Below are positions 1 through 54,112 of a stretch of 54,112 nucleotides of DNA, piece after piece (position 1 is the stretch's first letter; each line of letters begins with the position of its first letter). The DNA comes from Candidatus Ornithospirochaeta stercorigallinarum (GTDB taxonomy: Bacteria; Spirochaetota; Spirochaetia; Sphaerochaetales; Sphaerochaetaceae), in NCBI GenBank assembly GCA_018711525.1, contig DVIF01000041.1:1-54112 (forward strand), in the 5' to 3' direction. The translations under genes were made by a program, and so were the position numbers. Below the pieces are notes generated by a model. The model made no database searches. It was given only the letters and a program-made list of their open reading frames with translations, and was not told the DNA's origin.

Positions 1-15
1 TGAATGACATAACAT

Positions 16-41
16 TATGTAATGTATAATAACATTACATA
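16..41. repeat. 10-bp inverted repeat in AT-rich left flank of the IS4 remnant
   Basis: Arms TATGTAATGT (16-25) and ACATTACATA (32-41) are perfect reverse complements around a 6-base loop. A further ACATTA lies just upstream at 12-17, so the hexamer and its complement alternate three times. It may be a terminal part of the insertion element or a chance AT-rich palindrome; the true left end of the element cannot be fixed from this window. Confidence 0.4.
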
Positions 42-99
42 TATTACAAGAGAAATCCATTCAATTCAATGTGATTACTGAAGTTAATACAGATTTGAG

Positions 100-1169
100 A
101 ATGTAGTGCTAAAACTTATAGGGATCTAAGGTTTAATGAAAAGACTGCAATAAATGATCTTAATCTTTATGAAGGATACCGCCTTTTAGCCGTTGATGGA
201 TCAGATATCAATATTACACTCAATAAGAACTCTGACACCTATTTCGGCCTAGAGTGCAGTTCTTCTGGAAAAAGCTATAACCAGTTTCATCTTAATGCTC
301 TCTACGACATCAATAACACTACTTATGTTGATGCTGTAATTCAACCAAGTCCAAAGACGCACGAAATTGAAGCCGCTAGGACAATGATAAAACGACTTCG
401 CAAATCTTCATATTCCAATATCATCTTGGCAGATAGAGGATATATTCTCTTGATTTACTGGCAACAATCACAGATAGCAATTGCGACTATCGATTTAGAG
501 CTCATGCAAAATTTTAAAAGAGATTATTGAAGTTACTTTTAAAGAGTTCGATATCGATATTTCTTTTACAATTGTCGCTAAGCAGACAAAAGATCTGAAA
601 GAACTGAAAATCAAGTAAAGGTCAAATTGCTGCCTGGTCCTAGCAAGTTTGGTAAGCCCAAGAAGAATGTTACATGGTTTCATCCATCTCCTTATGTGAT
701 GAAATTGAGAATCGTAAGATTTTTGCTGGATACAGGAGAGTATGAAGCAATTGTTACTTCCCTAAATCGTAGTAAATCCTCGCCAGCGAAAATAAAAGAG
801 CTATATCACCTGAGATGGGGTATTAAAACATCATTTAGAACGCTGAAATACGCTATTGGAATGACAAGTTTCCATGCCAAGAAAGAAGAGTCGATAAAGC
901 AGGAGATATTTGCACGTCTCATGATGTTCAACTTCTGCTCTCGTATTGCAAACTCTATCATCGTAGAACAGAAGGATGACAACACATACTCTTACAAGGT
1001 CAACTTTACACAAGCAATACATATCTGCTTTGCATATCTGAAAAAACAGTTGAAGATAGATATTAGAGATCTTAGAAAACGATATATTGAACCCGTTAGA
1101 CCAGGACGGGAAGATGAACGGAAGATCAAACCAAAGTCAGCAGTATTCTTCATCTACAGAGTCGCATGA
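100..1169 (+). pseudogene. IS4-family DDE transposase, frameshifted and catalytically damaged
   Basis: This is a broken transposase of the IS4 family. The first catalytic Asp is in AVDGSD (Asp codon at about 195) and the second in ADRGY (about 432). The frame is then lost just after ADRGY and is recovered in other frames across 440-620. An open stretch from 627 to 1169 carries the C-terminal third, with the YxxRWxI...FxxLK signature near 811-846. In active relatives the residue after RWGI is the catalytic Glu, but here the codon at 825-827 is aaa (Lys), so the DDE triad is destroyed as well as the frame. No clean 5' end is visible. This is an old, immobile copy, and its codon use is more AT-rich than that of the neighbouring genes. 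Confidence 0.85.
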
Positions 1170-1419
1170 TACCCTTCACGAGAAAGGGATAAAGCTCCAC
1201 TCCGATTTATTGAACAAACGCAACTAATCCATAAATTACATCAGATAACACAGCAGAAAAAAGACCACAGCCCATGAAAACTGTGATCTTTGTTACAGCA
1301 TCGAAATTGGTTCAAAACTGTCGTTCTTAACTTAACGTGAGCTTTCAAACAAGCCACCATCAGGGACGATAAGCCAGCCCTAACTTAATGACATTGGTGG
1401 AAGACCCACGGGATGAAAC
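1170..1419. other. Non-coding right flank of the IS4 remnant
   Basis: No convincing gene lies between the transposase remnant and nrdD. A weak hairpin at about 1263-1288 (CACAG ... CTGTG followed by atctttgtt) could be the old transposase terminator. The motif AATGACAT occurs near 1388 and also at 3-10 at the left edge, which might mark the two ends of the element. No flanking target duplication could be confirmed. Confidence 0.35.
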
Positions 1420-3783
1420 TTAAACAGCCTCGGAAATATAGCCTTTAATCTTGCTCAGACCAACAAGGATGTTGTCTACGCCATTGGCATTCACGACAAG
1501 TGTCGGAGCCTGCATGATTCCATATTTTACCGCAAGCTCTGGGTTCTCCTCAGCATCGACGACCTTGTATCTTATGCCGGCCTTGTCGAGACTTGCCTTC
1601 GCTGCTTTGCAGTTAGGACAGGTCTTTGTTGTGAAGAGAAGCGTCTCCGATACCTCTATCGGGCGTTCCTCAGCCTTCACTTCGTGCTTTGGAGCCCCAT
1701 GTGTGAGGATGCTCGTCTCGATGTTATACGTCTTCCTCTCCTTGAACTCCTCGGCCTTACCTGTATTCCAGTTCTGAACAGGACGATAGTATCCTGTGAT
1801 CCTCGAATAGACCTCGGTAGGCTTGCCGCAGATAGGACATGCATACTCCTCTCCTGCGATATAACCATGATCAGTACATACGGAATACGTAGGACTGATA
1901 GTATAGTAAGGAAGCTCATAGTTCTCCGCAATCTTCTTCACAAGGTTTGCAGCCGCCTTCCAGTTAGGCATCTTCTCTCCGAGGAAGGCATGGAATACCG
2001 TACCGGAGGTATAAAGGGTCTGCAGACGATCCTGTACATCAAGGGCTGTGAAGATGTCCTCAGTGTATCCGACAGGAAGGTGGGATGAGTTTGTATAATA
2101 TGGAGCATCCCCGTTCCTGCTTGCAGTGATTATGTCAGGGAACTGCTCGACATCATGCTTTGCAAAACGGTATGAGGTGCTCTCTGCAGGAGTAGCCTCA
2201 AGGTTATACAGGTCTCCATACATCTCCTGATAGTCGGAAAGCCTGTTCCTCATGTGGTTGAGAACATCCACTGCGAAATCCTGGCTCCTCTTATCGGTAA
2301 GGTCGCATCTGAGCCACTTTGCATTGAGTGAGCACTCGTTCATTCCGACAAGTCCGATTGTCGAGAAGTGGTTGTTGAATGTTCCAAGATACCTCTTCGT
2401 ATATGGATAGAGTCCTTCATCAAGGAGCTTCGTTATGACCTCCCTCTTCCTCTTGAGGGACCTTGCTGCGATATCCATGATCTTATCAAGACGTGCATAG
2501 AAGTCATTCTCATCCTTTGAGAGATATCCCAGACGAGGCATGTTTATCGTCACGACGCCGATGCTTCCCGTACTCTCTCCAGACCCGAAATAACCACCGG
2601 TCTTCTTCCTAAGCTCCCTTAAATCGAGGCGCAGACGGCAGCACATGCTCCTTACATCGCTCGGATTCATATCGGAGTTGATATAGTTGGAGAAATAAGG
2701 GGTTCCATACTTTGCAGTCATCTCGAATAAAAGCTTGTTGTTCTCCGTCTCAGACCAGTCGAAGTCCCTTGTAATTGAATATGTAGGAATAGGATACTGG
2801 AAGCCTCTTCCATTGGCATCACCTTCAATCATGATCTCGATGAAGGCCTTGTTGACCATATCCATCTCTTTCTGGCAATCGCCATATGTGAAGTCCTGCT
2901 CCTTCCCTCCGACTATGGCAGGGACGTTCTTCATATCCTCAGGACATACCCAGTCAAGTGTGATGTTTGAAAATGGTGCCTGTGTTCCCCATCTGGAAGG
3001 AGTGTTCACCCCGTAGATGAACGACTCCAGACTCTTCTTCACCTCGTTGTATGTAAGACTGTCCTTTTTGACAAACGGTGCGAGGTATGTATCGAAGGAA
3101 CTGAAGGCCTGGGCACCAGCCCATTCATTCTGCAGTATGCCGAGGAAGTTGACCATCTGGTTGCATAGTGTTGAAAGATGGCTTGCCGGACTTGACGTAA
3201 TCTTTCCCGGGATTCCTCCAAGTCCTTCCTGGATGAGCTGCTTGATCGACCAGCCCGCACAGTATCCTGTGAGCATTGAAAGGTCATGGATGTGCATATC
3301 GCATGAGCGATGGGCATTGGCAATCTCCTCATCATAGATCTCACTGAGCCAGTAATTGGCAGTGATGGCCCCTGAATTGGACAGGATGAGGCCTCCGACG
3401 GAATAGGTCACCGTGGAATTCTCCTTCACCCTCCAGTCATTGAGTCTGAGATAATTATCGACGACATTCTTATAGTCGAGGATCGTCGATTTCATATTGC
3501 GGATCTTCTCTCTCTGCTTTCGGTAGAGAATGTAGCTCTTTGCAACCTCGGTGTACCCCGCCTGGGAGAGAACACTCTCAACAGAGTCCTGAATATCCTC
3601 AACGGCGATCTTCCCGTCTTTGATCTTCTTTGTGAAATCCGCCGTGACCTTAAGCGCTATGAAATCGATGATATCATCATTGTACTCGGTCTTCGATGCT
3701 TCAAAGGCTTTCTTTATGGCTGTACTTATCTTCTTTATGTCGAAATCGACTACAGCTCCGTCTCTTTTTGATACCTGATACAT
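1420..3783 (-). CDS. nrdD: Anaerobic (class III) ribonucleoside-triphosphate reductase with fused C-terminal redoxin domain
   Basis: This enzyme makes deoxyribonucleotides from ribonucleoside triphosphates under anaerobic conditions using a glycyl radical. Domains in order: an N-terminal ATP-cone (about residues 1-90), the large barrel, a zinc site with CxxC near 649-652, and the glycyl-radical motif RITGY with the radical Gly at about 664. The last roughly 75 residues form a thioredoxin/glutaredoxin-like domain with a CPNC redox motif at 722-725 and a conserved cis-Pro context (QAPTL). The fused redoxin suggests electrons come from a dithiol rather than from formate; this is inference. The start has a strong GGAGG site (TTTGGAGGATAA before ATG). 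nrdG lies 110 bases upstream on the same strand. Two NrdR-like boxes precede the gene. Confidence 0.97.
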   Translation of the reverse strand: MYQVSKRDGAVVDFDIKKISTAIKKAFEASKTEYNDDIIDFIALKVTADFTKKIKDGKIAVEDIQDSVESVLSQAGYTEVAKSYILYRKQREKIRNMKSTILDYKNVVDNYLRLNDWRVKENSTVTYSVGGLILSNSGAITANYWLSEIYDEEIANAHRSCDMHIHDLSMLTGYCAGWSIKQLIQEGLGGIPGKITSSPASHLSTLCNQMVNFLGILQNEWAGAQAFSSFDTYLAPFVKKDSLTYNEVKKSLESFIYGVNTPSRWGTQAPFSNITLDWVCPEDMKNVPAIVGGKEQDFTYGDCQKEMDMVNKAFIEIMIEGDANGRGFQYPIPTYSITRDFDWSETENNKLLFEMTAKYGTPYFSNYINSDMNPSDVRSMCCRLRLDLRELRKKTGGYFGSGESTGSIGVVTINMPRLGYLSKDENDFYARLDKIMDIAARSLKRKREVITKLLDEGLYPYTKRYLGTFNNHFSTIGLVGMNECSLNAKWLRCDLTDKRSQDFAVDVLNHMRNRLSDYQEMYGDLYNLEATPAESTSYRFAKHDVEQFPDIITASRNGDAPYYTNSSHLPVGYTEDIFTALDVQDRLQTLYTSGTVFHAFLGEKMPNWKAAANLVKKIAENYELPYYTISPTYSVCTDHGYIAGEEYACPICGKPTEVYSRITGYYRPVQNWNTGKAEEFKERKTYNIETSILTHGAPKHEVKAEERPIEVSETLLFTTKTCPNCKAAKASLDKAGIRYKVVDAEENPELAVKYGIMQAPTLVVNANGVDNILVGLSKIKGYISEAV

Positions 3784-3844
3784 TTATCCTCCAAATCTGC
3801 GTAATATTCAATTTATCATGCAAATTCGAAGTGTGCAATAGAAA

Positions 3845-3891
3845 ACTCAATATAAAGTGTAGAGCAATTTTTAAAACACCATATATGGTGG
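3845..3891 (-). promoter_or_regulatory. Tandem NrdR-like boxes overlapping the nrdD promoter
   Basis: Two 16-bp palindrome-like sites, ACTCAATATAAAGTGT (3845-3860) and ACACCATATATGGTGG (3876-3891, with a perfect 14-bp core palindrome), lie 31 bp apart start to start with a 15-bp gap. This resembles the known NrdR box (acaCwAtATaTwGtgt) and its usual tandem spacing of whole helical turns. On the minus strand a candidate -10 (TATATT, 3849-3854) falls inside the first box and the -35 region touches the second, as expected for repression. No nrdR gene is in this window. Confidence 0.7.
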
Positions 3892-3893
3892 TG

Positions 3894-4586
3894 TCAAATA
3901 TTTCTCAATTGTACATTTCCTATAGTTTTTCTAAGTATTCCCATATAATTATTCAATTCCTCATAGCTCATCGGAGAGAAGCCTTTCACTATGGTATTTT
4001 CATTTGGGACAAAGTTTTGCAGATAATACGCCTCAGCTCCTTCCAGCAATGACGCTAGAGAGATGAAATTTTTTTCTGCATGGGTCTCCCTTGTAACCGT
4101 GGTTCTGAATTCGTAGGCAACCCTCCCCTCCTTGAGGAAGGAAATAGTCTCCTCGACACTGGATGTGTCGAAATCCTCGACTCCACAGGTCATCGCATAG
4201 CTCTCGAGGCTGTTCTTGACATCCATGGCCACGTAATCCAGCAGTGATGATGACACCAGGTCCTCTACTACATCGGGCCTTGTGCCATTCGTATCGAGCT
4301 TCACAAGCAGCCCCGTATCCTTGATTTTCTTCACATATTCCTTAAGACCGCTCTGAAGAGTGGGCTCACCTCCAGAGATGACGACGGCATCAAGAACCCC
4401 CTTCCTCTTCTTCAGATATGAGAATATCTTATCATCGGAAAAAGGCGGGAAGAGATCGGGGTGGAGGACAAGCTCTCCGTTATGGCAGTACGGACAGCGC
4501 ATGTTGCACCCACCGGTGAAGAGGATGGCTGCAACCTTCTCAGGGTAATCCACAAGTGTGAGTTTTTCGAATCCTATGATTTTCAT
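3894..4586 (-). CDS. nrdG: Anaerobic ribonucleotide reductase activating protein (radical SAM)
   Basis: This radical-SAM activase installs the glycyl radical on NrdD. The N-terminus carries GGCNMRCPYCHN, a Cx3Cx2C cluster motif that binds the [4Fe-4S]/SAM centre, followed by the SGGEPT glycine-rich SAM motif near residue 70. At 230 residues it is longer than the E. coli type NrdG and resembles the family annotated as anaerobic ribonucleoside-triphosphate reductase activating protein in clostridia and spirochaetes. Its stop lies three bases from the second NrdR-like box of nrdD. There is no Shine-Dalgarno site. An extended -10 (TGC TATATT) ends 7 bases before the ATG, so the mRNA may be leaderless. 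Confidence 0.93.
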   Translation of the reverse strand: MKIIGFEKLTLVDYPEKVAAILFTGGCNMRCPYCHNGELVLHPDLFPPFSDDKIFSYLKKRKGVLDAVVISGGEPTLQSGLKEYVKKIKDTGLLVKLDTNGTRPDVVEDLVSSSLLDYVAMDVKNSLESYAMTCGVEDFDTSSVEETISFLKEGRVAYEFRTTVTRETHAEKNFISLASLLEGAEAYYLQNFVPNENTIVKGFSPMSYEELNNYMGILRKTIGNVQLRNI

Positions 4587-4593
4587 ATTGCTA

Positions 4594-4602
4594 AATATAG
4601 CA
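4594..4602 (-). promoter_or_regulatory. Extended -10 promoter 7 bases before nrdG
   Basis: On the minus strand TGC-TATATT (hexamer 4594-4599) is followed by seven bases and then the nrdG ATG. A possible -35, TTGTCC, lies 18 bases upstream at 4619-4624, inside the 3' end of ybgC. The spacing puts the predicted transcription start at or next to the A of the start codon. Confidence 0.5.
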
Positions 4603-4604
4603 CA

Positions 4605-5000
4605 TCAGCTGAGCGCCTGGACAACCTCTTTTGGAATCATCATGATTCTCTTGCCATCGGAAGAGAGTGCGGCGACCTTCACTTCGAGAAAACAGATATC
4701 ATCATCACCTCTTTTTATCTCCTGGGAGAATACGGCACTGAAATGCTCTGCTTTCATAAGACGGGTATGGACGGTAAGCTCATCATCAAGATAGGCAGGT
4801 TTCTTATAATCTATCTTGATGCTCTTTACGACGAAGATCATTCCATCATGCCTCATTTCATTCTGACTGACCTTTGGAAGTGCCGTACGCAGCATCTCAG
4901 AGCGTGCATGTTCTGCGAAATCAAGATATCTAGCATGGTATACGATACCACCGCAATCGGTATCCGAATAATATACGCGGGACTTGAATATGAAATCCAT
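4605..5000 (-). CDS. YbgC/4-hydroxybenzoyl-CoA thioesterase-family acyl-CoA thioesterase
   Basis: A 131-residue single hot-dog-fold protein. The N-terminus has the family signature YSDTDCGGIVYHARYLDFAE, with the catalytic Asp in DTD. Family members hydrolyse short- or medium-chain acyl-CoA; the substrate cannot be read from sequence. The gene is the last of the dapB-dapA-dapL-lysA operon. Its ATG overlaps the lysA stop by one base (TGATG) and has a strong GGAGGA site inside lysA, so the two are translationally coupled. No Tol/Pal genes, the usual neighbours of ybgC in Proteobacteria, are nearby. Confidence 0.87.
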   Translation of the reverse strand: MDFIFKSRVYYSDTDCGGIVYHARYLDFAEHARSEMLRTALPKVSQNEMRHDGMIFVVKSIKIDYKKPAYLDDELTVHTRLMKAEHFSAVFSQEIKRGDDDICFLEVKVAALSSDGKRIMMIPKEVVQALS

Positions 5001-6256
5001 CAGATCTCCTCCATCTCAGGAAGCATCGTCCTGACATAATCGGAGTATGTCTCATCCCGCCTTATCTTGTAAATCCTCCCATCAAGCTTCAGATACTCTG
5101 CATGCCTTAGTTTCGCATTATAATTGAAACCCATGGAATGGGAGTGGGCACCAGCATCATGGATTACCAGTACATCCCCTCTTTTTATCTCAGGAAGATG
5201 TCTGTCTACGGCGAACTTGTCGTTGTTCTCGCAGAGGCTGCCTGTAACATCATAGATGTGGTCCCTGGCACTTTCCTCCTTTCCAAGGACAGTTATATGA
5301 TGATAAGCTCCATAGATCGCAGGACGCATGAGGTCGGCCATCGATGCGTCCAGTCCCACATAGTCCTTGTATTTATGTGTAACATGCCGTACTGAAGATA
5401 CCAGATAGCCATAAGGACCTGTTATCGCCCTGCCCATCTCAAAAGTGATCCTTAAAGGCCCGAGTCCCTCTTTTAAAATCATCTCATCATACAGTTCTCT
5501 TATTCTGCCGGATAGGGATGGGAAATCAATTCCGTCGTCCTTCTCCCTGTATGGAATACCGACACCGCCTCCAAGGTCCACAAAACTTATCGCCACCCCT
5601 GCCTCCTGCCTGATCCTTTTGACCAGGGAGAAGACCATTCTCGCCGTTTCCACGATATAGTTCTCATCAAGCTCGTTCGAAGCGACCATGGTGTGCAGCC
5701 CGAAGACTTCCGAGCCAAGAGCCTTGGCCCTCTTGTAGCAGTCTATGACCTGGTCCTTTGTAACACCGTACTTTGCCTCCACAGGGTTTCCTATGATTGC
5801 ATTACCCGTCCTTTCCGGCCCGGGATTATAACGGAAGCAGATCCTCTTGGGAAAAGCCCGTCCCGTCTCAAGCACCCTGTCTATGTGCGTGATATCATCA
5901 AGATTGAGGATGACCCCCATATCGATGGCGGCCTCGAATTCCTCCTGAGGAGTGTCGTTGCTTGTGAATACGATGCTCCCCTCTTCCATTCCCGCCTCCT
6001 TTGCAAGCAGGAGCTCAGGAAGGCTGGAGCAGTCCGCACCGAAACCGAGGCCCTTGAGAAAACGAAGTATATTCACATTCGGCAGTGCCTTCACTGCAAA
6101 GAAATCAATGAAACCATCTGCCCATGAGAATGCAGAATACAGTTTCCGTGCATTCTCACGTATCCCATCCCCATCATAAAGATAGAAAGGTGTTGGAATC
6201 CTCTCAAGGAGGGATGAGAACTCAGATGAGGTGAGAGGAAGGCTCTTTCTTGTCAT
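5000..6256 (-). CDS. lysA: Diaminopimelate decarboxylase-family PLP enzyme
   Basis: The predicted reaction is decarboxylation of meso-diaminopimelate to lysine, the last step of the pathway encoded by this operon. It is a fold-type III PLP enzyme of 418 residues. The PLP lysine is in FAVKA near residue 55, and a glycine-rich phosphate-binding motif (DLGGGVGIPY) lies near 225. The start has GGAGG seven bases upstream and overlaps the dapL stop by four bases (ATGA). The family also contains ornithine/arginine and carboxynorspermidine decarboxylases. The dap gene neighbours make LysA the best call. Confidence 0.88.
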   Translation of the reverse strand: MTRKSLPLTSSEFSSLLERIPTPFYLYDGDGIRENARKLYSAFSWADGFIDFFAVKALPNVNILRFLKGLGFGADCSSLPELLLAKEAGMEEGSIVFTSNDTPQEEFEAAIDMGVILNLDDITHIDRVLETGRAFPKRICFRYNPGPERTGNAIIGNPVEAKYGVTKDQVIDCYKRAKALGSEVFGLHTMVASNELDENYIVETARMVFSLVKRIRQEAGVAISFVDLGGGVGIPYREKDDGIDFPSLSGRIRELYDEMILKEGLGPLRITFEMGRAITGPYGYLVSSVRHVTHKYKDYVGLDASMADLMRPAIYGAYHHITVLGKEESARDHIYDVTGSLCENNDKFAVDRHLPEIKRGDVLVIHDAGAHSHSMGFNYNAKLRHAEYLKLDGRIYKIRRDETYSDYVRTMLPEMEEI

Positions 6257-7476
6257 CCAAGGGCCTCCTTTATCGCATCCACGGCCTTTGTGATATCCTC
6301 CCTGTGCCCATAGCTTGAGAGACGGACATAGCCCTCTCCAGCAGGACCGAATCCAGAGCCCGGGGTTACGACGACATGAGCCTTTTCAAGCAGCAGGTCG
6401 AAGAAATCCCAGCTCTTCATACCAAAAGGGCACTCTGCCCAGATATATGGGCTGTTCACACCGCCATAGCAGGTAATGCCGATCTCCTCCAGACCTTCTT
6501 TTATCACCCTGGCGTTTCCAAGATAGTAATCGACCAGAAAGCGGCACTCGGCCCTGCCCTCGTCAGAGAGAGCAGCCAGACCACCGGCCTGTGCTATGTT
6601 GGATGCCCCGTTGAAGAACGTCGTCTGCCTTCTGTTCCATAGCCTATGGATAAGCCCCGGCTCATCATCCTCAGACCTCAGTGTCTCGGGAACAATCGAC
6701 CAGCCCAGGCGTACACCGGTGAACCCTGCATTCTTGCTGAATGAGTTTATCTCTATCGCACAATACTCAGCACCTTCTATCTCGTAAATAGTATGGGGAA
6801 GCCCAGGCTCTCTTATATAGTCGCTGTATGCGGCATCGAAGATTATGACGGCATTCTCTCTGAGTGCATAATCGACAAAAGCCTTCAGATCATCCTTGGT
6901 TGCGACAGCTCCTGTAGGATTGTTCGGAGAACAGAGATAGATCAGATCCACATGCACATCAGGAGGAGATGGTATGAATCCGCTCTCCCTCCTACCCTCC
7001 AGATACACAAAACCGTCATAGTTCACACCATTGTAGCTTCCGCTCCGCCCACCCACGACATTTGAATCGACATATACAGGATAGGAAGGATCGGTGATGG
7101 CGACAACAGAGGAAGGGGAGAAAATCTCCTGTATGTTGGCAGCATCGCTCTTCGCTCCATCCGAGATGAAGAAATCCGTCACCTTCAGCTTCACTCCATA
7201 CTCCCTCTGATAGAATCCGGCAAGGGCCTCCCTTAGCACAGCATCCCCCTGCTCATCACCATAGCCCGTATATGTATCCCTGTTCGTCAGCAGGTCAATC
7301 TTATGATGCATCGCATCTGCGATGTGCCCGGTCAGAGCCTCTGTCGTATTGCCTATTCCAAGGCGCAGTACATCAAAGCCGGGATTCCTCTCCTGCCAAG
7401 CCCTTGTCCTTCTCGCAATCTCAGGAAAAAGATAGCCCGATGCGAGCTTGAGAAAATTACCGTTTACATGTGCCAT
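6253..7476 (-). CDS. dapL: LL-diaminopimelate aminotransferase
   Basis: DapL converts tetrahydrodipicolinate directly to LL-diaminopimelate with glutamate as amino donor, bypassing the acylated intermediates of DapD/DapC/DapE. It is a fold-type I PLP aminotransferase of 407 residues, the usual family length. Visible motifs are TYTGYGDEQG, the SPNNPTG cofactor loop, FDAAYSDYI, and SFSKNAGFTG with the PLP Lys at 248. The start has GAGGTG upstream and overlaps the dapA stop by one base. The presence of dapL, and the absence of dapD/dapE here, fits the DapL variant known from spirochaetes, chlamydiae and plants. Confidence 0.95.
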   Translation of the reverse strand: MAHVNGNFLKLASGYLFPEIARRTRAWQERNPGFDVLRLGIGNTTEALTGHIADAMHHKIDLLTNRDTYTGYGDEQGDAVLREALAGFYQREYGVKLKVTDFFISDGAKSDAANIQEIFSPSSVVAITDPSYPVYVDSNVVGGRSGSYNGVNYDGFVYLEGRRESGFIPSPPDVHVDLIYLCSPNNPTGAVATKDDLKAFVDYALRENAVIIFDAAYSDYIREPGLPHTIYEIEGAEYCAIEINSFSKNAGFTGVRLGWSIVPETLRSEDDEPGLIHRLWNRRQTTFFNGASNIAQAGGLAALSDEGRAECRFLVDYYLGNARVIKEGLEEIGITCYGGVNSPYIWAECPFGMKSWDFFDLLLEKAHVVVTPGSGFGPAGEGYVRLSSYGHREDITKAVDAIKEALG

Positions 7477-8378
7477 CAGAAATCACCTCTCTCAATATCT
7501 TCCATCATTTTATCCGTTGTATCGAATAGCAGCTTCCTGTGCTCCTCTCTCTCAAGGGTGCAAAGAGGAAGACGGAATATCTCCCTGCAGTGCCCATATC
7601 GGGCCATAGCAACCTTTATGGGAATGGGATTTGTCTCAAGGAAACAGGCTTTGAAGAACGGGGAGAACCATGTGTTGAGACGCTCTGCAGTCTCATAATC
7701 CCCGTCCATGGCGCTGTGTATGAGCCTCTCCATCTGGGAAGGAAATAGATTAGACGCAACAGAGATGACCCCGTTTCCTCCCCTTCTGACGACATCGAGA
7801 GAGAGGTTGTCATCCCCTGAAAGCACGGAGAAACCTTCCCTTCTCCTCCTTATGACATCCTCTATCTGGACAAGGTCTCCGCTCGCCTCCTTCACAGCAA
7901 CGATGTTCCTGCATTCATCTGCAAGCCTCATAAGAGTCTCCGTCTCCAGGTTCACCCCCGTCCTGCCTTTGATGTTGTATAGTATGCACGGCACGGATAC
8001 ACTCTCTGCAATGGCCTTGAAATGAAGATAGAGTCCCATCTGCGTCGGTTTGTTGTAATAGGGATTGACAAGAAGGACTGCGTCCACACCGGCATCCTGG
8101 GCATGCTGGCTGAGCCTTATAGCCTCGCTTGTGGCATTGCTTCCAGTACCTGCGATCACAGGAACCTTACCCGATGCGAACTTTATAGTCTGGGAGATCA
8201 CCCTGTCATGCTCCTCATGTGAGAGCGTAGGGCTTTCCCCTGTCGTACCGCATGGCACGAGACCGTCTATACCGCTTTCAATCTGGAAATCGACAAGACG
8301 CTCAAGTGATGCGTAATCTACTGTATTGTATTCCGTGAATGGCGTTATGAGAGCCGTATACACACCTTTGAAATCCAT
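7476..8378 (-). CDS. dapA: 4-hydroxy-tetrahydrodipicolinate synthase
   Basis: DapA condenses pyruvate with aspartate semialdehyde to start the diaminopimelate branch. It is a 300-residue TIM barrel. The CGTTGESPTL loop is at 43-52, the catalytic Tyr134 is in YNIKGRTG, and the Schiff-base Lys163 is in AVKEASGD. The usual YNVPGRT motif reads YNIKGRT here. An AGGAGTG site precedes the ATG. The gap to dapB is three bases. No lysine riboswitch is apparent upstream of the operon. Confidence 0.96.
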   Translation of the reverse strand: MDFKGVYTALITPFTEYNTVDYASLERLVDFQIESGIDGLVPCGTTGESPTLSHEEHDRVISQTIKFASGKVPVIAGTGSNATSEAIRLSQHAQDAGVDAVLLVNPYYNKPTQMGLYLHFKAIAESVSVPCILYNIKGRTGVNLETETLMRLADECRNIVAVKEASGDLVQIEDVIRRRREGFSVLSGDDNLSLDVVRRGGNGVISVASNLFPSQMERLIHSAMDGDYETAERLNTWFSPFFKACFLETNPIPIKVAMARYGHCREIFRLPLCTLEREEHRKLLFDTTDKMMEDIERGDF

Positions 8379-8381
8379 AAG

Positions 8382-9137
8382 TCACACTCCTAAGAAATCA
8401 TTTATGAAGTCATCGAAGGAGAAGAACCCCTTCCTTCCGTATATCCATGAGGCGGCTTTAACAGCCCCGTCAGCAAAGCCCTTCCTGCTTCTTGCACTAT
8501 GCTTTATCTCAATCGTATCGGCATCGGAATCAAAAATAACATCATGGATTCCGCTTACAGAACCCAGACGGATGGATGCAACCTGGAGTTCATCTTCTCC
8601 TATCCTACCTTCCGCATTGCCATATACAGTGCTCTTCTTCCTTCCGATGTTTTCAAGCACTATCTCCTTGAGCATCTCAGCAGTCCCGGAAGGAGAGTCG
8701 GCCTTCGCCCTGTGATGGACCTCCTCAATGCAGACGTCATAGGAAGGTACCTTGTCCATCAATCTGGAGATGTAGGCTACAGTCTTCATCATCATTGCAA
8801 CCCCTATTGAGAAATTACCTGAATAGAGGATAGAGCATGCATTGGGGTCGATGCGGCTCTTAATCTCGTCCAGACGGGAATACCACCCTGTAGTCCCGAT
8901 GACCGCACTCATCCCATGCTCCGCATAGAAAAGGATGTTCTCATATGCAGAGGAAGGGCAAGAGAAATCTATCACGACATCAAAGTCGCAGGACTGAAGG
9001 GATGCAAGGCTTTTACCAGTTACATCGGCATCATCTGAAAAAGGATCGATGATTGCCGCAATCTCATGAGATGAGCATAATGCAGACTGCTTGATCATCC
9101 TGCCCATCTTTCCATATCCGACAAGTGCTATTCTCAT
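8382..9137 (-). CDS. dapB: 4-hydroxy-tetrahydrodipicolinate reductase
   Basis: DapB reduces the DapA product with NAD(P)H. The open frame extends upstream to 9236, but the true start is the ATG at 9137. There the protein begins MRIALVGYGKMGRMI, the N-terminal Rossmann motif, and a GGAG site lies eight bases upstream. The protein has 251 residues. The signature EVHHRAKADSPSGTA, with the catalytic His pair and Lys, is in the second half. It heads the lysine operon and is divergent from the small unknown gene at 9286. Confidence 0.95.
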   Translation of the reverse strand: MRIALVGYGKMGRMIKQSALCSSHEIAAIIDPFSDDADVTGKSLASLQSCDFDVVIDFSCPSSAYENILFYAEHGMSAVIGTTGWYSRLDEIKSRIDPNACSILYSGNFSIGVAMMMKTVAYISRLMDKVPSYDVCIEEVHHRAKADSPSGTAEMLKEIVLENIGRKKSTVYGNAEGRIGEDELQVASIRLGSVSGIHDVIFDSDADTIEIKHSARSRKGFADGAVKAASWIYGRKGFFSFDDFINDFLGV

Positions 9138-9285
9138 TTTTGAACTCCAAGGAAATATTAGCAAACTAAAAACATAATGTCTATATTTAAACAAAATGTT
9201 TTTATAATAACAAAATTCATTCGACCACTTAGACATTACATGTCCATTAATCAGCAGTAGGATTTATTTAAAGGAGTGAGAAAAC

Positions 9286-9729
9286 ATGAGAAGAATACCC
9301 ATCTACAGATTCATCAATGATGCAGGACTTTATATGTCGAGCAAAAACGGGGGACTCTCGATCGGACGCATTGAATGGACACTGTACTTGAAGAAGTTTT
9401 TTGAAAGATGCCATTCCGATAAAACAGAAAGACACGGATACGCCGTCATCTGCCCGACACAAAGGGGCATTGATGAGCTTGCAACGGCGATTTCAAATGA
9501 AATAGAGATACTCAAGAGGTCATTCAAGGAGATAACAGGGAGTGAATACAATGGTATCGATGAATCCCTGCCTCTATACGACATCAAATGCGCAGAAAAA
9601 GAAACAGAGACCTTCAGCATTGCTGAAAGCCTCTATAGGATCATTGAGTTCTATCTCAGATTCCTCTCCCTCATGAAAGCCATCACAAAGGATGAGGAAA
9701 TGGAATGCATGCTGCCGCTGTCGGCCTAG
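9286..9729 (+). CDS. Hypothetical protein, 147 residues
   Basis: Not recognised. It has an excellent AAAGGAGTG site seven bases before the ATG, so it is very probably translated. The product looks soluble, with no signal peptide or membrane segment, mixed charge, two cysteines and a long amphipathic helix in the middle (IDELATAISNEIEILKRSFK). Its stop codon overlaps the convergent topB stop by three bases (9726-9729). It is divergent from the dapB operon across a 148-base gap. No motif gives a function. Confidence 0.75.
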   Translation: MRRIPIYRFINDAGLYMSSKNGGLSIGRIEWTLYLKKFFERCHSDKTERHGYAVICPTQRGIDELATAISNEIEILKRSFKEITGSEYNGIDESLPLYDIKCAEKETETFSIAESLYRIIEFYLRFLSLMKAITKDEEMECMLPLSA

Positions 9730-11954
9730 CGTCTTTTCTTCTTCCTGTCCTCTTCCGCCCTTTTCTGGCTCTTGAGGAAGAAGTCTGCCATAGTTCCTCC
9801 CGAGTAGGCGTTCTCGGATGCCTTCTCCTTCTGAACAACCCTGACTCCGTTCGGCCGCTCACTTCTCATAGCCTTCTTCGAAGGATGGACGACCTCGATC
9901 TTCGTTTCATAAACCTTCTTTGGAAGCTGGGCGGCACTCTTCTTGATGACAAGTCGCACCTTGCCGTCCTGTGTATAAGGATTGACCTTTTTCAAGGAGA
10001 CTCCTGTATCTATCGCGACCTTGACCTCCTTCTCCTCATACTGGCATGAAAGCTTCTGGCAGATATAATGGATTGAACCATCGGCATCCTGGGCCCTCAT
10101 CATCATCTCTCCGCAATAGGGGCATTTCTTTCCGTCGCTGAAAAGAGGAGAGAACTTCAATGTGCTCTTCTCAACCTCGCCTACAAGGTCTGCAGCCATT
10201 TTCTTTATGTCCTTTATGAAAAGCTCCTTGTCCTCCTTTCCCTTGCTGATCTTCTCAAGCCTGCCTTCCCAGATGCCTGTAAGCTCAGGAGAGCGCAGTA
10301 CAAGCGGGGAAAGGCGCACGACCTCTCTGCCCTTCGGCGTCGGGACAAGGTATTTTCCATCCCTCTCGATATACCTGTTCTGCAGCAGTTTCTCTATCAT
10401 ATCAGCTCTTGTCGCAGGAGTTCCAAGACCGTTCGTAAGATTTTCTTTGAGGCTCTTATCATCGACAAAGCGCCCTGCATGCTCCATCGCAGAAAGCAGT
10501 GTCGCATCGGTATAGCGCTCAGGAGGTGTCGTAGCATTCTTCCTGACCTTCACAGAGGAAAGTATGACCTCATCCCCTTCTTTTATATTCCTCAGTGCAA
10601 AGGAATTCTCATCATCATCTAAAAGAGCGGCGACGCTCTTGATCCCCGAGGCCTCGGCGACGTTCCTGTAGCCTTTCTTCACAGGAAGGGTGAGCCGTGT
10701 CTTGAATGTCCTTCCTTCCACATCAAGTTCGGCGGTAGTCGTATTGTAGATATAATCCTCTCCGATGACCTCAAGGAACCTCATCGCGATGAGCTTCCAC
10801 AGATCCTCTTCCTCCTTGCTGAGCTTAGAGGTATCGACCTTCTGCTCGGTCGGGATGATTGCATGGTGGTCGGAGACGAGGGTATCATTCACAAAACGCG
10901 GATTATCCTCCTTCCAGCCTGAAAGCAGATATTCATCGACGACACGTGAGAAGATCGTATTAGAGAGAGCCTCAATCCTCTCCTTCAATGTCGGTACGAT
11001 ATCCTTCGTGATATATCTGGAGTCCGTTCTCGGATAGGTCACGATTTTGTGCACCTCATAAAGGCGCTGTAGGACATCCAGCGTCTCCTTTGCCGAGAAT
11101 CCAAGTGCGATGTTTGCATCCCTTTGAAGCTCTGTAAGATCATATGCCTGCGGAACCAGGTCGCTCTTTTCCTCACTCGTAAGCTTTTTCACCACACCCT
11201 TCTTATCCTTCCATGATGAGAACTCCTCAGCAAGGGCCTCATCCTGGAACCTCACGGAATTCTCCTCAGGATAGTAGGATGCACTGAAAAGCCCGAAACT
11301 ACCCCTAGCGGAGTAATAATAGGATCCGAGGAATCTATCTCGTTCATCCTCCCTCTCGGTCATCAGTGCAAGTGTAGGAGTCTGGACCCTTCCGGCAGAG
11401 AGCTTTGCATCATAGAAGCAGGTAAGCGCCCTTGTAACGTTCATCCCGACATACCAGTCGGCTGCGGCCCTGCACTCTGCTGCGTTGTAGAGATTGTCGT
11501 ACTCTGAGGCATCCTTGAGATTTGCAAATCCTTCTAGGATAGCCTTCTCCGTCTGGCTGGAGATCCAGAGACGCTCGCACTTGCCCTCATACCCGGCCTC
11601 CTTCAGGATCCAGCGTGCTACAAGCTCCCCTTCCCTTCCAGCATCGGTTGCGATGACAACAGATGAGACATCACTTCTTTTCAGCAGCTCCTTAAGGACC
11701 TCGAACTGGTCCTTAGTCTCATCGATGACCCTCTGGTCCAGCTTTTCAGGAAGCATCGGAAGGTCGCTTAGAGACCATCTCTTATAGCGTTCGTCATAGT
11801 GACTCGGCTGGGCAAGCTCAACAAGATGCCCGAGAGCCCATGAAACGATGTAATCATTACCCTCAATATAACCATTACCCCTCTCCCTTAGATTGAGGGT
11901 CTTGGCGATCTCCCTTCCGACGGAAGGCTTTTCTGCGATAACTAGTTTCTTCAT
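9726..11954 (-). CDS. topB: DNA topoisomerase III (type IA)
   Basis: A type IA topoisomerase that relaxes and decatenates DNA by single-strand passage. It has 742 residues from the ATG at 11954, where it begins LVIAEKPSVGREIAKTL, the TOPRIM start. The frame continues upstream but that part is not homologous. Other landmarks are ATDAGREGELVARWI (TOPRIM acidic residues), catalytic Tyr307 in YPRTDSRYI, and a C-terminal zinc-ribbon-like segment (CPYCGEM ... CQKLSCQY) before a basic tail ending in a run of Lys/Arg. There is no clear ribosome binding site. A TATACT hexamer ends nine bases before the ATG. Confidence 0.94.
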   Translation of the reverse strand: MKKLVIAEKPSVGREIAKTLNLRERGNGYIEGNDYIVSWALGHLVELAQPSHYDERYKRWSLSDLPMLPEKLDQRVIDETKDQFEVLKELLKRSDVSSVVIATDAGREGELVARWILKEAGYEGKCERLWISSQTEKAILEGFANLKDASEYDNLYNAAECRAAADWYVGMNVTRALTCFYDAKLSAGRVQTPTLALMTEREDERDRFLGSYYYSARGSFGLFSASYYPEENSVRFQDEALAEEFSSWKDKKGVVKKLTSEEKSDLVPQAYDLTELQRDANIALGFSAKETLDVLQRLYEVHKIVTYPRTDSRYITKDIVPTLKERIEALSNTIFSRVVDEYLLSGWKEDNPRFVNDTLVSDHHAIIPTEQKVDTSKLSKEEEDLWKLIAMRFLEVIGEDYIYNTTTAELDVEGRTFKTRLTLPVKKGYRNVAEASGIKSVAALLDDDENSFALRNIKEGDEVILSSVKVRKNATTPPERYTDATLLSAMEHAGRFVDDKSLKENLTNGLGTPATRADMIEKLLQNRYIERDGKYLVPTPKGREVVRLSPLVLRSPELTGIWEGRLEKISKGKEDKELFIKDIKKMAADLVGEVEKSTLKFSPLFSDGKKCPYCGEMMMRAQDADGSIHYICQKLSCQYEEKEVKVAIDTGVSLKKVNPYTQDGKVRLVIKKSAAQLPKKVYETKIEVVHPSKKAMRSERPNGVRVVQKEKASENAYSGGTMADFFLKSQKRAEEDRKKKRR

Positions 11955-11963
11955 ACCTGGTTG

Positions 11964-11969
11964 AGTATA
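11964..11969 (-). promoter_or_regulatory. -10 box 9 bases before topB
   Basis: TATACT on the minus strand, with TTGTTT 18 bases further upstream as a possible -35. The start codon follows nine bases downstream without a Shine-Dalgarno site, so the transcript would have little or no leader. Confidence 0.4.
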
Positions 11970-12022
11970 AGGCAAATGGAGGGGGAAAAACAAGAATTCT
12001 GTACGATACGTCCTTTTTACTA

Positions 12023-12028
12023 TATATT
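12023..12028 (+). promoter_or_regulatory. -10 box 7 bases before the first TM2 gene
   Basis: TATATT (12023-12028) is followed by seven bases and the ATG at 12036. Only a weak GGGA lies between them. No convincing -35 is visible. The arrangement matches the leaderless geometry seen at xseA and nrdG. Confidence 0.35.
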
Positions 12029-12035
12029 GGGAAAT

Positions 12036-12410
12036 ATGTATTGTACAAATTGCGGACATGAAATAGGAAGTAAAGATAACTACTGCTCATATTGCGGTAT
12101 TGGAATCAAAGAGGGAAGCACACCCAAAAGCCAGGTGGCGGCAGGACTGCTCGCTTTTTTCCTCGGCTTTTTCGGCATCCACAATTTCTACCTCGGCTAC
12201 AAGGGCAAGGCGATTGCACAACTGCTGATCACCATTTCAGGCTTTCTCATTCTTATAGCCGGGATAGCAACGTTTTATATCCCGGTAATGCTGACGATGA
12301 CAGCAGTAGCAATAGTGCTATGGTTTTCTGTCTGGATTTGGGCGATAATAGAATCCATCCTGGTTTTTGCAGGAAAAATCTGTACATACAATGGAGATGA
12401 ACTAAGATAA
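12036..12410 (+). CDS. Zinc-ribbon plus TM2-domain membrane protein (copy 1)
   Basis: A 124-residue protein beginning with a double CxxC zinc ribbon (MYCTNCGHEI ... YCSYCG), then a hydrophilic linker, then a TM2 domain with the GFFGIHNFYLGY motif and two to three hydrophobic helices. The start at 12036 is chosen because the zinc ribbon begins there; the frame is open further upstream. TM2 proteins are small membrane proteins of unknown molecular role, often paired with a cytoplasmic zinc ribbon. A paralogue follows 11 bases downstream, so the two are probably co-transcribed and arose by tandem duplication. Confidence 0.85.
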   Translation: MYCTNCGHEIGSKDNYCSYCGIGIKEGSTPKSQVAAGLLAFFLGFFGIHNFYLGYKGKAIAQLLITISGFLILIAGIATFYIPVMLTMTAVAIVLWFSVWIWAIIESILVFAGKICTYNGDELR

Positions 12411-12421
12411 GGAGAAGAGCG

Positions 12422-12748
12422 ATGTATTGCAGGAAATGCGGTAAAGAAGTGGATGTAAGCGCTGTCTTCTGCCCGAACTGTGGGACAAGACTGGAAAACG
12501 GAGGAACATCACAAAGCAGCAAGAGCCAGGTGGCATCAGGGCTCCTTGCCATCTTCCTGGGGACTCTCGGCATCCATAATTTCTATCTGGGCTACACAGG
12601 CAAAGGCATAACCCAGCTTCTACTGACACTCGTAGGAGTCTTGTTTTTCGGACTCGGTCCGCTGGTAAGCGGCATATGGGCGTTCGTAGAGGCGATTCTC
12701 ATCTTCATGGGACGCATAGATGATGCTTCAGGCAATCCACTGAGATAA
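12422..12748 (+). CDS. Zinc-ribbon plus TM2-domain membrane protein (copy 2)
   Basis: A 108-residue paralogue of the preceding gene: MYCRKCGKEV ... FCPNCG zinc ribbon, SKSQVASGLLA linker, and a TM2 domain with LGTLGIHNFYLGYTGKG. It is shorter in the second membrane segment than copy 1. A good AAGGAGAAG site precedes the ATG, in contrast to copy 1. The function is unknown beyond the family assignment. Confidence 0.87.
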   Translation: MYCRKCGKEVDVSAVFCPNCGTRLENGGTSQSSKSQVASGLLAIFLGTLGIHNFYLGYTGKGITQLLLTLVGVLFFGLGPLVSGIWAFVEAILIFMGRIDDASGNPLR

Positions 12749-12776
12749 GAAGATTGGAAAATCGGCATCAATTCGA

Positions 12777-12806
12777 TTGACCCCGCACTACCATAGAGTT
12801 TATAAT
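12777..12806 (+). promoter_or_regulatory. Promoter of the ferredoxin gene
   Basis: TTGACC (12777-12782), an 18-base spacer, and TATAAT (12801-12806). This is the best sigma-70-type promoter in the window. It leaves a leader of about 35 bases carrying an AGGAGAAG ribosome site before the ferredoxin ATG. Confidence 0.75.
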
Positions 12807-12846
12807 TATGAAAAGGAACTAAGCTAAATTAATAGGAGAAGAAACT

Positions 12847-13014
12847 ATGGCTTACAAGATTACAGATACATGCGTAGCATGCGGAACATGCCAGGGTGAA
12901 TGCCCAGTTGGCGCAATCAGCGAAGGCGATATCTATTCAATCGATCCTGATACATGCATCTCTTGCGGAACATGCGCAAGCGTATGCCCTACAGGTGCTA
13001 TTGAAGAGGCTTAA
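12847..13014 (+). CDS. 2x[4Fe-4S] ferredoxin, 55 residues
   Basis: A small bacterial-type ferredoxin that carries low-potential electrons in the cytoplasm. It has two complete cluster motifs, CVACGTCQGECP and CISCGTCASVCP, i.e. CxxCxxCxxxCP twice, and the length of clostridial ferredoxins. The ATG at 12847 follows AGGAGAAGAAACT. The gene has its own strong promoter and a strong terminator, so it is a single-gene unit, as expected for an abundant electron carrier. Confidence 0.95.
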   Translation: MAYKITDTCVACGTCQGECPVGAISEGDIYSIDPDTCISCGTCASVCPTGAIEEA

Positions 13015-13033
13015 GTCTATATCTGAAGCTGTG

Positions 13034-13062
13034 ACGGGTAGAATTCCTCTACCCGTTTTTTT
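13034..13062 (+). terminator. Rho-independent terminator of the ferredoxin gene
   Basis: Perfect 9-bp stem ACGGGTAGA / TCTACCCGT with a 5-base loop, followed by seven T. The T tract ends two bases before the extended -10 of xseA. Confidence 0.92.
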
Positions 13063-13063
13063 A

Positions 13064-13072
13064 TGCTATAAT
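13064..13072 (+). promoter_or_regulatory. Extended -10 promoter 7 bases before xseA
   Basis: TGC-TATAAT (13064-13072) begins two bases after the T tract of the ferredoxin terminator. Seven bases separate it from the xseA ATG at 13080, and there is no Shine-Dalgarno site. Transcription is predicted to start at the A of the ATG. Confidence 0.6.
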
Positions 13073-13079
13073 CCCGTGT

Positions 13080-14483
13080 ATGAATTCAGAGTTCCTTCTC
13101 GATAAAGTCTTCTCCGTATCGGAGCTTGGTCAGATAATAAAAGAGACCGTGGGAGAGATGTTCTATGGTCTGAATGTAGAAGGAGAAGTCTGCAACTTCC
13201 GTTCCAATCAATCCAGACACTGGTATTTTTCCATCAAGGACAAGGATGGAAGCCTCTTGAACTGCACATGTTTCGCCGGCCACAACTGGAAGGAGAGAAA
13301 ACCTTCAAACGGAGAGGTAGTAATCCTTAAGGGCTCCCTCTCTTTCTGGCCGAAGGGTGGAAGCCTTTCATTCAATGCAGAGACGATAAGGCTCAAGGGA
13401 GAAGGAGACCTTCGCCTCGAGATAGAGAAAAGAAGGGCCTACTACAAGAGCCTCGGATATTTCGAAGATGGGAACAAGAAGAGTCTTCCAGAGAAGATAA
13501 GCACAATAGGAATTGTAACAAGTGCAGAAGGGGCGGTGATACATGACATCATGAATGTAACACGACGAAGGGCTCCAAGCATCAACCTCCTGCTGTTTCC
13601 TTCCCTTGTCCAGGGACGGGATGCAGAGGAGAATATCGCGATGCGCATCAGGCAGGCCAATAATTTCGCTCCATGCGATGTGCTCATCGTATGCCGTGGC
13701 GGTGGAAGCGAAGAGGACCTCGCCCCTTACTCAAGCACAGCTGTGATTGAAGCGATACATGAAAGCGTCATCCCTGTCATAAGCGCGGTAGGACACGATT
13801 CAGATTTCCCCCTTTCAGATTTCGTCGCAGACCTGAGGGCTCCCACCCCATCCGCGGCAGCAGAGATAGTAACGGAGTCATCATATAGGAAACGCCTTGC
13901 TCTTTTGGAGATGGATGCCAAGCTGGGTATGGAAATGAAGACGATACTGAGCAAAAAGAGGATGCAGCTTTCCAAGATAAAGATGGATAGCTCAATCATC
14001 CACAAAAAGCTTGGAACCTGCAAAGGCATAGTGAAAGCATCAGTGGACCTCAAGAGATTGCTCAAATCCAGAATAAGCGGGATGAACTATGAGAAGGCAA
14101 GCCTGGATGAGAAAATAGAGCGGGAAATTGCGGAGATCATCAGGCGGGATGAGGGAAGGCTGAAAGAGTGTGAGAGGGAGATCACTCTCTCGGTAAAGGA
14201 TATCAAGAGAAAGGCAAAAGAGGAGATCACGGAGCTCTTTTGCGAGATAAGGAACACCATCAAGGATGAATATGCGGCAAAAAGGAACCGCCTTCTGCTG
14301 CTGGGAAACAGTGTGGAGGACCTCAGTCCGCTATCCATTCTGGAAAGAGGCTATTCCATAATGCTTGATGGGCAAGGAAGAATAATCAAGAATATTGAAT
14401 CAGTGAAATTAGATGAGCAATACACCATCAGGCTGAATGATGGAAAAGCAATTGTTAAAGCGGAGGGAAAAAGTGAGCTTTGA
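13080..14483 (+). CDS. xseA: Exodeoxyribonuclease VII large subunit
   Basis: The catalytic subunit of exonuclease VII, which degrades single-stranded DNA in both directions. The 467 residues begin with the FSVSELGQIIKETV motif and an OB-fold domain (roughly 1-110). The catalytic core follows, with ITSAEGAVIHDI, VCRGGGSEEDL and the VGHDSDFPLSDFVADLRAPTPSAAAE signature region between about 140 and 270. A long coiled coil comes next, and a small domain with LERGYSIML closes the C-terminus. The start is fixed by homology at its N-terminus. The gene overlaps xseB by 11 bases. Confidence 0.96.
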   Translation: MNSEFLLDKVFSVSELGQIIKETVGEMFYGLNVEGEVCNFRSNQSRHWYFSIKDKDGSLLNCTCFAGHNWKERKPSNGEVVILKGSLSFWPKGGSLSFNAETIRLKGEGDLRLEIEKRRAYYKSLGYFEDGNKKSLPEKISTIGIVTSAEGAVIHDIMNVTRRRAPSINLLLFPSLVQGRDAEENIAMRIRQANNFAPCDVLIVCRGGGSEEDLAPYSSTAVIEAIHESVIPVISAVGHDSDFPLSDFVADLRAPTPSAAAEIVTESSYRKRLALLEMDAKLGMEMKTILSKKRMQLSKIKMDSSIIHKKLGTCKGIVKASVDLKRLLKSRISGMNYEKASLDEKIEREIAEIIRRDEGRLKECEREITLSVKDIKRKAKEEITELFCEIRNTIKDEYAAKRNRLLLLGNSVEDLSPLSILERGYSIMLDGQGRIIKNIESVKLDEQYTIRLNDGKAIVKAEGKSEL

Positions 14484-14700
14484 AACAGATTTGAAGAGAC
14501 TTGAAGAGATTACGGAGCTTTTGAAGGATGAGAGCACAGGACTGGAGAAAGCCATAGAGCTATATGAGGAGGCATCAAAACTCACAAAGAGCCTCAACAA
14601 GACACTATCTTCTCTGGAGCGAAGAATCGAGAAAGTGACAAGCGAGGATGAATTCGAACTCGAAAAAGAAGAGATGAAAGAGGATGAGGAGGACATCTAG
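14473..14700 (+). CDS. xseB: Exodeoxyribonuclease VII small subunit
   Basis: The small regulatory subunit that binds XseA. A GTG start at 14473 is chosen because GGAGGG sits five bases upstream and the protein then begins with SFETDLKRLEEI, the normal family start. It has 75 residues, all helical, ending in an acidic tail. It overlaps the end of xseA by 11 bases, so the two are translationally coupled. Its stop overlaps the convergent pseudouridine synthase gene by four bases. Confidence 0.93.
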   Translation: MSFETDLKRLEEITELLKDESTGLEKAIELYEEASKLTKSLNKTLSSLERRIEKVTSEDEFELEKEEMKEDEEDI

Positions 14701-15362
14701 AGCAGACTCACCCTCTCTCCCATGAATTCCAGCGCATAGCTGACAAGGCCGAATGAGTCCCTCTTTTTTCCACCATAGAGGAGATCTCCTGCTATCGCAT
14801 TTCCACTCCATGCGAGATGGCATCTTATCTGATGTCTGAATCCCCTCTGGAGTTTAAGGTGGAAATCATGTCCGTCGATCCTCTCCACCATTGTCTCATA
14901 TTCCCTCTCCGTCCTTTCATAGAGGTACGAAGATGGATCTATGGGACGCACAGCCTTGCCTCCCCTGCCGTACTTCCTGAACTTCGAATGAATAGCAAGT
15001 CCTTCCTTCAAAGCAAATGGAAAAGGAGGGAAACCTTCCGGGATGACGGATTCCTCCGTACGGGCGAGGTAAGATTTGATGAATCCGCCCTTCTTCTGCT
15101 CTTCTATCATCCTGTCATAGAACTTCTGGTTCCTTGCGACAAGCACAAGGCCGGATGTGGGCCGGTCAAGCCGATGCAGCACTCCCCCTTCCCAGTAATT
15201 GTCCCCGCCTACCAGGAGGCATTCAGGATAAAGCTCTGCAGCATAAGATAAAAGAGAGGATTTTTCCCTCTCTTTCTTCAGCGGTACGGTATCCAGCCCG
15301 CTTCTTTTAAAAAGGACGATATAGTCCTTTTGCGCATCAACTACCCTAGTCTCTGTTTCCAT
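14697..15362 (-). CDS. RluA-family RNA pseudouridine synthase
   Basis: This enzyme isomerises specific uridines in rRNA or tRNA to pseudouridine. The HRLDRPTSGLVLVAR motif with the catalytic Asp is diagnostic of the RluA family, and RGFRHQIRCHLAWSGNAIAGDLLYG is the conserved C-terminal segment. From the ATG at 15362 it has 221 residues with no S4 domain, so it is a compact RluA type rather than RluD. The start overlaps the end of the upstream BI-1 gene by 17 bases. No clear ribosome site is visible, so the exact start is less certain than the identity. The target nucleotide is unknown. Confidence 0.87.
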   Translation of the reverse strand: METETRVVDAQKDYIVLFKRSGLDTVPLKKEREKSSLLSYAAELYPECLLVGGDNYWEGGVLHRLDRPTSGLVLVARNQKFYDRMIEEQKKGGFIKSYLARTEESVIPEGFPPFPFALKEGLAIHSKFRKYGRGGKAVRPIDPSSYLYERTEREYETMVERIDGHDFHLKLQRGFRHQIRCHLAWSGNAIAGDLLYGGKKRDSFGLVSYALEFMGERVSLL

Positions 15363-16047
15363 GTGCGAAAAGTCTGAGTACATAGAGGAATATGTTGATG
15401 AAATCAAGGTAGAGGTCCAGGGCTCCAAGGATTCCCAGCTTTGTATAATCCGCCTGGCTGATATACCCGCCATACTCCCTGTTCATGGCGACAATCTTAT
15501 TTGTATCCCAGATTGTAAGACCTGTGAAGAGAACGACGCCGACCATAGAGATCAGAAGGTCCATCATGCTCGAGAAGAAGAACATGTTGATCATCGTTGC
15601 AATGACAAGGCCGAAGAGACCCATGAAGAGATAGCGCCCCCAGCTCCTTACATTCTTCCTTGAAAACGCTCCATAGATGCTCGCACCTGCGAATACCGAT
15701 GCAGAGCTGATGAAAGCCTTCGCCATCGCCTCAGGGGCATATGCAAGGAAGAGTATGGAGAATGTCACACCTGTCAGGATTGCATACAAAAAGAATGTGA
15801 GGACAGCCGTCCCCGCCTTCATGCTCTCCGTCCTGCCGGAAAGCACCATCACAACCGCAAACTGAGCGATGACGACAATGATCATTGCAACAGGGCTGAA
15901 GACGACTCCCATGAGCTTCGGGCTCAGAGAGATTGCATATGATACCAGCGCAGTAAGCGCAAGGCCCCCGATAAGATATAGATAAACGTTCCTCAGGAGG
16001 GTGTTCTCACGCCCCTGGACGTCCTGTAGTACACTTGTATTGTTCAA
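15346..16047 (-). CDS. Bax inhibitor-1/YccA-family integral membrane protein
   Basis: A 233-residue protein with about seven hydrophobic helices. The C-terminal signature FTGLTIWDTNKI ... LGALDLYLDFINIFLYVLRLF is typical of the BI-1 (UPF0005) family, whose bacterial members include pH-dependent calcium-leak channels. The only sensible start is a TTG at 16047, eight bases after AGGAG. An ATG three bases after the same site opens only ATG-AAT-TGA, so it cannot start the gene. It is followed by the overlapping pseudouridine synthase gene. Confidence 0.9.
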   Translation of the reverse strand: MNNTSVLQDVQGRENTLLRNVYLYLIGGLALTALVSYAISLSPKLMGVVFSPVAMIIVVIAQFAVVMVLSGRTESMKAGTAVLTFFLYAILTGVTFSILFLAYAPEAMAKAFISSASVFAGASIYGAFSRKNVRSWGRYLFMGLFGLVIATMINMFFFSSMMDLLISMVGVVLFTGLTIWDTNKIVAMNREYGGYISQADYTKLGILGALDLYLDFINIFLYVLRLFAHGNRD

Positions 16048-16128
16048 TTCATTTACTCCTATATCATTAATATAACTGTAAACTTGCGATTTTCCAAGAT
16101 TATATCTATATTTAAAAGGGTGAAAACG

Positions 16129-16821
16129 GTGAAGTACACGAAAATTATACTTCTTCTACTTCTATTGCTTACCGCAGGCTGCAATACCACGGAGGAAGTA
16201 CAACAGAGCACTATAACGATTGAGGAGGCAGAAGAAGCACTTGCCCTGCTCTATCATGATACGATCGCACTCTCCATAAGCTCCTTCTACATATCGGAGG
16301 AGGATGTTGCGCCGCTTTTCCCTGCCTCCCTTGCAGATTATTCCGATACCCTCTACAGATACAGCAGACTGCAGAAGGACGCATCAACATCTCTGAAAGA
16401 CCTTCTCAACGCAGCGGCAATGCATGCCCTTGATGCCCTCGATGGGTTTTCCTATGTGGCAGCTCATCCAAAAGAAAGCCTTATAGACTCGGATTTGTTC
16501 TCATCCAATGAAAGCGCCATCATCTCATACATCAGACCCATAATCGCCTCTTACATCGGAGAAAAGAACACCCTTTTCGAAAACATCTACCGCGAACTGC
16601 TTTTTGAATGTGATGTATTGAAGAAGAACTATGAGAACCTTCATAAGGTCGGGCACGAACAAAGTCTGGGGGAGATTGGTCCTTTCGACTATGGCAAGGC
16701 ATCGGAGTATGTCGCGCAAATGGTCTATCAAGAGCTGTATCAGAATGAAATAAAGCTGAGGAACACGCCACTTAGCCAGCAGAGAAATCCTCTATATGCA
16801 TATTTCTGGGAGGAACTTTAA
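16129..16821 (+). CDS. Predicted lipoprotein, function unknown
   Basis: An N-terminal signal of lysines and a leucine run followed by the lipobox LTAGC predicts a lipid-anchored periplasmic protein of about 230 residues. The body is helical and acidic, with no recognised domain. The start is uncertain. GTG at 16129 follows AAAGGGTGA at good spacing, but an in-frame GTG at 16120 lies seven bases after a TATATT, and the open frame reaches further upstream. The rarA ribosome site lies in the last codons of this gene and the two are two bases apart, so they are probably co-transcribed. Confidence 0.75.
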   Translation: MKYTKIILLLLLLLTAGCNTTEEVQQSTITIEEAEEALALLYHDTIALSISSFYISEEDVAPLFPASLADYSDTLYRYSRLQKDASTSLKDLLNAAAMHALDALDGFSYVAAHPKESLIDSDLFSSNESAIISYIRPIIASYIGEKNTLFENIYRELLFECDVLKKNYENLHKVGHEQSLGEIGPFDYGKASEYVAQMVYQELYQNEIKLRNTPLSQQRNPLYAYFWEEL

Positions 16822-16822
16822 A

Positions 16823-19039
16823 ATGGATCTTTTCGAATCCAGCATCTCCAGCGAGAGCGAACCGCTTGCAAGCAGGATGAGGCCGAGGACACTGGATGAA
16901 TATGTAGGACAGGAGCACATACTCGGAAAAGGAAGGCTGCTCCGCCGTGCCATCCAGCTCGACCAGCTGTCATCAATAATATTCTACGGCCCACCGGGAA
17001 CGGGGAAGACGACACTCGCAAAGGTGATTGCCAATACGACAAAAAGCCATTTCTCCACACTCAATGCAGTTCTTGCAGGATTGAAGGAACTGGAGGTGGA
17101 GATAAACGCGGCAAAAGAACGCCGAAGTCTGCATGGCATAAAGACCATACTCTTCATAGATGAAGTCCACAGGTGGAACAAAAGACAGCAGGATGCCCTT
17201 CTTCCCTGGGTCGAGAACGGAACAGTCATACTCATAGGGGCTACGACGGAAAATCCTTATTTCGAAGTGAATGCGGCACTAGTCTCCCGTTCAAGGATCT
17301 TCCAGTTGAAAAAACTGGAAAAAAAGGATCTGGAGAAAATCGCCGTTCAGGCACTTGCAGACAAAGAGAGAGGATATGGAAGATTCAAGGTATCATTCGA
17401 GGAAGGTGCGCTTGAGCATCTTGTGGATGTCGCAGGAGGAGATGCAAGAAGTCTTCTCAACGCACTCGAGCTTGCAGTCGAGACATCCGTCGAACCATTT
17501 CCTCCTGAGGATGGCACTGAGATATACATCTCAAAAGAAGCCGCAGAGGAATCCATACAGAAGAAGGCTGTGCTTTATGACAAGGAAGGGGACTACCATT
17601 TCGATGTGATAAGCGCATTCATAAAGAGCATAAGAGGCAGCGATCCGGATGCGACACTATACTGGCTTGCAAGGATGGTTGCAGCAGGAGAAGACCCACG
17701 CTTTATATTCCGCAGGATGCTCATAAGCGCCAGCGAGGATGTAGGCCTTGCCGATCCGGATGCAATCTCTGTCGTAGAGGCATGTGCCTCGGCTTTCGAC
17801 AGAATAGGACTTCCAGAGGGAAGATTCCATCTTGCACAGGCCGCACTCTATCTTGCGACTACAAAGAAGAGCAATTCCACCATGGCTTTCTTCGACGCAC
17901 TGAGCGACGTCGAAAAAGAGGCAAATGATGAGGTTCCCAATCATCTTAAAGATGACAGCAGGGACAAGGAAGGTTTCGGCCATGGAAAAGGATATCTCTA
18001 TCCTCATTCATTCAAGGACCACTGGGTATCACAACAATACCTGCCATCATCCCTTGTCGGAAAGATCTATTACCGCCCTGGCGACCTCGGATATGAGAGA
18101 AGCATCAAGGAGAGCGTGATCGAGCACAGGATGAGCCAGCTTGAAAGCATAAACATCGATGACGGAGAAGAAGTACTCACATGGAGCCCCGATGACAGGA
18201 AAAAGGATATCTGGCTCAACAGGGCGATGAGCCAAAGAAGCGAGGAGCTCAAGAAGATACGTGACTCCCTTTACTCTGAGGTAGGGATTCCAAGGCATGC
18301 GAATGCACTGATTATCAATGCAGGCACAGGACTCCTTCTCTATCCCGCTCTTAAGATGACCCCTGAAGGATCAGTAACTGCAATCGTCAGGAAAAGAGAG
18401 GAGAAGGATGCAATAGAGCAGATCACCGCAGAGCTTGATGAACTCAACAGACCAGAGATAATCATCGACCCGGGATATGAAGATGCCCTTTCATCCCTCG
18501 ATGAGGAGATCGATTTCTCACTCATCACCTGCCGTGACATCCTTATAGACCTAAAAAAAGGCGAGCGTGTCTTATCCCTTATCAGGAAAAGGATGAATGA
18601 AAAGACTGTATTGCTGATCTCTTCTGCTGTCGCAAGAAGATCCTCCCGTGTCAGCTCCTTTTTAAGCGGCGGGATTGCAAAAAAAGCAAAAGAGGCGGAA
18701 GAAAGGATCTACCTTGAATCCCGTCTTTCATCATGGGATGAAAAAGACCTCGAAGGCCTCGTAGGAAGATATCTTCCAAATGCGGAGATAGCATATCTGA
18801 ATCTGAAGGAGATACGACACATAGATGATGCGATCGCCACATCCTGGTGGAACAAGTCCTATTCCAAATATCTTGAGTGCGATCTCAAGGACGAATTCAT
18901 ATCATCACTGAAGAACCGCGATGTGCCATTCTGCTCAACTGTTGCACTGATAAAAGTACATCCCGAAAAGAAAAGGCCATCTCTAATGGTTGATAAAAGC
19001 GAAAAGGAATGGCATGAGGTCCATGAAAAGACGAGATGA
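16823..19039 (+). CDS. rarA: RarA (MgsA) AAA ATPase fused to a methyltransferase-like C-terminal domain
   Basis: A replication-associated recombination ATPase acting at stalled forks. Residues 1 to about 430 are a complete RarA: GPPGTGKTT (Walker A, near 56), ILFIDEVHR (Walker B, near 110), GATTENPYFEVNAALVSR (sensor region), and the C-terminal oligomerisation part with GEDPRFIFRRMLISASEDVGLADP. About 300 more residues follow. They contain NALIINAGTGLLLYPAL and FSLITCRDIL, which look like a degenerate Rossmann/methyltransferase fold. RarA fused to an uncharacterised domain is a known architecture in some bacteria, including cyanobacteria and spirochaetes. The start at 16823 has GGGAGGA upstream. 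The role of the extension is unknown. Confidence 0.93.
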   Translation: MDLFESSISSESEPLASRMRPRTLDEYVGQEHILGKGRLLRRAIQLDQLSSIIFYGPPGTGKTTLAKVIANTTKSHFSTLNAVLAGLKELEVEINAAKERRSLHGIKTILFIDEVHRWNKRQQDALLPWVENGTVILIGATTENPYFEVNAALVSRSRIFQLKKLEKKDLEKIAVQALADKERGYGRFKVSFEEGALEHLVDVAGGDARSLLNALELAVETSVEPFPPEDGTEIYISKEAAEESIQKKAVLYDKEGDYHFDVISAFIKSIRGSDPDATLYWLARMVAAGEDPRFIFRRMLISASEDVGLADPDAISVVEACASAFDRIGLPEGRFHLAQAALYLATTKKSNSTMAFFDALSDVEKEANDEVPNHLKDDSRDKEGFGHGKGYLYPHSFKDHWVSQQYLPSSLVGKIYYRPGDLGYERSIKESVIEHRMSQLESINIDDGEEVLTWSPDDRKKDIWLNRAMSQRSEELKKIRDSLYSEVGIPRHANALIINAGTGLLLYPALKMTPEGSVTAIVRKREEKDAIEQITAELDELNRPEIIIDPGYEDALSSLDEEIDFSLITCRDILIDLKKGERVLSLIRKRMNEKTVLLISSAVARRSSRVSSFLSGGIAKKAKEAEERIYLESRLSSWDEKDLEGLVGRYLPNAEIAYLNLKEIRHIDDAIATSWWNKSYSKYLECDLKDEFISSLKNRDVPFCSTVALIKVHPEKKRPSLMVDKSEKEWHEVHEKTR

Positions 19040-19040
19040 G

Positions 19041-19070
19041 AAAAATGGTGCAGGAGGAAAACCTGCACCA
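19041..19070 (-). terminator. Terminator of the CBS-ACT gene
   Basis: On the minus strand a perfect 9-bp stem TGGTGCAGG / CCTGCACCA with a 7-base loop is followed by five T. It sits between the convergent rarA and CBS-ACT genes and could weakly serve rarA as well. Confidence 0.8.
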
Positions 19071-19077
19071 ATCTTAT

Positions 19078-19722
19078 TCAAACATTGTTCACATCAAGAA
19101 TCGCCTTCACATGCGGTTTAAGAAGTGAAATCACCTTATCGCTATCTGCTGTAGCGACCTTTACAGTACAGATCCTGTTGGTAGGATCGGTTCCCATGAA
19201 TGTGCCGAATGAGATGATATCAAGATCGGCGTTTGCAAGCTCCCTTGAGATGTCTGCAATCAGGCCGGGCTTGTCGTCCACAAGGAAACTCACGCGGACA
19301 CCTTTCGTCCTGGCTCCGAAGAGCTCTATCAGGATTTTGAAAAGATCGCTTTTGCTGACGATGCCCACGAGATGATCCCCTTCAACCACAGGCAGGCATG
19401 AAAGGTCCTGGTCCACCATGATTCTGGCCGCCTCCTCCACAGGAACATCCTTATTTATAGTCACAGGGTTCTTTGTCATGAGCTTACGTACCGTCAGCTG
19501 ACTTAGAAGATATGCCATCTCATGTATGGAAAGGCTTGATGCAGGGGAAGGGGAAGCATAGAGGATATCCTTCTCACTTATGACTCCCACCAGCTTCTTA
19601 TCCTTATCCAGCACAGGAAGACGATGGACCTTCTCCTTCTTCATCAGTTCAGATGCTTCTACAACACTTGCGTCCGGTGAAATCGTGACCGGATTGAGGG
19701 TCATTCTCCGTTCTATCGTCAT
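19078..19722 (-). CDS. CBS-pair plus ACT-domain regulatory protein
   Basis: 214 residues: two CBS domains (about 1-60 and 75-135; e.g. HRLPVLDKDKKLVGVISEKD and LSCLPVVEGDHLVGIVSKSD), then a C-terminal ACT domain (about 140-214). CBS pairs bind adenine nucleotides and ACT domains bind amino acids. The architecture is that of AcuB-like proteins. The gene follows livF by 56 bases with a GGAGG site and is probably the last gene of the liv operon. A sensor role linking energy state and branched-chain amino acids is inference only. Confidence 0.87.
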   Translation of the reverse strand: MTIERRMTLNPVTISPDASVVEASELMKKEKVHRLPVLDKDKKLVGVISEKDILYASPSPASSLSIHEMAYLLSQLTVRKLMTKNPVTINKDVPVEEAARIMVDQDLSCLPVVEGDHLVGIVSKSDLFKILIELFGARTKGVRVSFLVDDKPGLIADISRELANADLDIISFGTFMGTDPTNRICTVKVATADSDKVISLLKPHVKAILDVNNV

Positions 19723-19778
19723 ATTATCCTCCTTTAGTAAGATGATAACCCGAAAGCAATCACCACTGTTAGATTTTT

Positions 19779-20513
19779 TTATTCCCCAAGATAAGCCGCC
19801 CTTACCTTGTCGTCGTTCAAAAGATTCTCACTCGAATCGGCAAGAACGATGTTTCCAGTCTCCATGACATAGCCTGTGGTGGAGTTCTTAAGTGCCATCC
19901 TCGCATTCTGCTCGACGAGGAAAATGGTCACCTTATCCTCTTCGTTTATCTTCCTGATCTTATGGAAGATGTCCTGGACGATCAGAGGAGCCAGACCGAG
20001 TCCGGGTTCATCGAGGAGAAGAAGCTTTGGTGAGGACATGAGTGCTCTGGCGATAGCCATCATCTGCTGCTCTCCCCCCGAAAGGCTTCTCGTCTTCTGC
20101 TTTCTCCTCTGCGAGAGAATCGGGAAGAAATCGAACATCTCCTCCTTCTTCCTCTCTATGAGTTTCGAGTCCTTGACAAGGAACGCCCCCATATCGAGAT
20201 TCTCCTCAACAGTCATATCAGCAAAGACATGACGTCCTTCAGGGACAAGGGCCATACCGATTGCGGCAAGCTGATGAGTTGTCTTCACATGCTTCTTTGC
20301 ACTGCAGATCTCCTCCCCTTCAAAGGAGATGCTTCCTGTCGAAAGCGGGACCTGAGCCATTATGGCCTTCAAAAGAGTACTCTTTCCCGCACCATTCGCT
20401 CCGATAAGTGATACGATATCCCCTTTCCTGACATGCATCGAGACTTCATGAAGAGCCTCAATGGAACCATACTTAACACTTATTTTATCAATTGATAACA
20501 ATAAATCGCTCAT
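19779..20513 (-). CDS. livF: Branched-chain amino-acid ABC transporter ATP-binding protein LivF
   Basis: One of the two cytoplasmic ATPases of the HAAT-type importer. Walker A is GANGAGKSTLL (near 37), the ABC signature is LSGGEQQMM, and Walker B is LLLDEPGLGLAP. The 244-residue length and the LVPEGRHVFADMTVEENL segment are typical of LivF. The start follows GAGGAGG and overlaps the livG stop by one base. Confidence 0.96.
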   Translation of the reverse strand: MSDLLLSIDKISVKYGSIEALHEVSMHVRKGDIVSLIGANGAGKSTLLKAIMAQVPLSTGSISFEGEEICSAKKHVKTTHQLAAIGMALVPEGRHVFADMTVEENLDMGAFLVKDSKLIERKKEEMFDFFPILSQRRKQKTRSLSGGEQQMMAIARALMSSPKLLLLDEPGLGLAPLIVQDIFHKIRKINEEDKVTIFLVEQNARMALKNSTTGYVMETGNIVLADSSENLLNDDKVRAAYLGE

Positions 20514-21292
20514 CAGTCCTCCTCTCTTCCAAGGTAAGCCTCGATTACCAGAGGATTGCTCTTGATTTCCTCAGGACTTCCCTCCGCGATCTTCTGACCG
20601 AAGCTGAGCACGGTGATGTTATCACAGATGTTCATGACAAGCTTCATGTCATGCTCGATGAGGACAACTGTGATTCCATGCTTCTTTATCTTATCTACGA
20701 TTGTCATCAGATGCTCCGTCTCAGCCGGGTTCATACCGGCAGCTGGCTCATCAAGGAACAATACCTTCGGTCCTGCGGCAAGGGCTCTTGCAATCTCGAG
20801 CTCCCTCTGTCTTCCATATGGAAGATTGCGTGCAAACTCCTGGGCCTCTGCCTCCAGATCGAAGAAGCGGAGCCATTCAAGGGCCTCAATATAGAGCTCC
20901 TTGTTCTCACGGGATGCGAAAAGATAGCTCTTAACAGCCTGGGTGAACCTACCTTTGAACGGATCTTTTCCGACCTTGAAATGAAGGCCCATCATGACAT
21001 TCTCTACAACAGTAAGCTCACGATAGAGTCTGATGTTCTGGAATGTCCTGGCAATCCCTAGTCTGCTGATCTTCCATGCTGGCAGACCCGTAATATCCTT
21101 TCCATCGAATATGATCTTTCCCCTGGTAGGTTTGTCCATTCCGGTTATCTGATTGAAAAGAGTCGTCTTGCCGGCACCATTCGGTCCGATGAGACCGTTT
21201 ACCATACCTTCATATACGGAGAAGTTCACATCATTTACAGCGACGACTCCTCCGAAAATCCTTGAGAGGTTCTCAGTTTCCAGGATCTTCAT
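20513..21292 (-). CDS. livG: Branched-chain amino-acid ABC transporter ATP-binding protein LivG
   Basis: The second ATPase of the importer, 259 residues. Walker A is GPNGAGKTTLFNQITG, the LivG-type GIARTFQNIRLY segment is present, the signature region is LPYGRQRELEIARAL, and Walker B is LFLDEPAAGMNP. The start has GGGAGG upstream and overlaps the livM stop by four bases (ATGA), so the two are translationally coupled. Confidence 0.96.
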   Translation of the reverse strand: MKILETENLSRIFGGVVAVNDVNFSVYEGMVNGLIGPNGAGKTTLFNQITGMDKPTRGKIIFDGKDITGLPAWKISRLGIARTFQNIRLYRELTVVENVMMGLHFKVGKDPFKGRFTQAVKSYLFASRENKELYIEALEWLRFFDLEAEAQEFARNLPYGRQRELEIARALAAGPKVLFLDEPAAGMNPAETEHLMTIVDKIKKHGITVVLIEHDMKLVMNICDNITVLSFGQKIAEGSPEEIKSNPLVIEAYLGREED

Positions 21293-22227
21293 GCCTTACC
21301 TCCCTTCTTTCCTTCCCTCTTGAAGTAGGATATGAACTTTTCTTTTGTACTCCGGGGATCCCCATAGCGATACTTATCGCGTCCGAGTATTCCCTGCGGC
21401 CTCCATATCATAAGGATGACAAGACAAAGCCCGTAGATGATCTGCGTAGCCTGAGCGGGAATCACACTCGAAAGCCCGACAAGCTGGGGGAAATACTGGA
21501 TGAATTCAATGATGAACGCTCCAACGATAACCCCCTTGAGGTTACCCATACCTCCAAGAACGACCATGCAGAGGACCATTACAGAGACCATGAACGTATA
21601 TGAGCTTGGCTGAACGGTCAGCGTATAGGCAGTAGCAAAGCACCCTGCAGTTCCACCGATGGCCGCACCAAGGGTGAATGCTCCAATCTTATACTTTGCG
21701 ACGTCGATTCCATTGGACTGTGCAGCAACCTCATCCTCCCTTACCGCTGTCATCGCCCTTCCAATACGGGAATGGGCAAGCTGCCTGAAAAGGAAGTATG
21801 CGACAAGGACGAAGAACCATACGAGAAGGATGAATGTGACCTTGTTCCTTGAAGAGAACTGATAGCCGAAGAGCTCTGCTCTTGGAATGGACATAAGACC
21901 AACAGGATTCATGTTTGTCGCGATGTTCCTGATAATCTCCCCAAGCCCGAGTGTCGCAATACAAAGATAGTCACCCTTGAGGCGGAGTGTAGGCACTCCG
22001 ATGATGAATCCGACGATTGCAGAGCAGAGGGCTGCAACAGGAAGGGAGATCCAGAAAGAAAGCCCAAGCGTCTTGCAAAGTATGCCGGTTGCATAGCTTC
22101 CAATGCAGAAGAACCCTGCGTGGCAGAGGGAAAGCATGCCTGTATTTCCGGTAATGCAGTTCTGGCCGATTGCCATGAGCGCATAGATTCCAGCATAGAT
22201 TATGATTAATTGAAAGAAATTCAACAT
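21289..22227 (-). CDS. livM: Branched-chain amino-acid ABC transporter permease LivM
   Basis: A membrane subunit of 312 residues with about nine hydrophobic helices. GNTGMLSLCHAGFFCIGSYA and the cytoplasmic-loop segment GRAMTAVREDEVAAQSNGID are characteristic of LivM. It begins with a GGAGAAGG site and overlaps the livH stop by one base. Confidence 0.95.
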   Translation of the reverse strand: MLNFFQLIIIYAGIYALMAIGQNCITGNTGMLSLCHAGFFCIGSYATGILCKTLGLSFWISLPVAALCSAIVGFIIGVPTLRLKGDYLCIATLGLGEIIRNIATNMNPVGLMSIPRAELFGYQFSSRNKVTFILLVWFFVLVAYFLFRQLAHSRIGRAMTAVREDEVAAQSNGIDVAKYKIGAFTLGAAIGGTAGCFATAYTLTVQPSSYTFMVSVMVLCMVVLGGMGNLKGVIVGAFIIEFIQYFPQLVGLSSVIPAQATQIIYGLCLVILMIWRPQGILGRDKYRYGDPRSTKEKFISYFKREGKKGGKA

Positions 22228-23147
22228 TATACCTTCTCCCTCTCATTCTTGCCTAAGATTCCATCCGGCTTTACAAGCAATATGATGATCAGGGTTGCAA
22301 ATGCTATAGTGTCCCTCAAGGCGCTTGGAATTCCAAGCAAGGGAGCTCCAACCGATTCAAGGATTCCGAGGATGATACCTCCGAGCATGGCACCCTGTAT
22401 GTTTCCGATTCCTCCGATGACGGCGGCTACGAACGCTTTGAGACCAGTCATCGTTCCCATACTTGCATATACCCTGAAATCGAAGGAAGCAAGTATTCCT
22501 CCTACAGCGGCAAGAGCCGATCCGATTGCGAATGTCATGGAGATGACCCTGTTCACATCGATTCCCATCAGCTCACTTGTCGGCTGGTCAAGGCTTGTCG
22601 CCCTCATGGCCTTACCCATCCTCGTCCTGTTTACAAATGAGGTAAGGACGATCATCATTATGATGGAGACCGCTATTGTCAAAATCTGGTGAGGGGTGAT
22701 CGACAGCCCTGCGATTACAATCGGGGTGTCGTCAAAAGGATATGGGAAACGTCTTGACTGTGTTCCGAACATCCATGCAGCACCATTGCTGAGGATGAAG
22801 GAGACTCCGATTGCAGAAAGAAGCGGAGCAAGACGGTTCGCATTTCTTAGCGGCTTGTATGCGACTTTCTCGATAAACATACCAAGCACAGCACAGAATG
22901 CCATGCTGAGAAGCATCGCAATGAAGAATGAAATGAGCATCCATGCCGCATTCGTGCTCTCCCCTAGCAGAGCAGTATACGTCAACAGTCCCGTATAGGC
23001 TCCGATCATAAGGATATCACCATGAGCGAAGTTGATGAATTTCAATATTCCGTAAACCATCGTATAGCCCAAAGCGATGAGAGCATAAATCGCACCAAGG
23101 GTTATGCCGTTCAAGAAATATTGAAGATACTGGATAAGAGTATTCAA
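22227..23147 (-). CDS. livH: Branched-chain amino-acid ABC transporter permease LivH
   Basis: The partner permease, about 306 residues. LGAIYALIALGYTMVYGILKFINFAHGD and GRAMRATSLDQPTSELMGID regions are diagnostic of LivH (quoted here as short landmarks: FINFAHGD, LMGID). The start is taken as the TTG at 23147 because GGAGG lies eight bases upstream. The frame is open to 23162, but that start would lie inside the ribosome site. A stable hairpin separates it from the binding-protein gene. Confidence 0.93.
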   Translation of the reverse strand: MNTLIQYLQYFLNGITLGAIYALIALGYTMVYGILKFINFAHGDILMIGAYTGLLTYTALLGESTNAAWMLISFFIAMLLSMAFCAVLGMFIEKVAYKPLRNANRLAPLLSAIGVSFILSNGAAWMFGTQSRRFPYPFDDTPIVIAGLSITPHQILTIAVSIIMMIVLTSFVNRTRMGKAMRATSLDQPTSELMGIDVNRVISMTFAIGSALAAVGGILASFDFRVYASMGTMTGLKAFVAAVIGGIGNIQGAMLGGIILGILESVGAPLLGIPSALRDTIAFATLIIILLVKPDGILGKNEREKV

Positions 23148-23186
23148 GATACCATCCTCCAAAAATAAGTTCTATGAAATGACTAA

Positions 23187-23209
23187 GCTGCCCGGGATTG
23201 CCGGACAGC
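23187..23209 (-). terminator. Stem-loop between the binding-protein gene and livH
   Basis: On the minus strand GCTGTCCGG and CCGGGCAGC form a 9-bp stem (one G-T pair) around a 5-base loop. No T run follows, so it is more likely an mRNA stabiliser or partial attenuator that keeps the binding protein more abundant than the permeases. Confidence 0.6.
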
Positions 23210-23230
23210 CGTTGTCTAGCCTGATTATTA

Positions 23231-24421
23231 TTAGTCCACCTGAACGATGTGATTGTCAACAACCTGGAATGAGCCTACGTATACAGGAGTCGTACCCTCT
23301 ACATCATAAACTCCCTGGCTTGCAACCATATCACCGTTTGCAGCGAAGTTGATGATTCCGTTTGCACCTTCAAAATCATCCGTTGCCTTGACCTGCTCGT
23401 TGACCATAGCTCTGAAAGCATCGATATCGGAGAGGTCTCCACCATTCTCAAATACTCTTGCAAGAGCATCGCGGAGGATGTATGTAGCATCGTAGGAGTT
23501 TGTAGCGAAGCTGTCTGGAGCATCACCATTGTAGGCTGCAGAATATGCCGCCTGGAAATCAGCAAGGATTGTAGAAGCCTCTGCCTGTGCAGGACCGACG
23601 TAGATTACGCCATCTGTGAAATCCCCTGCGAGGTTGTAGATCTCAGGATCGGAGAATCCATCTGAAGAAAGGAATGGGATATTCATTCCGAGCTGTGATG
23701 CCTGCTCAAGGATCTGAGCATCCTCTACTGTGTAGTTAGGAATGTAGATCGCTTCCGGATTGGTCGTCCTGATTTCACCAAGCTGAGTCCTGAAATCCCT
23801 GTCGCCAACCATACATGTCTGCATGCTTGTGATGGTTCCACCGAGAGCTGTGAATGTCTCCTCGACACCCTCTGCAAGACCCTGGCTGTAATCGTTCATA
23901 GCATAGAGACATGCGATGTTCCTGTATCCGAGGACTTCATAGAAATAGTGTGCTGCAACTTCTGACTGGAGAGAGTCGGAAGGAACAGTTCTATATACCC
24001 AGTCACCAAGAGCTGTGACATCCTTGTGTGTAGCACTTGGGCTGATCATGACGACTCCATCCTCATAGCAGCGCTGAGCAACCGCAAGAGCTGGAGATGT
24101 GAAGACAGGTCCGATGATGGCTACTACATCATCCGTATATGCAAGCTTTTCATAGCTTGAGATAGCTCTGTCGACAGCACCCTGGCTATCCTCTGCGATG
24201 AGTTCAAGCTGCATGCCGTTCACGCCACCTGCCTCATTGATTTCATTGATTGCAAGACGTGCCGCATTTGAACATCTGATACCATAGTTGGCGTTATCGC
24301 CGGTAAGTGGTCCGATGAATCCGATCTTAAGTGTATCCGCTCCCCCTTCGCTGGAGCCGCCGGCTGCGACAGAGAATACCGCAACAAGAGCAACTAAGGC
24401 AATTGCCAATACTTTTCTCAT
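23231..24421 (-). CDS. Branched-chain amino-acid ABC transporter substrate-binding protein
   Basis: The periplasmic receptor of the liv importer, a type I ligand-binding fold of about 396 residues. The signal peptide ends in VAAGGSSEGG with no lipobox cysteine, a pattern seen in spirochaetal binding proteins. The mature part starts LKIGFIGPLTGDNANYG and includes AIIGPVFTSPALAVA. The start is the ATG at 24421, preceded by GAGGAGGGTGAG. An upstream in-frame TTG lies within that site and is rejected. It is the first gene of the operon, with its own promoter, and is separated from livH by a stem-loop. The exact ligand cannot be read. Confidence 0.93.
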   Translation of the reverse strand: MRKVLAIALVALVAVFSVAAGGSSEGGADTLKIGFIGPLTGDNANYGIRCSNAARLAINEINEAGGVNGMQLELIAEDSQGAVDRAISSYEKLAYTDDVVAIIGPVFTSPALAVAQRCYEDGVVMISPSATHKDVTALGDWVYRTVPSDSLQSEVAAHYFYEVLGYRNIACLYAMNDYSQGLAEGVEETFTALGGTITSMQTCMVGDRDFRTQLGEIRTTNPEAIYIPNYTVEDAQILEQASQLGMNIPFLSSDGFSDPEIYNLAGDFTDGVIYVGPAQAEASTILADFQAAYSAAYNGDAPDSFATNSYDATYILRDALARVFENGGDLSDIDAFRAMVNEQVKATDDFEGANGIINFAANGDMVASQGVYDVEGTTPVYVGSFQVVDNHIVQVD

Positions 24422-24466
24422 AATACTCACCCTCCTCAAAAAATATGAATATTTTAATTAATTGCT

Positions 24467-24496
24467 ATAATATACATTTTATGAATAAATATGCAA
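24467..24496 (-). promoter_or_regulatory. Promoter of the liv operon
   Basis: Minus strand TTGCAT (24491-24496), an 18-base spacer, and TATTAT (24467-24472), followed by an AT-rich leader of about 40 bases and a strong ribosome site. Confidence 0.5.
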
Positions 24497-24612
24497 CGAG
24501 TATTCCCTCGCTTAAATAAAAGTTTTTAAAAAATTTTCAGAAGAAAACTATAATATCTTTACTTGAAAGTATTTAACGATAGCAAAAACATCACTTTAGG
24601 CTGTCCAGGAAA

Positions 24613-24816
24613 ATGAAGGAACTACTTCTTTTCCCTCAAAGAGGACTTTTCTCCCGTTTCATGATGGTTATTTCGCAGTTTTTTCTTAAAAAAGTGACAG
24701 ATAAGAGTCTACTTCCTTGTAGACATCACCACACATACTCGAAAGTCGGAGGTATCGACTGGAGCATACTCTTGGAATCGGATTATCTTGTCAATGCCTA
24801 TGAGGGAAGCCTATGA
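24613..24816 (+). CDS. Small ORF or gene remnant of uncertain status
   Basis: A 67-codon frame preceded by CCAGGAAA in the 427-base gap between the liv promoter and the methyltransferase gene. The predicted peptide (LLLFPQRGLFSRFMMVISQF ... YSKVGGIDW) does not match a family that I recognise. It may be the N-terminal fragment of a decayed gene whose remainder is missing. The rest of the gap (24497-24612, 24817-24848) shows no gene. Confidence 0.3.
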   Translation: MKELLLFPQRGLFSRFMMVISQFFLKKVTDKSLLPCRHHHTYSKVGGIDWSILLESDYLVNAYEGSL

Positions 24817-24848
24817 GCATATCTTCGAGACTAAGACGGGCCTGATGT

Positions 24849-25574
24849 TCATATGTTGATTTTCCTTGCCCTGACTATCAGGAACGTAGGCCTTGTCAAA
24901 TCCTTTTCAAGTGCCGGCAGCTCCCTTATAGCCTCACTTGTGGGAATCGGCTCAGAAATCTTTTCAATCATGAACCCAGCAGAAGAGAGGGAATTTATTA
25001 TGCTCGACATCTTCCTATGATAGCTTATGACCTTTTGCTTGAACCAATGTCCTTCCCTCCTGCCCTCCTCCTGGTAGGAAGAGAAGGCGAAATAGTCCCC
25101 TTCGAAATATCCACTATATGCGTAGCTTGCGCTGATAATCGGATGCATCTGTGAAAAAAGAAGGATTCCGCCATCATTCAGGATGGAATGGATATCCCTT
25201 AGAAGCTTGTCGAAATCCTCGATGTAATGGAAGACGAGCGAAGAATACGCTAAATCGAAATTCCCTTCAATGCTGCCTAGATCATCAAGATTCATGACCC
25301 TATACTCTATATTATCCCCCTCATTCTCACTCTCTGCTTTTCTTATCATATTCTCAGAGGCATCAATGCCAAGATAATACGATGCACCTTTTTCAATAAA
25401 AGACTTGGCGTACGAGCCATATCCGCATCCGAGATCGATGACTCTTTTTCCTTTCAAAGAAGGGCAAAGCCTCTCCATCTCAGGGTGCTCAAGAAGGTCA
25501 TTATGGTTGTAGTCCTTCCTAAGTTCCATGTACTTGGAGAAGAATGAAGGGTTATCGAATACATTACGGCTCAT
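24849..25574 (-). CDS. Class I SAM-dependent methyltransferase
   Basis: A 241-residue small-molecule-type methyltransferase. Motif I is VIDLGCGYGSYAKSFIEKG, followed by YLGIDASENMI (acidic end of beta-2), FDLAYSSLVFHYIED (motif II region) and LNDGGILLFSQMHPI. The substrate is unknown. The gene starts two bases after the dehydrogenase stop, so the two are one transcription unit. It resembles UbiE/SmtA-like enzymes without assignable specificity. Confidence 0.85.
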   Translation of the reverse strand: MSRNVFDNPSFFSKYMELRKDYNHNDLLEHPEMERLCPSLKGKRVIDLGCGYGSYAKSFIEKGASYYLGIDASENMIRKAESENEGDNIEYRVMNLDDLGSIEGNFDLAYSSLVFHYIEDFDKLLRDIHSILNDGGILLFSQMHPIISASYAYSGYFEGDYFAFSSYQEEGRREGHWFKQKVISYHRKMSSIINSLSSAGFMIEKISEPIPTSEAIRELPALEKDLTRPTFLIVRARKINI

Positions 25575-25576
25575 TA

Positions 25577-26518
25577 TTACACCACCCTGTTGAGGCTTCC
25601 CCCTTCAAGGAAGCTCCTGAGGTTTTCATAGACCATATCCAGCAGTCTCCTCCTCGTCTCAAGAGGAGCCCATGCGATATGTGGTGTGATAACCGCTTTC
25701 GGATGCATGGAAAGAATATTGTTCTTCGGTGGCTCCTCGGAAAGGACGTCTGCACAGTAATGTGAGAGAACCCCGTCATCCAATGCCTTGATCACTGCAC
25801 CCTCATCCACAAGACCTCCGCGGGAGGCGTTTATCAACACAGCTCCTTTCTTCACTTGCTTCAGGCTCTCTTCGTTTATCATCTTTGCACTATCTTTTGT
25901 AAGCGGGCAATGCAGTGTTATTATATCACTTTCAGAGAGCACTTCATCAAAGCTCAGGGACTTTATTCCCTCCACCCTCGAATGAGGGGAATATGAGAGT
26001 ACCTCCATGCCGAAGGCCTTTGCAATCTCCGCAACTCTTCTCCCTATATTGCCGAGCCCTATGATGCCAAGGGTCTTTCCTTTCAGCTCGAAAAGAGGAG
26101 AAAGCCAGAAGCAGAAGTTCCCACAATTCTCCCACATCCCCCTCTTGACGGCCTCATCATGCTGCATCACTGCATTTGAAATGGAAAGTATGAATGCAAA
26201 GACATGCTGTGCAACCGCATCTGTGCTGTATGAAGGGATGTTGGTGACTGCGATGCCAAGCTCTTTCGCCGCCTCTATATCTATTATGTTGTATCCAGTT
26301 GCCGTCACCCCTATGTACTTCAAAGCAGGAAGGCTCTGCATTCTCCCCCTCGAAAAAGGAATCTTGTTTGTTATCACAATCTCCTTATCACTGCATCTCT
26401 CAAACACCTCATCATCCTTTGTCACATCATAGACATCAAACGGAAGAAGGGAAGAGAATATATCATAAGACAAATCACCAGGATTCAAAGAATAACCATC
26501 AACAATCACACCTTTCAT
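25577..26518 (-). CDS. D-isomer 2-hydroxyacid dehydrogenase (glycerate/hydroxypyruvate reductase-like)
   Basis: An NAD(P)-dependent reductase of 2-keto acids with 313 residues from the ATG at 26518. The Rossmann motif is GIIGLGNIGRR; catalytic Arg is in NASRGGLVDE, Glu in the following helix, and His in TPHIAWAPLETRRR. The HIAWAP variant is typical of the glycerate/hydroxypyruvate reductase group. The upstream part of the open frame to 26554 begins with TTG and is not conserved-looking. There is no clear ribosome site. It is co-transcribed with the methyltransferase downstream. Confidence 0.87.
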   Translation of the reverse strand: MKGVIVDGYSLNPGDLSYDIFSSLLPFDVYDVTKDDEVFERCSDKEIVITNKIPFSRGRMQSLPALKYIGVTATGYNIIDIEAAKELGIAVTNIPSYSTDAVAQHVFAFILSISNAVMQHDEAVKRGMWENCGNFCFWLSPLFELKGKTLGIIGLGNIGRRVAEIAKAFGMEVLSYSPHSRVEGIKSLSFDEVLSESDIITLHCPLTKDSAKMINEESLKQVKKGAVLINASRGGLVDEGAVIKALDDGVLSHYCADVLSEEPPKNNILSMHPKAVITPHIAWAPLETRRRLLDMVYENLRSFLEGGSLNRVV

Positions 26519-26605
26519 GAGAACAATTCTGAGATAGTAGCAGATGTTTTTCAAGAAAAATATTCAAAATAAAAAAGTCCTTACAATGTAAGGACTAACA
26601 AGAAG

Positions 26606-26677
26606 AGCGAAAGACGGGACTTGAACCCGCGACATCCACCTTGGCAAGGTGGAGCTCTACCACTGAGCTACTTTCGC
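26606..26677 (-). tRNA. tRNA-Gly (anticodon GCC)
   Basis: Full cloverleaf: acceptor GCGAAAG/CTTTCGC, anticodon stem CCACC/GGTGG with loop TTGCCAA (GCC), and T arm GCGGGTTCAAGTCCCGT. It is the last gene of a five-tRNA array. Confidence 0.95.
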
Positions 26678-26691
26678 ATGTTTTTTGGTCT

Positions 26692-26771
26692 TGCGAGAGG
26701 CGGGACTCGAACCCGCAAGCCGAAGCACTAGTTCCTAAGACTAGCGTGTATACCAATTCCACCACTCTCGC
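26692..26771 (-). tRNA. tRNA-Leu (anticodon TAG)
   Basis: Acceptor GCGAGAG/CTCTCGC, anticodon loop CTTAGGA (TAG), extended variable arm, and T arm GCGGGTTCGAGTCCCGC. The long variable region confirms a class II tRNA. Confidence 0.94.
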
Positions 26772-26807
26772 AGTTAATCACCACTTTCGCAGTGCTTGGT
26801 ATATTTA

Positions 26808-26880
26808 TGAGCCGCAAAGGGATCGAACCTTTGACCCGCAGATTAAGAGTCTGCTGCTCTACCAGCTGAGCTAGCGGCCC
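26808..26880 (-). tRNA. tRNA-Lys (anticodon CTT)
   Basis: Acceptor GGGCCGC/GCGGCTC (one G-T pair), anticodon stem GCAGA/TCTGC with loop CTCTTAA (CTT), and T loop GGTTCGATCC. Confidence 0.95.
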
Positions 26881-26893
26881 AAATTTGTCTTCA

Positions 26894-26966
26894 TGCGCCC
26901 GGCAGGACTCGAACCTGTAACCTGCGGATTCGAAGTCCGACGCTCTATCCGTTGAGCTACGAGCGC
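26894..26966 (-). tRNA. tRNA-Arg (anticodon TCG)
   Basis: Acceptor GCGCTCG/CGGGCGC, anticodon stem CGGA/TCCG with loop CTTCGAA (TCG), and T loop GGTTCGAGTCC. Confidence 0.95.
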
Positions 26967-26976
26967 TTAGGTTTTG

Positions 26977-27049
26977 GGTGGAAGAAGGGATTCGAACCCT
27001 CGACAACCAGATCCACAATCTGGCGCTCTACCACTGAACTACTTCCACC
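26977..27049 (-). tRNA. tRNA-His (anticodon GTG)
   Basis: Acceptor GTGGAAG/CTTCCAC with an encoded extra G at the 5' end opposite a C discriminator, the tRNA-His identity element. Anticodon loop TTGTGGA (GTG). It is the first gene of the array. Confidence 0.96.
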
Positions 27050-27093
27050 ATAATGGAAATCCCATGGCTTTGCCAGTGCAATTTCAACGTACG

Positions 27094-27124
27094 ATAATAT
27101 GCCAAAAACAAAGAGAGATGTCAA
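27094..27124 (-). promoter_or_regulatory. Promoter of the five-tRNA array
   Basis: Minus strand TTGACA (27119-27124) with TATTAT at 27094-27099 (19-base spacer) or CATATT at 27096-27101 (17-base spacer), about 45 bases before tRNA-His. Confidence 0.55.
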
Positions 27125-27509
27125 CACATTTGTAAAAATTTTTTTATCTATTTTATGATGCACTGTTTTTTGATTGATACTTTTGCTTATTTTTATAAAA
27201 GGTACCGCCGTAAAAAACTGATATACTAGTCCTGCAGGATGAATGTTGCAATCCCCTTATTCCCAAGATGTGAATGGAAACACCATCCGATGAAGAGAAG
27301 ACAAGCAATCATGTGGACAAGACCTCCTTGGTAAATTGAATTCGAAAAATATGGCTGAAGATGCAAGCCGTCCTGTTGTTTTTCGCTTGCTGCAGTGTTT
27401 GACTAATGGAATTGTTTTTTTTAATTTCCTTAAATCGTGCTATGTTACATACATGAGAAAATCAATAACTGTTTTCCCAAAGCTCACTGGCAAGTAAGTC
27501 TCCTCCATA
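27125..27509. other. AT-rich stretch without an intact gene
   Basis: Between the tRNA promoter and the nuclease remnant there is no open frame with a ribosome site and no structured RNA that I can identify. It may hold the lost N-terminal part of the nuclease gene, but no frame is readable as such. Confidence 0.4.
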
Positions 27510-27923
27510 GTGGAGACGGGCAAGCAGTATGCAAAGGCATTCAACATGGCATCAGAGTGCCTCATCAATAACAGCACATCCAAGAGGTTTCTTCATAAGG
27601 TCCAGTATGGGAGGATAAAGGAGGAGTGCCCGACTCTTCCCACAGGACTCGTACAGTGTGCAGTGAAATCCAATTTAGAATCAGGGTTGGGAAGGCCCGA
27701 TATTGTGCTGTTGGATGATAAGAACTCAAGAGCGGCGATATTTGAAATAAAACAAGCAAGAAAAGAAGATGAAATAGAATCTAAAAAAAGTGAAGCGTTA
27801 TCACAGATAAAAGAAAAAGACTATAGGAAATCTTTTGAGGAATATGATACGATTCTGCAATACTCCATCATCATCCACAGGAAAAAAGCATTCGTTACAA
27901 GCATTGAGGAAACAGCCTTTTGA
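27510..27923 (+). pseudogene. Remnant of a PD-(D/E)XK-type nuclease (C-terminal part of an AAA-ATPase-like/PDDEXK protein)
   Basis: The readable part encodes SNLESGLGRPDIVLLDD followed by AAIFEIKQARKEDE, i.e. the D...ExK core of the PDDEXK superfamily, then SQIKEKDYRKSF and a C-terminal beta strand. This matches the C-terminal domain of the widespread anaerobe family with an N-terminal AAA-ATPase-like domain (about 500-600 residues in full). Only about 130 residues remain, the first ATG lacks a proper ribosome site, and nothing readable precedes it, so the gene is truncated. Its position next to the tRNA array is a common insertion context. Confidence 0.7.
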
Positions 27924-28037
27924 CAGGATTCTTCCAATAATTACCCATTTCTCTAGTCTTTTTGGAGTTTTTCATTATTAATTTGAAAGCTTTAATGAAG
28001 AACGGCAATGCAAAGACAATTATGTTAGCATTCAATC

Positions 28038-28802
28038 ATGGATTATCAGGATATCAATGCAGAAACGATTTCAAAGTGGATCAAGGACGGCTGGGCATGG
28101 GGAATCCCTATCGACAGCGAAACATACCAGAAGGCACTGTCAGGACAATGGGATGTAAAGCTTACCCCGAAGAAGAACGTACCGCACTCATGGTTTGGTG
28201 ATCTGAAAGGGAAACGCCTTCTGGGCCTTGCATCAGGAGGAGGACAGCAGATTCCAATCTTTTCTGCACTTGGAGCTGAATGCACGGTCCTCGATTACAA
28301 CGACATGCAGCTTGAATCCGAACGTATCGTCTCAAAAAGAGAGGGGTACAAAGTAGATATCGTAAAGGCTGATATGTCAAAACCTCTTCCTTTTTCCAAT
28401 GCTTGTTTCGATATCATATTCTGCCCGCCTTCCCTATGCTATATCGAGAAAGTGGAACCTCTGTTGAAGGAATGTGCAAGAATACTTAAAGACAATGGAA
28501 TCCTGATGATAACCTTTGAAAACGGAATCAACTATATCACGGACGTAAACGATGAATCCAGGATTGCACAGTCTCTTCCATTCAATCCGCTACAAGACCC
28601 TTCACTGTTCAGAGAAGAAGACGGGATGCAGTTCTCCCACTCGATCACAGAGCAGATCGGAGGGGTTGTAAAAGCAGGTTTCATCATCACAGACCTCTAT
28701 GAGGACACAAACGGCTACGGTCTTCTCGATGAACTGAACATCCCCTCTTTCATAGCAGTGCGGGCAATCAAAGCACCATCAGCAGTATCGGGATTATTAT
28801 AA
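28038..28802 (+). CDS. Class I SAM-dependent methyltransferase
   Basis: A 254-residue methyltransferase with an N-terminal helical cap. Motif I is a variant, LLGLASGGGQQIPIFSALG, followed by CTVLDYNDMQL, FDIIFCPPSLCYIE and LKDNGILMITFENG. This group usually methylates small molecules; the substrate is unknown. No Shine-Dalgarno site precedes the ATG. The last 35 bases overlap, in antisense, the end of the AEC transporter gene. Confidence 0.83.
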   Translation: MDYQDINAETISKWIKDGWAWGIPIDSETYQKALSGQWDVKLTPKKNVPHSWFGDLKGKRLLGLASGGGQQIPIFSALGAECTVLDYNDMQLESERIVSKREGYKVDIVKADMSKPLPFSNACFDIIFCPPSLCYIEKVEPLLKECARILKDNGILMITFENGINYITDVNDESRIAQSLPFNPLQDPSLFREEDGMQFSHSITEQIGGVVKAGFIITDLYEDTNGYGLLDELNIPSFIAVRAIKAPSAVSGLL

Positions 28803-29679
28803 GGGAAAGCATTATCGATAGAGTACTTGCAAATCCCTCCAGCTCCTGGTTGCCCTTCAGGTCCTGGCAGAAGGCGCCGGCTGCGCTGCTGATCGGGGCA
28901 AATGCCGTAATTGCCGCGGCCTTCCTCACCTCATAAGAGAAATCTGTAAGAGAGTAGAAGAAATATGCAATCAAGGCCGCAAGAGCCAGACGCAGCACAT
29001 TCACAATCACCACTTCCTTCAAGTTCTCCTTGCTGAAAGTGAATTCAAACATTATTCCGATCATGAACATCGCGATGATGCCGTTTGCCGGGCTGATCGA
29101 AGCTGCGAAATCAAAAACGATGTCAGGAAGCTTCACCCCGATTACCGCAAGTATCGTCATGAGGGTATAGACAGCAACAGATGGCTTTGTGAAGACAGAG
29201 AGAAGCGAAAGAGGGATGCTTCTTCCTTTCTTTCTTCCATCGACTGCAAGTTCTGTCACAACAAGGTTTCCACCGACGCACATGAGTGCATTTCCCATAT
29301 CGAAAAGGCAGGTCGCAACCGTTCCTACAGCTCCAAGGAAGCCGGATACGAACGGAAGAGTGAAATTGCCGATGTTATATGCAGGAAGATTAAGCATGTA
29401 GAAGATTCTCTCCTCCCTGCTCTTCTTCATAGAAATCAGATAGCCGAGAGCGCTCATGAAAATAGTAGAAAGAAACCCTATCAGGGTTATGAGCATTATG
29501 GAGATATCGAAAACATATGTCCTGAAAGATGTCAGGATTGCAGCAGGAAGTGTTATGTTCATGATAATCCTTCCTAGCGCTTCTGCATCACTTTTCCTAA
29601 CTACACCGATTTTTTTGAGAATATATGCAAGAACAATCATTCCAAAGAAGAATGAAGCCCTTAAAATCACATCCAGCAT
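28768..29679 (-). CDS. AEC-family (auxin efflux carrier-like) transporter
   Basis: An integral membrane transporter of 303 residues with about ten hydrophobic helices. The N-terminal FFGMIVLAYILKKIGVV and the middle segments NIGNFTLPFV and GNALMCVGGN fit the bacterial AEC family, whose characterised members carry malate or malonate. GGAG lies seven bases before the ATG. The substrate is not predictable. It converges on the methyltransferase gene with a 35-base overlap. Confidence 0.85.
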   Translation of the reverse strand: MLDVILRASFFFGMIVLAYILKKIGVVRKSDAEALGRIIMNITLPAAILTSFRTYVFDISIMLITLIGFLSTIFMSALGYLISMKKSREERIFYMLNLPAYNIGNFTLPFVSGFLGAVGTVATCLFDMGNALMCVGGNLVVTELAVDGRKKGRSIPLSLLSVFTKPSVAVYTLMTILAVIGVKLPDIVFDFAASISPANGIIAMFMIGIMFEFTFSKENLKEVVIVNVLRLALAALIAYFFYSLTDFSYEVRKAAAITAFAPISSAAGAFCQDLKGNQELEGFASTLSIMLSLIIIPILLMVL

Positions 29680-29718
29680 AAAGACTCCTACGGCTTTCCA
29701 TCATACACTAAAAGAGAC

Positions 29719-29753
29719 AAAAAGAAAGCTCCCGAAGTCAATCCTCAGGAGCT
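29719..29753 (-). terminator. Terminator of the small outer-membrane protein gene
   Basis: Minus strand 11-bp stem AGCTCCTGAGG / CTTCGGGAGCT (two G-T pairs), loop of five, then TTCTTTTT. Confidence 0.85.
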
Positions 29754-29775
29754 TCATGTGAAATATCAAGCAGAA

Positions 29776-30378
29776 TTAGAACCTGTAGTTGATACCTGCT
29801 TTTACCGCCCATGGCATTATATTTACGTTTTTCGGGCTTACATCAATACTTATGCTATCAGCTTTAAAAGTAGCTTTATTCATAATATTATAGCCAACAT
29901 CAGCTCCTGCAAAAATACCAAGGTGATCAGATGCTGCAATCTGCAGTCTGAGAGACGCCATAAGGGCCAGCATATTCACAGATTCAGATGTTGTATTTCC
30001 CTCGCCTGTTCCACGCTCCGTCTGATTCCTATACGACATACCACCACCTAAGAGAATATCAAAGGAATCTCCGGCCTTAAGCCTGTAGTAGGCAAGAATG
30101 TCTGCCACAAACCCGGTCTGAGCATCTGCTCCATCAATTTCAGGAAGATAGATGTCCATACCTAATGCGACATTGAGTGCGAAGCTGTCTCCAAGGTAGA
30201 AAAGTGCATCTGCTTTGACAGGTACAATATCCATACTTGTAGAGTCCGCATTTTCATGGAAACTTACAAGCTGACTATATCCGCTGGAAAGTCCAAGCAT
30301 CACAGAAGAATCCTTTGCTGCAAAAGCAGAGGAAAGAACTGCTGCAACCAATAATAGAACCAATAATGTTTTTCTCAT
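29776..30378 (-). CDS. Small outer-membrane beta-barrel protein
   Basis: 200 residues with a signal peptide ending SSAFA/AKD. Alternating hydrophobic/polar strands follow, and the chain ends VKAGINYRF with the C-terminal aromatic residue recognised by the BAM machinery. Its length predicts an eight-stranded barrel of the OmpA/OmpX type. It has a GGAG site, its own terminator, and stands alone between the AEC gene and the AmmeMemoRadiSam operon. No ligand or specific role can be read. Confidence 0.8.
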   Translation of the reverse strand: MRKTLLVLLLVAAVLSSAFAAKDSSVMLGLSSGYSQLVSFHENADSTSMDIVPVKADALFYLGDSFALNVALGMDIYLPEIDGADAQTGFVADILAYYRLKAGDSFDILLGGGMSYRNQTERGTGEGNTTSESVNMLALMASLRLQIAASDHLGIFAGADVGYNIMNKATFKADSISIDVSPKNVNIMPWAVKAGINYRF

Positions 30379-30452
30379 TTTCTACTCCATTGCCATTTAA
30401 GTTTTTATAAGTATAACTCAAAAAACATGAACAGGTTACTAAAATCGTACAT

Positions 30453-31364
30453 TTATATGAATTCACCGTAAATCACTGCATTACAATGATTACATACGCC
30501 ATTTGTCACATATCTGTCTATCTTTGTTCCACAGTTCGGACAGATGGTATCATCATGTGAAATGCTGTTGCCCCGATAGATGTATGGAATATTGCATTGC
30601 CTTGCAACTTCATACATCCTTGTAAGATATGCCTCACTCGTCTCTTTCCTGTCATCCATCATATAAGATGGGAAGAATCTTGTCAGATGCCAGACCTTGA
30701 CTCCTGCATCAGAAAGAAACCTGCCTATCTCCCGGATCATGCCTTCATTGTGGATTCCTTCGATTATCATGGTGGTGACTTCAAGGTGTGAGCCATAGTT
30801 TGAAATCTTCTCAATCCCCTTTCTTACAGGGATGGCGCTCGCCTTCACAATCCCATTATAGAATCTTTCATCTCCTTTGAGGTCGATGTTGTAGGCATCG
30901 ATAAACGGAAGGATCCTCTTTATTGACTCATCAGAGAAACTTCCATTTGAGACCATGATGTTCATCAGGCCTTTCCCTTTTGCCTTCGCTGCAACAGAGA
31001 GCATGTAATCCTGCCAGACAATGGGCTCTGAATATGTGTAGCTTATTGATGGAGCGCCCTCATTGAGTGCTATATCGACTATCGTATCCTCGTCGATGCA
31101 GACATGCTCCTTATGATGGCGTGATATCTCATAGTTCTGGCAGAATGAGCAGAAGAAGTTGCAACCCTCCTCTGCAATCGAAAGGGTCTTCGTTCCCGGA
31201 TGGAAATGATAGAGAGGTTTCTTCTCTACAGGATCCAAGGCAGCGGAACAGAGCTCAGAGTAATGGGGGCTCAGAAGCTTTCCGTCCTTCACTGCCCTTG
31301 AGCGGCAGATGCCATATCCCCCTTCTGCTATATCGCATCTACGGTAGCAGAAATCACAAGTCAC
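30453..31364 (-). CDS. amrS: AmmeMemoRadiSam system radical SAM enzyme
   Basis: A 303-residue radical-SAM protein related to pyruvate formate-lyase activases. An N-terminal CDFCYRRC is followed by the cluster motif CNFFCSFCQNY (Cx3Cx2C) near residue 68. A C-terminal zinc ribbon (CPNCGTKID ... CNHC) closes the protein. It is the third gene of the amrB-amrA-amrS operon and overlaps the amrA stop by four bases. The conserved three-gene association in bacteria and archaea suggests that the proteins act together. The reaction is not settled from sequence. Confidence 0.9.
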   Translation of the reverse strand: MTCDFCYRRCDIAEGGYGICRSRAVKDGKLLSPHYSELCSAALDPVEKKPLYHFHPGTKTLSIAEEGCNFFCSFCQNYEISRHHKEHVCIDEDTIVDIALNEGAPSISYTYSEPIVWQDYMLSVAAKAKGKGLMNIMVSNGSFSDESIKRILPFIDAYNIDLKGDERFYNGIVKASAIPVRKGIEKISNYGSHLEVTTMIIEGIHNEGMIREIGRFLSDAGVKVWHLTRFFPSYMMDDRKETSEAYLTRMYEVARQCNIPYIYRGNSISHDDTICPNCGTKIDRYVTNGVCNHCNAVIYGEFI

Positions 31365-31879
31365 GCTATCACCTCAGCCTGGAAGATCTCAAAAGATGCA
31401 TCTTCATCGAGATAGGCATCCTTCCCAAGTCCCGCTTTGAGGGAAAGCTGCTCAAAGAATGTCTTCTCATCCCACCCTGTCTCTTCTGCGACGGAGGGGA
31501 GGAATACGGCTCTCCAACCTCTGACATTCATCATAAGCCCGTCCTTTCCAAGGGTGAATTCATCAAGGCTTTTTATCTTCCTCATTGGAGTAAGAAGTGA
31601 TATCTCAATGCTGATATCCTTCAATTCGCTCTCTTCAACCGGAGGGAACCTGTAGTCGCAGGTGGCAGCATCCCTGACAAGCAGTCTTATCATCTCATAA
31701 AGCGGACATATCCCCTGCATGTACCCTATGCAACCTCTGAGCGAACCTTTCTTCCTGAGGGTGACGAAAACACCCATGCGTAAATCAGATTCAGGAACAT
31801 CGATTTTCTCATCATTAAATAGACCATGAAGGACATTGTAAGCAAAATCCAATATCCTCTTTTTCTCAGCTTTGTTCAT
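31361..31879 (-). CDS. amrA: AmmeMemoRadiSam system protein A (AMMECR1 domain)
   Basis: 172 residues with the invariant AMMECR1 hexapeptide LRGCIG (in GSLRGCIGYM, near 53). The middle part has DISIEISLLTPM, and WDEKTFFEQLSLKAGL lies near the C-terminus, where family members have a conserved helix. The function of AMMECR1 proteins is unproven. The gene sits between the MEMO and radical-SAM genes with four-base overlaps on both sides, so the three proteins are made together. Confidence 0.93.
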   Translation of the reverse strand: MNKAEKKRILDFAYNVLHGLFNDEKIDVPESDLRMGVFVTLRKKGSLRGCIGYMQGICPLYEMIRLLVRDAATCDYRFPPVEESELKDISIEISLLTPMRKIKSLDEFTLGKDGLMMNVRGWRAVFLPSVAEETGWDEKTFFEQLSLKAGLGKDAYLDEDASFEIFQAEVIA

Positions 31880-32670
31880 TTCCTCCTCCAGAACACATCG
31901 AAATAGGAGACGAAATCATCCGCATCCTGAGCATATACATCATATGAAGTGTAATGCTTGCCGAGAAAGCCTTCGTACCCCGACTCTGCCATCAGATAGG
32001 AAAGCAACATCGCAGGCGCACTTCCGCAGATGGTCATGTCCCTATGTATCTTGAAGACATCCTCCACCCTTCCCTCTGCCAGTGCGGAGGCTACCATGAA
32101 ATCCTGCTTCTCCACTTTTTCCAGAGCATCAGAGCCATATGGTGCATATCCGAAGCGTTTCCCGTAGTGAGTGAAGTCACTTGAAGCGATCAAGGCTGTT
32201 TCATCATCGATCACCTCTGCAAGATACATCCCCATCTTTTCAAGCTCCTCGAAAGATGAAAAAGAAGTAAGAAGAGCATAAGAGACGACCAAGCCCTTCT
32301 TCTTTACAAACGGCAGGAACATCTCGATGCCATGCTCCTTTGCAATTGCATTGTTGAAAACCTCTCCCTCCAAAGGAAAAGGCTCAGTCTTTATATTCCC
32401 ATATGGAGTCTCTGAAAGCGAGAAGTCGGAAACATAAAGCCTGTTGCTTTCCAAAGGGTAATAATGGGAAGGGCTTATGATGACGATCCTCTTCACAGCA
32501 TCACTCAGACCTTTGAAGAAATCACTGATCAGAGGAGCGCTGTAAAAGAGCCCTGAGTGAGGAAGGACTGACGCCCTATAGTCGCCACTGCCATCCACAG
32601 ACACCATTTCATCAAGTTCTTCCAACGCTCCGGGGTACCAGGAACCTTTGAATACGGCTTTTCTGAGCAT
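31876..32670 (-). CDS. amrB: AmmeMemoRadiSam system protein B (MEMO family)
   Basis: 264 residues of the MEMO family, related in fold to class III extradiol dioxygenases (LigB). Candidate metal-ligand histidines are in LPHSGLFYSAP, SPSHYYP and SDFTHYGKRFGYAPYG, and CGSAPAML matches the conserved C-terminal turn. A GGGGAGG site precedes the ATG. It is the first gene of the triad and starts 99 bases after the fructosamine operon, behind that operon's terminator. Confidence 0.93.
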   Translation of the reverse strand: MLRKAVFKGSWYPGALEELDEMVSVDGSGDYRASVLPHSGLFYSAPLISDFFKGLSDAVKRIVIISPSHYYPLESNRLYVSDFSLSETPYGNIKTEPFPLEGEVFNNAIAKEHGIEMFLPFVKKKGLVVSYALLTSFSSFEELEKMGMYLAEVIDDETALIASSDFTHYGKRFGYAPYGSDALEKVEKQDFMVASALAEGRVEDVFKIHRDMTICGSAPAMLLSYLMAESGYEGFLGKHYTSYDVYAQDADDFVSYFDVFWRRK

Positions 32671-32705
32671 GATATGCCTCCCCTGTCATTATCGCACAAC
32701 TTCAA

Positions 32706-32741
32706 GAAAAAAAGCTGCCTCAAATGTCACTTCGAAGCAGC
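32706..32741 (-). terminator. Terminator of the fructosamine operon
   Basis: Minus strand stem GCTGCTTC / GAGGCAGC (one G-T pair), 12-base loop, then seven T. It lies between frlD and amrB and separates the two operons. Confidence 0.85.
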
Positions 32742-32768
32742 CCATCTATCTGATGAAAAAAAGGAGGA

Positions 32769-33584
32769 CTAGTGTAGTTTGTGAGGATGGCCCCATCCGC
32801 CATGTATAAGACATGTCTCCGCACTGACAGTGGCAGCGTAGTCAAGTGCCTCAGGGATGGAAGAGCCATCAGCAATCTTTACAAGGAATCCTGCAATGAA
32901 GCTGTCCCCCGCGCCCATGGTATCGACAGGGGTTACGAACTTCACAGGCTGTGCATAGTACTCATTCCCATCATAGAAAAGCGCACCCCTGCTTCCCCTT
33001 GTGACTCCTATGATGGTTCCTCCGAGGTCATGCGCGTGTTCAAGGAATGCCTTGGCATCCTCATCTGAGAAGCCTGAGGCGGAGAAGAAGGCATATTTGA
33101 CATGCCTTATCGTCCTTTCCAGATACTCATCATCCATCCTCTCTGAATAATCGAAAGATACATCGAGAAGTTTCGAAAGCCCTTCCAGCTCGTACTCGAG
33201 ATTTGAGAAGCAACTTGTATGGATGAGGTCGTAATCCTTTATGACTTCTATATCCTCATCCACAATCCTTATGCAAAAGAGATGCTGGCAAGTATCCCTC
33301 AGCCCTTTTACAAATACTCTATCTCCATCCTCGAGCTTCACTCCTGGATGGGCCGTAGGGGCATATACCCTCCTCGAACGGGTGGTATCGACCCCTTCAG
33401 CATGGAGGTCTGCAATAATACTTTCAGCCTCCTCGTCATCACCGAAGACTCCGATGTAGCCTACCTTCACAGCTCCATCCTTCTTAGCATTCACAGCGAC
33501 GTTCACCGCATTTCCTCCAGGATAGTAGATCCCCTCATCGAGATAGCAGTCGACAACGTTGTCCCCTATACATATCAGTTTCAT
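32769..33584 (-). CDS. frlD: PfkB-family kinase, probable fructoselysine/fructosamine 6-kinase
   Basis: A 271-residue ribokinase/PfkB enzyme. GGNAVNVAVNAKKDG is the N-terminal substrate-binding signature, and DTMGAGDSFIAGFL is the C-terminal signature with the catalytic Asp. The N-terminus and the C-terminal CLIHGGWGHPH resemble FrlD. It would phosphorylate an Amadori compound at C6 to feed the FrlB deglycase encoded in the same operon. The ATG follows GGGGTGAGG and overlaps the end of the upstream permease gene region closely. Kinase assignment is firm; the substrate rests on context. Confidence 0.83.
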   Translation of the reverse strand: MKLICIGDNVVDCYLDEGIYYPGGNAVNVAVNAKKDGAVKVGYIGVFGDDEEAESIIADLHAEGVDTTRSRRVYAPTAHPGVKLEDGDRVFVKGLRDTCQHLFCIRIVDEDIEVIKDYDLIHTSCFSNLEYELEGLSKLLDVSFDYSERMDDEYLERTIRHVKYAFFSASGFSDEDAKAFLEHAHDLGGTIIGVTRGSRGALFYDGNEYYAQPVKFVTPVDTMGAGDSFIAGFLVKIADGSSIPEALDYAATVSAETCLIHGGWGHPHKLH

Positions 33585-33590
33585 TCAGCC

Positions 33591-34430
33591 TCACCCCTTA
33601 ACCGAACCAGCAGTCAGTCCACGTATGAAATTACGCGACATGCAAAGATATACGATAATCAAAGGAATACATGAAATCACCATTCCAGCCATTACGACTC
33701 CCCACTCGGTCATCAAGCCGTCCCTGAACACCATCAGTCCAACAGGGATGGTTCTCAGGGAGGAACTGTCAACCAGGATGGTTGCGAAAAGGAATTCGTT
33801 CCATGCATAGTATATGGTCATGATCGTGACAGTGGAAAGAATAGGTTTCGACAGAGGAACATATATCTTGTAGAAGATCTGCCATAGAGTCGCACCATCC
33901 ATTATGGCAGCCTCCTCCATCTCCTTTGAGATTCCGACGAAGAACGACCTTATGAGCATGACCGACATCGGAAGCCGGAATGCGATGTACGGGAGTATCA
34001 TCGCAAGGTAGGTCTTATTGAGCCCGACACTCCTGAGGAGTATGAAAAGAGGAAGCACACACACCTGAGGGGAAAGAAGCAGACAGACCATTACCGCAAG
34101 GAACACGATGTAGCCGACCTTGCCCCTGAGCTGAGTGACTCCGAATGCAAGGGTGGATGCGATGAACAAAACACCGATGAGGGTACAGATCGTCACTATG
34201 ATGCTGTTGACGAAGTATTGGGATATACCTCTTGTCCAGGCTCTGACATAATTGTCGAAATGCCACTCTCCAGGCAGCCCCCATACATCCTGATAGATGC
34301 TCATATAGTCCTTGAATGAAGACATTATGATCCATAGAAGAGGATAGATTATTATGATTGATAGCACGATGCAGAAAAGGAACATCAGCAGCCCTGATAT
34401 GGATCTTGGAATTATCGTTTCTTTTTTCAT
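33591..34430 (-). CDS. Sugar-type ABC transporter permease (MalG-like)
   Basis: A 279-residue inner-membrane permease with six hydrophobic helices and the cytoplasmic EAA loop EEAAIMDGATLWQIFYKIYVP. The family is the CUT1 carbohydrate/opine importers. It overlaps the preceding permease gene by four bases (ATGA) and has GGAGG upstream. Together with its partner it forms the membrane channel for the binding protein encoded at 35386-36660. No ATPase gene is in the operon, so a shared multi-purpose ATPase from elsewhere is expected. Confidence 0.92.
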   Translation of the reverse strand: MKKETIIPRSISGLLMFLFCIVLSIIIIYPLLWIIMSSFKDYMSIYQDVWGLPGEWHFDNYVRAWTRGISQYFVNSIIVTICTLIGVLFIASTLAFGVTQLRGKVGYIVFLAVMVCLLLSPQVCVLPLFILLRSVGLNKTYLAMILPYIAFRLPMSVMLIRSFFVGISKEMEEAAIMDGATLWQIFYKIYVPLSKPILSTVTIMTIYYAWNEFLFATILVDSSSLRTIPVGLMVFRDGLMTEWGVVMAGMVISCIPLIIVYLCMSRNFIRGLTAGSVKG

Positions 34431-35314
34431 TCCCTTTCCTCCTTTCCCGTGCCGAACGAGAAGAACTGTACCGATGAAAGCACTGCAGTGATTACGAAGA
34501 TAAGCATTGCGATGGCCGATGCGTATCCCATCCTGTTCTTAACAAATCCAGTCTGGTACATGTGAAGGGAGAGGACCATGGTCGCAGTCCCCGGCCCTCC
34601 ACCTGTGAGGATGTACGGCTCGTTGAAGACTGTGAACGCACCGGAGACGGTGAGAACCATAGTGACGAAGAACATCTGCTTCACCATAGGACATGTGATT
34701 GTAAAGAATCTCCTTATCTTGCCTGCCCCATCGACGATTGCAGCCTCATAGAGGTCCGCAGGTATCTTCTGGATTGCAACGATGAAGAGCATTGTGATAT
34801 ATCCGAAGCTCTGCCACTGGGAGACGGCGATTATGGAAAGCATAGCAGTATCCTTGGAGCCAAGCCAGATGCGTACAAGGGAGTCAAGACCCACGGCTTC
34901 GAGGAAACTGTTCAACAGTCCCATCTGAGGGTTGTATATGAACTCAAAGAGAAGACATACTACTGTCAGGGAAAGCAATGTCGGAATGAAGAACACTGTC
35001 TGGAAGAAAGACTCGCTCTTTCTGAAAACCTTATCTTCGAGTATTGCAGCTACGACAAGTCCGAACATCACCTGCATTATTATCGAGACCACGGCATATA
35101 AAAGATTGTTTTTTATCGACTGCCATATGATTGGATCCGAGAAAAGCTCCTTATAGTTGGCCAGTCCGGCAAACTCCTTTGTCGTTGAAGAGAGTGAGAA
35201 GGACTGGAAGCTGTATATGATATTCTCAATCAGCGGGAAGTAGACGAATATCGCCAGTATCAACAGACCCGGGATGCAGAAAAGAAACGCACCCGTATTC
35301 TTTTTTGTTTTCAT
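34427..35314 (-). CDS. Sugar-type ABC transporter permease (MalF-like)
   Basis: A 295-residue partner permease with six hydrophobic helices. Its EAA loop is YEAAIVDGAGKIRRFFTITCP. A strong AGGAGGG site precedes the ATG, downstream of a terminator-like hairpin that separates it from the binding-protein gene. The substrate is inferred from the deglycase and kinase genes to be a fructosamine (for example fructoselysine) or related glycated amine. Confidence 0.92.
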   Translation of the reverse strand: MKTKKNTGAFLFCIPGLLILAIFVYFPLIENIIYSFQSFSLSSTTKEFAGLANYKELFSDPIIWQSIKNNLLYAVVSIIMQVMFGLVVAAILEDKVFRKSESFFQTVFFIPTLLSLTVVCLLFEFIYNPQMGLLNSFLEAVGLDSLVRIWLGSKDTAMLSIIAVSQWQSFGYITMLFIVAIQKIPADLYEAAIVDGAGKIRRFFTITCPMVKQMFFVTMVLTVSGAFTVFNEPYILTGGGPGTATMVLSLHMYQTGFVKNRMGYASAIAMLIFVITAVLSSVQFFSFGTGKEERE

Positions 35315-35335
35315 TCATCCCTCCTTTTTCTGAAT

Positions 35336-35373
35336 AAATAAAAACGGCCGACGGGCGAAGAGTCCCGCCAGCC
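35336..35373 (-). terminator. Attenuator-type terminator between binding-protein and permease genes
   Basis: Minus strand 10-bp stem GGCTGGCGGG / CCCGTCGGCC, 8-base loop, then GTTTTTATTT. It lies inside the operon 12 bases after the binding-protein gene, which would make permease mRNA less abundant than binding-protein mRNA. Confidence 0.8.
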
Positions 35374-35385
35374 TTCAAGGAAAAC

Positions 35386-36660
35386 CTAGTGCAGGGATGC
35401 TGCGGCAGTCCTTACCTGCTCCATGACACTCTCAGGTGTAGCATCTCCTGTTGCGATTGCCTGTCCGCCCTGGCCATAGACGACGTATACGGAAGGATCG
35501 CAGGCATTGTCGAACCATGCTGCAAGATAGGATGCGTTCTGAATCATCTCGAGAGCCTCCCTCTGTGCATCGATGACTCCATCCCCGTCAAGAGCTCCGG
35601 CGACGCATGACATGTCCCCGCCGACGGTTGAAAGGATATAGCCTCTCTCAGGGCTTACAAGCCACTTGAGGAAGTCGACACATGCGTCGATATTCTCAGC
35701 CTTACTGCTGATCATAAAGCCCTCAGGAGCTCCTGTGAGTGCATTCGGATCCCCTTCTCCGTCCTCAAACGCAGGGAAGTTGAAGAATCCATACTCGAAA
35801 TCCTCAGGGATGACCTGCTCAAGCTGAGGGATCTCTGCAAACTGCAGATACATTATAGGAGCCTCCCCTGTTGCGAAGAGTGTGTTCCTCGCTGTCTCAT
35901 GGTCGATTGCCGATGCAACCTCACCCATATAGGATGTAAGCTGCTGCCAGTACTCGAGTGCACGTACATAACCGGGATCCGTGAACTCACCTGTGGCGGC
36001 ATTGTAATCCTTTGCAAGTGTCTCCTCGTCAATCATCCTCTGGTTGATTGTTCCAAGGTAATGGAGGACGGCCCACTGGTCCACAAGTCCTTCCGCTACA
36101 GGACTCTCATATCCTGCATCCCTGAGGGTGTCTAAAAGTTCGATGAACTCCGTCCAGGTCGCAGGCTCTTCAAGGCCGAGGTCGTTGAAGATCTTCCTGT
36201 TGTAAAAGAAGACCTTTCCGTCCTGGCTCCATGGAATTCCATAGATTGTTCCATCGAATGTGAATCCTGCGACACTTGCCGGTGCAAGCTTTTCAGACCA
36301 CTCGGGATCGGCTTGATAGATGTCGTTGAGAGCTAGGACATTGCCCGATGCGACCATCTCCTGGGCGAAAGTACCTGACCAGGATGAGAATACATCAGGA
36401 ACATCATCAGTCGGAACGATCATGCGGATTCTTTCCTTGTACTGGTCGTTGAGGATGCAGTCCATGCTGATATATACATCAGGATTCTCCTCCATGTACT
36501 GTGCAAGAAGATCGTTGAACATCGAGTTCTTCGGATCGTTGGGCCAGCGATGGAAGAAGAAGATCTCAGTCTGCCCTTCCTCAGGCCCTTCCGATGCCCC
36601 TCCTGCGAAAACAGGGGAAAGCGCGAGTAGAAGCATTAATGCAACTAATAATTTCTTCAT
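35386..36660 (-). CDS. Extracellular solute-binding protein (family 1) of the fructosamine-locus ABC importer
   Basis: A 424-residue periplasmic receptor. The signal peptide ends SPVFAGGASEG without a lipobox Cys, the same pattern as the liv receptor. Family-1 landmarks are YGIPWSQDGKVFFYNRKIF (near 135) and the C-terminal VDFLKWLVSPERGY. The gene follows frlB with an AAAGGAGG site and is followed by an intra-operon terminator. The ligand is not determined by sequence. Context points to an Amadori product. Confidence 0.9.
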   Translation of the reverse strand: MKKLLVALMLLLALSPVFAGGASEGPEEGQTEIFFFHRWPNDPKNSMFNDLLAQYMEENPDVYISMDCILNDQYKERIRMIVPTDDVPDVFSSWSGTFAQEMVASGNVLALNDIYQADPEWSEKLAPASVAGFTFDGTIYGIPWSQDGKVFFYNRKIFNDLGLEEPATWTEFIELLDTLRDAGYESPVAEGLVDQWAVLHYLGTINQRMIDEETLAKDYNAATGEFTDPGYVRALEYWQQLTSYMGEVASAIDHETARNTLFATGEAPIMYLQFAEIPQLEQVIPEDFEYGFFNFPAFEDGEGDPNALTGAPEGFMISSKAENIDACVDFLKWLVSPERGYILSTVGGDMSCVAGALDGDGVIDAQREALEMIQNASYLAAWFDNACDPSVYVVYGQGGQAIATGDATPESVMEQVRTAAASLH

Positions 36661-36690
36661 ATGTTTTTCCTCCTTTCGGTTGTTGATGAA

Positions 36691-37668
36691 TCAGTACTGC
36701 ATCTTCCACATATAGCGTCTTACACCAAGGTCATGGCCACGCTCGTATGCCAGTGCATCTGCAAGACTTCTGAGAACCGCACCTGTGAGAAGCGGTGCAT
36801 AGTATTCCCTCACCTCTTCATCGATGTCCGACATATCGAATGTTGCTTCATCGACAAGCATGATCTTCTCACTGTACTTGGAGCAGAAAGCATATGCTCT
36901 CTCATCAAGAGGACGTGTGGAACCAAGCCCCTTTACGATGATGAACGGTACATCGAAATCCGTTATCTCAAACGGCCCGTGGAAGTATTCACCTGAATGG
37001 ATGCAGCTTGAATGGATCCACTGCATCTCCATCAAGAGGCAGATCGAGAATGAATATGTCTCCCCAAGGTCGACGCCGCTGCCCATCGTATATATGAGGC
37101 TCTCCCTCTTGTACTTCCTCCCCCACTGAGCTGTAACCTCCTTGTACTGCTCCCTTACCTTCTTCATAGCAGCATCAAGGCCGTCGATGCTCCTTATTCC
37201 CTTCTTGTACTTTTCACAAGGGGAGATTCCATCCAGGATGCGGAATATGAGGCTGTAGAGAACGCCCTTGTTCAGGTCGCTGGAATCCGCTTCCTTCCCC
37301 CAGTCGTAATGGAGAGGGTATTCAGCAGCCTTCCAAAGCGGAGAATCTTCAAGATGTGTTAAAGCGATAGTGGTTGCGCCCATTGAGCGTGCGTATTCAG
37401 TCGCCTTGACTGTTTCAGGAGTTGTTCCGGAATGAGAACATGTGATTACAACGGAATCCTTTCCGAGGGATTTCGGCTGCATATGTACGAATTCATTTGC
37501 TGGATGGTAGCTTGATGGGATGTCGATCTCCCGGGAGAAAATGAAGGAAGCAGGCATCATGAATGCCAGAGAGCCCCCGCATGCGACGAAGTAGAAATGA
37601 TTGATTTTCTTCTTCCCTACTACGGCCTTGACCGCATTTTCAATTGCGCTTACATGTTCGGTTTTCAT
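36691..37668 (-). CDS. frlB: SIS-domain deglycase, probable fructoselysine-6-phosphate (fructosamine) deglycase
   Basis: A 325-residue double-SIS protein of the GlmS isomerase-like family. FVACGGSLAFMMPA (near 29) and TCSHSGTTPETVKA (near 86) are the phosphosugar-binding loops. GEYFHGPFEI contains the region bearing catalytic residues, and the chain ends RRYMWKMQY, resembling E. coli FrlB. It would cleave fructoselysine 6-phosphate or a similar phosphorylated Amadori product to glucose 6-phosphate and a free amine. It is the first gene after the gntR terminator, with its own promoter, a palindromic operator candidate and a GGAGG site. Confidence 0.87.
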   Translation of the reverse strand: MKTEHVSAIENAVKAVVGKKKINHFYFVACGGSLAFMMPASFIFSREIDIPSSYHPANEFVHMQPKSLGKDSVVITCSHSGTTPETVKATEYARSMGATTIALTHLEDSPLWKAAEYPLHYDWGKEADSSDLNKGVLYSLIFRILDGISPCEKYKKGIRSIDGLDAAMKKVREQYKEVTAQWGRKYKRESLIYTMGSGVDLGETYSFSICLLMEMQWIHSSCIHSGEYFHGPFEITDFDVPFIIVKGLGSTRPLDERAYAFCSKYSEKIMLVDEATFDMSDIDEEVREYYAPLLTGAVLRSLADALAYERGHDLGVRRYMWKMQY

Positions 37669-37680
37669 TATTACCTCCTA

Positions 37681-37738
37681 AACCAATATAAGACGTTATA
37701 TATGGTTATATAATGAATGATGACATATCCTCTGTCAA
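37681..37738 (-). promoter_or_regulatory. frlB promoter with candidate GntR operator
   Basis: Minus strand TTGACA (37733-37738), 17-base spacer, CATTAT (37710-37715). An imperfect inverted repeat, AACCATATATAA...CTTATATTGGTT (37681-37707), covers the predicted transcription start and ends two bases after the -10. It lies beside the gntR gene and is the natural binding-site candidate for it. Confidence 0.6.
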
Positions 37739-37759
37739 CAAAATTTTCTTCCGCCATGC

Positions 37760-37790
37760 AAAAAAAATGTCCTCAGCATGCGCCAAGGAC
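37760..37790 (-). terminator. Terminator of gntR
   Basis: Minus strand stem GTCCT...AGGAC enclosing an inner GCGCATGC palindrome, then a run of eight T after one A. It separates gntR from the frlB promoter. Confidence 0.8.
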
Positions 37791-37809
37791 AAACCATCAA
37801 AGGATGTAA

Positions 37810-38574
37810 CTACTCTTTCCAGTTGAAACCGCTATAGAACTTGCTGTTGTTCTCATCCCCTGCGATGACATAACTGGCGTTTTCCCCGCCTATATAACTT
37901 ATAGATACATGCATAGGTGTTCCATTGAGCATATAAGATACCTTATACATATCGAAAAGAGGAGAACCGGGTTTGACATTGAGCTCTTCGGCCATCTGTG
38001 GATCGGCAGCTTTGACCTTCAGGACCTTGTACTGCTGATAAGACTCTGCACCATATTCGTTCTTAAGGATCCTGAACAGGGAGAAATCCCCATCGACCTT
38101 CTCATAAAGCATGGGATAGAGCTTGAGAGGGATGTAGTTGAGATCCACCATCTTCGGCTCATCACCAGTGAAAAGTATGCGCCTGAGATATAGCACGTCG
38201 TCATCCGCTGTTATCTTCAAATCCTCGGCAATGCTCTTTTTGACACGGACTATCTTCTTCTCCACGAGCCTTGAATGGACCTTGATGCCCCTCGATTCGA
38301 AGAAATCATGGAAGCCGACATTTCCGGCAAGGGGGATCGGTGCAAGGTTTTGCAGCACGAACGTTCCCTTACCCTGCTTCTTTACAAGGATCTCCTCATC
38401 ACAGAGCTCCTTTATGGCACGGCGTACTGTGATACGGCTCACCTTGTACTGCTCTTCCAGCTCCATCTCCGTCGGCATCTTCTCTCCTGCCTTGAATATG
38501 CCGCTGTCTATGTCGGAACGTATCGCATTCATCAACTGCTCATACAGCGGAATGGATGAATTCAATTCAAGCAT
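37810..38574 (-). CDS. GntR-family (HutC/UTRA) transcriptional regulator
   Basis: A 254-residue repressor. The N-terminal winged helix-turn-helix has IPLYEQLMNAIRSDIDSG, GEKMPTEMELEEQYKVSR and VRRAIKELCDEEILVKKQGKGTFV. The C-terminal UTRA ligand domain runs from about 90 to 240. UTRA domains typically sense phosphorylated sugars, so a phosphorylated fructosamine is a reasonable effector; this is inference. The start has AGGGAGG and overlaps the PHP gene by 13 bases. The gene is followed by its own terminator and then the frlB promoter. Confidence 0.92.
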   Translation of the reverse strand: MLELNSSIPLYEQLMNAIRSDIDSGIFKAGEKMPTEMELEEQYKVSRITVRRAIKELCDEEILVKKQGKGTFVLQNLAPIPLAGNVGFHDFFESRGIKVHSRLVEKKIVRVKKSIAEDLKITADDDVLYLRRILFTGDEPKMVDLNYIPLKLYPMLYEKVDGDFSLFRILKNEYGAESYQQYKVLKVKAADPQMAEELNVKPGSPLFDMYKVSYMLNGTPMHVSISYIGGENASYVIAGDENNSKFYSGFNWKE

Positions 38575-39389
38575 AAATCCTCCCTTTCGAATCCAATGAA
38601 TTTCTTCTTTCTGCCTTCATAGATGTAGTATCCGTCAAAACCGCATCTGCAGAGCATCTCCTCGATCCTGTCGAATCCGTATGCGATATGATCCGCCTTA
38701 TGGGCATCGGAGCCTACGGTGATCATGCACCCTCCTTCCTCCCTGAACCATGAAAGCACCTTCTCCCCTGGCATCGGCTCATCATAATCACGGAGTAGAC
38801 TCGTGTTTATCTCAAGCGCCTTACCCCTCATGGCAAGGGCCCTCAGGATCCTTCTCACCCTCTCCTCCTCGTCTTCGATCCGCTCTATGTGTCCGGCCTT
38901 GAGGGAATACCTTTTTATCAGGTCGAGATGTGCAAGGGAATCGAAATCAAAAAGCGATGCCATCACAAGAAGTCCGTCAAGATATGCAGAGAGGGTCTTT
39001 TTCCTATCTTCGACATCCACATAATCATGACTCATAAGATCGCTTCCTCCCACTTTATGGAATGAGGCGAGTATGAAATCGAAATCGAAGGATGAAATGA
39101 GCTTCAGCGAATTGTGGTAATCGAAATGGGGCTGACCTATCTCTATCGCGAAAAGGATATTCAATTCTCCATTATAACGAATTCTCGCTTTCTCTATGAT
39201 TTTCTGCTCTTCTTCAACATGTTTTGGATTGAATACATCATGATGCCTATCCGGCCAGTAGAACTCATAGTGATCGGAAATCGCAATCGTCTTGAGACCT
39301 AACTCCATTGCCTTTAAACAGATACTGTCAATGTCCTCCCTGCTGTCAGGACTCATCATGCTATGGATATGAAGATCGGCGTTTATCAT
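38562..39389 (-). CDS. PHP-domain phosphatase (histidinol-phosphatase HisJ-like)
   Basis: A 275-residue metal-dependent PHP phosphoesterase. DLHIHSMMSPDSRED holds the first two metal His, IAISDHYEFYWPD the next ligands, and EINTSLLRDYDEPM and TVGSDAHKADHI the C-terminal ligands. HisJ-type histidinol phosphatase is the closest family. With no his genes nearby and a 13-base overlap with gntR, a role in the fructosamine operon is equally possible. There is no ribosome site, and TATAAT ends nine bases before the ATG. Confidence 0.82.
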   Translation of the reverse strand: MINADLHIHSMMSPDSREDIDSICLKAMELGLKTIAISDHYEFYWPDRHHDVFNPKHVEEEQKIIEKARIRYNGELNILFAIEIGQPHFDYHNSLKLISSFDFDFILASFHKVGGSDLMSHDYVDVEDRKKTLSAYLDGLLVMASLFDFDSLAHLDLIKRYSLKAGHIERIEDEEERVRRILRALAMRGKALEINTSLLRDYDEPMPGEKVLSWFREEGGCMITVGSDAHKADHIAYGFDRIEEMLCRCGFDGYYIYEGRKKKFIGFEREDLCLN

Positions 39390-39398
39390 ATTGCTTTA

Positions 39399-39404
39399 AT
39401 TATA
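39399..39404 (-). promoter_or_regulatory. -10 box 9 bases before the PHP gene
   Basis: Minus strand TATAAT with TTGTAT 18 bases upstream. The short distance to the ATG and the lack of a Shine-Dalgarno site fit a leaderless start for the phosphatase-gntR transcript. Confidence 0.4.
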
Positions 39405-39766
39405 ACATTATAATACGTTTCAATACAAGGAAAGAATATTTGCTTACATTTCATGACTTTAGGAAAAAGAACTTCAACCAAAACCATTTTCCCGTGAAAA
39501 AATTTTCCTTCTCATCCTGTATGAGAATCAGACAAGGAAACCTTCATTCAGATGAACATTTCACATCGAAAAAGGCAAAAATCCTGATTGCTACATTACT
39601 GAATTTTTTTTCAAGATAAGCGGTCTAAAGTTTGAAAAAACAAAAGTTTTTAAACTTTTTTCCTTCAATACACTGTTTTATTCATCAAAACCACCTACTT
39701 ATACTCTTTACACTTGTGATAATCTATTTACATGGATGTAACAAATTATTCACATATGGAGTTTCC
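39405..39766. other. AT-rich intergenic region before the phosphate transporter
   Basis: About 360 bases between divergent genes with no convincing ORF. The long frame that runs through it into the transporter lacks a ribosome site until 39767. Runs of A and T (39606-39613, 39651-39662) suggest curved DNA. GATAAT at about 39718 could be the transporter -10. Nothing else is recognisable. Confidence 0.4.
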
Positions 39767-40819
39767 GTGGACGTAACATTTTCTTATTTCATAAATGAGA
39801 TCTTCTCTTCCCCGATGCTCTTTATATCCGCACTTCTGACGCTTGCCGTAATATTCGTAAACGGCTGGACGGATGCACCTAATGCTATCGCAACATGTAT
39901 CACAACACGTTGCATGTCCACCAGGAAAGCGATCATGATGAGTGCGGTTTTCAATTTCTTCGGGGTACTTATCATGACGCACATAAACGCAAGCGTCGCA
40001 TCTACCATATCGAACATGGTCGATTTCGGAACTGACACACATACCGCTCTGGTGGCACTATCCGCATCACTGTTTTCCATAGTCGTCTATTCGACAGGAG
40101 CATCAAAGCTCGGAATCCCGACAAGCGAAAGCCATTCGCTGATTGCAGGGCTCACAGGAGCTGCCATCGCTACGCAGAACGGACTGGGAGGGGTCAACGG
40201 AGAGGAATGGATAAAAGTCATCTACGGACTTTTCGCCTCCCTCTTCCTTGGCTTCATGATCGGACTTGTGGTTGCGAAGACGGTCGCTTTCCTCTTCAGG
40301 AAAGTTGAAAGGAGGAAAGCGAACACCTTCTTCACATATGCCCAGATTGCAGGAGCTGCATCGATGAGCTTCATGCACGGAGCCCAGGACGGGCAGAAGT
40401 TCATAGGCGTACTCTTTCTTGCAATCGCCTTCTCCAACGGTGCTACAGGAGTCGAGGGTGTACTCATTCCTGTATGGCTCATGCTGCTCTGCTCTGCCGT
40501 CATGGGAATCGGAACGAGCGTAGGAGGTGAGAAAATCATAAAGAGTGTCGGAATGGACATGGTAAAGCTCGAGAAGTACCAGGGATTCAGCGCCGACATC
40601 TCGGCATCGATATGCCTTCTCTTCTCTTCCCTTTTTGGAATTCCCGTATCGACGACACACACTAAGACGAGTGCCATCATGGGAGTCGGAGCATCAAGAA
40701 GGCTCTCAGCCATCAATTTCTCGGTTGTAAAGGACATGGTCCTTACATGGATATTCACATTCCCAGGATGTGGACTGATAAGTTTCTTAATGGCGAAGCT
40801 ATTCATGCTTCTTTTCTGA
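39767..40819 (+). CDS. PiT-family inorganic phosphate transporter
   Basis: Low-affinity phosphate:cation symporter of the inner membrane. GTG at 39767 is chosen because GGAG lies five bases upstream; the protein then starts VDVTFSYFINEIFSSPM and has 350 residues. The two PiT signature repeats are visible: FVNGWTDAPNAIATCI near the N-terminus and FSADISASICLLFSSLFGIPVSTTHTKTSAIMG (in short: GIPVSTTHTKT) in the C-terminal half. It is followed 12 bases later by the DUF47 gene, its usual partner. Confidence 0.92.
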   Translation: MDVTFSYFINEIFSSPMLFISALLTLAVIFVNGWTDAPNAIATCITTRCMSTRKAIMMSAVFNFFGVLIMTHINASVASTISNMVDFGTDTHTALVALSASLFSIVVYSTGASKLGIPTSESHSLIAGLTGAAIATQNGLGGVNGEEWIKVIYGLFASLFLGFMIGLVVAKTVAFLFRKVERRKANTFFTYAQIAGAASMSFMHGAQDGQKFIGVLFLAIAFSNGATGVEGVLIPVWLMLLCSAVMGIGTSVGGEKIIKSVGMDMVKLEKYQGFSADISASICLLFSSLFGIPVSTTHTKTSAIMGVGASRRLSAINFSVVKDMVLTWIFTFPGCGLISFLMAKLFMLLF

Positions 40820-40831
40820 TATGGAGGAAAA

Positions 40832-41452
40832 ATGAAAAAACAGGATACTTTTTATTTCGATAATTTCAAAGACTGCGCAGAGTACTCATTGAAAGCGGCG
40901 AATCTTCTTGATGAAATCATGAACAACTACAGCAAGGACACCATCAAATCCTATGTCGACAAGATGCATGACATAGAGCATTCAGGGGATAAGAAGAAGC
41001 ATGAGATGCTTGAGGTGCTTCTGAAGGCTTTCATGACACCCATAGAGAGGGATGACATCCTTCTTCTCTCCTCCTGTCTTGACGAGGTCACGGATAAGAT
41101 CGAGGATGTAGCCCTCAGGATGTACTGCAACGACATCGATGAGATCTTCGAGCCGGCAAAAGAGATGGTCAAAGTCGTCATCGACAGCTGCAAGGAGATG
41201 GTAATCATGCTAGAGGAATTCAAGAACTTCAAGAAGTCAAAATCCCTGAAGGATATAATCATAAGGATAAACACACTCGAAGAGGATGGCGACAGGCTCT
41301 TCATCGAAGGGCTCAGGGAGCTGCATACAAAGGAAAAGGATCCGCTCAAGGTGATAACATGGAGAGAGATCTTAATCTATCTTGAGAAATGCACCGATGC
41401 GACAGAGCATGTCGCAGATGTGTGTGAGCGTGTAATACTTACGAATACTTGA
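40832..41452 (+). CDS. DUF47-family PhoU-like partner of the PiT transporter
   Basis: A 206-residue all-helical protein related to PhoU. DKMHDIEHSGDKKKHEMLE and AFMTPIERDDILLLSSCLDEVTDKIEDV are the conserved family stretches (short landmarks: IEHSGDKKKHE, PIERDDI). DUF47 proteins are encoded next to PiT genes and are thought to modulate the transporter. GGAGG sits five bases before the ATG. The gene ends the operon with a strong terminator. Confidence 0.92.
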   Translation: MKKQDTFYFDNFKDCAEYSLKAANLLDEIMNNYSKDTIKSYVDKMHDIEHSGDKKKHEMLEVLLKAFMTPIERDDILLLSSCLDEVTDKIEDVALRMYCNDIDEIFEPAKEMVKVVIDSCKEMVIMLEEFKNFKKSKSLKDIIIRINTLEEDGDRLFIEGLRELHTKEKDPLKVITWREILIYLEKCTDATEHVADVCERVILTNT

Positions 41453-41469
41453 TAACAAGGAAAACGCAG

Positions 41470-41498
41470 GGCGGCTGTCAATACAAGGCCGCCTTTTT
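41470..41498 (+). terminator. Terminator of the phosphate-transport operon
   Basis: GGCGGC / GCCGCC stem with a 12-base loop followed by five T, 18 bases after the DUF47 stop. Confidence 0.88.
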
Positions 41499-41731
41499 CA
41501 TTACATGCTGTTCGGCTCTTCACAGAATCCAGTCAAATATTCTTCCCAAAATGATTTTTCCTAGTTTTAATATTATTTTTATATTAAATAATATTGAAAC
41601 CATATAAATATCGTACAATAAAAATACTTATCCTACATCTTTCAGCATTGAAATTATTAAGAACAAAAGTGAGAAAATTTATATACCATTTGAAAGGATT
41701 ACAGGATATCCTTAATACAAAAGGAGTATCT

Positions 41732-42022
41732 ATGGATTACAACAGTGCAGAAGAATACGATGAGAAGATAAGCACGCTATCCTCAAACTTCATAATGGAT
41801 GTGGAGAACATAATCTCGGGATATGAAGAAGAGATATTGACGATACAAGAGGAAGTCGAAGGAGAAAAGGATGCCTTTCTTGATGATTCCGACGACAGGG
41901 AGGAAGCAAGCCAGAGCGAAGGCTATCAGGAGCTTGACGGGCTCTATGACAGCCTTGAGGATATTCTGAACTCGATAAAGATAATCAAAGATTCCCTGGA
42001 AGATATCAGGAACTATGTATGA
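41732..42022 (+). CDS. Hypothetical acidic helical protein, 96 residues
   Basis: Not recognised. The start at 41732 is preceded by AAAAGGAGT at ideal spacing; the longer open frame upstream is AT-rich non-coding DNA. The protein is very acidic (for example DDSDDREEASQSE) and predicted to be two long helices, the last ending LYDSLEDILNSIKIIKDSLE. It converges directly on the next gene: its stop at 42022 abuts the neighbour's stop at 42023. The charge and helical repeats resemble those of the two following unknown proteins. Confidence 0.72.
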   Translation: MDYNSAEEYDEKISTLSSNFIMDVENIISGYEEEILTIQEEVEGEKDAFLDDSDDREEASQSEGYQELDGLYDSLEDILNSIKIIKDSLEDIRNYV

Positions 42023-42598
42023 CTACAGATCCCCATCCTCTTCTTCGTCTTCATCCCCTTCATCTACATAATAGTCTTCAAAAGCAGGATTTGCCCAGAT
42101 TGCCGTATCGTAATAGCTTTCCACGACCTCCTCGCACTTTGGAAGGATGTTCTCCAGTGTTTCAATGAAATGAGGAGCAAGTGAGCTGCTCCTGATCTGC
42201 TCAGGATTGCGTTCTGAAAAATAATCAAGGATCTCATCATTGGCCGATACAAAGTCATCGACTGCAGAGATTGTCGAATCGGAAAGCTCCCTTATCCTCT
42301 TCTTCTCCTTCTTGTCTATACCTTCAATCTTTGAAAGAGGATAGATCCTGTTGGCAGAGTCGAGGATATCATCCATAAGGTCATCAAGATGAAGAAGAGC
42401 GCTCTCTATGAATGAATAAGAGGAATAGAGAGGGATGAACTTCTCATCATCGAATTCGACCCCCTCATAAAGAGGAAGGACCCCGTCCAGCTCATCGATT
42501 ATTGAAAACAGTGTTTCAAACGCCTCGGAAGATGCATCCTTGACATATTCCTCCTCGTTCAACGCAATCTCATAAAGACTCAAACTCTTACTTTTCAC
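42023..42598 (-). CDS. Hypothetical acidic helical protein, 191 residues
   Basis: Not recognised. It starts with GTG at 42598 after AAGGAGG. The product is helical and strongly acidic, with a final tail DEGDEDEEEDGD. Segments such as LLHLDDLMDDILDSANRIYPL are of coiled-coil type. It overlaps the preceding minus-strand gene (42588-43109) by 11 bases, so the two form an operon. No signal peptide or membrane segment is seen. Confidence 0.75.
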   Translation of the reverse strand: MKSKSLSLYEIALNEEEYVKDASSEAFETLFSIIDELDGVLPLYEGVEFDDEKFIPLYSSYSFIESALLHLDDLMDDILDSANRIYPLSKIEGIDKKEKKRIRELSDSTISAVDDFVSANDEILDYFSERNPEQIRSSSLAPHFIETLENILPKCEEVVESYYDTAIWANPAFEDYYVDEGDEDEEEDGDL

Positions 42599-43109
42599 GG
42601 CCTTTCCTCCTTACTACGATACTCCCGTAATCCCTCAAGACCTTCTCAGATATGCTCTTCAGATTGGCAAACTGCTCGGTCAGGACAGAGACCATCTCAT
42701 CTGGCTCCGTATGAGATTTTACCATGTTTTCATAATAATCCAAAAGAATATATTCATCATCGACGAAAGGAATATAGTAATTGAAGAGCGCATAGCCATC
42801 CTTATCCATGACTGAGGCCTCCTTCGGATCAAGACCTTTCAACGATGCTGTGATGTTTATTATATTCAACAGTCTTTCAATGTTGTTCACTGCAAGCTCA
42901 AGGGATACCATCGCAGGAGAGATGTACATGAACCCTTCGGTAAGAAGATATCTTCTCTCCTCCTCCCCCTTCACCCCTCTGAGGTCCCCCTCCAGGTTCT
43001 GAAGGGTCTCGACAAGCGTCCTGTTCGCCTCAAGAGATGCCTTTGCGGCCTCATCGATCTCACTGGCTACGGCATCCACATAATCCTTTGCACTGTATTT
43101 TTCCTGCAT
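42588..43109 (-). CDS. Hypothetical helical protein, 173 residues
   Basis: Not recognised. The protein is helical with the N-terminal stretch VASEIDEAAKASLEANRTLV and a middle VSLELAVNNIERLLNIINIT. It is less acidic than its partner but of similar style. There is no clear ribosome site, and the upstream DNA is AT-rich. It is the first gene of a two-gene operon and is divergent from the membrane protein gene at 43193. Confidence 0.72.
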   Translation of the reverse strand: MQEKYSAKDYVDAVASEIDEAAKASLEANRTLVETLQNLEGDLRGVKGEEERRYLLTEGFMYISPAMVSLELAVNNIERLLNIINITASLKGLDPKEASVMDKDGYALFNYYIPFVDDEYILLDYYENMVKSHTEPDEMVSVLTEQFANLKSISEKVLRDYGSIVVRRKGREK

Positions 43110-43192
43110 TTCTATCTTATATCATTTTAAAAGGCAAATTTCCATAACAGTTTCTTAACCTTTTGGGTGTATACTTCAATCAAGGAGATGCC

Positions 43193-43780
43193 ATGGATAT
43201 CAGGGAACTGGCAATGCTCCTTCTTCTACTTGCACTGATCGCCCTCTTTTTCCTGCTGAGGAAAAAAGGAGATGAAAAGGAGAGACGCAGGTTGAAAGAG
43301 GAGAGAGAGCAAAGGGATAGGAAAAGGAAGGAGGGCTTTGCCGCCCTCTCTGAAGAAGAGAGGAGGATGCTTTATCTGAATGCAATGAAGGAGAGGTCTT
43401 CCTTCGTTTTAAAGGCACAAGAAGACTATGAGACCAGTTTCCACTCCTTCCCTTCATTCTGCTATGAAGCAAAGAACAACATATCAGAGGGCCTCATAAG
43501 CGATAGTTTAGGTTACTTTGTAATCCCTGCAGGAGTAGAGAGGATAGCAGCCTTCTTTTTCACCGGGGATCTCGATTACGAGGACATCAGCGCCATGACG
43601 ATAAACATAAACGGAATGGTATTCAGACGATTTGAAGGTTTCAGCGAATACATGTGTCCCCACTACTACGATGTGAAGAGCGGGGACATCATTACAATAG
43701 AAATCGAATTCAATGCCAAGAAGGACTTCTCAATCAAGGATTTCGGCATCCTGCTCCTTGCACGAAAAGAGAGAAAGTAG
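43193..43780 (+). CDS. Hypothetical membrane-anchored protein, 195 residues
   Basis: One N-terminal transmembrane helix (LAMLLLLLALIALFFLL) is followed by a highly charged, mostly basic coiled-coil linker (KKGDEKERRRLKEEREQRDR) and a C-terminal beta-rich domain of about 110 residues. The start is the ATG at 43193 after AAGGAGA. The topology suggests an anchored cytoplasmic domain (positive-inside rule). No family is recognised. It converges on the aminopeptidase gene with an eight-base gap. Confidence 0.75.
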   Translation: MDIRELAMLLLLLALIALFFLLRKKGDEKERRRLKEEREQRDRKRKEGFAALSEEERRMLYLNAMKERSSFVLKAQEDYETSFHSFPSFCYEAKNNISEGLISDSLGYFVIPAGVERIAAFFFTGDLDYEDISAMTININGMVFRRFEGFSEYMCPHYYDVKSGDIITIEIEFNAKKDFSIKDFGILLLARKERK

Positions 43781-43788
43781 AGCCTCCG

Positions 43789-45060
43789 TTATCTGGAGAG
43801 GAATGCCTTGAACAGCTTGAATATCTCCAAGACATCATCACTTCCGGCGCTCTCATAGCTCGAATGCATCGCAAGCTGGGCAAGACCTACATCGGCAGTA
43901 GGGATGCTTATCTTCTGTATGCTGAGGTTTCCAAGCGTCGAACCTCCCGGGATGTCGGAATGATTGAAGAAGCTCTGGTACCTGATTCCACTCTCATCCA
44001 TCAGTATCCTAAGATAGCTTCCCGAATAAGATGATGTCGTATATTTCTGATTAGCAGAGTATTTGATTACTATACCACCATTGAGTACCACCTTGTTTGT
44101 CATGTCGGCCTTCTCCGGGTGGTTCGGATTGAGGGCATGTGCGTTGTCCGCACTGATCACAAAAGAAGAGGCATGCATCCTCAGCTCATCCTCACGGTCA
44201 AGACCCAGGGCAAAAGCAATACGTTCGATTACGGAGGAAAGGAAATCCGAAAGAGCCCCGCGGGATGAGCAAGAGCCGACCTCCTCGTTGTCGAACAGGG
44301 CAACCATCGGAAGTGCCGAGAACTCATCAGTCTCCATCAGGCTCTTGAAAGCAGCATAAGCACATTCCATATCGTCAAGACGGGAAGAGGAGATGAATTC
44401 ATTGTCACATCCCCAGATGGAATACGGCGTCCTGTTATATAGATAAAGCTCCCAGTCAAGCAGGTCTTCCTTTTCAACACCAGCCTCTGCAGAGAGAAGA
44501 GAAAGGAAATCTCCATTTCCATTCATGGAGAAAAGAGGCCTCACATCCCTTTGTATCTGATATTCATACCCCTTGTTGATATCCCTCTGCATATGGATGG
44601 CGGGATTCGGAATGAGTACGAGGTCCCTGTCGAAATCGACAAGCCTCTCCTTCAGTCCTCCCCTCTCCCTGTAATGGACACGACCTGCAATCGATAGCGG
44701 ACGGTCGAACCATGTACTGATGATCATGCCGCCGTAACCTTCGACATTGAGAGTCGTATAGAACGGTGTGTTTGATAGCTCAGGATTCCTCTTGAGTGCA
44801 AATGAAGGGCTGTCTGTGTGGGCTGCGATGATAGAACAGGAACAGAAATCCCTTTCCGGGATGCGGAAGGCGATCATGCTCCTTCCATCCCTCTTTACGT
44901 AGTAGCTCCTCCCTCTTTCGATTGAAAAACGCTCCCTCTCATCAAGCTCGACAAATCCGTTCTCCCTTGCAAGGATTTCAAAATTCCTTACGGCATGGAA
45001 TGATGTCGGACTCTTTTTTATGAACTCAAGCAGTTCCAGTACTCTTTTCTCATCTCTCAT
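43789..45060 (-). CDS. M18-family aminopeptidase
   Basis: A cytoplasmic dinuclear-zinc aminopeptidase of 423 residues that removes N-terminal, typically acidic or hydrophobic, residues from peptides. The metal and catalytic residues are in AAHTDSPSFALKRNP (His, Asp), WFDRPLSIAG (Asp), FDNEEVGSCSSRGA (Glu-Glu), SADNAHALNPNHPEK (Asp) and FFNHSDIPGGSTLGN (His). The length is normal for the family. No ribosome site is present. TATAAT ends eight bases before the ATG, with TTGAAA 16 bases further up. Confidence 0.95.
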   Translation of the reverse strand: MRDEKRVLELLEFIKKSPTSFHAVRNFEILARENGFVELDERERFSIERGRSYYVKRDGRSMIAFRIPERDFCSCSIIAAHTDSPSFALKRNPELSNTPFYTTLNVEGYGGMIISTWFDRPLSIAGRVHYRERGGLKERLVDFDRDLVLIPNPAIHMQRDINKGYEYQIQRDVRPLFSMNGNGDFLSLLSAEAGVEKEDLLDWELYLYNRTPYSIWGCDNEFISSSRLDDMECAYAAFKSLMETDEFSALPMVALFDNEEVGSCSSRGALSDFLSSVIERIAFALGLDREDELRMHASSFVISADNAHALNPNHPEKADMTNKVVLNGGIVIKYSANQKYTTSSYSGSYLRILMDESGIRYQSFFNHSDIPGGSTLGNLSIQKISIPTADVGLAQLAMHSSYESAGSDDVLEIFKLFKAFLSR

Positions 45061-45068
45061 AGAAAACC

Positions 45069-45096
45069 ATTATAACGACGGCCTTGTTTTTTTCAA
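45069..45096 (-). promoter_or_regulatory. Promoter abutting the M18 aminopeptidase start
   Basis: Minus strand TTGAAA (45091-45096), 16-base spacer, TATAAT (45069-45074), then eight bases and the ATG. No Shine-Dalgarno site lies between. Predicted leaderless transcript. Confidence 0.6.
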
Positions 45097-45226
45097 TTGC
45101 AAAGGATGCACAAATAAACGACAAAGAGACTCCACAAGAATTTAAATTAGTTCTATGCATCTCTGAAGAAAACCATGCTAATATTATCATACGGAGAGAT
45201 TTGTTATTTATAAAAGGAGCATGAAG

Positions 45227-45535
45227 ATGAGTACATTGGCAGAAAGGATGGAACAGGTAATCAATGAGTGCAAGGTAAAGCAGACTGTGTTTGCTAAATC
45301 ACTGGGTGTCACCCCCAACTACATATCAATGATCATACATGGGAAGAAGGAACTCATATCCCCTACTCTCGCACTTCTCATCGAATACCTCTACGGCTAT
45401 TCGAACAAGTGGCTGCTCACAGGGGAAGGAGAGAAGATGGATAAGAAAAGCCTGATAAGGAACATAACGGGGAAACTTGAGGCGATGGATGTTGAAAAAC
45501 TGGAAAAAGTAGATGAATATATCAATACGATATGA
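45227..45535 (+). CDS. XRE-family helix-turn-helix regulator
   Basis: 102 residues with an N-terminal HTH_3 domain: KQTVFAKSLGVTPNYISMIIHGKKELISP is the helix-turn-helix (landmarks: FAKSLGVTPNYISMI). GYSNKWLLTGEG resembles the linker of phage-type regulators. The C-terminal helix may dimerise. The second of two close ATGs (45227) is chosen because AAAGGAG lies seven bases upstream; the first ATG is too close. It overlaps the HAD gene by four bases (ATGA), so the two are co-translated. Confidence 0.87.
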   Translation: MSTLAERMEQVINECKVKQTVFAKSLGVTPNYISMIIHGKKELISPTLALLIEYLYGYSNKWLLTGEGEKMDKKSLIRNITGKLEAMDVEKLEKVDEYINTI

Positions 45536-46302
45536 GTATCAAAGCTGCTTTTTTCGATATAGACGGAACCCTGTTCTCCCATAAGAGCAATCAGGTCCCC
45601 CCTTCTGCAGTCGATGCCTTGAACATGCTCAGGGAAAGGGGGATACTTACCATAATCTGCACTGGAAGGCATACGGGAGAGCTGGACAAGCTCGACCTGA
45701 AAGGACTCATCTTCGACTATGTCATCACACTCAACGGACAGATGATCCGCAATGCAGAAGGAAATTTGATAGCATCCTTCCCATTCAAGACGGAAGAGAT
45801 CGCAGGCATCAGAGAACTGTTCGATTCGAAAGAGATCTCCATAATGGTGGTAGAGGAAGACGACTACTATGTGAACACCATAAGGGAGCCGGTCATATCT
45901 GCAAACAAGGCAGTAGCCATTCCCATCCCGAAGACAGGAGAGATGAAAGAAAAGCCGATATACCAGCTCATATGCTACGGCTCGGAGGATGAGATAAACC
46001 GTGTAGCTGCGTGTATAAACGCCAAGGCAGTCTGGTGGAATGAAAGGAGCGCCGACATAATCCCGATAAGCGGAGGAAAGGACAAAGGGATAAAAACCCT
46101 GATAGACATCCTCGGGCTGAAGGAGGATGAGATCATCACATTCGGAGATGGCCACAATGACATCCCGATGCTCAGGATGTGCCCTTATTCCGTGGCGATG
46201 GGCAATGCCATTGAGCAAGTGAAGGAAAATGCCGCTTATGTCACCACGGATATAGATGATGACGGCATATACAACGCGTTAAAACATTTTCAAATCATTT
46301 AA
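45532..46302 (+). CDS. Cof-type HAD-IIB phosphatase
   Basis: A 256-residue sugar-phosphatase-type HAD hydrolase. Motif I is FDIDGTLFSHKS (catalytic Asp pair), motif II TGRH, motif III the Lys in GGKDKGI, and motif IV FGDGHNDIPML. The large C2 cap between about 85 and 190 places it in the Cof/YbiV group. It is coupled to the XRE regulator by a four-base overlap. The physiological substrate is unknown; hexose phosphates or FMN-like compounds are typical for the group. Confidence 0.92.
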   Translation: MSIKAAFFDIDGTLFSHKSNQVPPSAVDALNMLRERGILTIICTGRHTGELDKLDLKGLIFDYVITLNGQMIRNAEGNLIASFPFKTEEIAGIRELFDSKEISIMVVEEDDYYVNTIREPVISANKAVAIPIPKTGEMKEKPIYQLICYGSEDEINRVAACINAKAVWWNERSADIIPISGGKDKGIKTLIDILGLKEDEIITFGDGHNDIPMLRMCPYSVAMGNAIEQVKENAAYVTTDIDDDGIYNALKHFQII

Positions 46303-46383
46303 CAAAGATGCAAACAAATTTCCACAAACCTTTAATTTAAGCTGTATACTATTTGAAAGTTCAACGAAAAAAAGAGGTGTAAA

Positions 46384-47472
46384 ATGAAAATTGGAATTCT
46401 AACCAGCGGTGGAGATTGCCCTGGACTGAACGCTGTAATCAGGGGGTTCGCAAAGTACGTCTACAACAACATCCCAAAGGCTGAGATCATAGGAATATCA
46501 GACGGCTATGGTGGACTTATCTCGGGAGAGGCAAAGAGCCTGAAGGAATCGGACTTCTCCGGCATCCTCAATGTTGGAGGAACAATCCTCGGAACAAGCC
46601 GACAGCCTTTCAAGCAGATGACTGTCGAAGACCAGAACGGACAGAGCAAGCTCGATCTGATGAAGAAGAACTACAAGAAGCTGGGACTTGACCTGCTTGT
46701 GACACTTGGAGGAGCTGGAACGCACAAGACAGCAGGACTGCTTTCCGAGAACGGACTCAATGTCATTGGAATTCCAAAGACCATCGATAACGACATCTAT
46801 GGCACGGATGTCACATTCGGTTTCCATACCGCAGTAGACATCGCAACTGAATGCATAGACAGGATCCATACGACAGCGGCAAGCCACGGAAGGACGATGC
46901 TCATTGAGATCATGGGAAACAAAGTCGGCTGGCTGACACTCTATTCAGGCATAGCCGGTGGTGCGGATATAATCCTGATCCCGGAGATTCCATTCGACCC
47001 TGCAGAGGTCGTCAAGACTGTGAAGCATCGTATCGACAGCGGCAAGGCTTTCAACATAATCGCAATTGCAGAAGGCGCGATGACCCGCGAAGAGAGCAAG
47101 ATGAAGAAGCAGGAAAGGCTGGAGAAACGCGGAGGGGATGCAACGATTACGAACGCACTCGCTGAATATATTGAAGAGAATGCAGGTGTAGAGACCCGCA
47201 CAGTGGTTCCTGGCCACCTGCAGAGAGGTGGAAATCCGAGTCCATACGACAGACTCCTCTCAACTGAGATGGGATCTTTTGCAGGAAAGCTGGCAAAAGA
47301 TGGAATATTTGGGACAACAGTCGCAATGGAGAACAACCAGATCACATACAACAGGCTCTCATCAATTGCAGGAAAGACGAAATTCGTTCCAGAGGACCAT
47401 CAGATGATTGAAGTGGCACGTTCAATTGGAATAACATTCGGAGACGGAAAGAAATTCAAGGAGATTAGATAA
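46384..47472 (+). CDS. pfkA: 6-phosphofructokinase (PfkA family, atypical nucleotide site)
   Basis: Phosphorylates fructose 6-phosphate in glycolysis. It has 362 residues, with ILTSGGDCPGLNAVIRG at the N-terminus, PKTIDND (catalytic Asp135/137) and MGNKVGWLTLYSGIAGGAD. At the phosphoryl-donor site it has GGAGT (Ala111-Gly112), where ATP enzymes have GGDGS, and Lys132 where classical ATP enzymes have Gly. Gly at the position of E. coli Gly104 with Lys at position 124 is the pattern of the atypical ATP-using group; the Asp-to-Ala change is unusual. AGAGGTG precedes the ATG. It is the first gene of an operon with ppx-like and ppk1. Confidence 0.92.
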   Translation: MKIGILTSGGDCPGLNAVIRGFAKYVYNNIPKAEIIGISDGYGGLISGEAKSLKESDFSGILNVGGTILGTSRQPFKQMTVEDQNGQSKLDLMKKNYKKLGLDLLVTLGGAGTHKTAGLLSENGLNVIGIPKTIDNDIYGTDVTFGFHTAVDIATECIDRIHTTAASHGRTMLIEIMGNKVGWLTLYSGIAGGADIILIPEIPFDPAEVVKTVKHRIDSGKAFNIIAIAEGAMTREESKMKKQERLEKRGGDATITNALAEYIEENAGVETRTVVPGHLQRGGNPSPYDRLLSTEMGSFAGKLAKDGIFGTTVAMENNQITYNRLSSIAGKTKFVPEDHQMIEVARSIGITFGDGKKFKEIR

Positions 47473-48408
47473 GTGAAGAAGTATGCTGTCATAGATTTCT
47501 CGAGGACGAGCCTTTCATTGCTGGTTGCAAATGAGGAGATAAGCCGTCTGGAAATTGTCTTCAAGACATATCGCCCTATATTGATAGGTGATCTGGTGAA
47601 TAAGAAGGAAAGACTCACAGAGAAGGGAATCAACAAGATAATCTCCGAAGCTCTTGAGTTGATAGACAGTGCCAGGAGTCTTGAGGCAGATGAAATCTAT
47701 GGCATCAGCACCACACTTCTGAGGAACATTCAGAACAGCGAAGAGGTAATGAATGCAATAAAGGAGAAGACGGGGCTTAGTGTCACATCCCTCAGCGGGA
47801 AGGAGGAGGCATATGCCGCATGGTATGCCAACGAGAACTACAAGGTTCTTAAGAAGGCCGTCCTGTTCGACATAGGAGGAACCAGCACCGAAATCTGCGA
47901 TTTCGCACATCCCTACGAAAGTGACATGATAAGCCTCGACTTCGGCACCAGCACGATAAGAAGCGCCTTTGTAAAAGATGTATATCCGACAAAGGCCGAG
48001 GAGGAGGAGATAAAGGCGTTTGTAAAAGGAGTACTGAAGGAGCAGGTCGAGAAACACGAGCTGGAGAACGCCGTACTTTCAGGAAGCAATATGAACGCCC
48101 TCTACAAGATCTATCAGGACTACTATGACGTACCGCAGTCCCACGAGAGGCTGATGCAGTATAAGAAGCTGAAAAAGCTCATAAAAGTCCTGATGAACGA
48201 CAAGAAGAGAAACTCCCTCATAATAAAGAACGTACCGGAAAAGACCCACCTGATAGTCCCCAGTGCGATATGCCTGAAAGTCATGTTGAAGTATTTCAAT
48301 ATCGGAAACATTACAGTATCAAGCTATGGAGTTAAGGAAGGATATCTCAAGCTTATAAAGAAAGGTGCGGTGAAAGCTGAACCGCTGACAGTCGCAAAGA
48401 GAGGATAA
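47473..48408 (+). CDS. Divergent Ppx/GppA-family protein
   Basis: A 311-residue actin-fold protein of the exopolyphosphatase/pppGpp phosphatase family without the C-terminal HD-type domain of full-length Ppx. FDIGGTSTEICDF corresponds to the family DIGGGST loop, and LSGKEEAYAAW to SGEEEA. The N-terminal phosphate loop reads AVIDFSRTSLSLLV instead of the usual DxGSNS, so activity may be altered. The GTG start directly follows the pfkA stop (TAAGTG), with AAGGAG inside pfkA, and ppk1 follows after one base. A polyphosphate-related role is inferred from context. Confidence 0.82.
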   Translation: MKKYAVIDFSRTSLSLLVANEEISRLEIVFKTYRPILIGDLVNKKERLTEKGINKIISEALELIDSARSLEADEIYGISTTLLRNIQNSEEVMNAIKEKTGLSVTSLSGKEEAYAAWYANENYKVLKKAVLFDIGGTSTEICDFAHPYESDMISLDFGTSTIRSAFVKDVYPTKAEEEEIKAFVKGVLKEQVEKHELENAVLSGSNMNALYKIYQDYYDVPQSHERLMQYKKLKKLIKVLMNDKKRNSLIIKNVPEKTHLIVPSAICLKVMLKYFNIGNITVSSYGVKEGYLKLIKKGAVKAEPLTVAKRG

Positions 48409-48409
48409 T

Positions 48410-50476
48410 ATGGCATCTAACAAGATTCTTTCAAAACTCATAAAAGGCAATACCATAAACAGGGAGTATTCATGGCTTGAATTCAACAACAGGGTCCTCG
48501 ATCAGGCGATGGACCTGACAAACCCCCTTCTTGAGCGCTGCAAGTTCCTCTCCATCTTCAAAAGCAACCTGGATGAATTCACAATGGTTCGTCTTGGAAG
48601 CCTTGAGAACCAGAACATCACATCTCCTGAGGAGACGGAGAACAAGACAGGACTTACCGCAGATGAGCAGATAGAGGCGATACTTTCCATCTATCCGAAG
48701 CTTTACAAGAACGCAGACCACACGTACAACTTCCTCAAAGCAGACCTTTACGACAAAGGACTGAGCATATTGAAGGCTGAGGACCTGAGCCAGAAGCAGA
48801 AGACGAAGTGTCTCGAGCATTTCTCAGAGTACATGCTGCCCAGGATAAATCCTCTTGTCCTGGACCAGAAACATCCGATGATCAGATTCCAGAACCTCAG
48901 GACCTACATGGTCCTCCTGCTTGAGCGAAACGGCAGACAGATGTTCGGTGTGATAACGCTCTCCCCCAGCATCGAAAGGATCTACCGCATCGATGGAGGG
49001 AAAAAAGTCCACCTGATCCTCTCTGAAGACCTGTTGTATCTGTTTGGAAACCTCGCATTTCCAGGTTATACAGTCAAGGAGAAGGCTCTGATAAGGATCA
49101 CCAGGAATGCCGATTTCGAAGCAAGCATGGAAGAGGCGGACGTCGAATACAATTTCGACTTCTCAAAACTGATCAAGACAAAGATCGAGGAAAGGACAAA
49201 CCTCTCCCCTGTACGTGTTGAGATCAACAGCTCCTGTGAAGAGATAAAGAACTATATTGCGAAACAGACAGGGATAAAGAAGAACCATATATTCGAAAGC
49301 AAAACCTATTTCGATTACAAGTTCCTCTTCAAACTGGCTCAGTTCTTCCCCTCGGCTGTCCTTCCCTCCCTTCAATACAGACCCTTCAAACCGCAGGTCG
49401 ACCCGAAATTAAAGGGTGTGAACCTGCTGAGCTATGTAGAGAAGAAAGACATCTTCCTCTCCTACCCGTACGACAGCATGGACACACTCATAACACTCCT
49501 CGAGCAGGCTGGAGAGGATAAGAGCGTGACCAACATAAAGATAACCATCTACCGTCTGATGGATCACTCGAGGATCGCCAACGCACTGCTGCGTGCTGCA
49601 GAGCACGGCAAGGATGTCACGGCGGTCATGGAGCTCTGTGCACGATTTGATGAGGAGAACAACCTGTATTATGCGAACCAGCTGAGGGATGCGGGATGCA
49701 CGGTATTCTATGGACTTGGGGACTACAAGGTGCACAGCAAGATAATCAGCATCACCCGTGAAAAGGACGGAAAGGTCTCTTATATCACGCACATAGGTAC
49801 CGGCAACTACAATGAGGGGACCAGCAAGCAGTACACGGACCTTAACATCATCACAAGCAACAGGGAGATAGGAGAAGATGGCGTCGCGTTCTTCAGGAAC
49901 CTTGCCATCATGAACCTTGAAGCCGAATATAGGCGTCTTCTGGTCGCACCTTACAGTCTGAAGAAAGGTCTCATAGCAGAAATAGACAAGGAGATTGAGA
50001 AAGGCGAGGATGGCCTGATAATGGCGAAGATGAACAGCCTTACCGACCGTGACATGATAGAAAAACTCATACAGGCCAGTCAGGCCGGAGTAAGGATCTA
50101 TCTCTGCGTAAGAGGCATCTGCTGCCTCCTTCCCGGCATCAAGGGAAGCACGGAGAACATCAGCGTCATAAGCATCGTCGGAAGGTTCCTTGAGCATTCG
50201 AGGATATACTCTTTTGGAAAAGGAAAAGACGAAAGGCTCTATATCGGTTCTGCCGACCTGATGACCAGGAACATAAACAAGAGGGTTGAGATTGCAGCCC
50301 CTGTCCTTGATAAAGCCGTACATCAGAAGATAAAAGCCCTTCTGACTCTTATTCTCAGCGATACGGTGAAAGGCAGAAGGCTCAACAGTGACGGCACATA
50401 CTCGAAGATCGAGACTCTATCGTCCCCTATCGACAGCCAGGAGGAATGCCTTAAAAGCAATAACTGCTACTGCTGA
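48410..50476 (+). CDS. ppk1: Polyphosphate kinase 1
   Basis: Membrane-associated enzyme that polymerises the gamma-phosphate of ATP into polyphosphate and can run in reverse. At 688 residues it has the normal length. The N-terminal REYSWLEFNNRVL begins the N domain. The two conserved His are His442 in YKVHSKI (the phospho-His) and His596 in RFLEHSRIYSF. VMELCARFDEENN and IGTGNYNEGTSKQYTD are core ATP-site motifs. AGAGGATAAT precedes the ATG. It shares the operon with pfkA and the Ppx-like gene and lies about 7 kb from the phosphate transporter. Its 3' end overlaps the convergent vsr gene by 10 bases. Confidence 0.96.
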   Translation: MASNKILSKLIKGNTINREYSWLEFNNRVLDQAMDLTNPLLERCKFLSIFKSNLDEFTMVRLGSLENQNITSPEETENKTGLTADEQIEAILSIYPKLYKNADHTYNFLKADLYDKGLSILKAEDLSQKQKTKCLEHFSEYMLPRINPLVLDQKHPMIRFQNLRTYMVLLLERNGRQMFGVITLSPSIERIYRIDGGKKVHLILSEDLLYLFGNLAFPGYTVKEKALIRITRNADFEASMEEADVEYNFDFSKLIKTKIEERTNLSPVRVEINSSCEEIKNYIAKQTGIKKNHIFESKTYFDYKFLFKLAQFFPSAVLPSLQYRPFKPQVDPKLKGVNLLSYVEKKDIFLSYPYDSMDTLITLLEQAGEDKSVTNIKITIYRLMDHSRIANALLRAAEHGKDVTAVMELCARFDEENNLYYANQLRDAGCTVFYGLGDYKVHSKIISITREKDGKVSYITHIGTGNYNEGTSKQYTDLNIITSNREIGEDGVAFFRNLAIMNLEAEYRRLLVAPYSLKKGLIAEIDKEIEKGEDGLIMAKMNSLTDRDMIEKLIQASQAGVRIYLCVRGICCLLPGIKGSTENISVISIVGRFLEHSRIYSFGKGKDERLYIGSADLMTRNINKRVEIAAPVLDKAVHQKIKALLTLILSDTVKGRRLNSDGTYSKIETLSSPIDSQEECLKSNNCYC

Positions 50477-50922
50477 AGAAGAGGAAACTCGACATAAGTG
50501 TTCCTTCCTTTCCTTATCTCCTCCTCAAAGGCCACAAGGAAGGATGGAACATCCTTTGCTTTGGCAAGTGCACACTCCCAGACCACTATCACCCTGAAAC
50601 CCATGGCTATCATATCCGAGTGATTCCTCTCGTCCCGTGCCTTGTTCCTTTCTATCTTGGCACGCCAGAACTCCTTATTGCTTTTCACCTCATGGCTGTT
50701 GAGCCTGCAATCATGTCCATGCCAGAAACAGCCGTTGACATATACAACAACCTTGTATTTCGGCAATACGATATCGGGATGTCCTGGATAGCGCTTATCA
50801 TTCTTCCTGTATCGATATCCCATGGAGAAAAGGAAACGCCTGAGAAGCACCTCAATCCGTGTATCCTTCCCTCTTATATGTGACATTATGATGCTTCTGT
50901 CCTCTTTTGAAAAACAATCCAT
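50467..50922 (-). CDS. vsr: Very short patch repair (Vsr) endonuclease, orphan
   Basis: Nicks DNA at T:G mismatches that arise by deamination of 5-methylcytosine. It has 151 residues from the ATG at 50922, preceded by AAGGTG. Family motifs are RSIIMSHIRGKDTRIE, GHPDIVLPKYKVVVYVNGCFWHGHDC (catalytic Asp and the metal/His region; landmark FWHGHDC) and VIVVWECAL. No cytosine methyltransferase gene is in the window, although Vsr usually sits beside one. It follows the exported protein gene by 14 bases and is probably co-transcribed with it. Confidence 0.93.
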   Translation of the reverse strand: MDCFSKEDRSIIMSHIRGKDTRIEVLLRRFLFSMGYRYRKNDKRYPGHPDIVLPKYKVVVYVNGCFWHGHDCRLNSHEVKSNKEFWRAKIERNKARDERNHSDMIAMGFRVIVVWECALAKAKDVPSFLVAFEEEIRKGRNTYVEFPLLQQ

Positions 50923-50936
50923 TTCCCACACCTTAA

Positions 50937-51527
50937 CTATCTACCGATATACAAAACCTCTCCGAAAGGGGAAAGTCTGAGACGGAATGACTCACCACAG
51001 CATGGACAGGATACACTCTCAGCCCTGATCTGTGCAGAGGTTGTCACCAATCCGTCCTGCATGTACATGAGAGAACCTACCGGGATGATGCTTAGAGTAA
51101 AGCCCATCGATGCAGCCTCCTCCTGATATCCAGAAGCAGGACGGTTCACTAGGAACAGAAAACACCCATCCACTCCGGCAAGGCTTTCAATTAAAGGAAT
51201 GGATGAAAGAAAGACGAGTCCATCCAGCTCTTGTCCATACTCATTTAGTATCGAAGAGATGAGAGTCTCCTCCAGGGAGGCGGCGAATATGATGATCTCT
51301 CCTCCGTCTTCATCCGTTATTGAATACACCCCTTGCCCGAGGCTATCTATGAAGAAGCCATCCCATTCAATGGAGCAATGTGCATCAGAGGGGAAAGCAA
51401 GAGCATCCCTATCCTGATTCTTCAATACGAAAAGGCCATCATCCCCTGGAAGGTCAAGGGACCATGAAGCTGCATAGAAAGAAGGAATAAAGATAGAGAA
51501 GATCATAATTGCTAAAACAGGCTTCAT
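50937..51527 (-). CDS. Hypothetical exported protein with a C-terminal CPCC motif
   Basis: About 196 residues. A signal peptide (AIMIFSIFIPSFYAA) is followed by a beta-rich body and, near the end, SCPCCGESFRL, a double-cysteine knuckle that could bind a metal or form disulfides. Two adjacent ATGs compete (51530 and 51527). TACAAT (51535-51540) ends seven bases before the second and there is no ribosome site, so the second is preferred. It is divergent from the gene at 51606, with a 10-bp palindrome between them. No family is recognised. Confidence 0.65.
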   Translation of the reverse strand: MKPVLAIMIFSIFIPSFYAASWSLDLPGDDGLFVLKNQDRDALAFPSDAHCSIEWDGFFIDSLGQGVYSITDEDGGEIIIFAASLEETLISSILNEYGQELDGLVFLSSIPLIESLAGVDGCFLFLVNRPASGYQEEAASMGFTLSIIPVGSLMYMQDGLVTTSAQIRAESVSCPCCGESFRLRLSPFGEVLYIGR

Positions 51528-51550
51528 CATGCTTATTGTATCATATGCAG

Positions 51551-51597
51551 TAGAGCAAGACAGCTCTCTTGCTCTATCAGATATTGGTATTTATAAT
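51551..51597 (+). promoter_or_regulatory. Promoter with a perfect 10-bp palindrome over its -35
   Basis: TTGCTC (51569-51574), 17-base spacer, TATAAT (51592-51597), then eight bases and the ATG at 51606 without a Shine-Dalgarno site. The inverted repeat TAGAGCAAGA...TCTTGCTCTA (51551-51576, 6-base loop) covers the -35 and lies between divergent genes, so it could be an operator for both. Confidence 0.55.
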
Positions 51598-51605
51598 TCT
51601 TGCTT

Positions 51606-52040
51606 ATGGAAGAGAAAATCATAACCGTCCTTGAGCTGAAAGAAGATGAGCGCCTGAAGATGAGGAGGCTATATACATCTTATTTCAGGAAAACAGGAAG
51701 GATGAGCGTATATCTAATGGATCCGGTCATAATCCTGGGAGGTAGGTCTGATATCAGGGGCCACATCCCCCTTCCCTCCGAATTCCACTGCTCAGGAGAT
51801 GTCTTGGTCAATGAATATGGAACATATTTCGCACTCAAAGAAAAAGATGCCATAACAGACATCCAGAAGGTATTGGATCTCCCATTGATGCCGACAGGAC
51901 TTCATCTCGATATGGAAGATACTGCCATTGATTTCCCGATAGATCTCAAGCGGATCAGGATTGAAGCAATAGCACTGGCATCATTTGAAGAGCATACATT
52001 CAGATTCCTTTACAGAAGAAAGCTTTCGATGGGCATATAG
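51606..52040 (+). CDS. Hypothetical protein, 144 residues
   Basis: Not recognised. A soluble mixed alpha/beta protein without signal peptide or cysteine pairs. Distinct stretches are MDPVIILGGRSDIRGHIPLP and LPLMPTGLHLDMEDTAIDFP. The frame is open three codons upstream to a TTG, but the ATG at 51606 fits the promoter position. The last 41 bases overlap the convergent nth gene, including its Fe-S cluster region, which argues for caution. The promoter and codon use favour a real gene. Confidence 0.6.
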   Translation: MEEKIITVLELKEDERLKMRRLYTSYFRKTGRMSVYLMDPVIILGGRSDIRGHIPLPSEFHCSGDVLVNEYGTYFALKEKDAITDIQKVLDLPLMPTGLHLDMEDTAIDFPIDLKRIRIEAIALASFEEHTFRFLYRRKLSMGI

Positions 52041-52632
52041 ATGAGAGGAAACAGGTGGAGCACAATGGGGAACGTGCCTTGCAGTATTTCCTCCCGTGCA
52101 GATTGGCTGTCATGCTCAGCCTGGACCACATTGACGGGTCGAACTCCTTCCTTATCTCCCTATAGACCTTGTCCCTGTCATCTGTCGATGTAAGACCAAG
52201 ACGATGAACGACACGGGCAAAATGAGTGTCGACAATCACACCGGGCTTGTCCAGGATATCAACAAGATAACAGTTCGCTGTCTTTACTCCTATCCCTGGA
52301 ATCTTAGTAAGCTCTTCAACTGTTTCAGGAATCCTTCCCTCTCTGAGTGTTACCTCGGCAAGGGCTTTTATGCTTCTTGCCTTATTCTTATAAAGCCCGG
52401 CGCTTTTTATCAACTCCTCGACCTGGGATGATTGCGCATCGGCTATCGCTTCAGCACTTGGCAGAGCAGAATGCAGCCTCTCCTCCGCCCTCATAGCCTC
52501 CCTGTCTGTGGAGGATGCGGATAGTATCACAGTGCATAGAAAACGGAACGGGTCTCCCCTTTTTATGAATTCTATCTCTTTCGGATATGCCTCATCCAAT
52601 TTCTTATAAATTTCTATTGACTTCTTTTCCAT
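52000..52632 (-). CDS. nth: Endonuclease III (HhH-GPD DNA glycosylase/AP lyase)
   Basis: Removes oxidised pyrimidines and cleaves the abasic site. It has 210 residues. The helix-hairpin-helix IPGIGVKTANCYL holds the catalytic Lys117, and VDTHFARVVHRLGLT holds Asp135. The C-terminal [4Fe-4S] ligands CKARSPLCSTCFLSSIC follow Cx6Cx2Cx5C exactly. The usual SAQxTD motif near residue 40 reads SASSTD here, so the conserved Gln is Ser. No ribosome site is clear. The start codon lies within the spacer of the oppositely oriented tRNA-Pro promoter. Confidence 0.94.
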   Translation of the reverse strand: MEKKSIEIYKKLDEAYPKEIEFIKRGDPFRFLCTVILSASSTDREAMRAEERLHSALPSAEAIADAQSSQVEELIKSAGLYKNKARSIKALAEVTLREGRIPETVEELTKIPGIGVKTANCYLVDILDKPGVIVDTHFARVVHRLGLTSTDDRDKVYREIRKEFDPSMWSRLSMTANLHGRKYCKARSPLCSTCFLSSICPSKAFFCKGI

Positions 52633-52646
52633 TTTTGTTTTATCAT
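52617..52646 (+). promoter_or_regulatory. Promoter of tRNA-Pro
   Basis: TTGACT (52617-52622), 18-base spacer, TATCAT (52641-52646), 13 bases before the tRNA. The first codon of nth (minus strand, 52630-52632) lies in the spacer, so the two units share DNA. Confidence 0.6.
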
Positions 52647-52659
52647 CTCTCTCGTTGTC

Positions 52660-52732
52660 CGGGATGTCGCCTAGCGGCTATGGCGCCTGCTTTGGGAGCA
52701 GGATATCGATGGTTCGAGTCCATTCATCCCGA
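52660..52732 (+). tRNA. tRNA-Pro (anticodon TGG)
   Basis: Acceptor CGGGATG/CATCCCG, anticodon stem CCTGC/GCAGG with loop TTTGGGA (TGG), and T loop GGTTCGAGTCC. It is a single tRNA gene with its own promoter and terminator. Confidence 0.95.
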
Positions 52733-52737
52733 CTTTG

Positions 52738-52767
52738 ACGGTATCGGTTTTCCGATACCGTTTTTTT
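52738..52767 (+). terminator. Terminator of tRNA-Pro
   Basis: Perfect 10-bp stem ACGGTATCGG / CCGATACCGT with a TTTT loop, followed by a run of T to 52767. Confidence 0.93.
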
Positions 52768-52816
52768 GTCATTATCTGAGAAAAAACCATCTGTTACAAT
52801 ATAAACGTAAAATTGT

Positions 52817-52822
52817 TATTAT
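52817..52822 (+). promoter_or_regulatory. -10 box 9 bases before the outer-membrane protein gene
   Basis: TATTAT followed by nine bases and the ATG at 52832, with no Shine-Dalgarno site. The surrounding TTATTATTATATTG offers alternative registers, so the exact hexamer is uncertain. Confidence 0.35.
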
Positions 52823-52831
52823 TATATTGTC

Positions 52832-53650
52832 ATGAAGAAAGCTTTTTCATATATAGTCATTCTCCTTTTCCTGAGTACGGCCCTTCATGCCGCCCTCTTT
52901 TCAGGTTATGACTTCACTTTCTTCGATTCCGTTGCAGAGTCCGTCGCCATTTCTGATTCTGAGCGCATAGGATTCGATTACACAGGCTACGGATACTTCG
53001 GAGACATGACAACAGGGATTTTCCTCCGCCTTGGCATCCAGGCCCCATATTCAACGCTTTTGTACACTTTCGATGATCTGATTGGAAAGACAAACGAACC
53101 CACTAAGGATACATCCGCAGAATCAGGACAGACCACATTCGACGAGAATCAGCTTGAAAGCAGAGTGAGGGAATATAAGTTCCTGGTCGCAATAGGCCCT
53201 GCCTTCCGCCGCTTCGTCTCCCCCGCCCTTTCATGGTACATGGGACTCGGACTGAAAGCCGAGATCGACAGGCTCACATACTTAACAGATTCGAACATCA
53301 GGGATATATATCTATCATATCTTGTATCTACTGATATAGATTTCGGATTCAGGATCACCGCAGACATACACACCAGCCTCAGAATAGGAGTATATCTTAC
53401 AAGACCTCTCTTCACATTGAATCAGAGCTATTCTGTAAGGTCTGGAGAGGAAAGCGAATCTGAATACTCATTCATCCAGAACATCTATCCGGATATGAAC
53501 AAGGAAGACAAATCCACAAGCATAGTCGGATACATATCACTCGGACACACTTATACAGACTATCTTGAGCGCATCCCGTACAGATATATAATCACATCAA
53601 GGGAAGTGGGAAAAGGAATACTGGAACCCATGGAAGAGGAAACCGAGTGA
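52832..53650 (+). CDS. Predicted outer-membrane beta-barrel protein
   Basis: 272 residues with a signal peptide (VILLFLSTALHA/ALF). Alternating strands rich in Tyr, Phe and Gly follow, e.g. FDYTGYGYFGDMTTGIFLRLG, AIGPAFRRFVSPALSWYMGLG and TSLRIGVYLTRPLF. These are typical of spirochaetal outer-membrane or periplasmic barrel proteins. The chain does not end in an aromatic residue; it continues with an acidic tail EPMEEETE, so the barrel may be followed by a free C-terminus. The stop codon overlaps the first 22-bp repeat. Confidence 0.68.
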   Translation: MKKAFSYIVILLFLSTALHAALFSGYDFTFFDSVAESVAISDSERIGFDYTGYGYFGDMTTGIFLRLGIQAPYSTLLYTFDDLIGKTNEPTKDTSAESGQTTFDENQLESRVREYKFLVAIGPAFRRFVSPALSWYMGLGLKAEIDRLTYLTDSNIRDIYLSYLVSTDIDFGFRITADIHTSLRIGVYLTRPLFTLNQSYSVRSGEESESEYSFIQNIYPDMNKEDKSTSIVGYISLGHTYTDYLERIPYRYIITSREVGKGILEPMEEETE

Positions 53651-53714
53651 AATACATAGGCGGAAAATCTGAAATACATAGGCGGAAAATCTAAAATATA
53701 TAGGCGGAAAATCT
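53649..53714 (+). repeat. Three tandem 22-bp repeats before an AAA ATPase gene
   Basis: Units start at 53649, 53671 and 53693 with exactly 22-bp period. The first two, gaaatacataggcggaaaat plus ct, are identical and the third differs at two positions. The period is two helical turns, so a bound protein would contact the same DNA face at each. The array begins at the stop codon of the upstream gene and ends nine bases before the -35 of the next gene. Confidence 0.85.
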
Positions 53715-53723
53715 GAAATTAAG

Positions 53724-53752
53724 TTGCAAGAAATCTAAAATCTATATATAAT
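53724..53752 (+). promoter_or_regulatory. Promoter of the AAA ATPase gene
   Basis: TTGCAA (53724-53729), 17-base spacer, TATAAT (53747-53752), then six bases and the ATG with no Shine-Dalgarno site. Confidence 0.6.
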
Positions 53753-53758
53753 TAATTC

Positions 53759-54112
53759 ATGCTTGAAAGAACTATTTCAAAAAGTATAATATCCTATTTC
53801 GATGATTTCAAAGTAATCCTAGCTTCTGGAGCTAGGCAAGTAGGAAAAACGACTCTTCTCAAATCATTAATGGAAAACAACCGGAATTACGTAACTCTGG
53901 ACAACAGAAGAGACCGGGAAATTGCACAAAATGATCAGGATGCTTTCTTCATACTTCATCCTGTTCCTTGCATGATAGATGAAGTACAACGAGCACCTGA
54001 ATTATTTTTAAAAATCAAAGAGATTGTAGACGATACCGATAAAAAGAACCTGATATGGATAACGGGAAGTCAAAAGCCACGATTGATGAAAAACGTAGGA
54101 GATACACTTTCT
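53759..54112 (+). CDS. AAA ATPase of the AAA_14/DUF4143 family (5' part; runs off the window)
   Basis: The first 118 codons are present. Walker A is ASGARQVGKTTLLKSL (near 21-36), Walker B is CMIDEVQRAPEL (near 77-88), and ITGSQKPRLMKNV is the sensor-type segment. This is the start of the common anaerobe family with an AAA_14 ATPase and a C-terminal DUF4143 domain, usually about 380-430 residues, of unknown function. Three 22-bp repeats and a strong promoter precede it. Codon use is more AT-rich than in the core genes, which suggests transfer. Confidence 0.88.
   Translation, partial: MLERTISKSIISYFDDFKVILASGARQVGKTTLLKSLMENNRNYVTLDNRRDREIAQNDQDAFFILHPVPCMIDEVQRAPELFLKIKEIVDDTDKKNLIWITGSQKPRLMKNVGDTLS

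What the first reader, a model, noticed from the sequence alone, without database searches (positions are those of the whole stretch)
30453..32670. Complete AmmeMemoRadiSam operon (MEMO, AMMECR1, radical SAM) with four-base overlaps
The three genes are fused into one translationally coupled unit, and all key residues look intact: MEMO histidines, LRGCIG in AMMECR1, Cx3Cx2C in the radical-SAM protein. The human homologues MEMO1 and AMMECR1 are disease-linked but biochemically unclear. This compact unit is a good subject for finding the shared reaction. It lies directly downstream of the fructosamine operon, though behind a terminator.
Basis: partly seen in the sequence, partly recalled or inferred. 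Interest (0 to 1): 0.55.

Follow-up and report, generated by a model that had tools for sequence, protein, structure and literature searches.

The report
AmmeMemoRadiSam operon and its exported cousin
The three genes are an ordinary copy of a known but unexplained bacterial gene trio related to human MEMO1 and AMMECR1, and comparing it with relatives turned up a form of the trio that appears to be sent outside the cell's inner compartment as a complete set, which is strong evidence that the three proteins work together.

Summary
In detail: on the minus strand lie MEMO (31876-32670), AMMECR1 (31361-31879) and a radical-SAM protein, rS (30453-31364), with 4-base overlaps and intact key residues. 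The genes overlap; they are not fused. The trio is NCBI's named AmmeMemoRadiSam system, although this rS scores below NCBI's cut-off. Adjacency to the fructosamine genes is shared only with the nearest relative, so co-regulation is not supported. Joint action is supported: 110 of 218 phylum genomes have all three and 81 have none. Single members exist, but mostly MEMO. Within the genus the trio is all-or-none (15 with, 9 without). Unexpectedly, many relatives carry a second form: a MEMO-AMMECR1 fusion with a lipoprotein or Sec-type signal, beside an rS with a twin-arginine (Tat) signal. It occurs across 27 phylum-level labels, with the checked catalytic residues kept. TatC is present in 36 of 37 genomes with Tat-type rS, but in 4 of 13 genomes whose rS has a hydrophobic signal without twin arginine. 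A radical-SAM enzyme outside the cytoplasm would be very unusual. The shared reaction remains unknown. The window's copy is the ordinary unexported form.

The parts
31876..32670 (-). MEMO homologue, AmmeMemoRadiSam protein B, 264 aa
   Evidence: ORF; TIGR04336 106.3 bits over cut-off 26; Pfam Memo 4.6e-30; aligns to human MEMO1 structures
31361..31879 (-). AMMECR1 homologue, AmmeMemoRadiSam protein A, 172 aa, LRGCIG intact
   Evidence: ORF; TIGR04335 142.7 bits over cut-off 99; Pfam AMMECR1 2.6e-43; matches 1vaj, 1zq7, 1wsc
30453..31364 (-). Radical-SAM protein rS, 303 aa, GTG start, no N-terminal signal; divergent branch of the family
   Evidence: ORF; TIGR04337 193.9 bits, under cut-off 220; Radical_SAM Pfam 6.2e-11; no solved close relative
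31876..31879 (-). 4-base overlap ATGA between MEMO stop and AMMECR1 start
   Evidence: sequence
31361..31364 (-). 4-base overlap GTGA between AMMECR1 stop and rS start
   Evidence: sequence
31882..31889 (-). Shine-Dalgarno-like GGAGGAGG before AMMECR1
   Evidence: read
31369..31375 (-). Shine-Dalgarno-like GAGGTGA before rS
   Evidence: read
32677..32683 (-). Shine-Dalgarno-like GGGGAGG before MEMO
   Evidence: read
32712..32743 (-). Terminator-like hairpin between the fructoselysine-kinase-like gene and MEMO
   Evidence: region count not above shuffles

Best explanation
The operon encodes one anaerobic enzyme system. MEMO (an Fe(II)-type site of two His and one Cys) and AMMECR1 (with the invariant LRGCIG cysteine) form one two-part protein. 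The radical-SAM protein makes a 5'-deoxyadenosyl radical and works with that two-part protein, in the same compartment, on one shared reaction. The window's copy is the unexported form. My preferred mode, inferred and held at about 0.4, is that rS acts as an activase: it modifies MEMO-AMMECR1, or a substrate bound to it, much as PflA-type enzymes act on a partner protein. Shown: gene content, intact residues, co-occurrence, natural MEMO-AMMECR1 fusions, and matching export signals in relatives. Inferred: a physical complex, the direction of the reaction, and metal use here.
For: All three co-occur in 110 of 218 phylum genomes and all are missing in 81; about 30 of the 110 have no two of them within 4 kb, so linkage alone does not explain it. 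Copy numbers rise together: 2:2:2 in 16 of the 110. In the genus 15 of 24 have the trio and 9 have neither AMMECR1 nor rS, with at least 5 changes of state on an rpoB tree of 22 of the 24. Flanking genes change while the trio stays together. Natural MEMO-AMMECR1 fusions in 20 of 20 chosen loci, with an rS found in the fetched stretch of 17. Where rS carries an export signal, a MEMO within 5 kb is a fusion with its own signal in 42 of 46 loci, against 3 of 31 controls. The closest characterised relatives of rS are glycyl-radical activases.
Against: MEMO occurs alone in 11 of 218 genomes, and a shortened MEMO paralogue occurs in genus members without AMMECR1 or rS. In eight Treponema-like loci the AMMECR1 gene carries a long N-terminal part instead of a recognisable MEMO, LigB in the three scanned, so MEMO itself is not indispensable. 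Eukaryotes have MEMO1 and AMMECR1; that they lack this rS is recalled, not tested. No glycyl-radical partner motif was looked for. The fusion model gives confident domains but not their orientation (pTM 0.69), so a shared active site was not shown. All-or-none loss within the genus could be single deletions of one 2.2-kb locus, and several of those genomes are incomplete.
Confidence: 0.7

Rival explanations
1. Small-molecule pathway: rS and MEMO-AMMECR1 carry out successive steps on one low-molecular substrate (for instance a modified nucleobase or isoprenoid, as I recall being proposed by Burroughs et al. 2019), without rS touching the proteins.
For: MEMO belongs to the fold of extradiol dioxygenases, and the AF2 fusion model also matches those enzymes; LigB stands in the fused position in Treponema-like loci; exported loci often add a membrane spermidine-synthase-like protein.
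Against: No neighbour of a defined pathway is conserved beside the window's trio across the genus. In the exported form, stoichiometric use of SAM outside the cytoplasm would be costly (inference).
Confidence: 0.35
2. Metal handling: MEMO is an iron or copper buffer and the neighbours are only loosely related to it.
For: Human MEMO1 binds Fe and Cu through H49, H81 and C244 (PMC11081632, passages read); the same residues are kept here; MEMO occurs alone in some genomes.
Against: Does not explain co-occurrence with AMMECR1 and rS, the fusions, or the matching export signals.
Confidence: 0.12
3. The trio is a by-part of the fructosamine (Amadori product) locus upstream and shares its regulation.
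For: The genes lie 98 bases apart on the same strand; the upstream kinase and SIS protein resemble fructoselysine enzymes, though below NCBI's cut-offs.
Against: In the genus only G234, the nearest relative, shows the same upstream block; a terminator-like hairpin lies between; other genomes carry the trio elsewhere.
Confidence: 0.03

Closest known systems
AmmeMemoRadiSam system (NCBIfam TIGR04335, TIGR04336, TIGR04337)
   Same: All three members, contiguous and in one direction; A and B over the curated cut-offs; rS best matched by TIGR04337
   Different: The rS is under the cut-off (193.9 against 220), on a divergent branch shared with its genus relatives and a few other genomes
Human MEMO1 (PDB 3bcz, 7kq8, 7l5c) and the extradiol-dioxygenase fold
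   Same: Same family and the metal ligands H49, H81, C244 kept
   Different: Distant (phmmer E 3.7e-13); no metal binding or activity tested here; the human set lacks rS (recalled)
Archaeal AMMECR1 proteins 1vaj (PH0010), 1zq7, 1wsc
   Same: Same family and LRGCIG motif
   Different: Entries are titled hypothetical or function unknown, so they give no reaction to compare
Pyruvate formate-lyase activase and relatives
   Same: Closest characterised radical-SAM relatives of the rS
   Different: Extra N- and C-terminal cysteine sets; no glycyl-radical enzyme in the operon

Membership tests
AmmeMemoRadiSam three-gene system | MEMO homologue over TIGR04336 cut-off | tested here: met
   106.3 bits, cut-off 26
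AmmeMemoRadiSam three-gene system | AMMECR1 homologue over TIGR04335 cut-off | tested here: met
   142.7 bits, cut-off 99
AmmeMemoRadiSam three-gene system | Radical-SAM protein over the TIGR04337 naming cut-off | tested here: not met
   193.9 bits, cut-off 220; still the best family by 150 bits. I therefore call the locus a member by gene content and order, with an rS from a divergent branch, not a TIGR04337 equivalog
AmmeMemoRadiSam three-gene system | The three genes together in one genome | tested here: met
   contiguous in the window; the MEMO model has a single match in the assembly
Radical SAM superfamily | CxxxCxxC cluster motif | tested here: met
   C68, C72, C75
MEMO1-type metal site | Two His and one Cys ligands | tested here: met
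   H38, H69, C215 align with H49, H81, C244
MEMO1-type metal site | Binds iron or copper | not testable with these tools
   needs purified protein
Exported AmmeMemoRadiSam form described here | Export signals on rS and on MEMO-AMMECR1 | tested here: not met
   The window rS starts at its first cysteine set with no extension, MEMO has no signal, and no TatC was found in the assembly, 82.9% complete. The window's trio is not a member of the exported form
Glycyl-radical activase (PflA type) | Glycyl-radical partner protein | not tested
   none among the three genes of the operon; the genome was not scanned for one

The most novel reading that the evidence does not exclude
Beside the ordinary trio there is an old, widespread exported AmmeMemoRadiSam system: a Sec- or lipoprotein-exported MEMO-AMMECR1 fusion plus a radical-SAM enzyme carried out through Tat (or, in lineages without Tat, by a plain hydrophobic signal or anchor), often with a membrane spermidine-synthase-like protein, and in four cases with a CxxCH haem-c-like insert. 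It would be a radical-SAM system working outside the cytoplasm, and it shows by parallel re-targeting that MEMO, AMMECR1 and rS act together.
Probability: 0.85. Interest if true: 0.8.

Novelty: new member of a known kind. Interest (0 to 1): 0.58.

Why it matters
MEMO1 and AMMECR1 are conserved human proteins without a known reaction, and the bacterial trio sets both beside an enzyme of known chemistry. The copy in the window is ordinary, but the comparison gives a sharp reason to treat the three as one machine, since a form exists in which all parts carry export signals. Radical-SAM enzymes are understood (recalled) to work in the cytoplasm because they need SAM and a strong reductant; a set that works outside would force the question of how both are supplied, and offers candidate answers (a haem-c-like insert, a membrane protein with a spermidine-synthase domain) that can be tested.

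Tried and rejected
Fructosamine link: rejected as a conserved feature. Composite active site in a natural fusion: one AlphaFold2 run on a 502-aa fusion gave confident domains (pLDDT 92.7) but pTM 0.69 and a low-confidence linker; no coordinates were available, so no distance between the two conserved sites was measured. Foldseek only re-found MEMO1, AMMECR1 and dioxygenases. A plasmid search found nothing. Literature: the searches listed no paper on the trio's reaction or on an exported radical-SAM enzyme. Only search listings were seen, except for passages of PMC8688507, PMC7159879, PMC11081632 and PMC10924467. Burroughs et al. 2019 (J Biol Chem), which I recall as the main study of Memo contexts, is not held, so the exported form may already be described there.

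Weak points of the export claim. The signal classes come from a simple script, corrected by hand: L269 and L301 were taken out of the Tat class (L269 was moved to the hydrophobic class and L301 dropped), L256 was put in and L075 was treated as a control. Six loci with unclear N-termini (L267, L276, L293, L304, L307, L316) were left out of the tree. NCBI's short Tat model recognised 19 of 61 N-termini against 0 of 70 controls, so most rest on the motif alone, and several Spirochaetota motifs are RK rather than RR. The 70 controls were chosen from the 84 by leaving out repeat extracts and unclear N-termini. Control loci include three repeat extracts of the same places (L137-L139). Exceptions: three control rS beside a signal-bearing fusion (L267 near a contig end, L288, L291); G012 and G025 have exported-looking fusions, but the rS that I opened in each has no signal; five signal-less rS lie inside the exported clade. 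The 80 loci are those nearest to a Tat-type query, so their shares are not frequencies.

Full report
What is there. On its minus strand lie three packed ORFs: MEMO (31876-32670), AMMECR1 (31361-31879) and a radical-SAM protein (rS, 30453-31364). The junctions read ATGA and GTGA, and each gene has its own Shine-Dalgarno-like stretch. NCBIfam names the trio AmmeMemoRadiSam: MEMO 106.3 bits (cut-off 26), AMMECR1 142.7 (cut-off 99), rS 193.9 (cut-off 220, so under it). All checked residues are present, including the three ligands that hold iron or copper in human MEMO1 (H49, H81, C244; PMC11081632, passages read). No close relative of the rS has a solved structure.

Surroundings. Upstream, on the same strand, are a fructoselysine-kinase-like gene, sugar ABC transporter genes and a SIS-domain gene, all below the NCBI cut-offs for the named enzymes. 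A terminator-like hairpin lies in the 98-base gap, but such sites are no commoner here than in shuffles. I compared neighbours in 19 fetched loci of relatives. The fructosamine block recurs only beside the trio of G234. Elsewhere the trio keeps together while its flanks change; one other layout recurs in about seven genomes. So the trio is the unit, and the fructosamine neighbourhood is local. The 4-base MEMO/AMMECR1 overlap is possible in five other genus loci, and packing is tight in most that could be read.

Do the three go together? In 218 genomes of the phylum (tallied) 110 have all three, 81 none, 11 MEMO only, 5 MEMO+AMMECR1, 4 AMMECR1+rS, 4 MEMO+rS, 2 rS only and 1 AMMECR1 only. I counted AMMECR1 only down to the end of the printed match list (seven genomes with weaker matches dropped) and rS only at about E 1e-47 or better (42 genomes with only weak radical-SAM matches dropped). 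In 11 of the 110 the MEMO match is weak; eight of these loci were opened and in all the AMMECR1 gene has a long N-terminal part, which Pfam calls LigB in the three scanned. AMMECR1 and rS are the tightest pair (114 of 120 each). Thirty-five of the 110 show no pair within 4 kb, five of them weak-MEMO genomes. Copy numbers are 2:2:2 in 16. In the window's genus, 15 of 24 genomes have the trio (two of them split between contigs) and 9 have neither AMMECR1 nor rS. On an rpoB tree of 22 of those 24 the state changes at least five times, although some absences are in incomplete assemblies and one branch is very long. Among 14 control genomes MEMO matched in five, AMMECR1 in five and rS over its cut-off in four; Thermus had MEMO without AMMECR1, and Haloferax AMMECR1 without MEMO.

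Where it led. Many phylum genomes hold a second set in which MEMO and AMMECR1 are one protein. I fetched 20 such loci; all 20 held a fusion, and 17 an rS in the same stretch. The fusions begin with signal-peptide or lipoprotein-like segments. The rS beside them begin with a twin-arginine-like motif and a hydrophobic stretch. None of the other rS then in hand did so, including second copies in the same genomes. The TatC gene is present in 15 of the 17 genomes and in 103 of the whole 218; it was not found in the window's genome.

Beyond the phylum. A scan of genome contigs with these rS gave 80 loci, the nearest of at least 588. After classification 43 carry a Tat-type N-terminus and 13 a hydrophobic one without twin arginine; 24 have none or are unclear. 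The 56 fall under 27 phylum-level labels, two of them archaeal. NCBI's Tat-signal model hits 19 of 61 N-termini of the Tat class and 0 of 70 controls. Where a MEMO lies within 5 kb, it is a fusion with a signal in 42 of 46 loci with a signal-bearing rS, against 3 of 31 controls (Fisher p 1.6e-13, not corrected for kinship). In an rS tree of 146 rows all 73 signal-bearing rows lie on one side of one branch together with five others (the support of that branch is 79). The most telling natural experiment: TatC is found in 36 of 37 genomes whose rS has the Tat motif, but in only 4 of 13 whose rS has a hydrophobic signal without it (50 of the 56 loci; p 2.6e-6). Lineages without Tat seem to have kept a signal and dropped the motif.

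The exported form looks active. C244 is kept in 46 of 46 MEMO parts and H49 in all 42 that reach it; the LRGCIG cysteine in 48 of 48; CxxxCxxC in 73 of 73 rS. Four rS (L255, L261, L271, L281) have a CxxCH motif between the signal and the enzyme, as for attaching haem c, which happens outside the cytoplasm (the haem reading is inference). A polytopic protein with a spermidine-synthase domain (PF01564; NCBI 'fused MFS/spermidine synthase') lies in 15 of 18 exported phylum loci and 23 of 41 Tat-type loci of the scan, against 0 of 19 loci of the genus and its nearest relatives and 1 of 21 other phylum loci; 4 of 11 loci with an exported-looking fusion but no clear Tat motif have it, and 7 of the 28 remaining loci, five of those with a hydrophobic rS N-terminus. 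It could help to supply SAM or take part in the reaction; that is a guess.

How it most likely works. The parallel export of all parts, the fusions and the co-occurrence make joint action the best reading (0.7 for the statement as given). Which partner acts on which is open. I lean to rS acting on the MEMO-AMMECR1 protein, since the nearest characterised enzymes are activases and an activase needs little SAM, which suits an exported form. The rival is a small-molecule pathway.

Novelty. The window's trio is a new member of a known kind, with an rS from a divergent branch. By itself I would score it about 0.3. The higher score is for what the comparison shows. I found no description of an exported radical-SAM enzyme or exported trio in the searches listed under Tried and rejected, but the library lacks most subscription papers, including the one most likely to discuss it.

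Noticed in passing
L143, L146, L147, L149, L319-L326 (genus relatives; not found in the window's assembly): A second, shorter MEMO-like protein (about 240 aa) that keeps the H49, H81 and C244 positions but has lost D189 and H192 (read in L146, L147, L149) lies directly behind an NFACT/RqcH-like gene in 12 of 12 loci, and before a further conserved gene (no Pfam match in the one scanned) in 10 of 12. It may tie a MEMO relative to ribosome quality control.
   Followed up: partly
L200, L202, L206 (Treponema-like loci): AMMECR1 fused to a LigB-type domain instead of MEMO, with an rS on the same fetched stretch in two of these three.
   Followed up: partly
L255, L261, L271, L281: Tat-type radical-SAM proteins with a CxxCH (haem-c-like) insert between signal and enzyme.
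   Followed up: partly
40 loci listed, e.g. L289, L312, L225: Polytopic spermidine-synthase-domain protein beside the exported MEMO-AMMECR1 and rS genes.
   Followed up: partly
L209, L210, L211: Divergent rS similar in score to the window's, in genomes that also have a canonical rS, with no MEMO or AMMECR1 recognised in the fetched stretch.
   Followed up: no
family f5 genomes G076, G101, G106, G134, G161, G180, G188: Small Borrelia-like genomes with a weak MEMO match and neither AMMECR1 nor rS.
   Followed up: no
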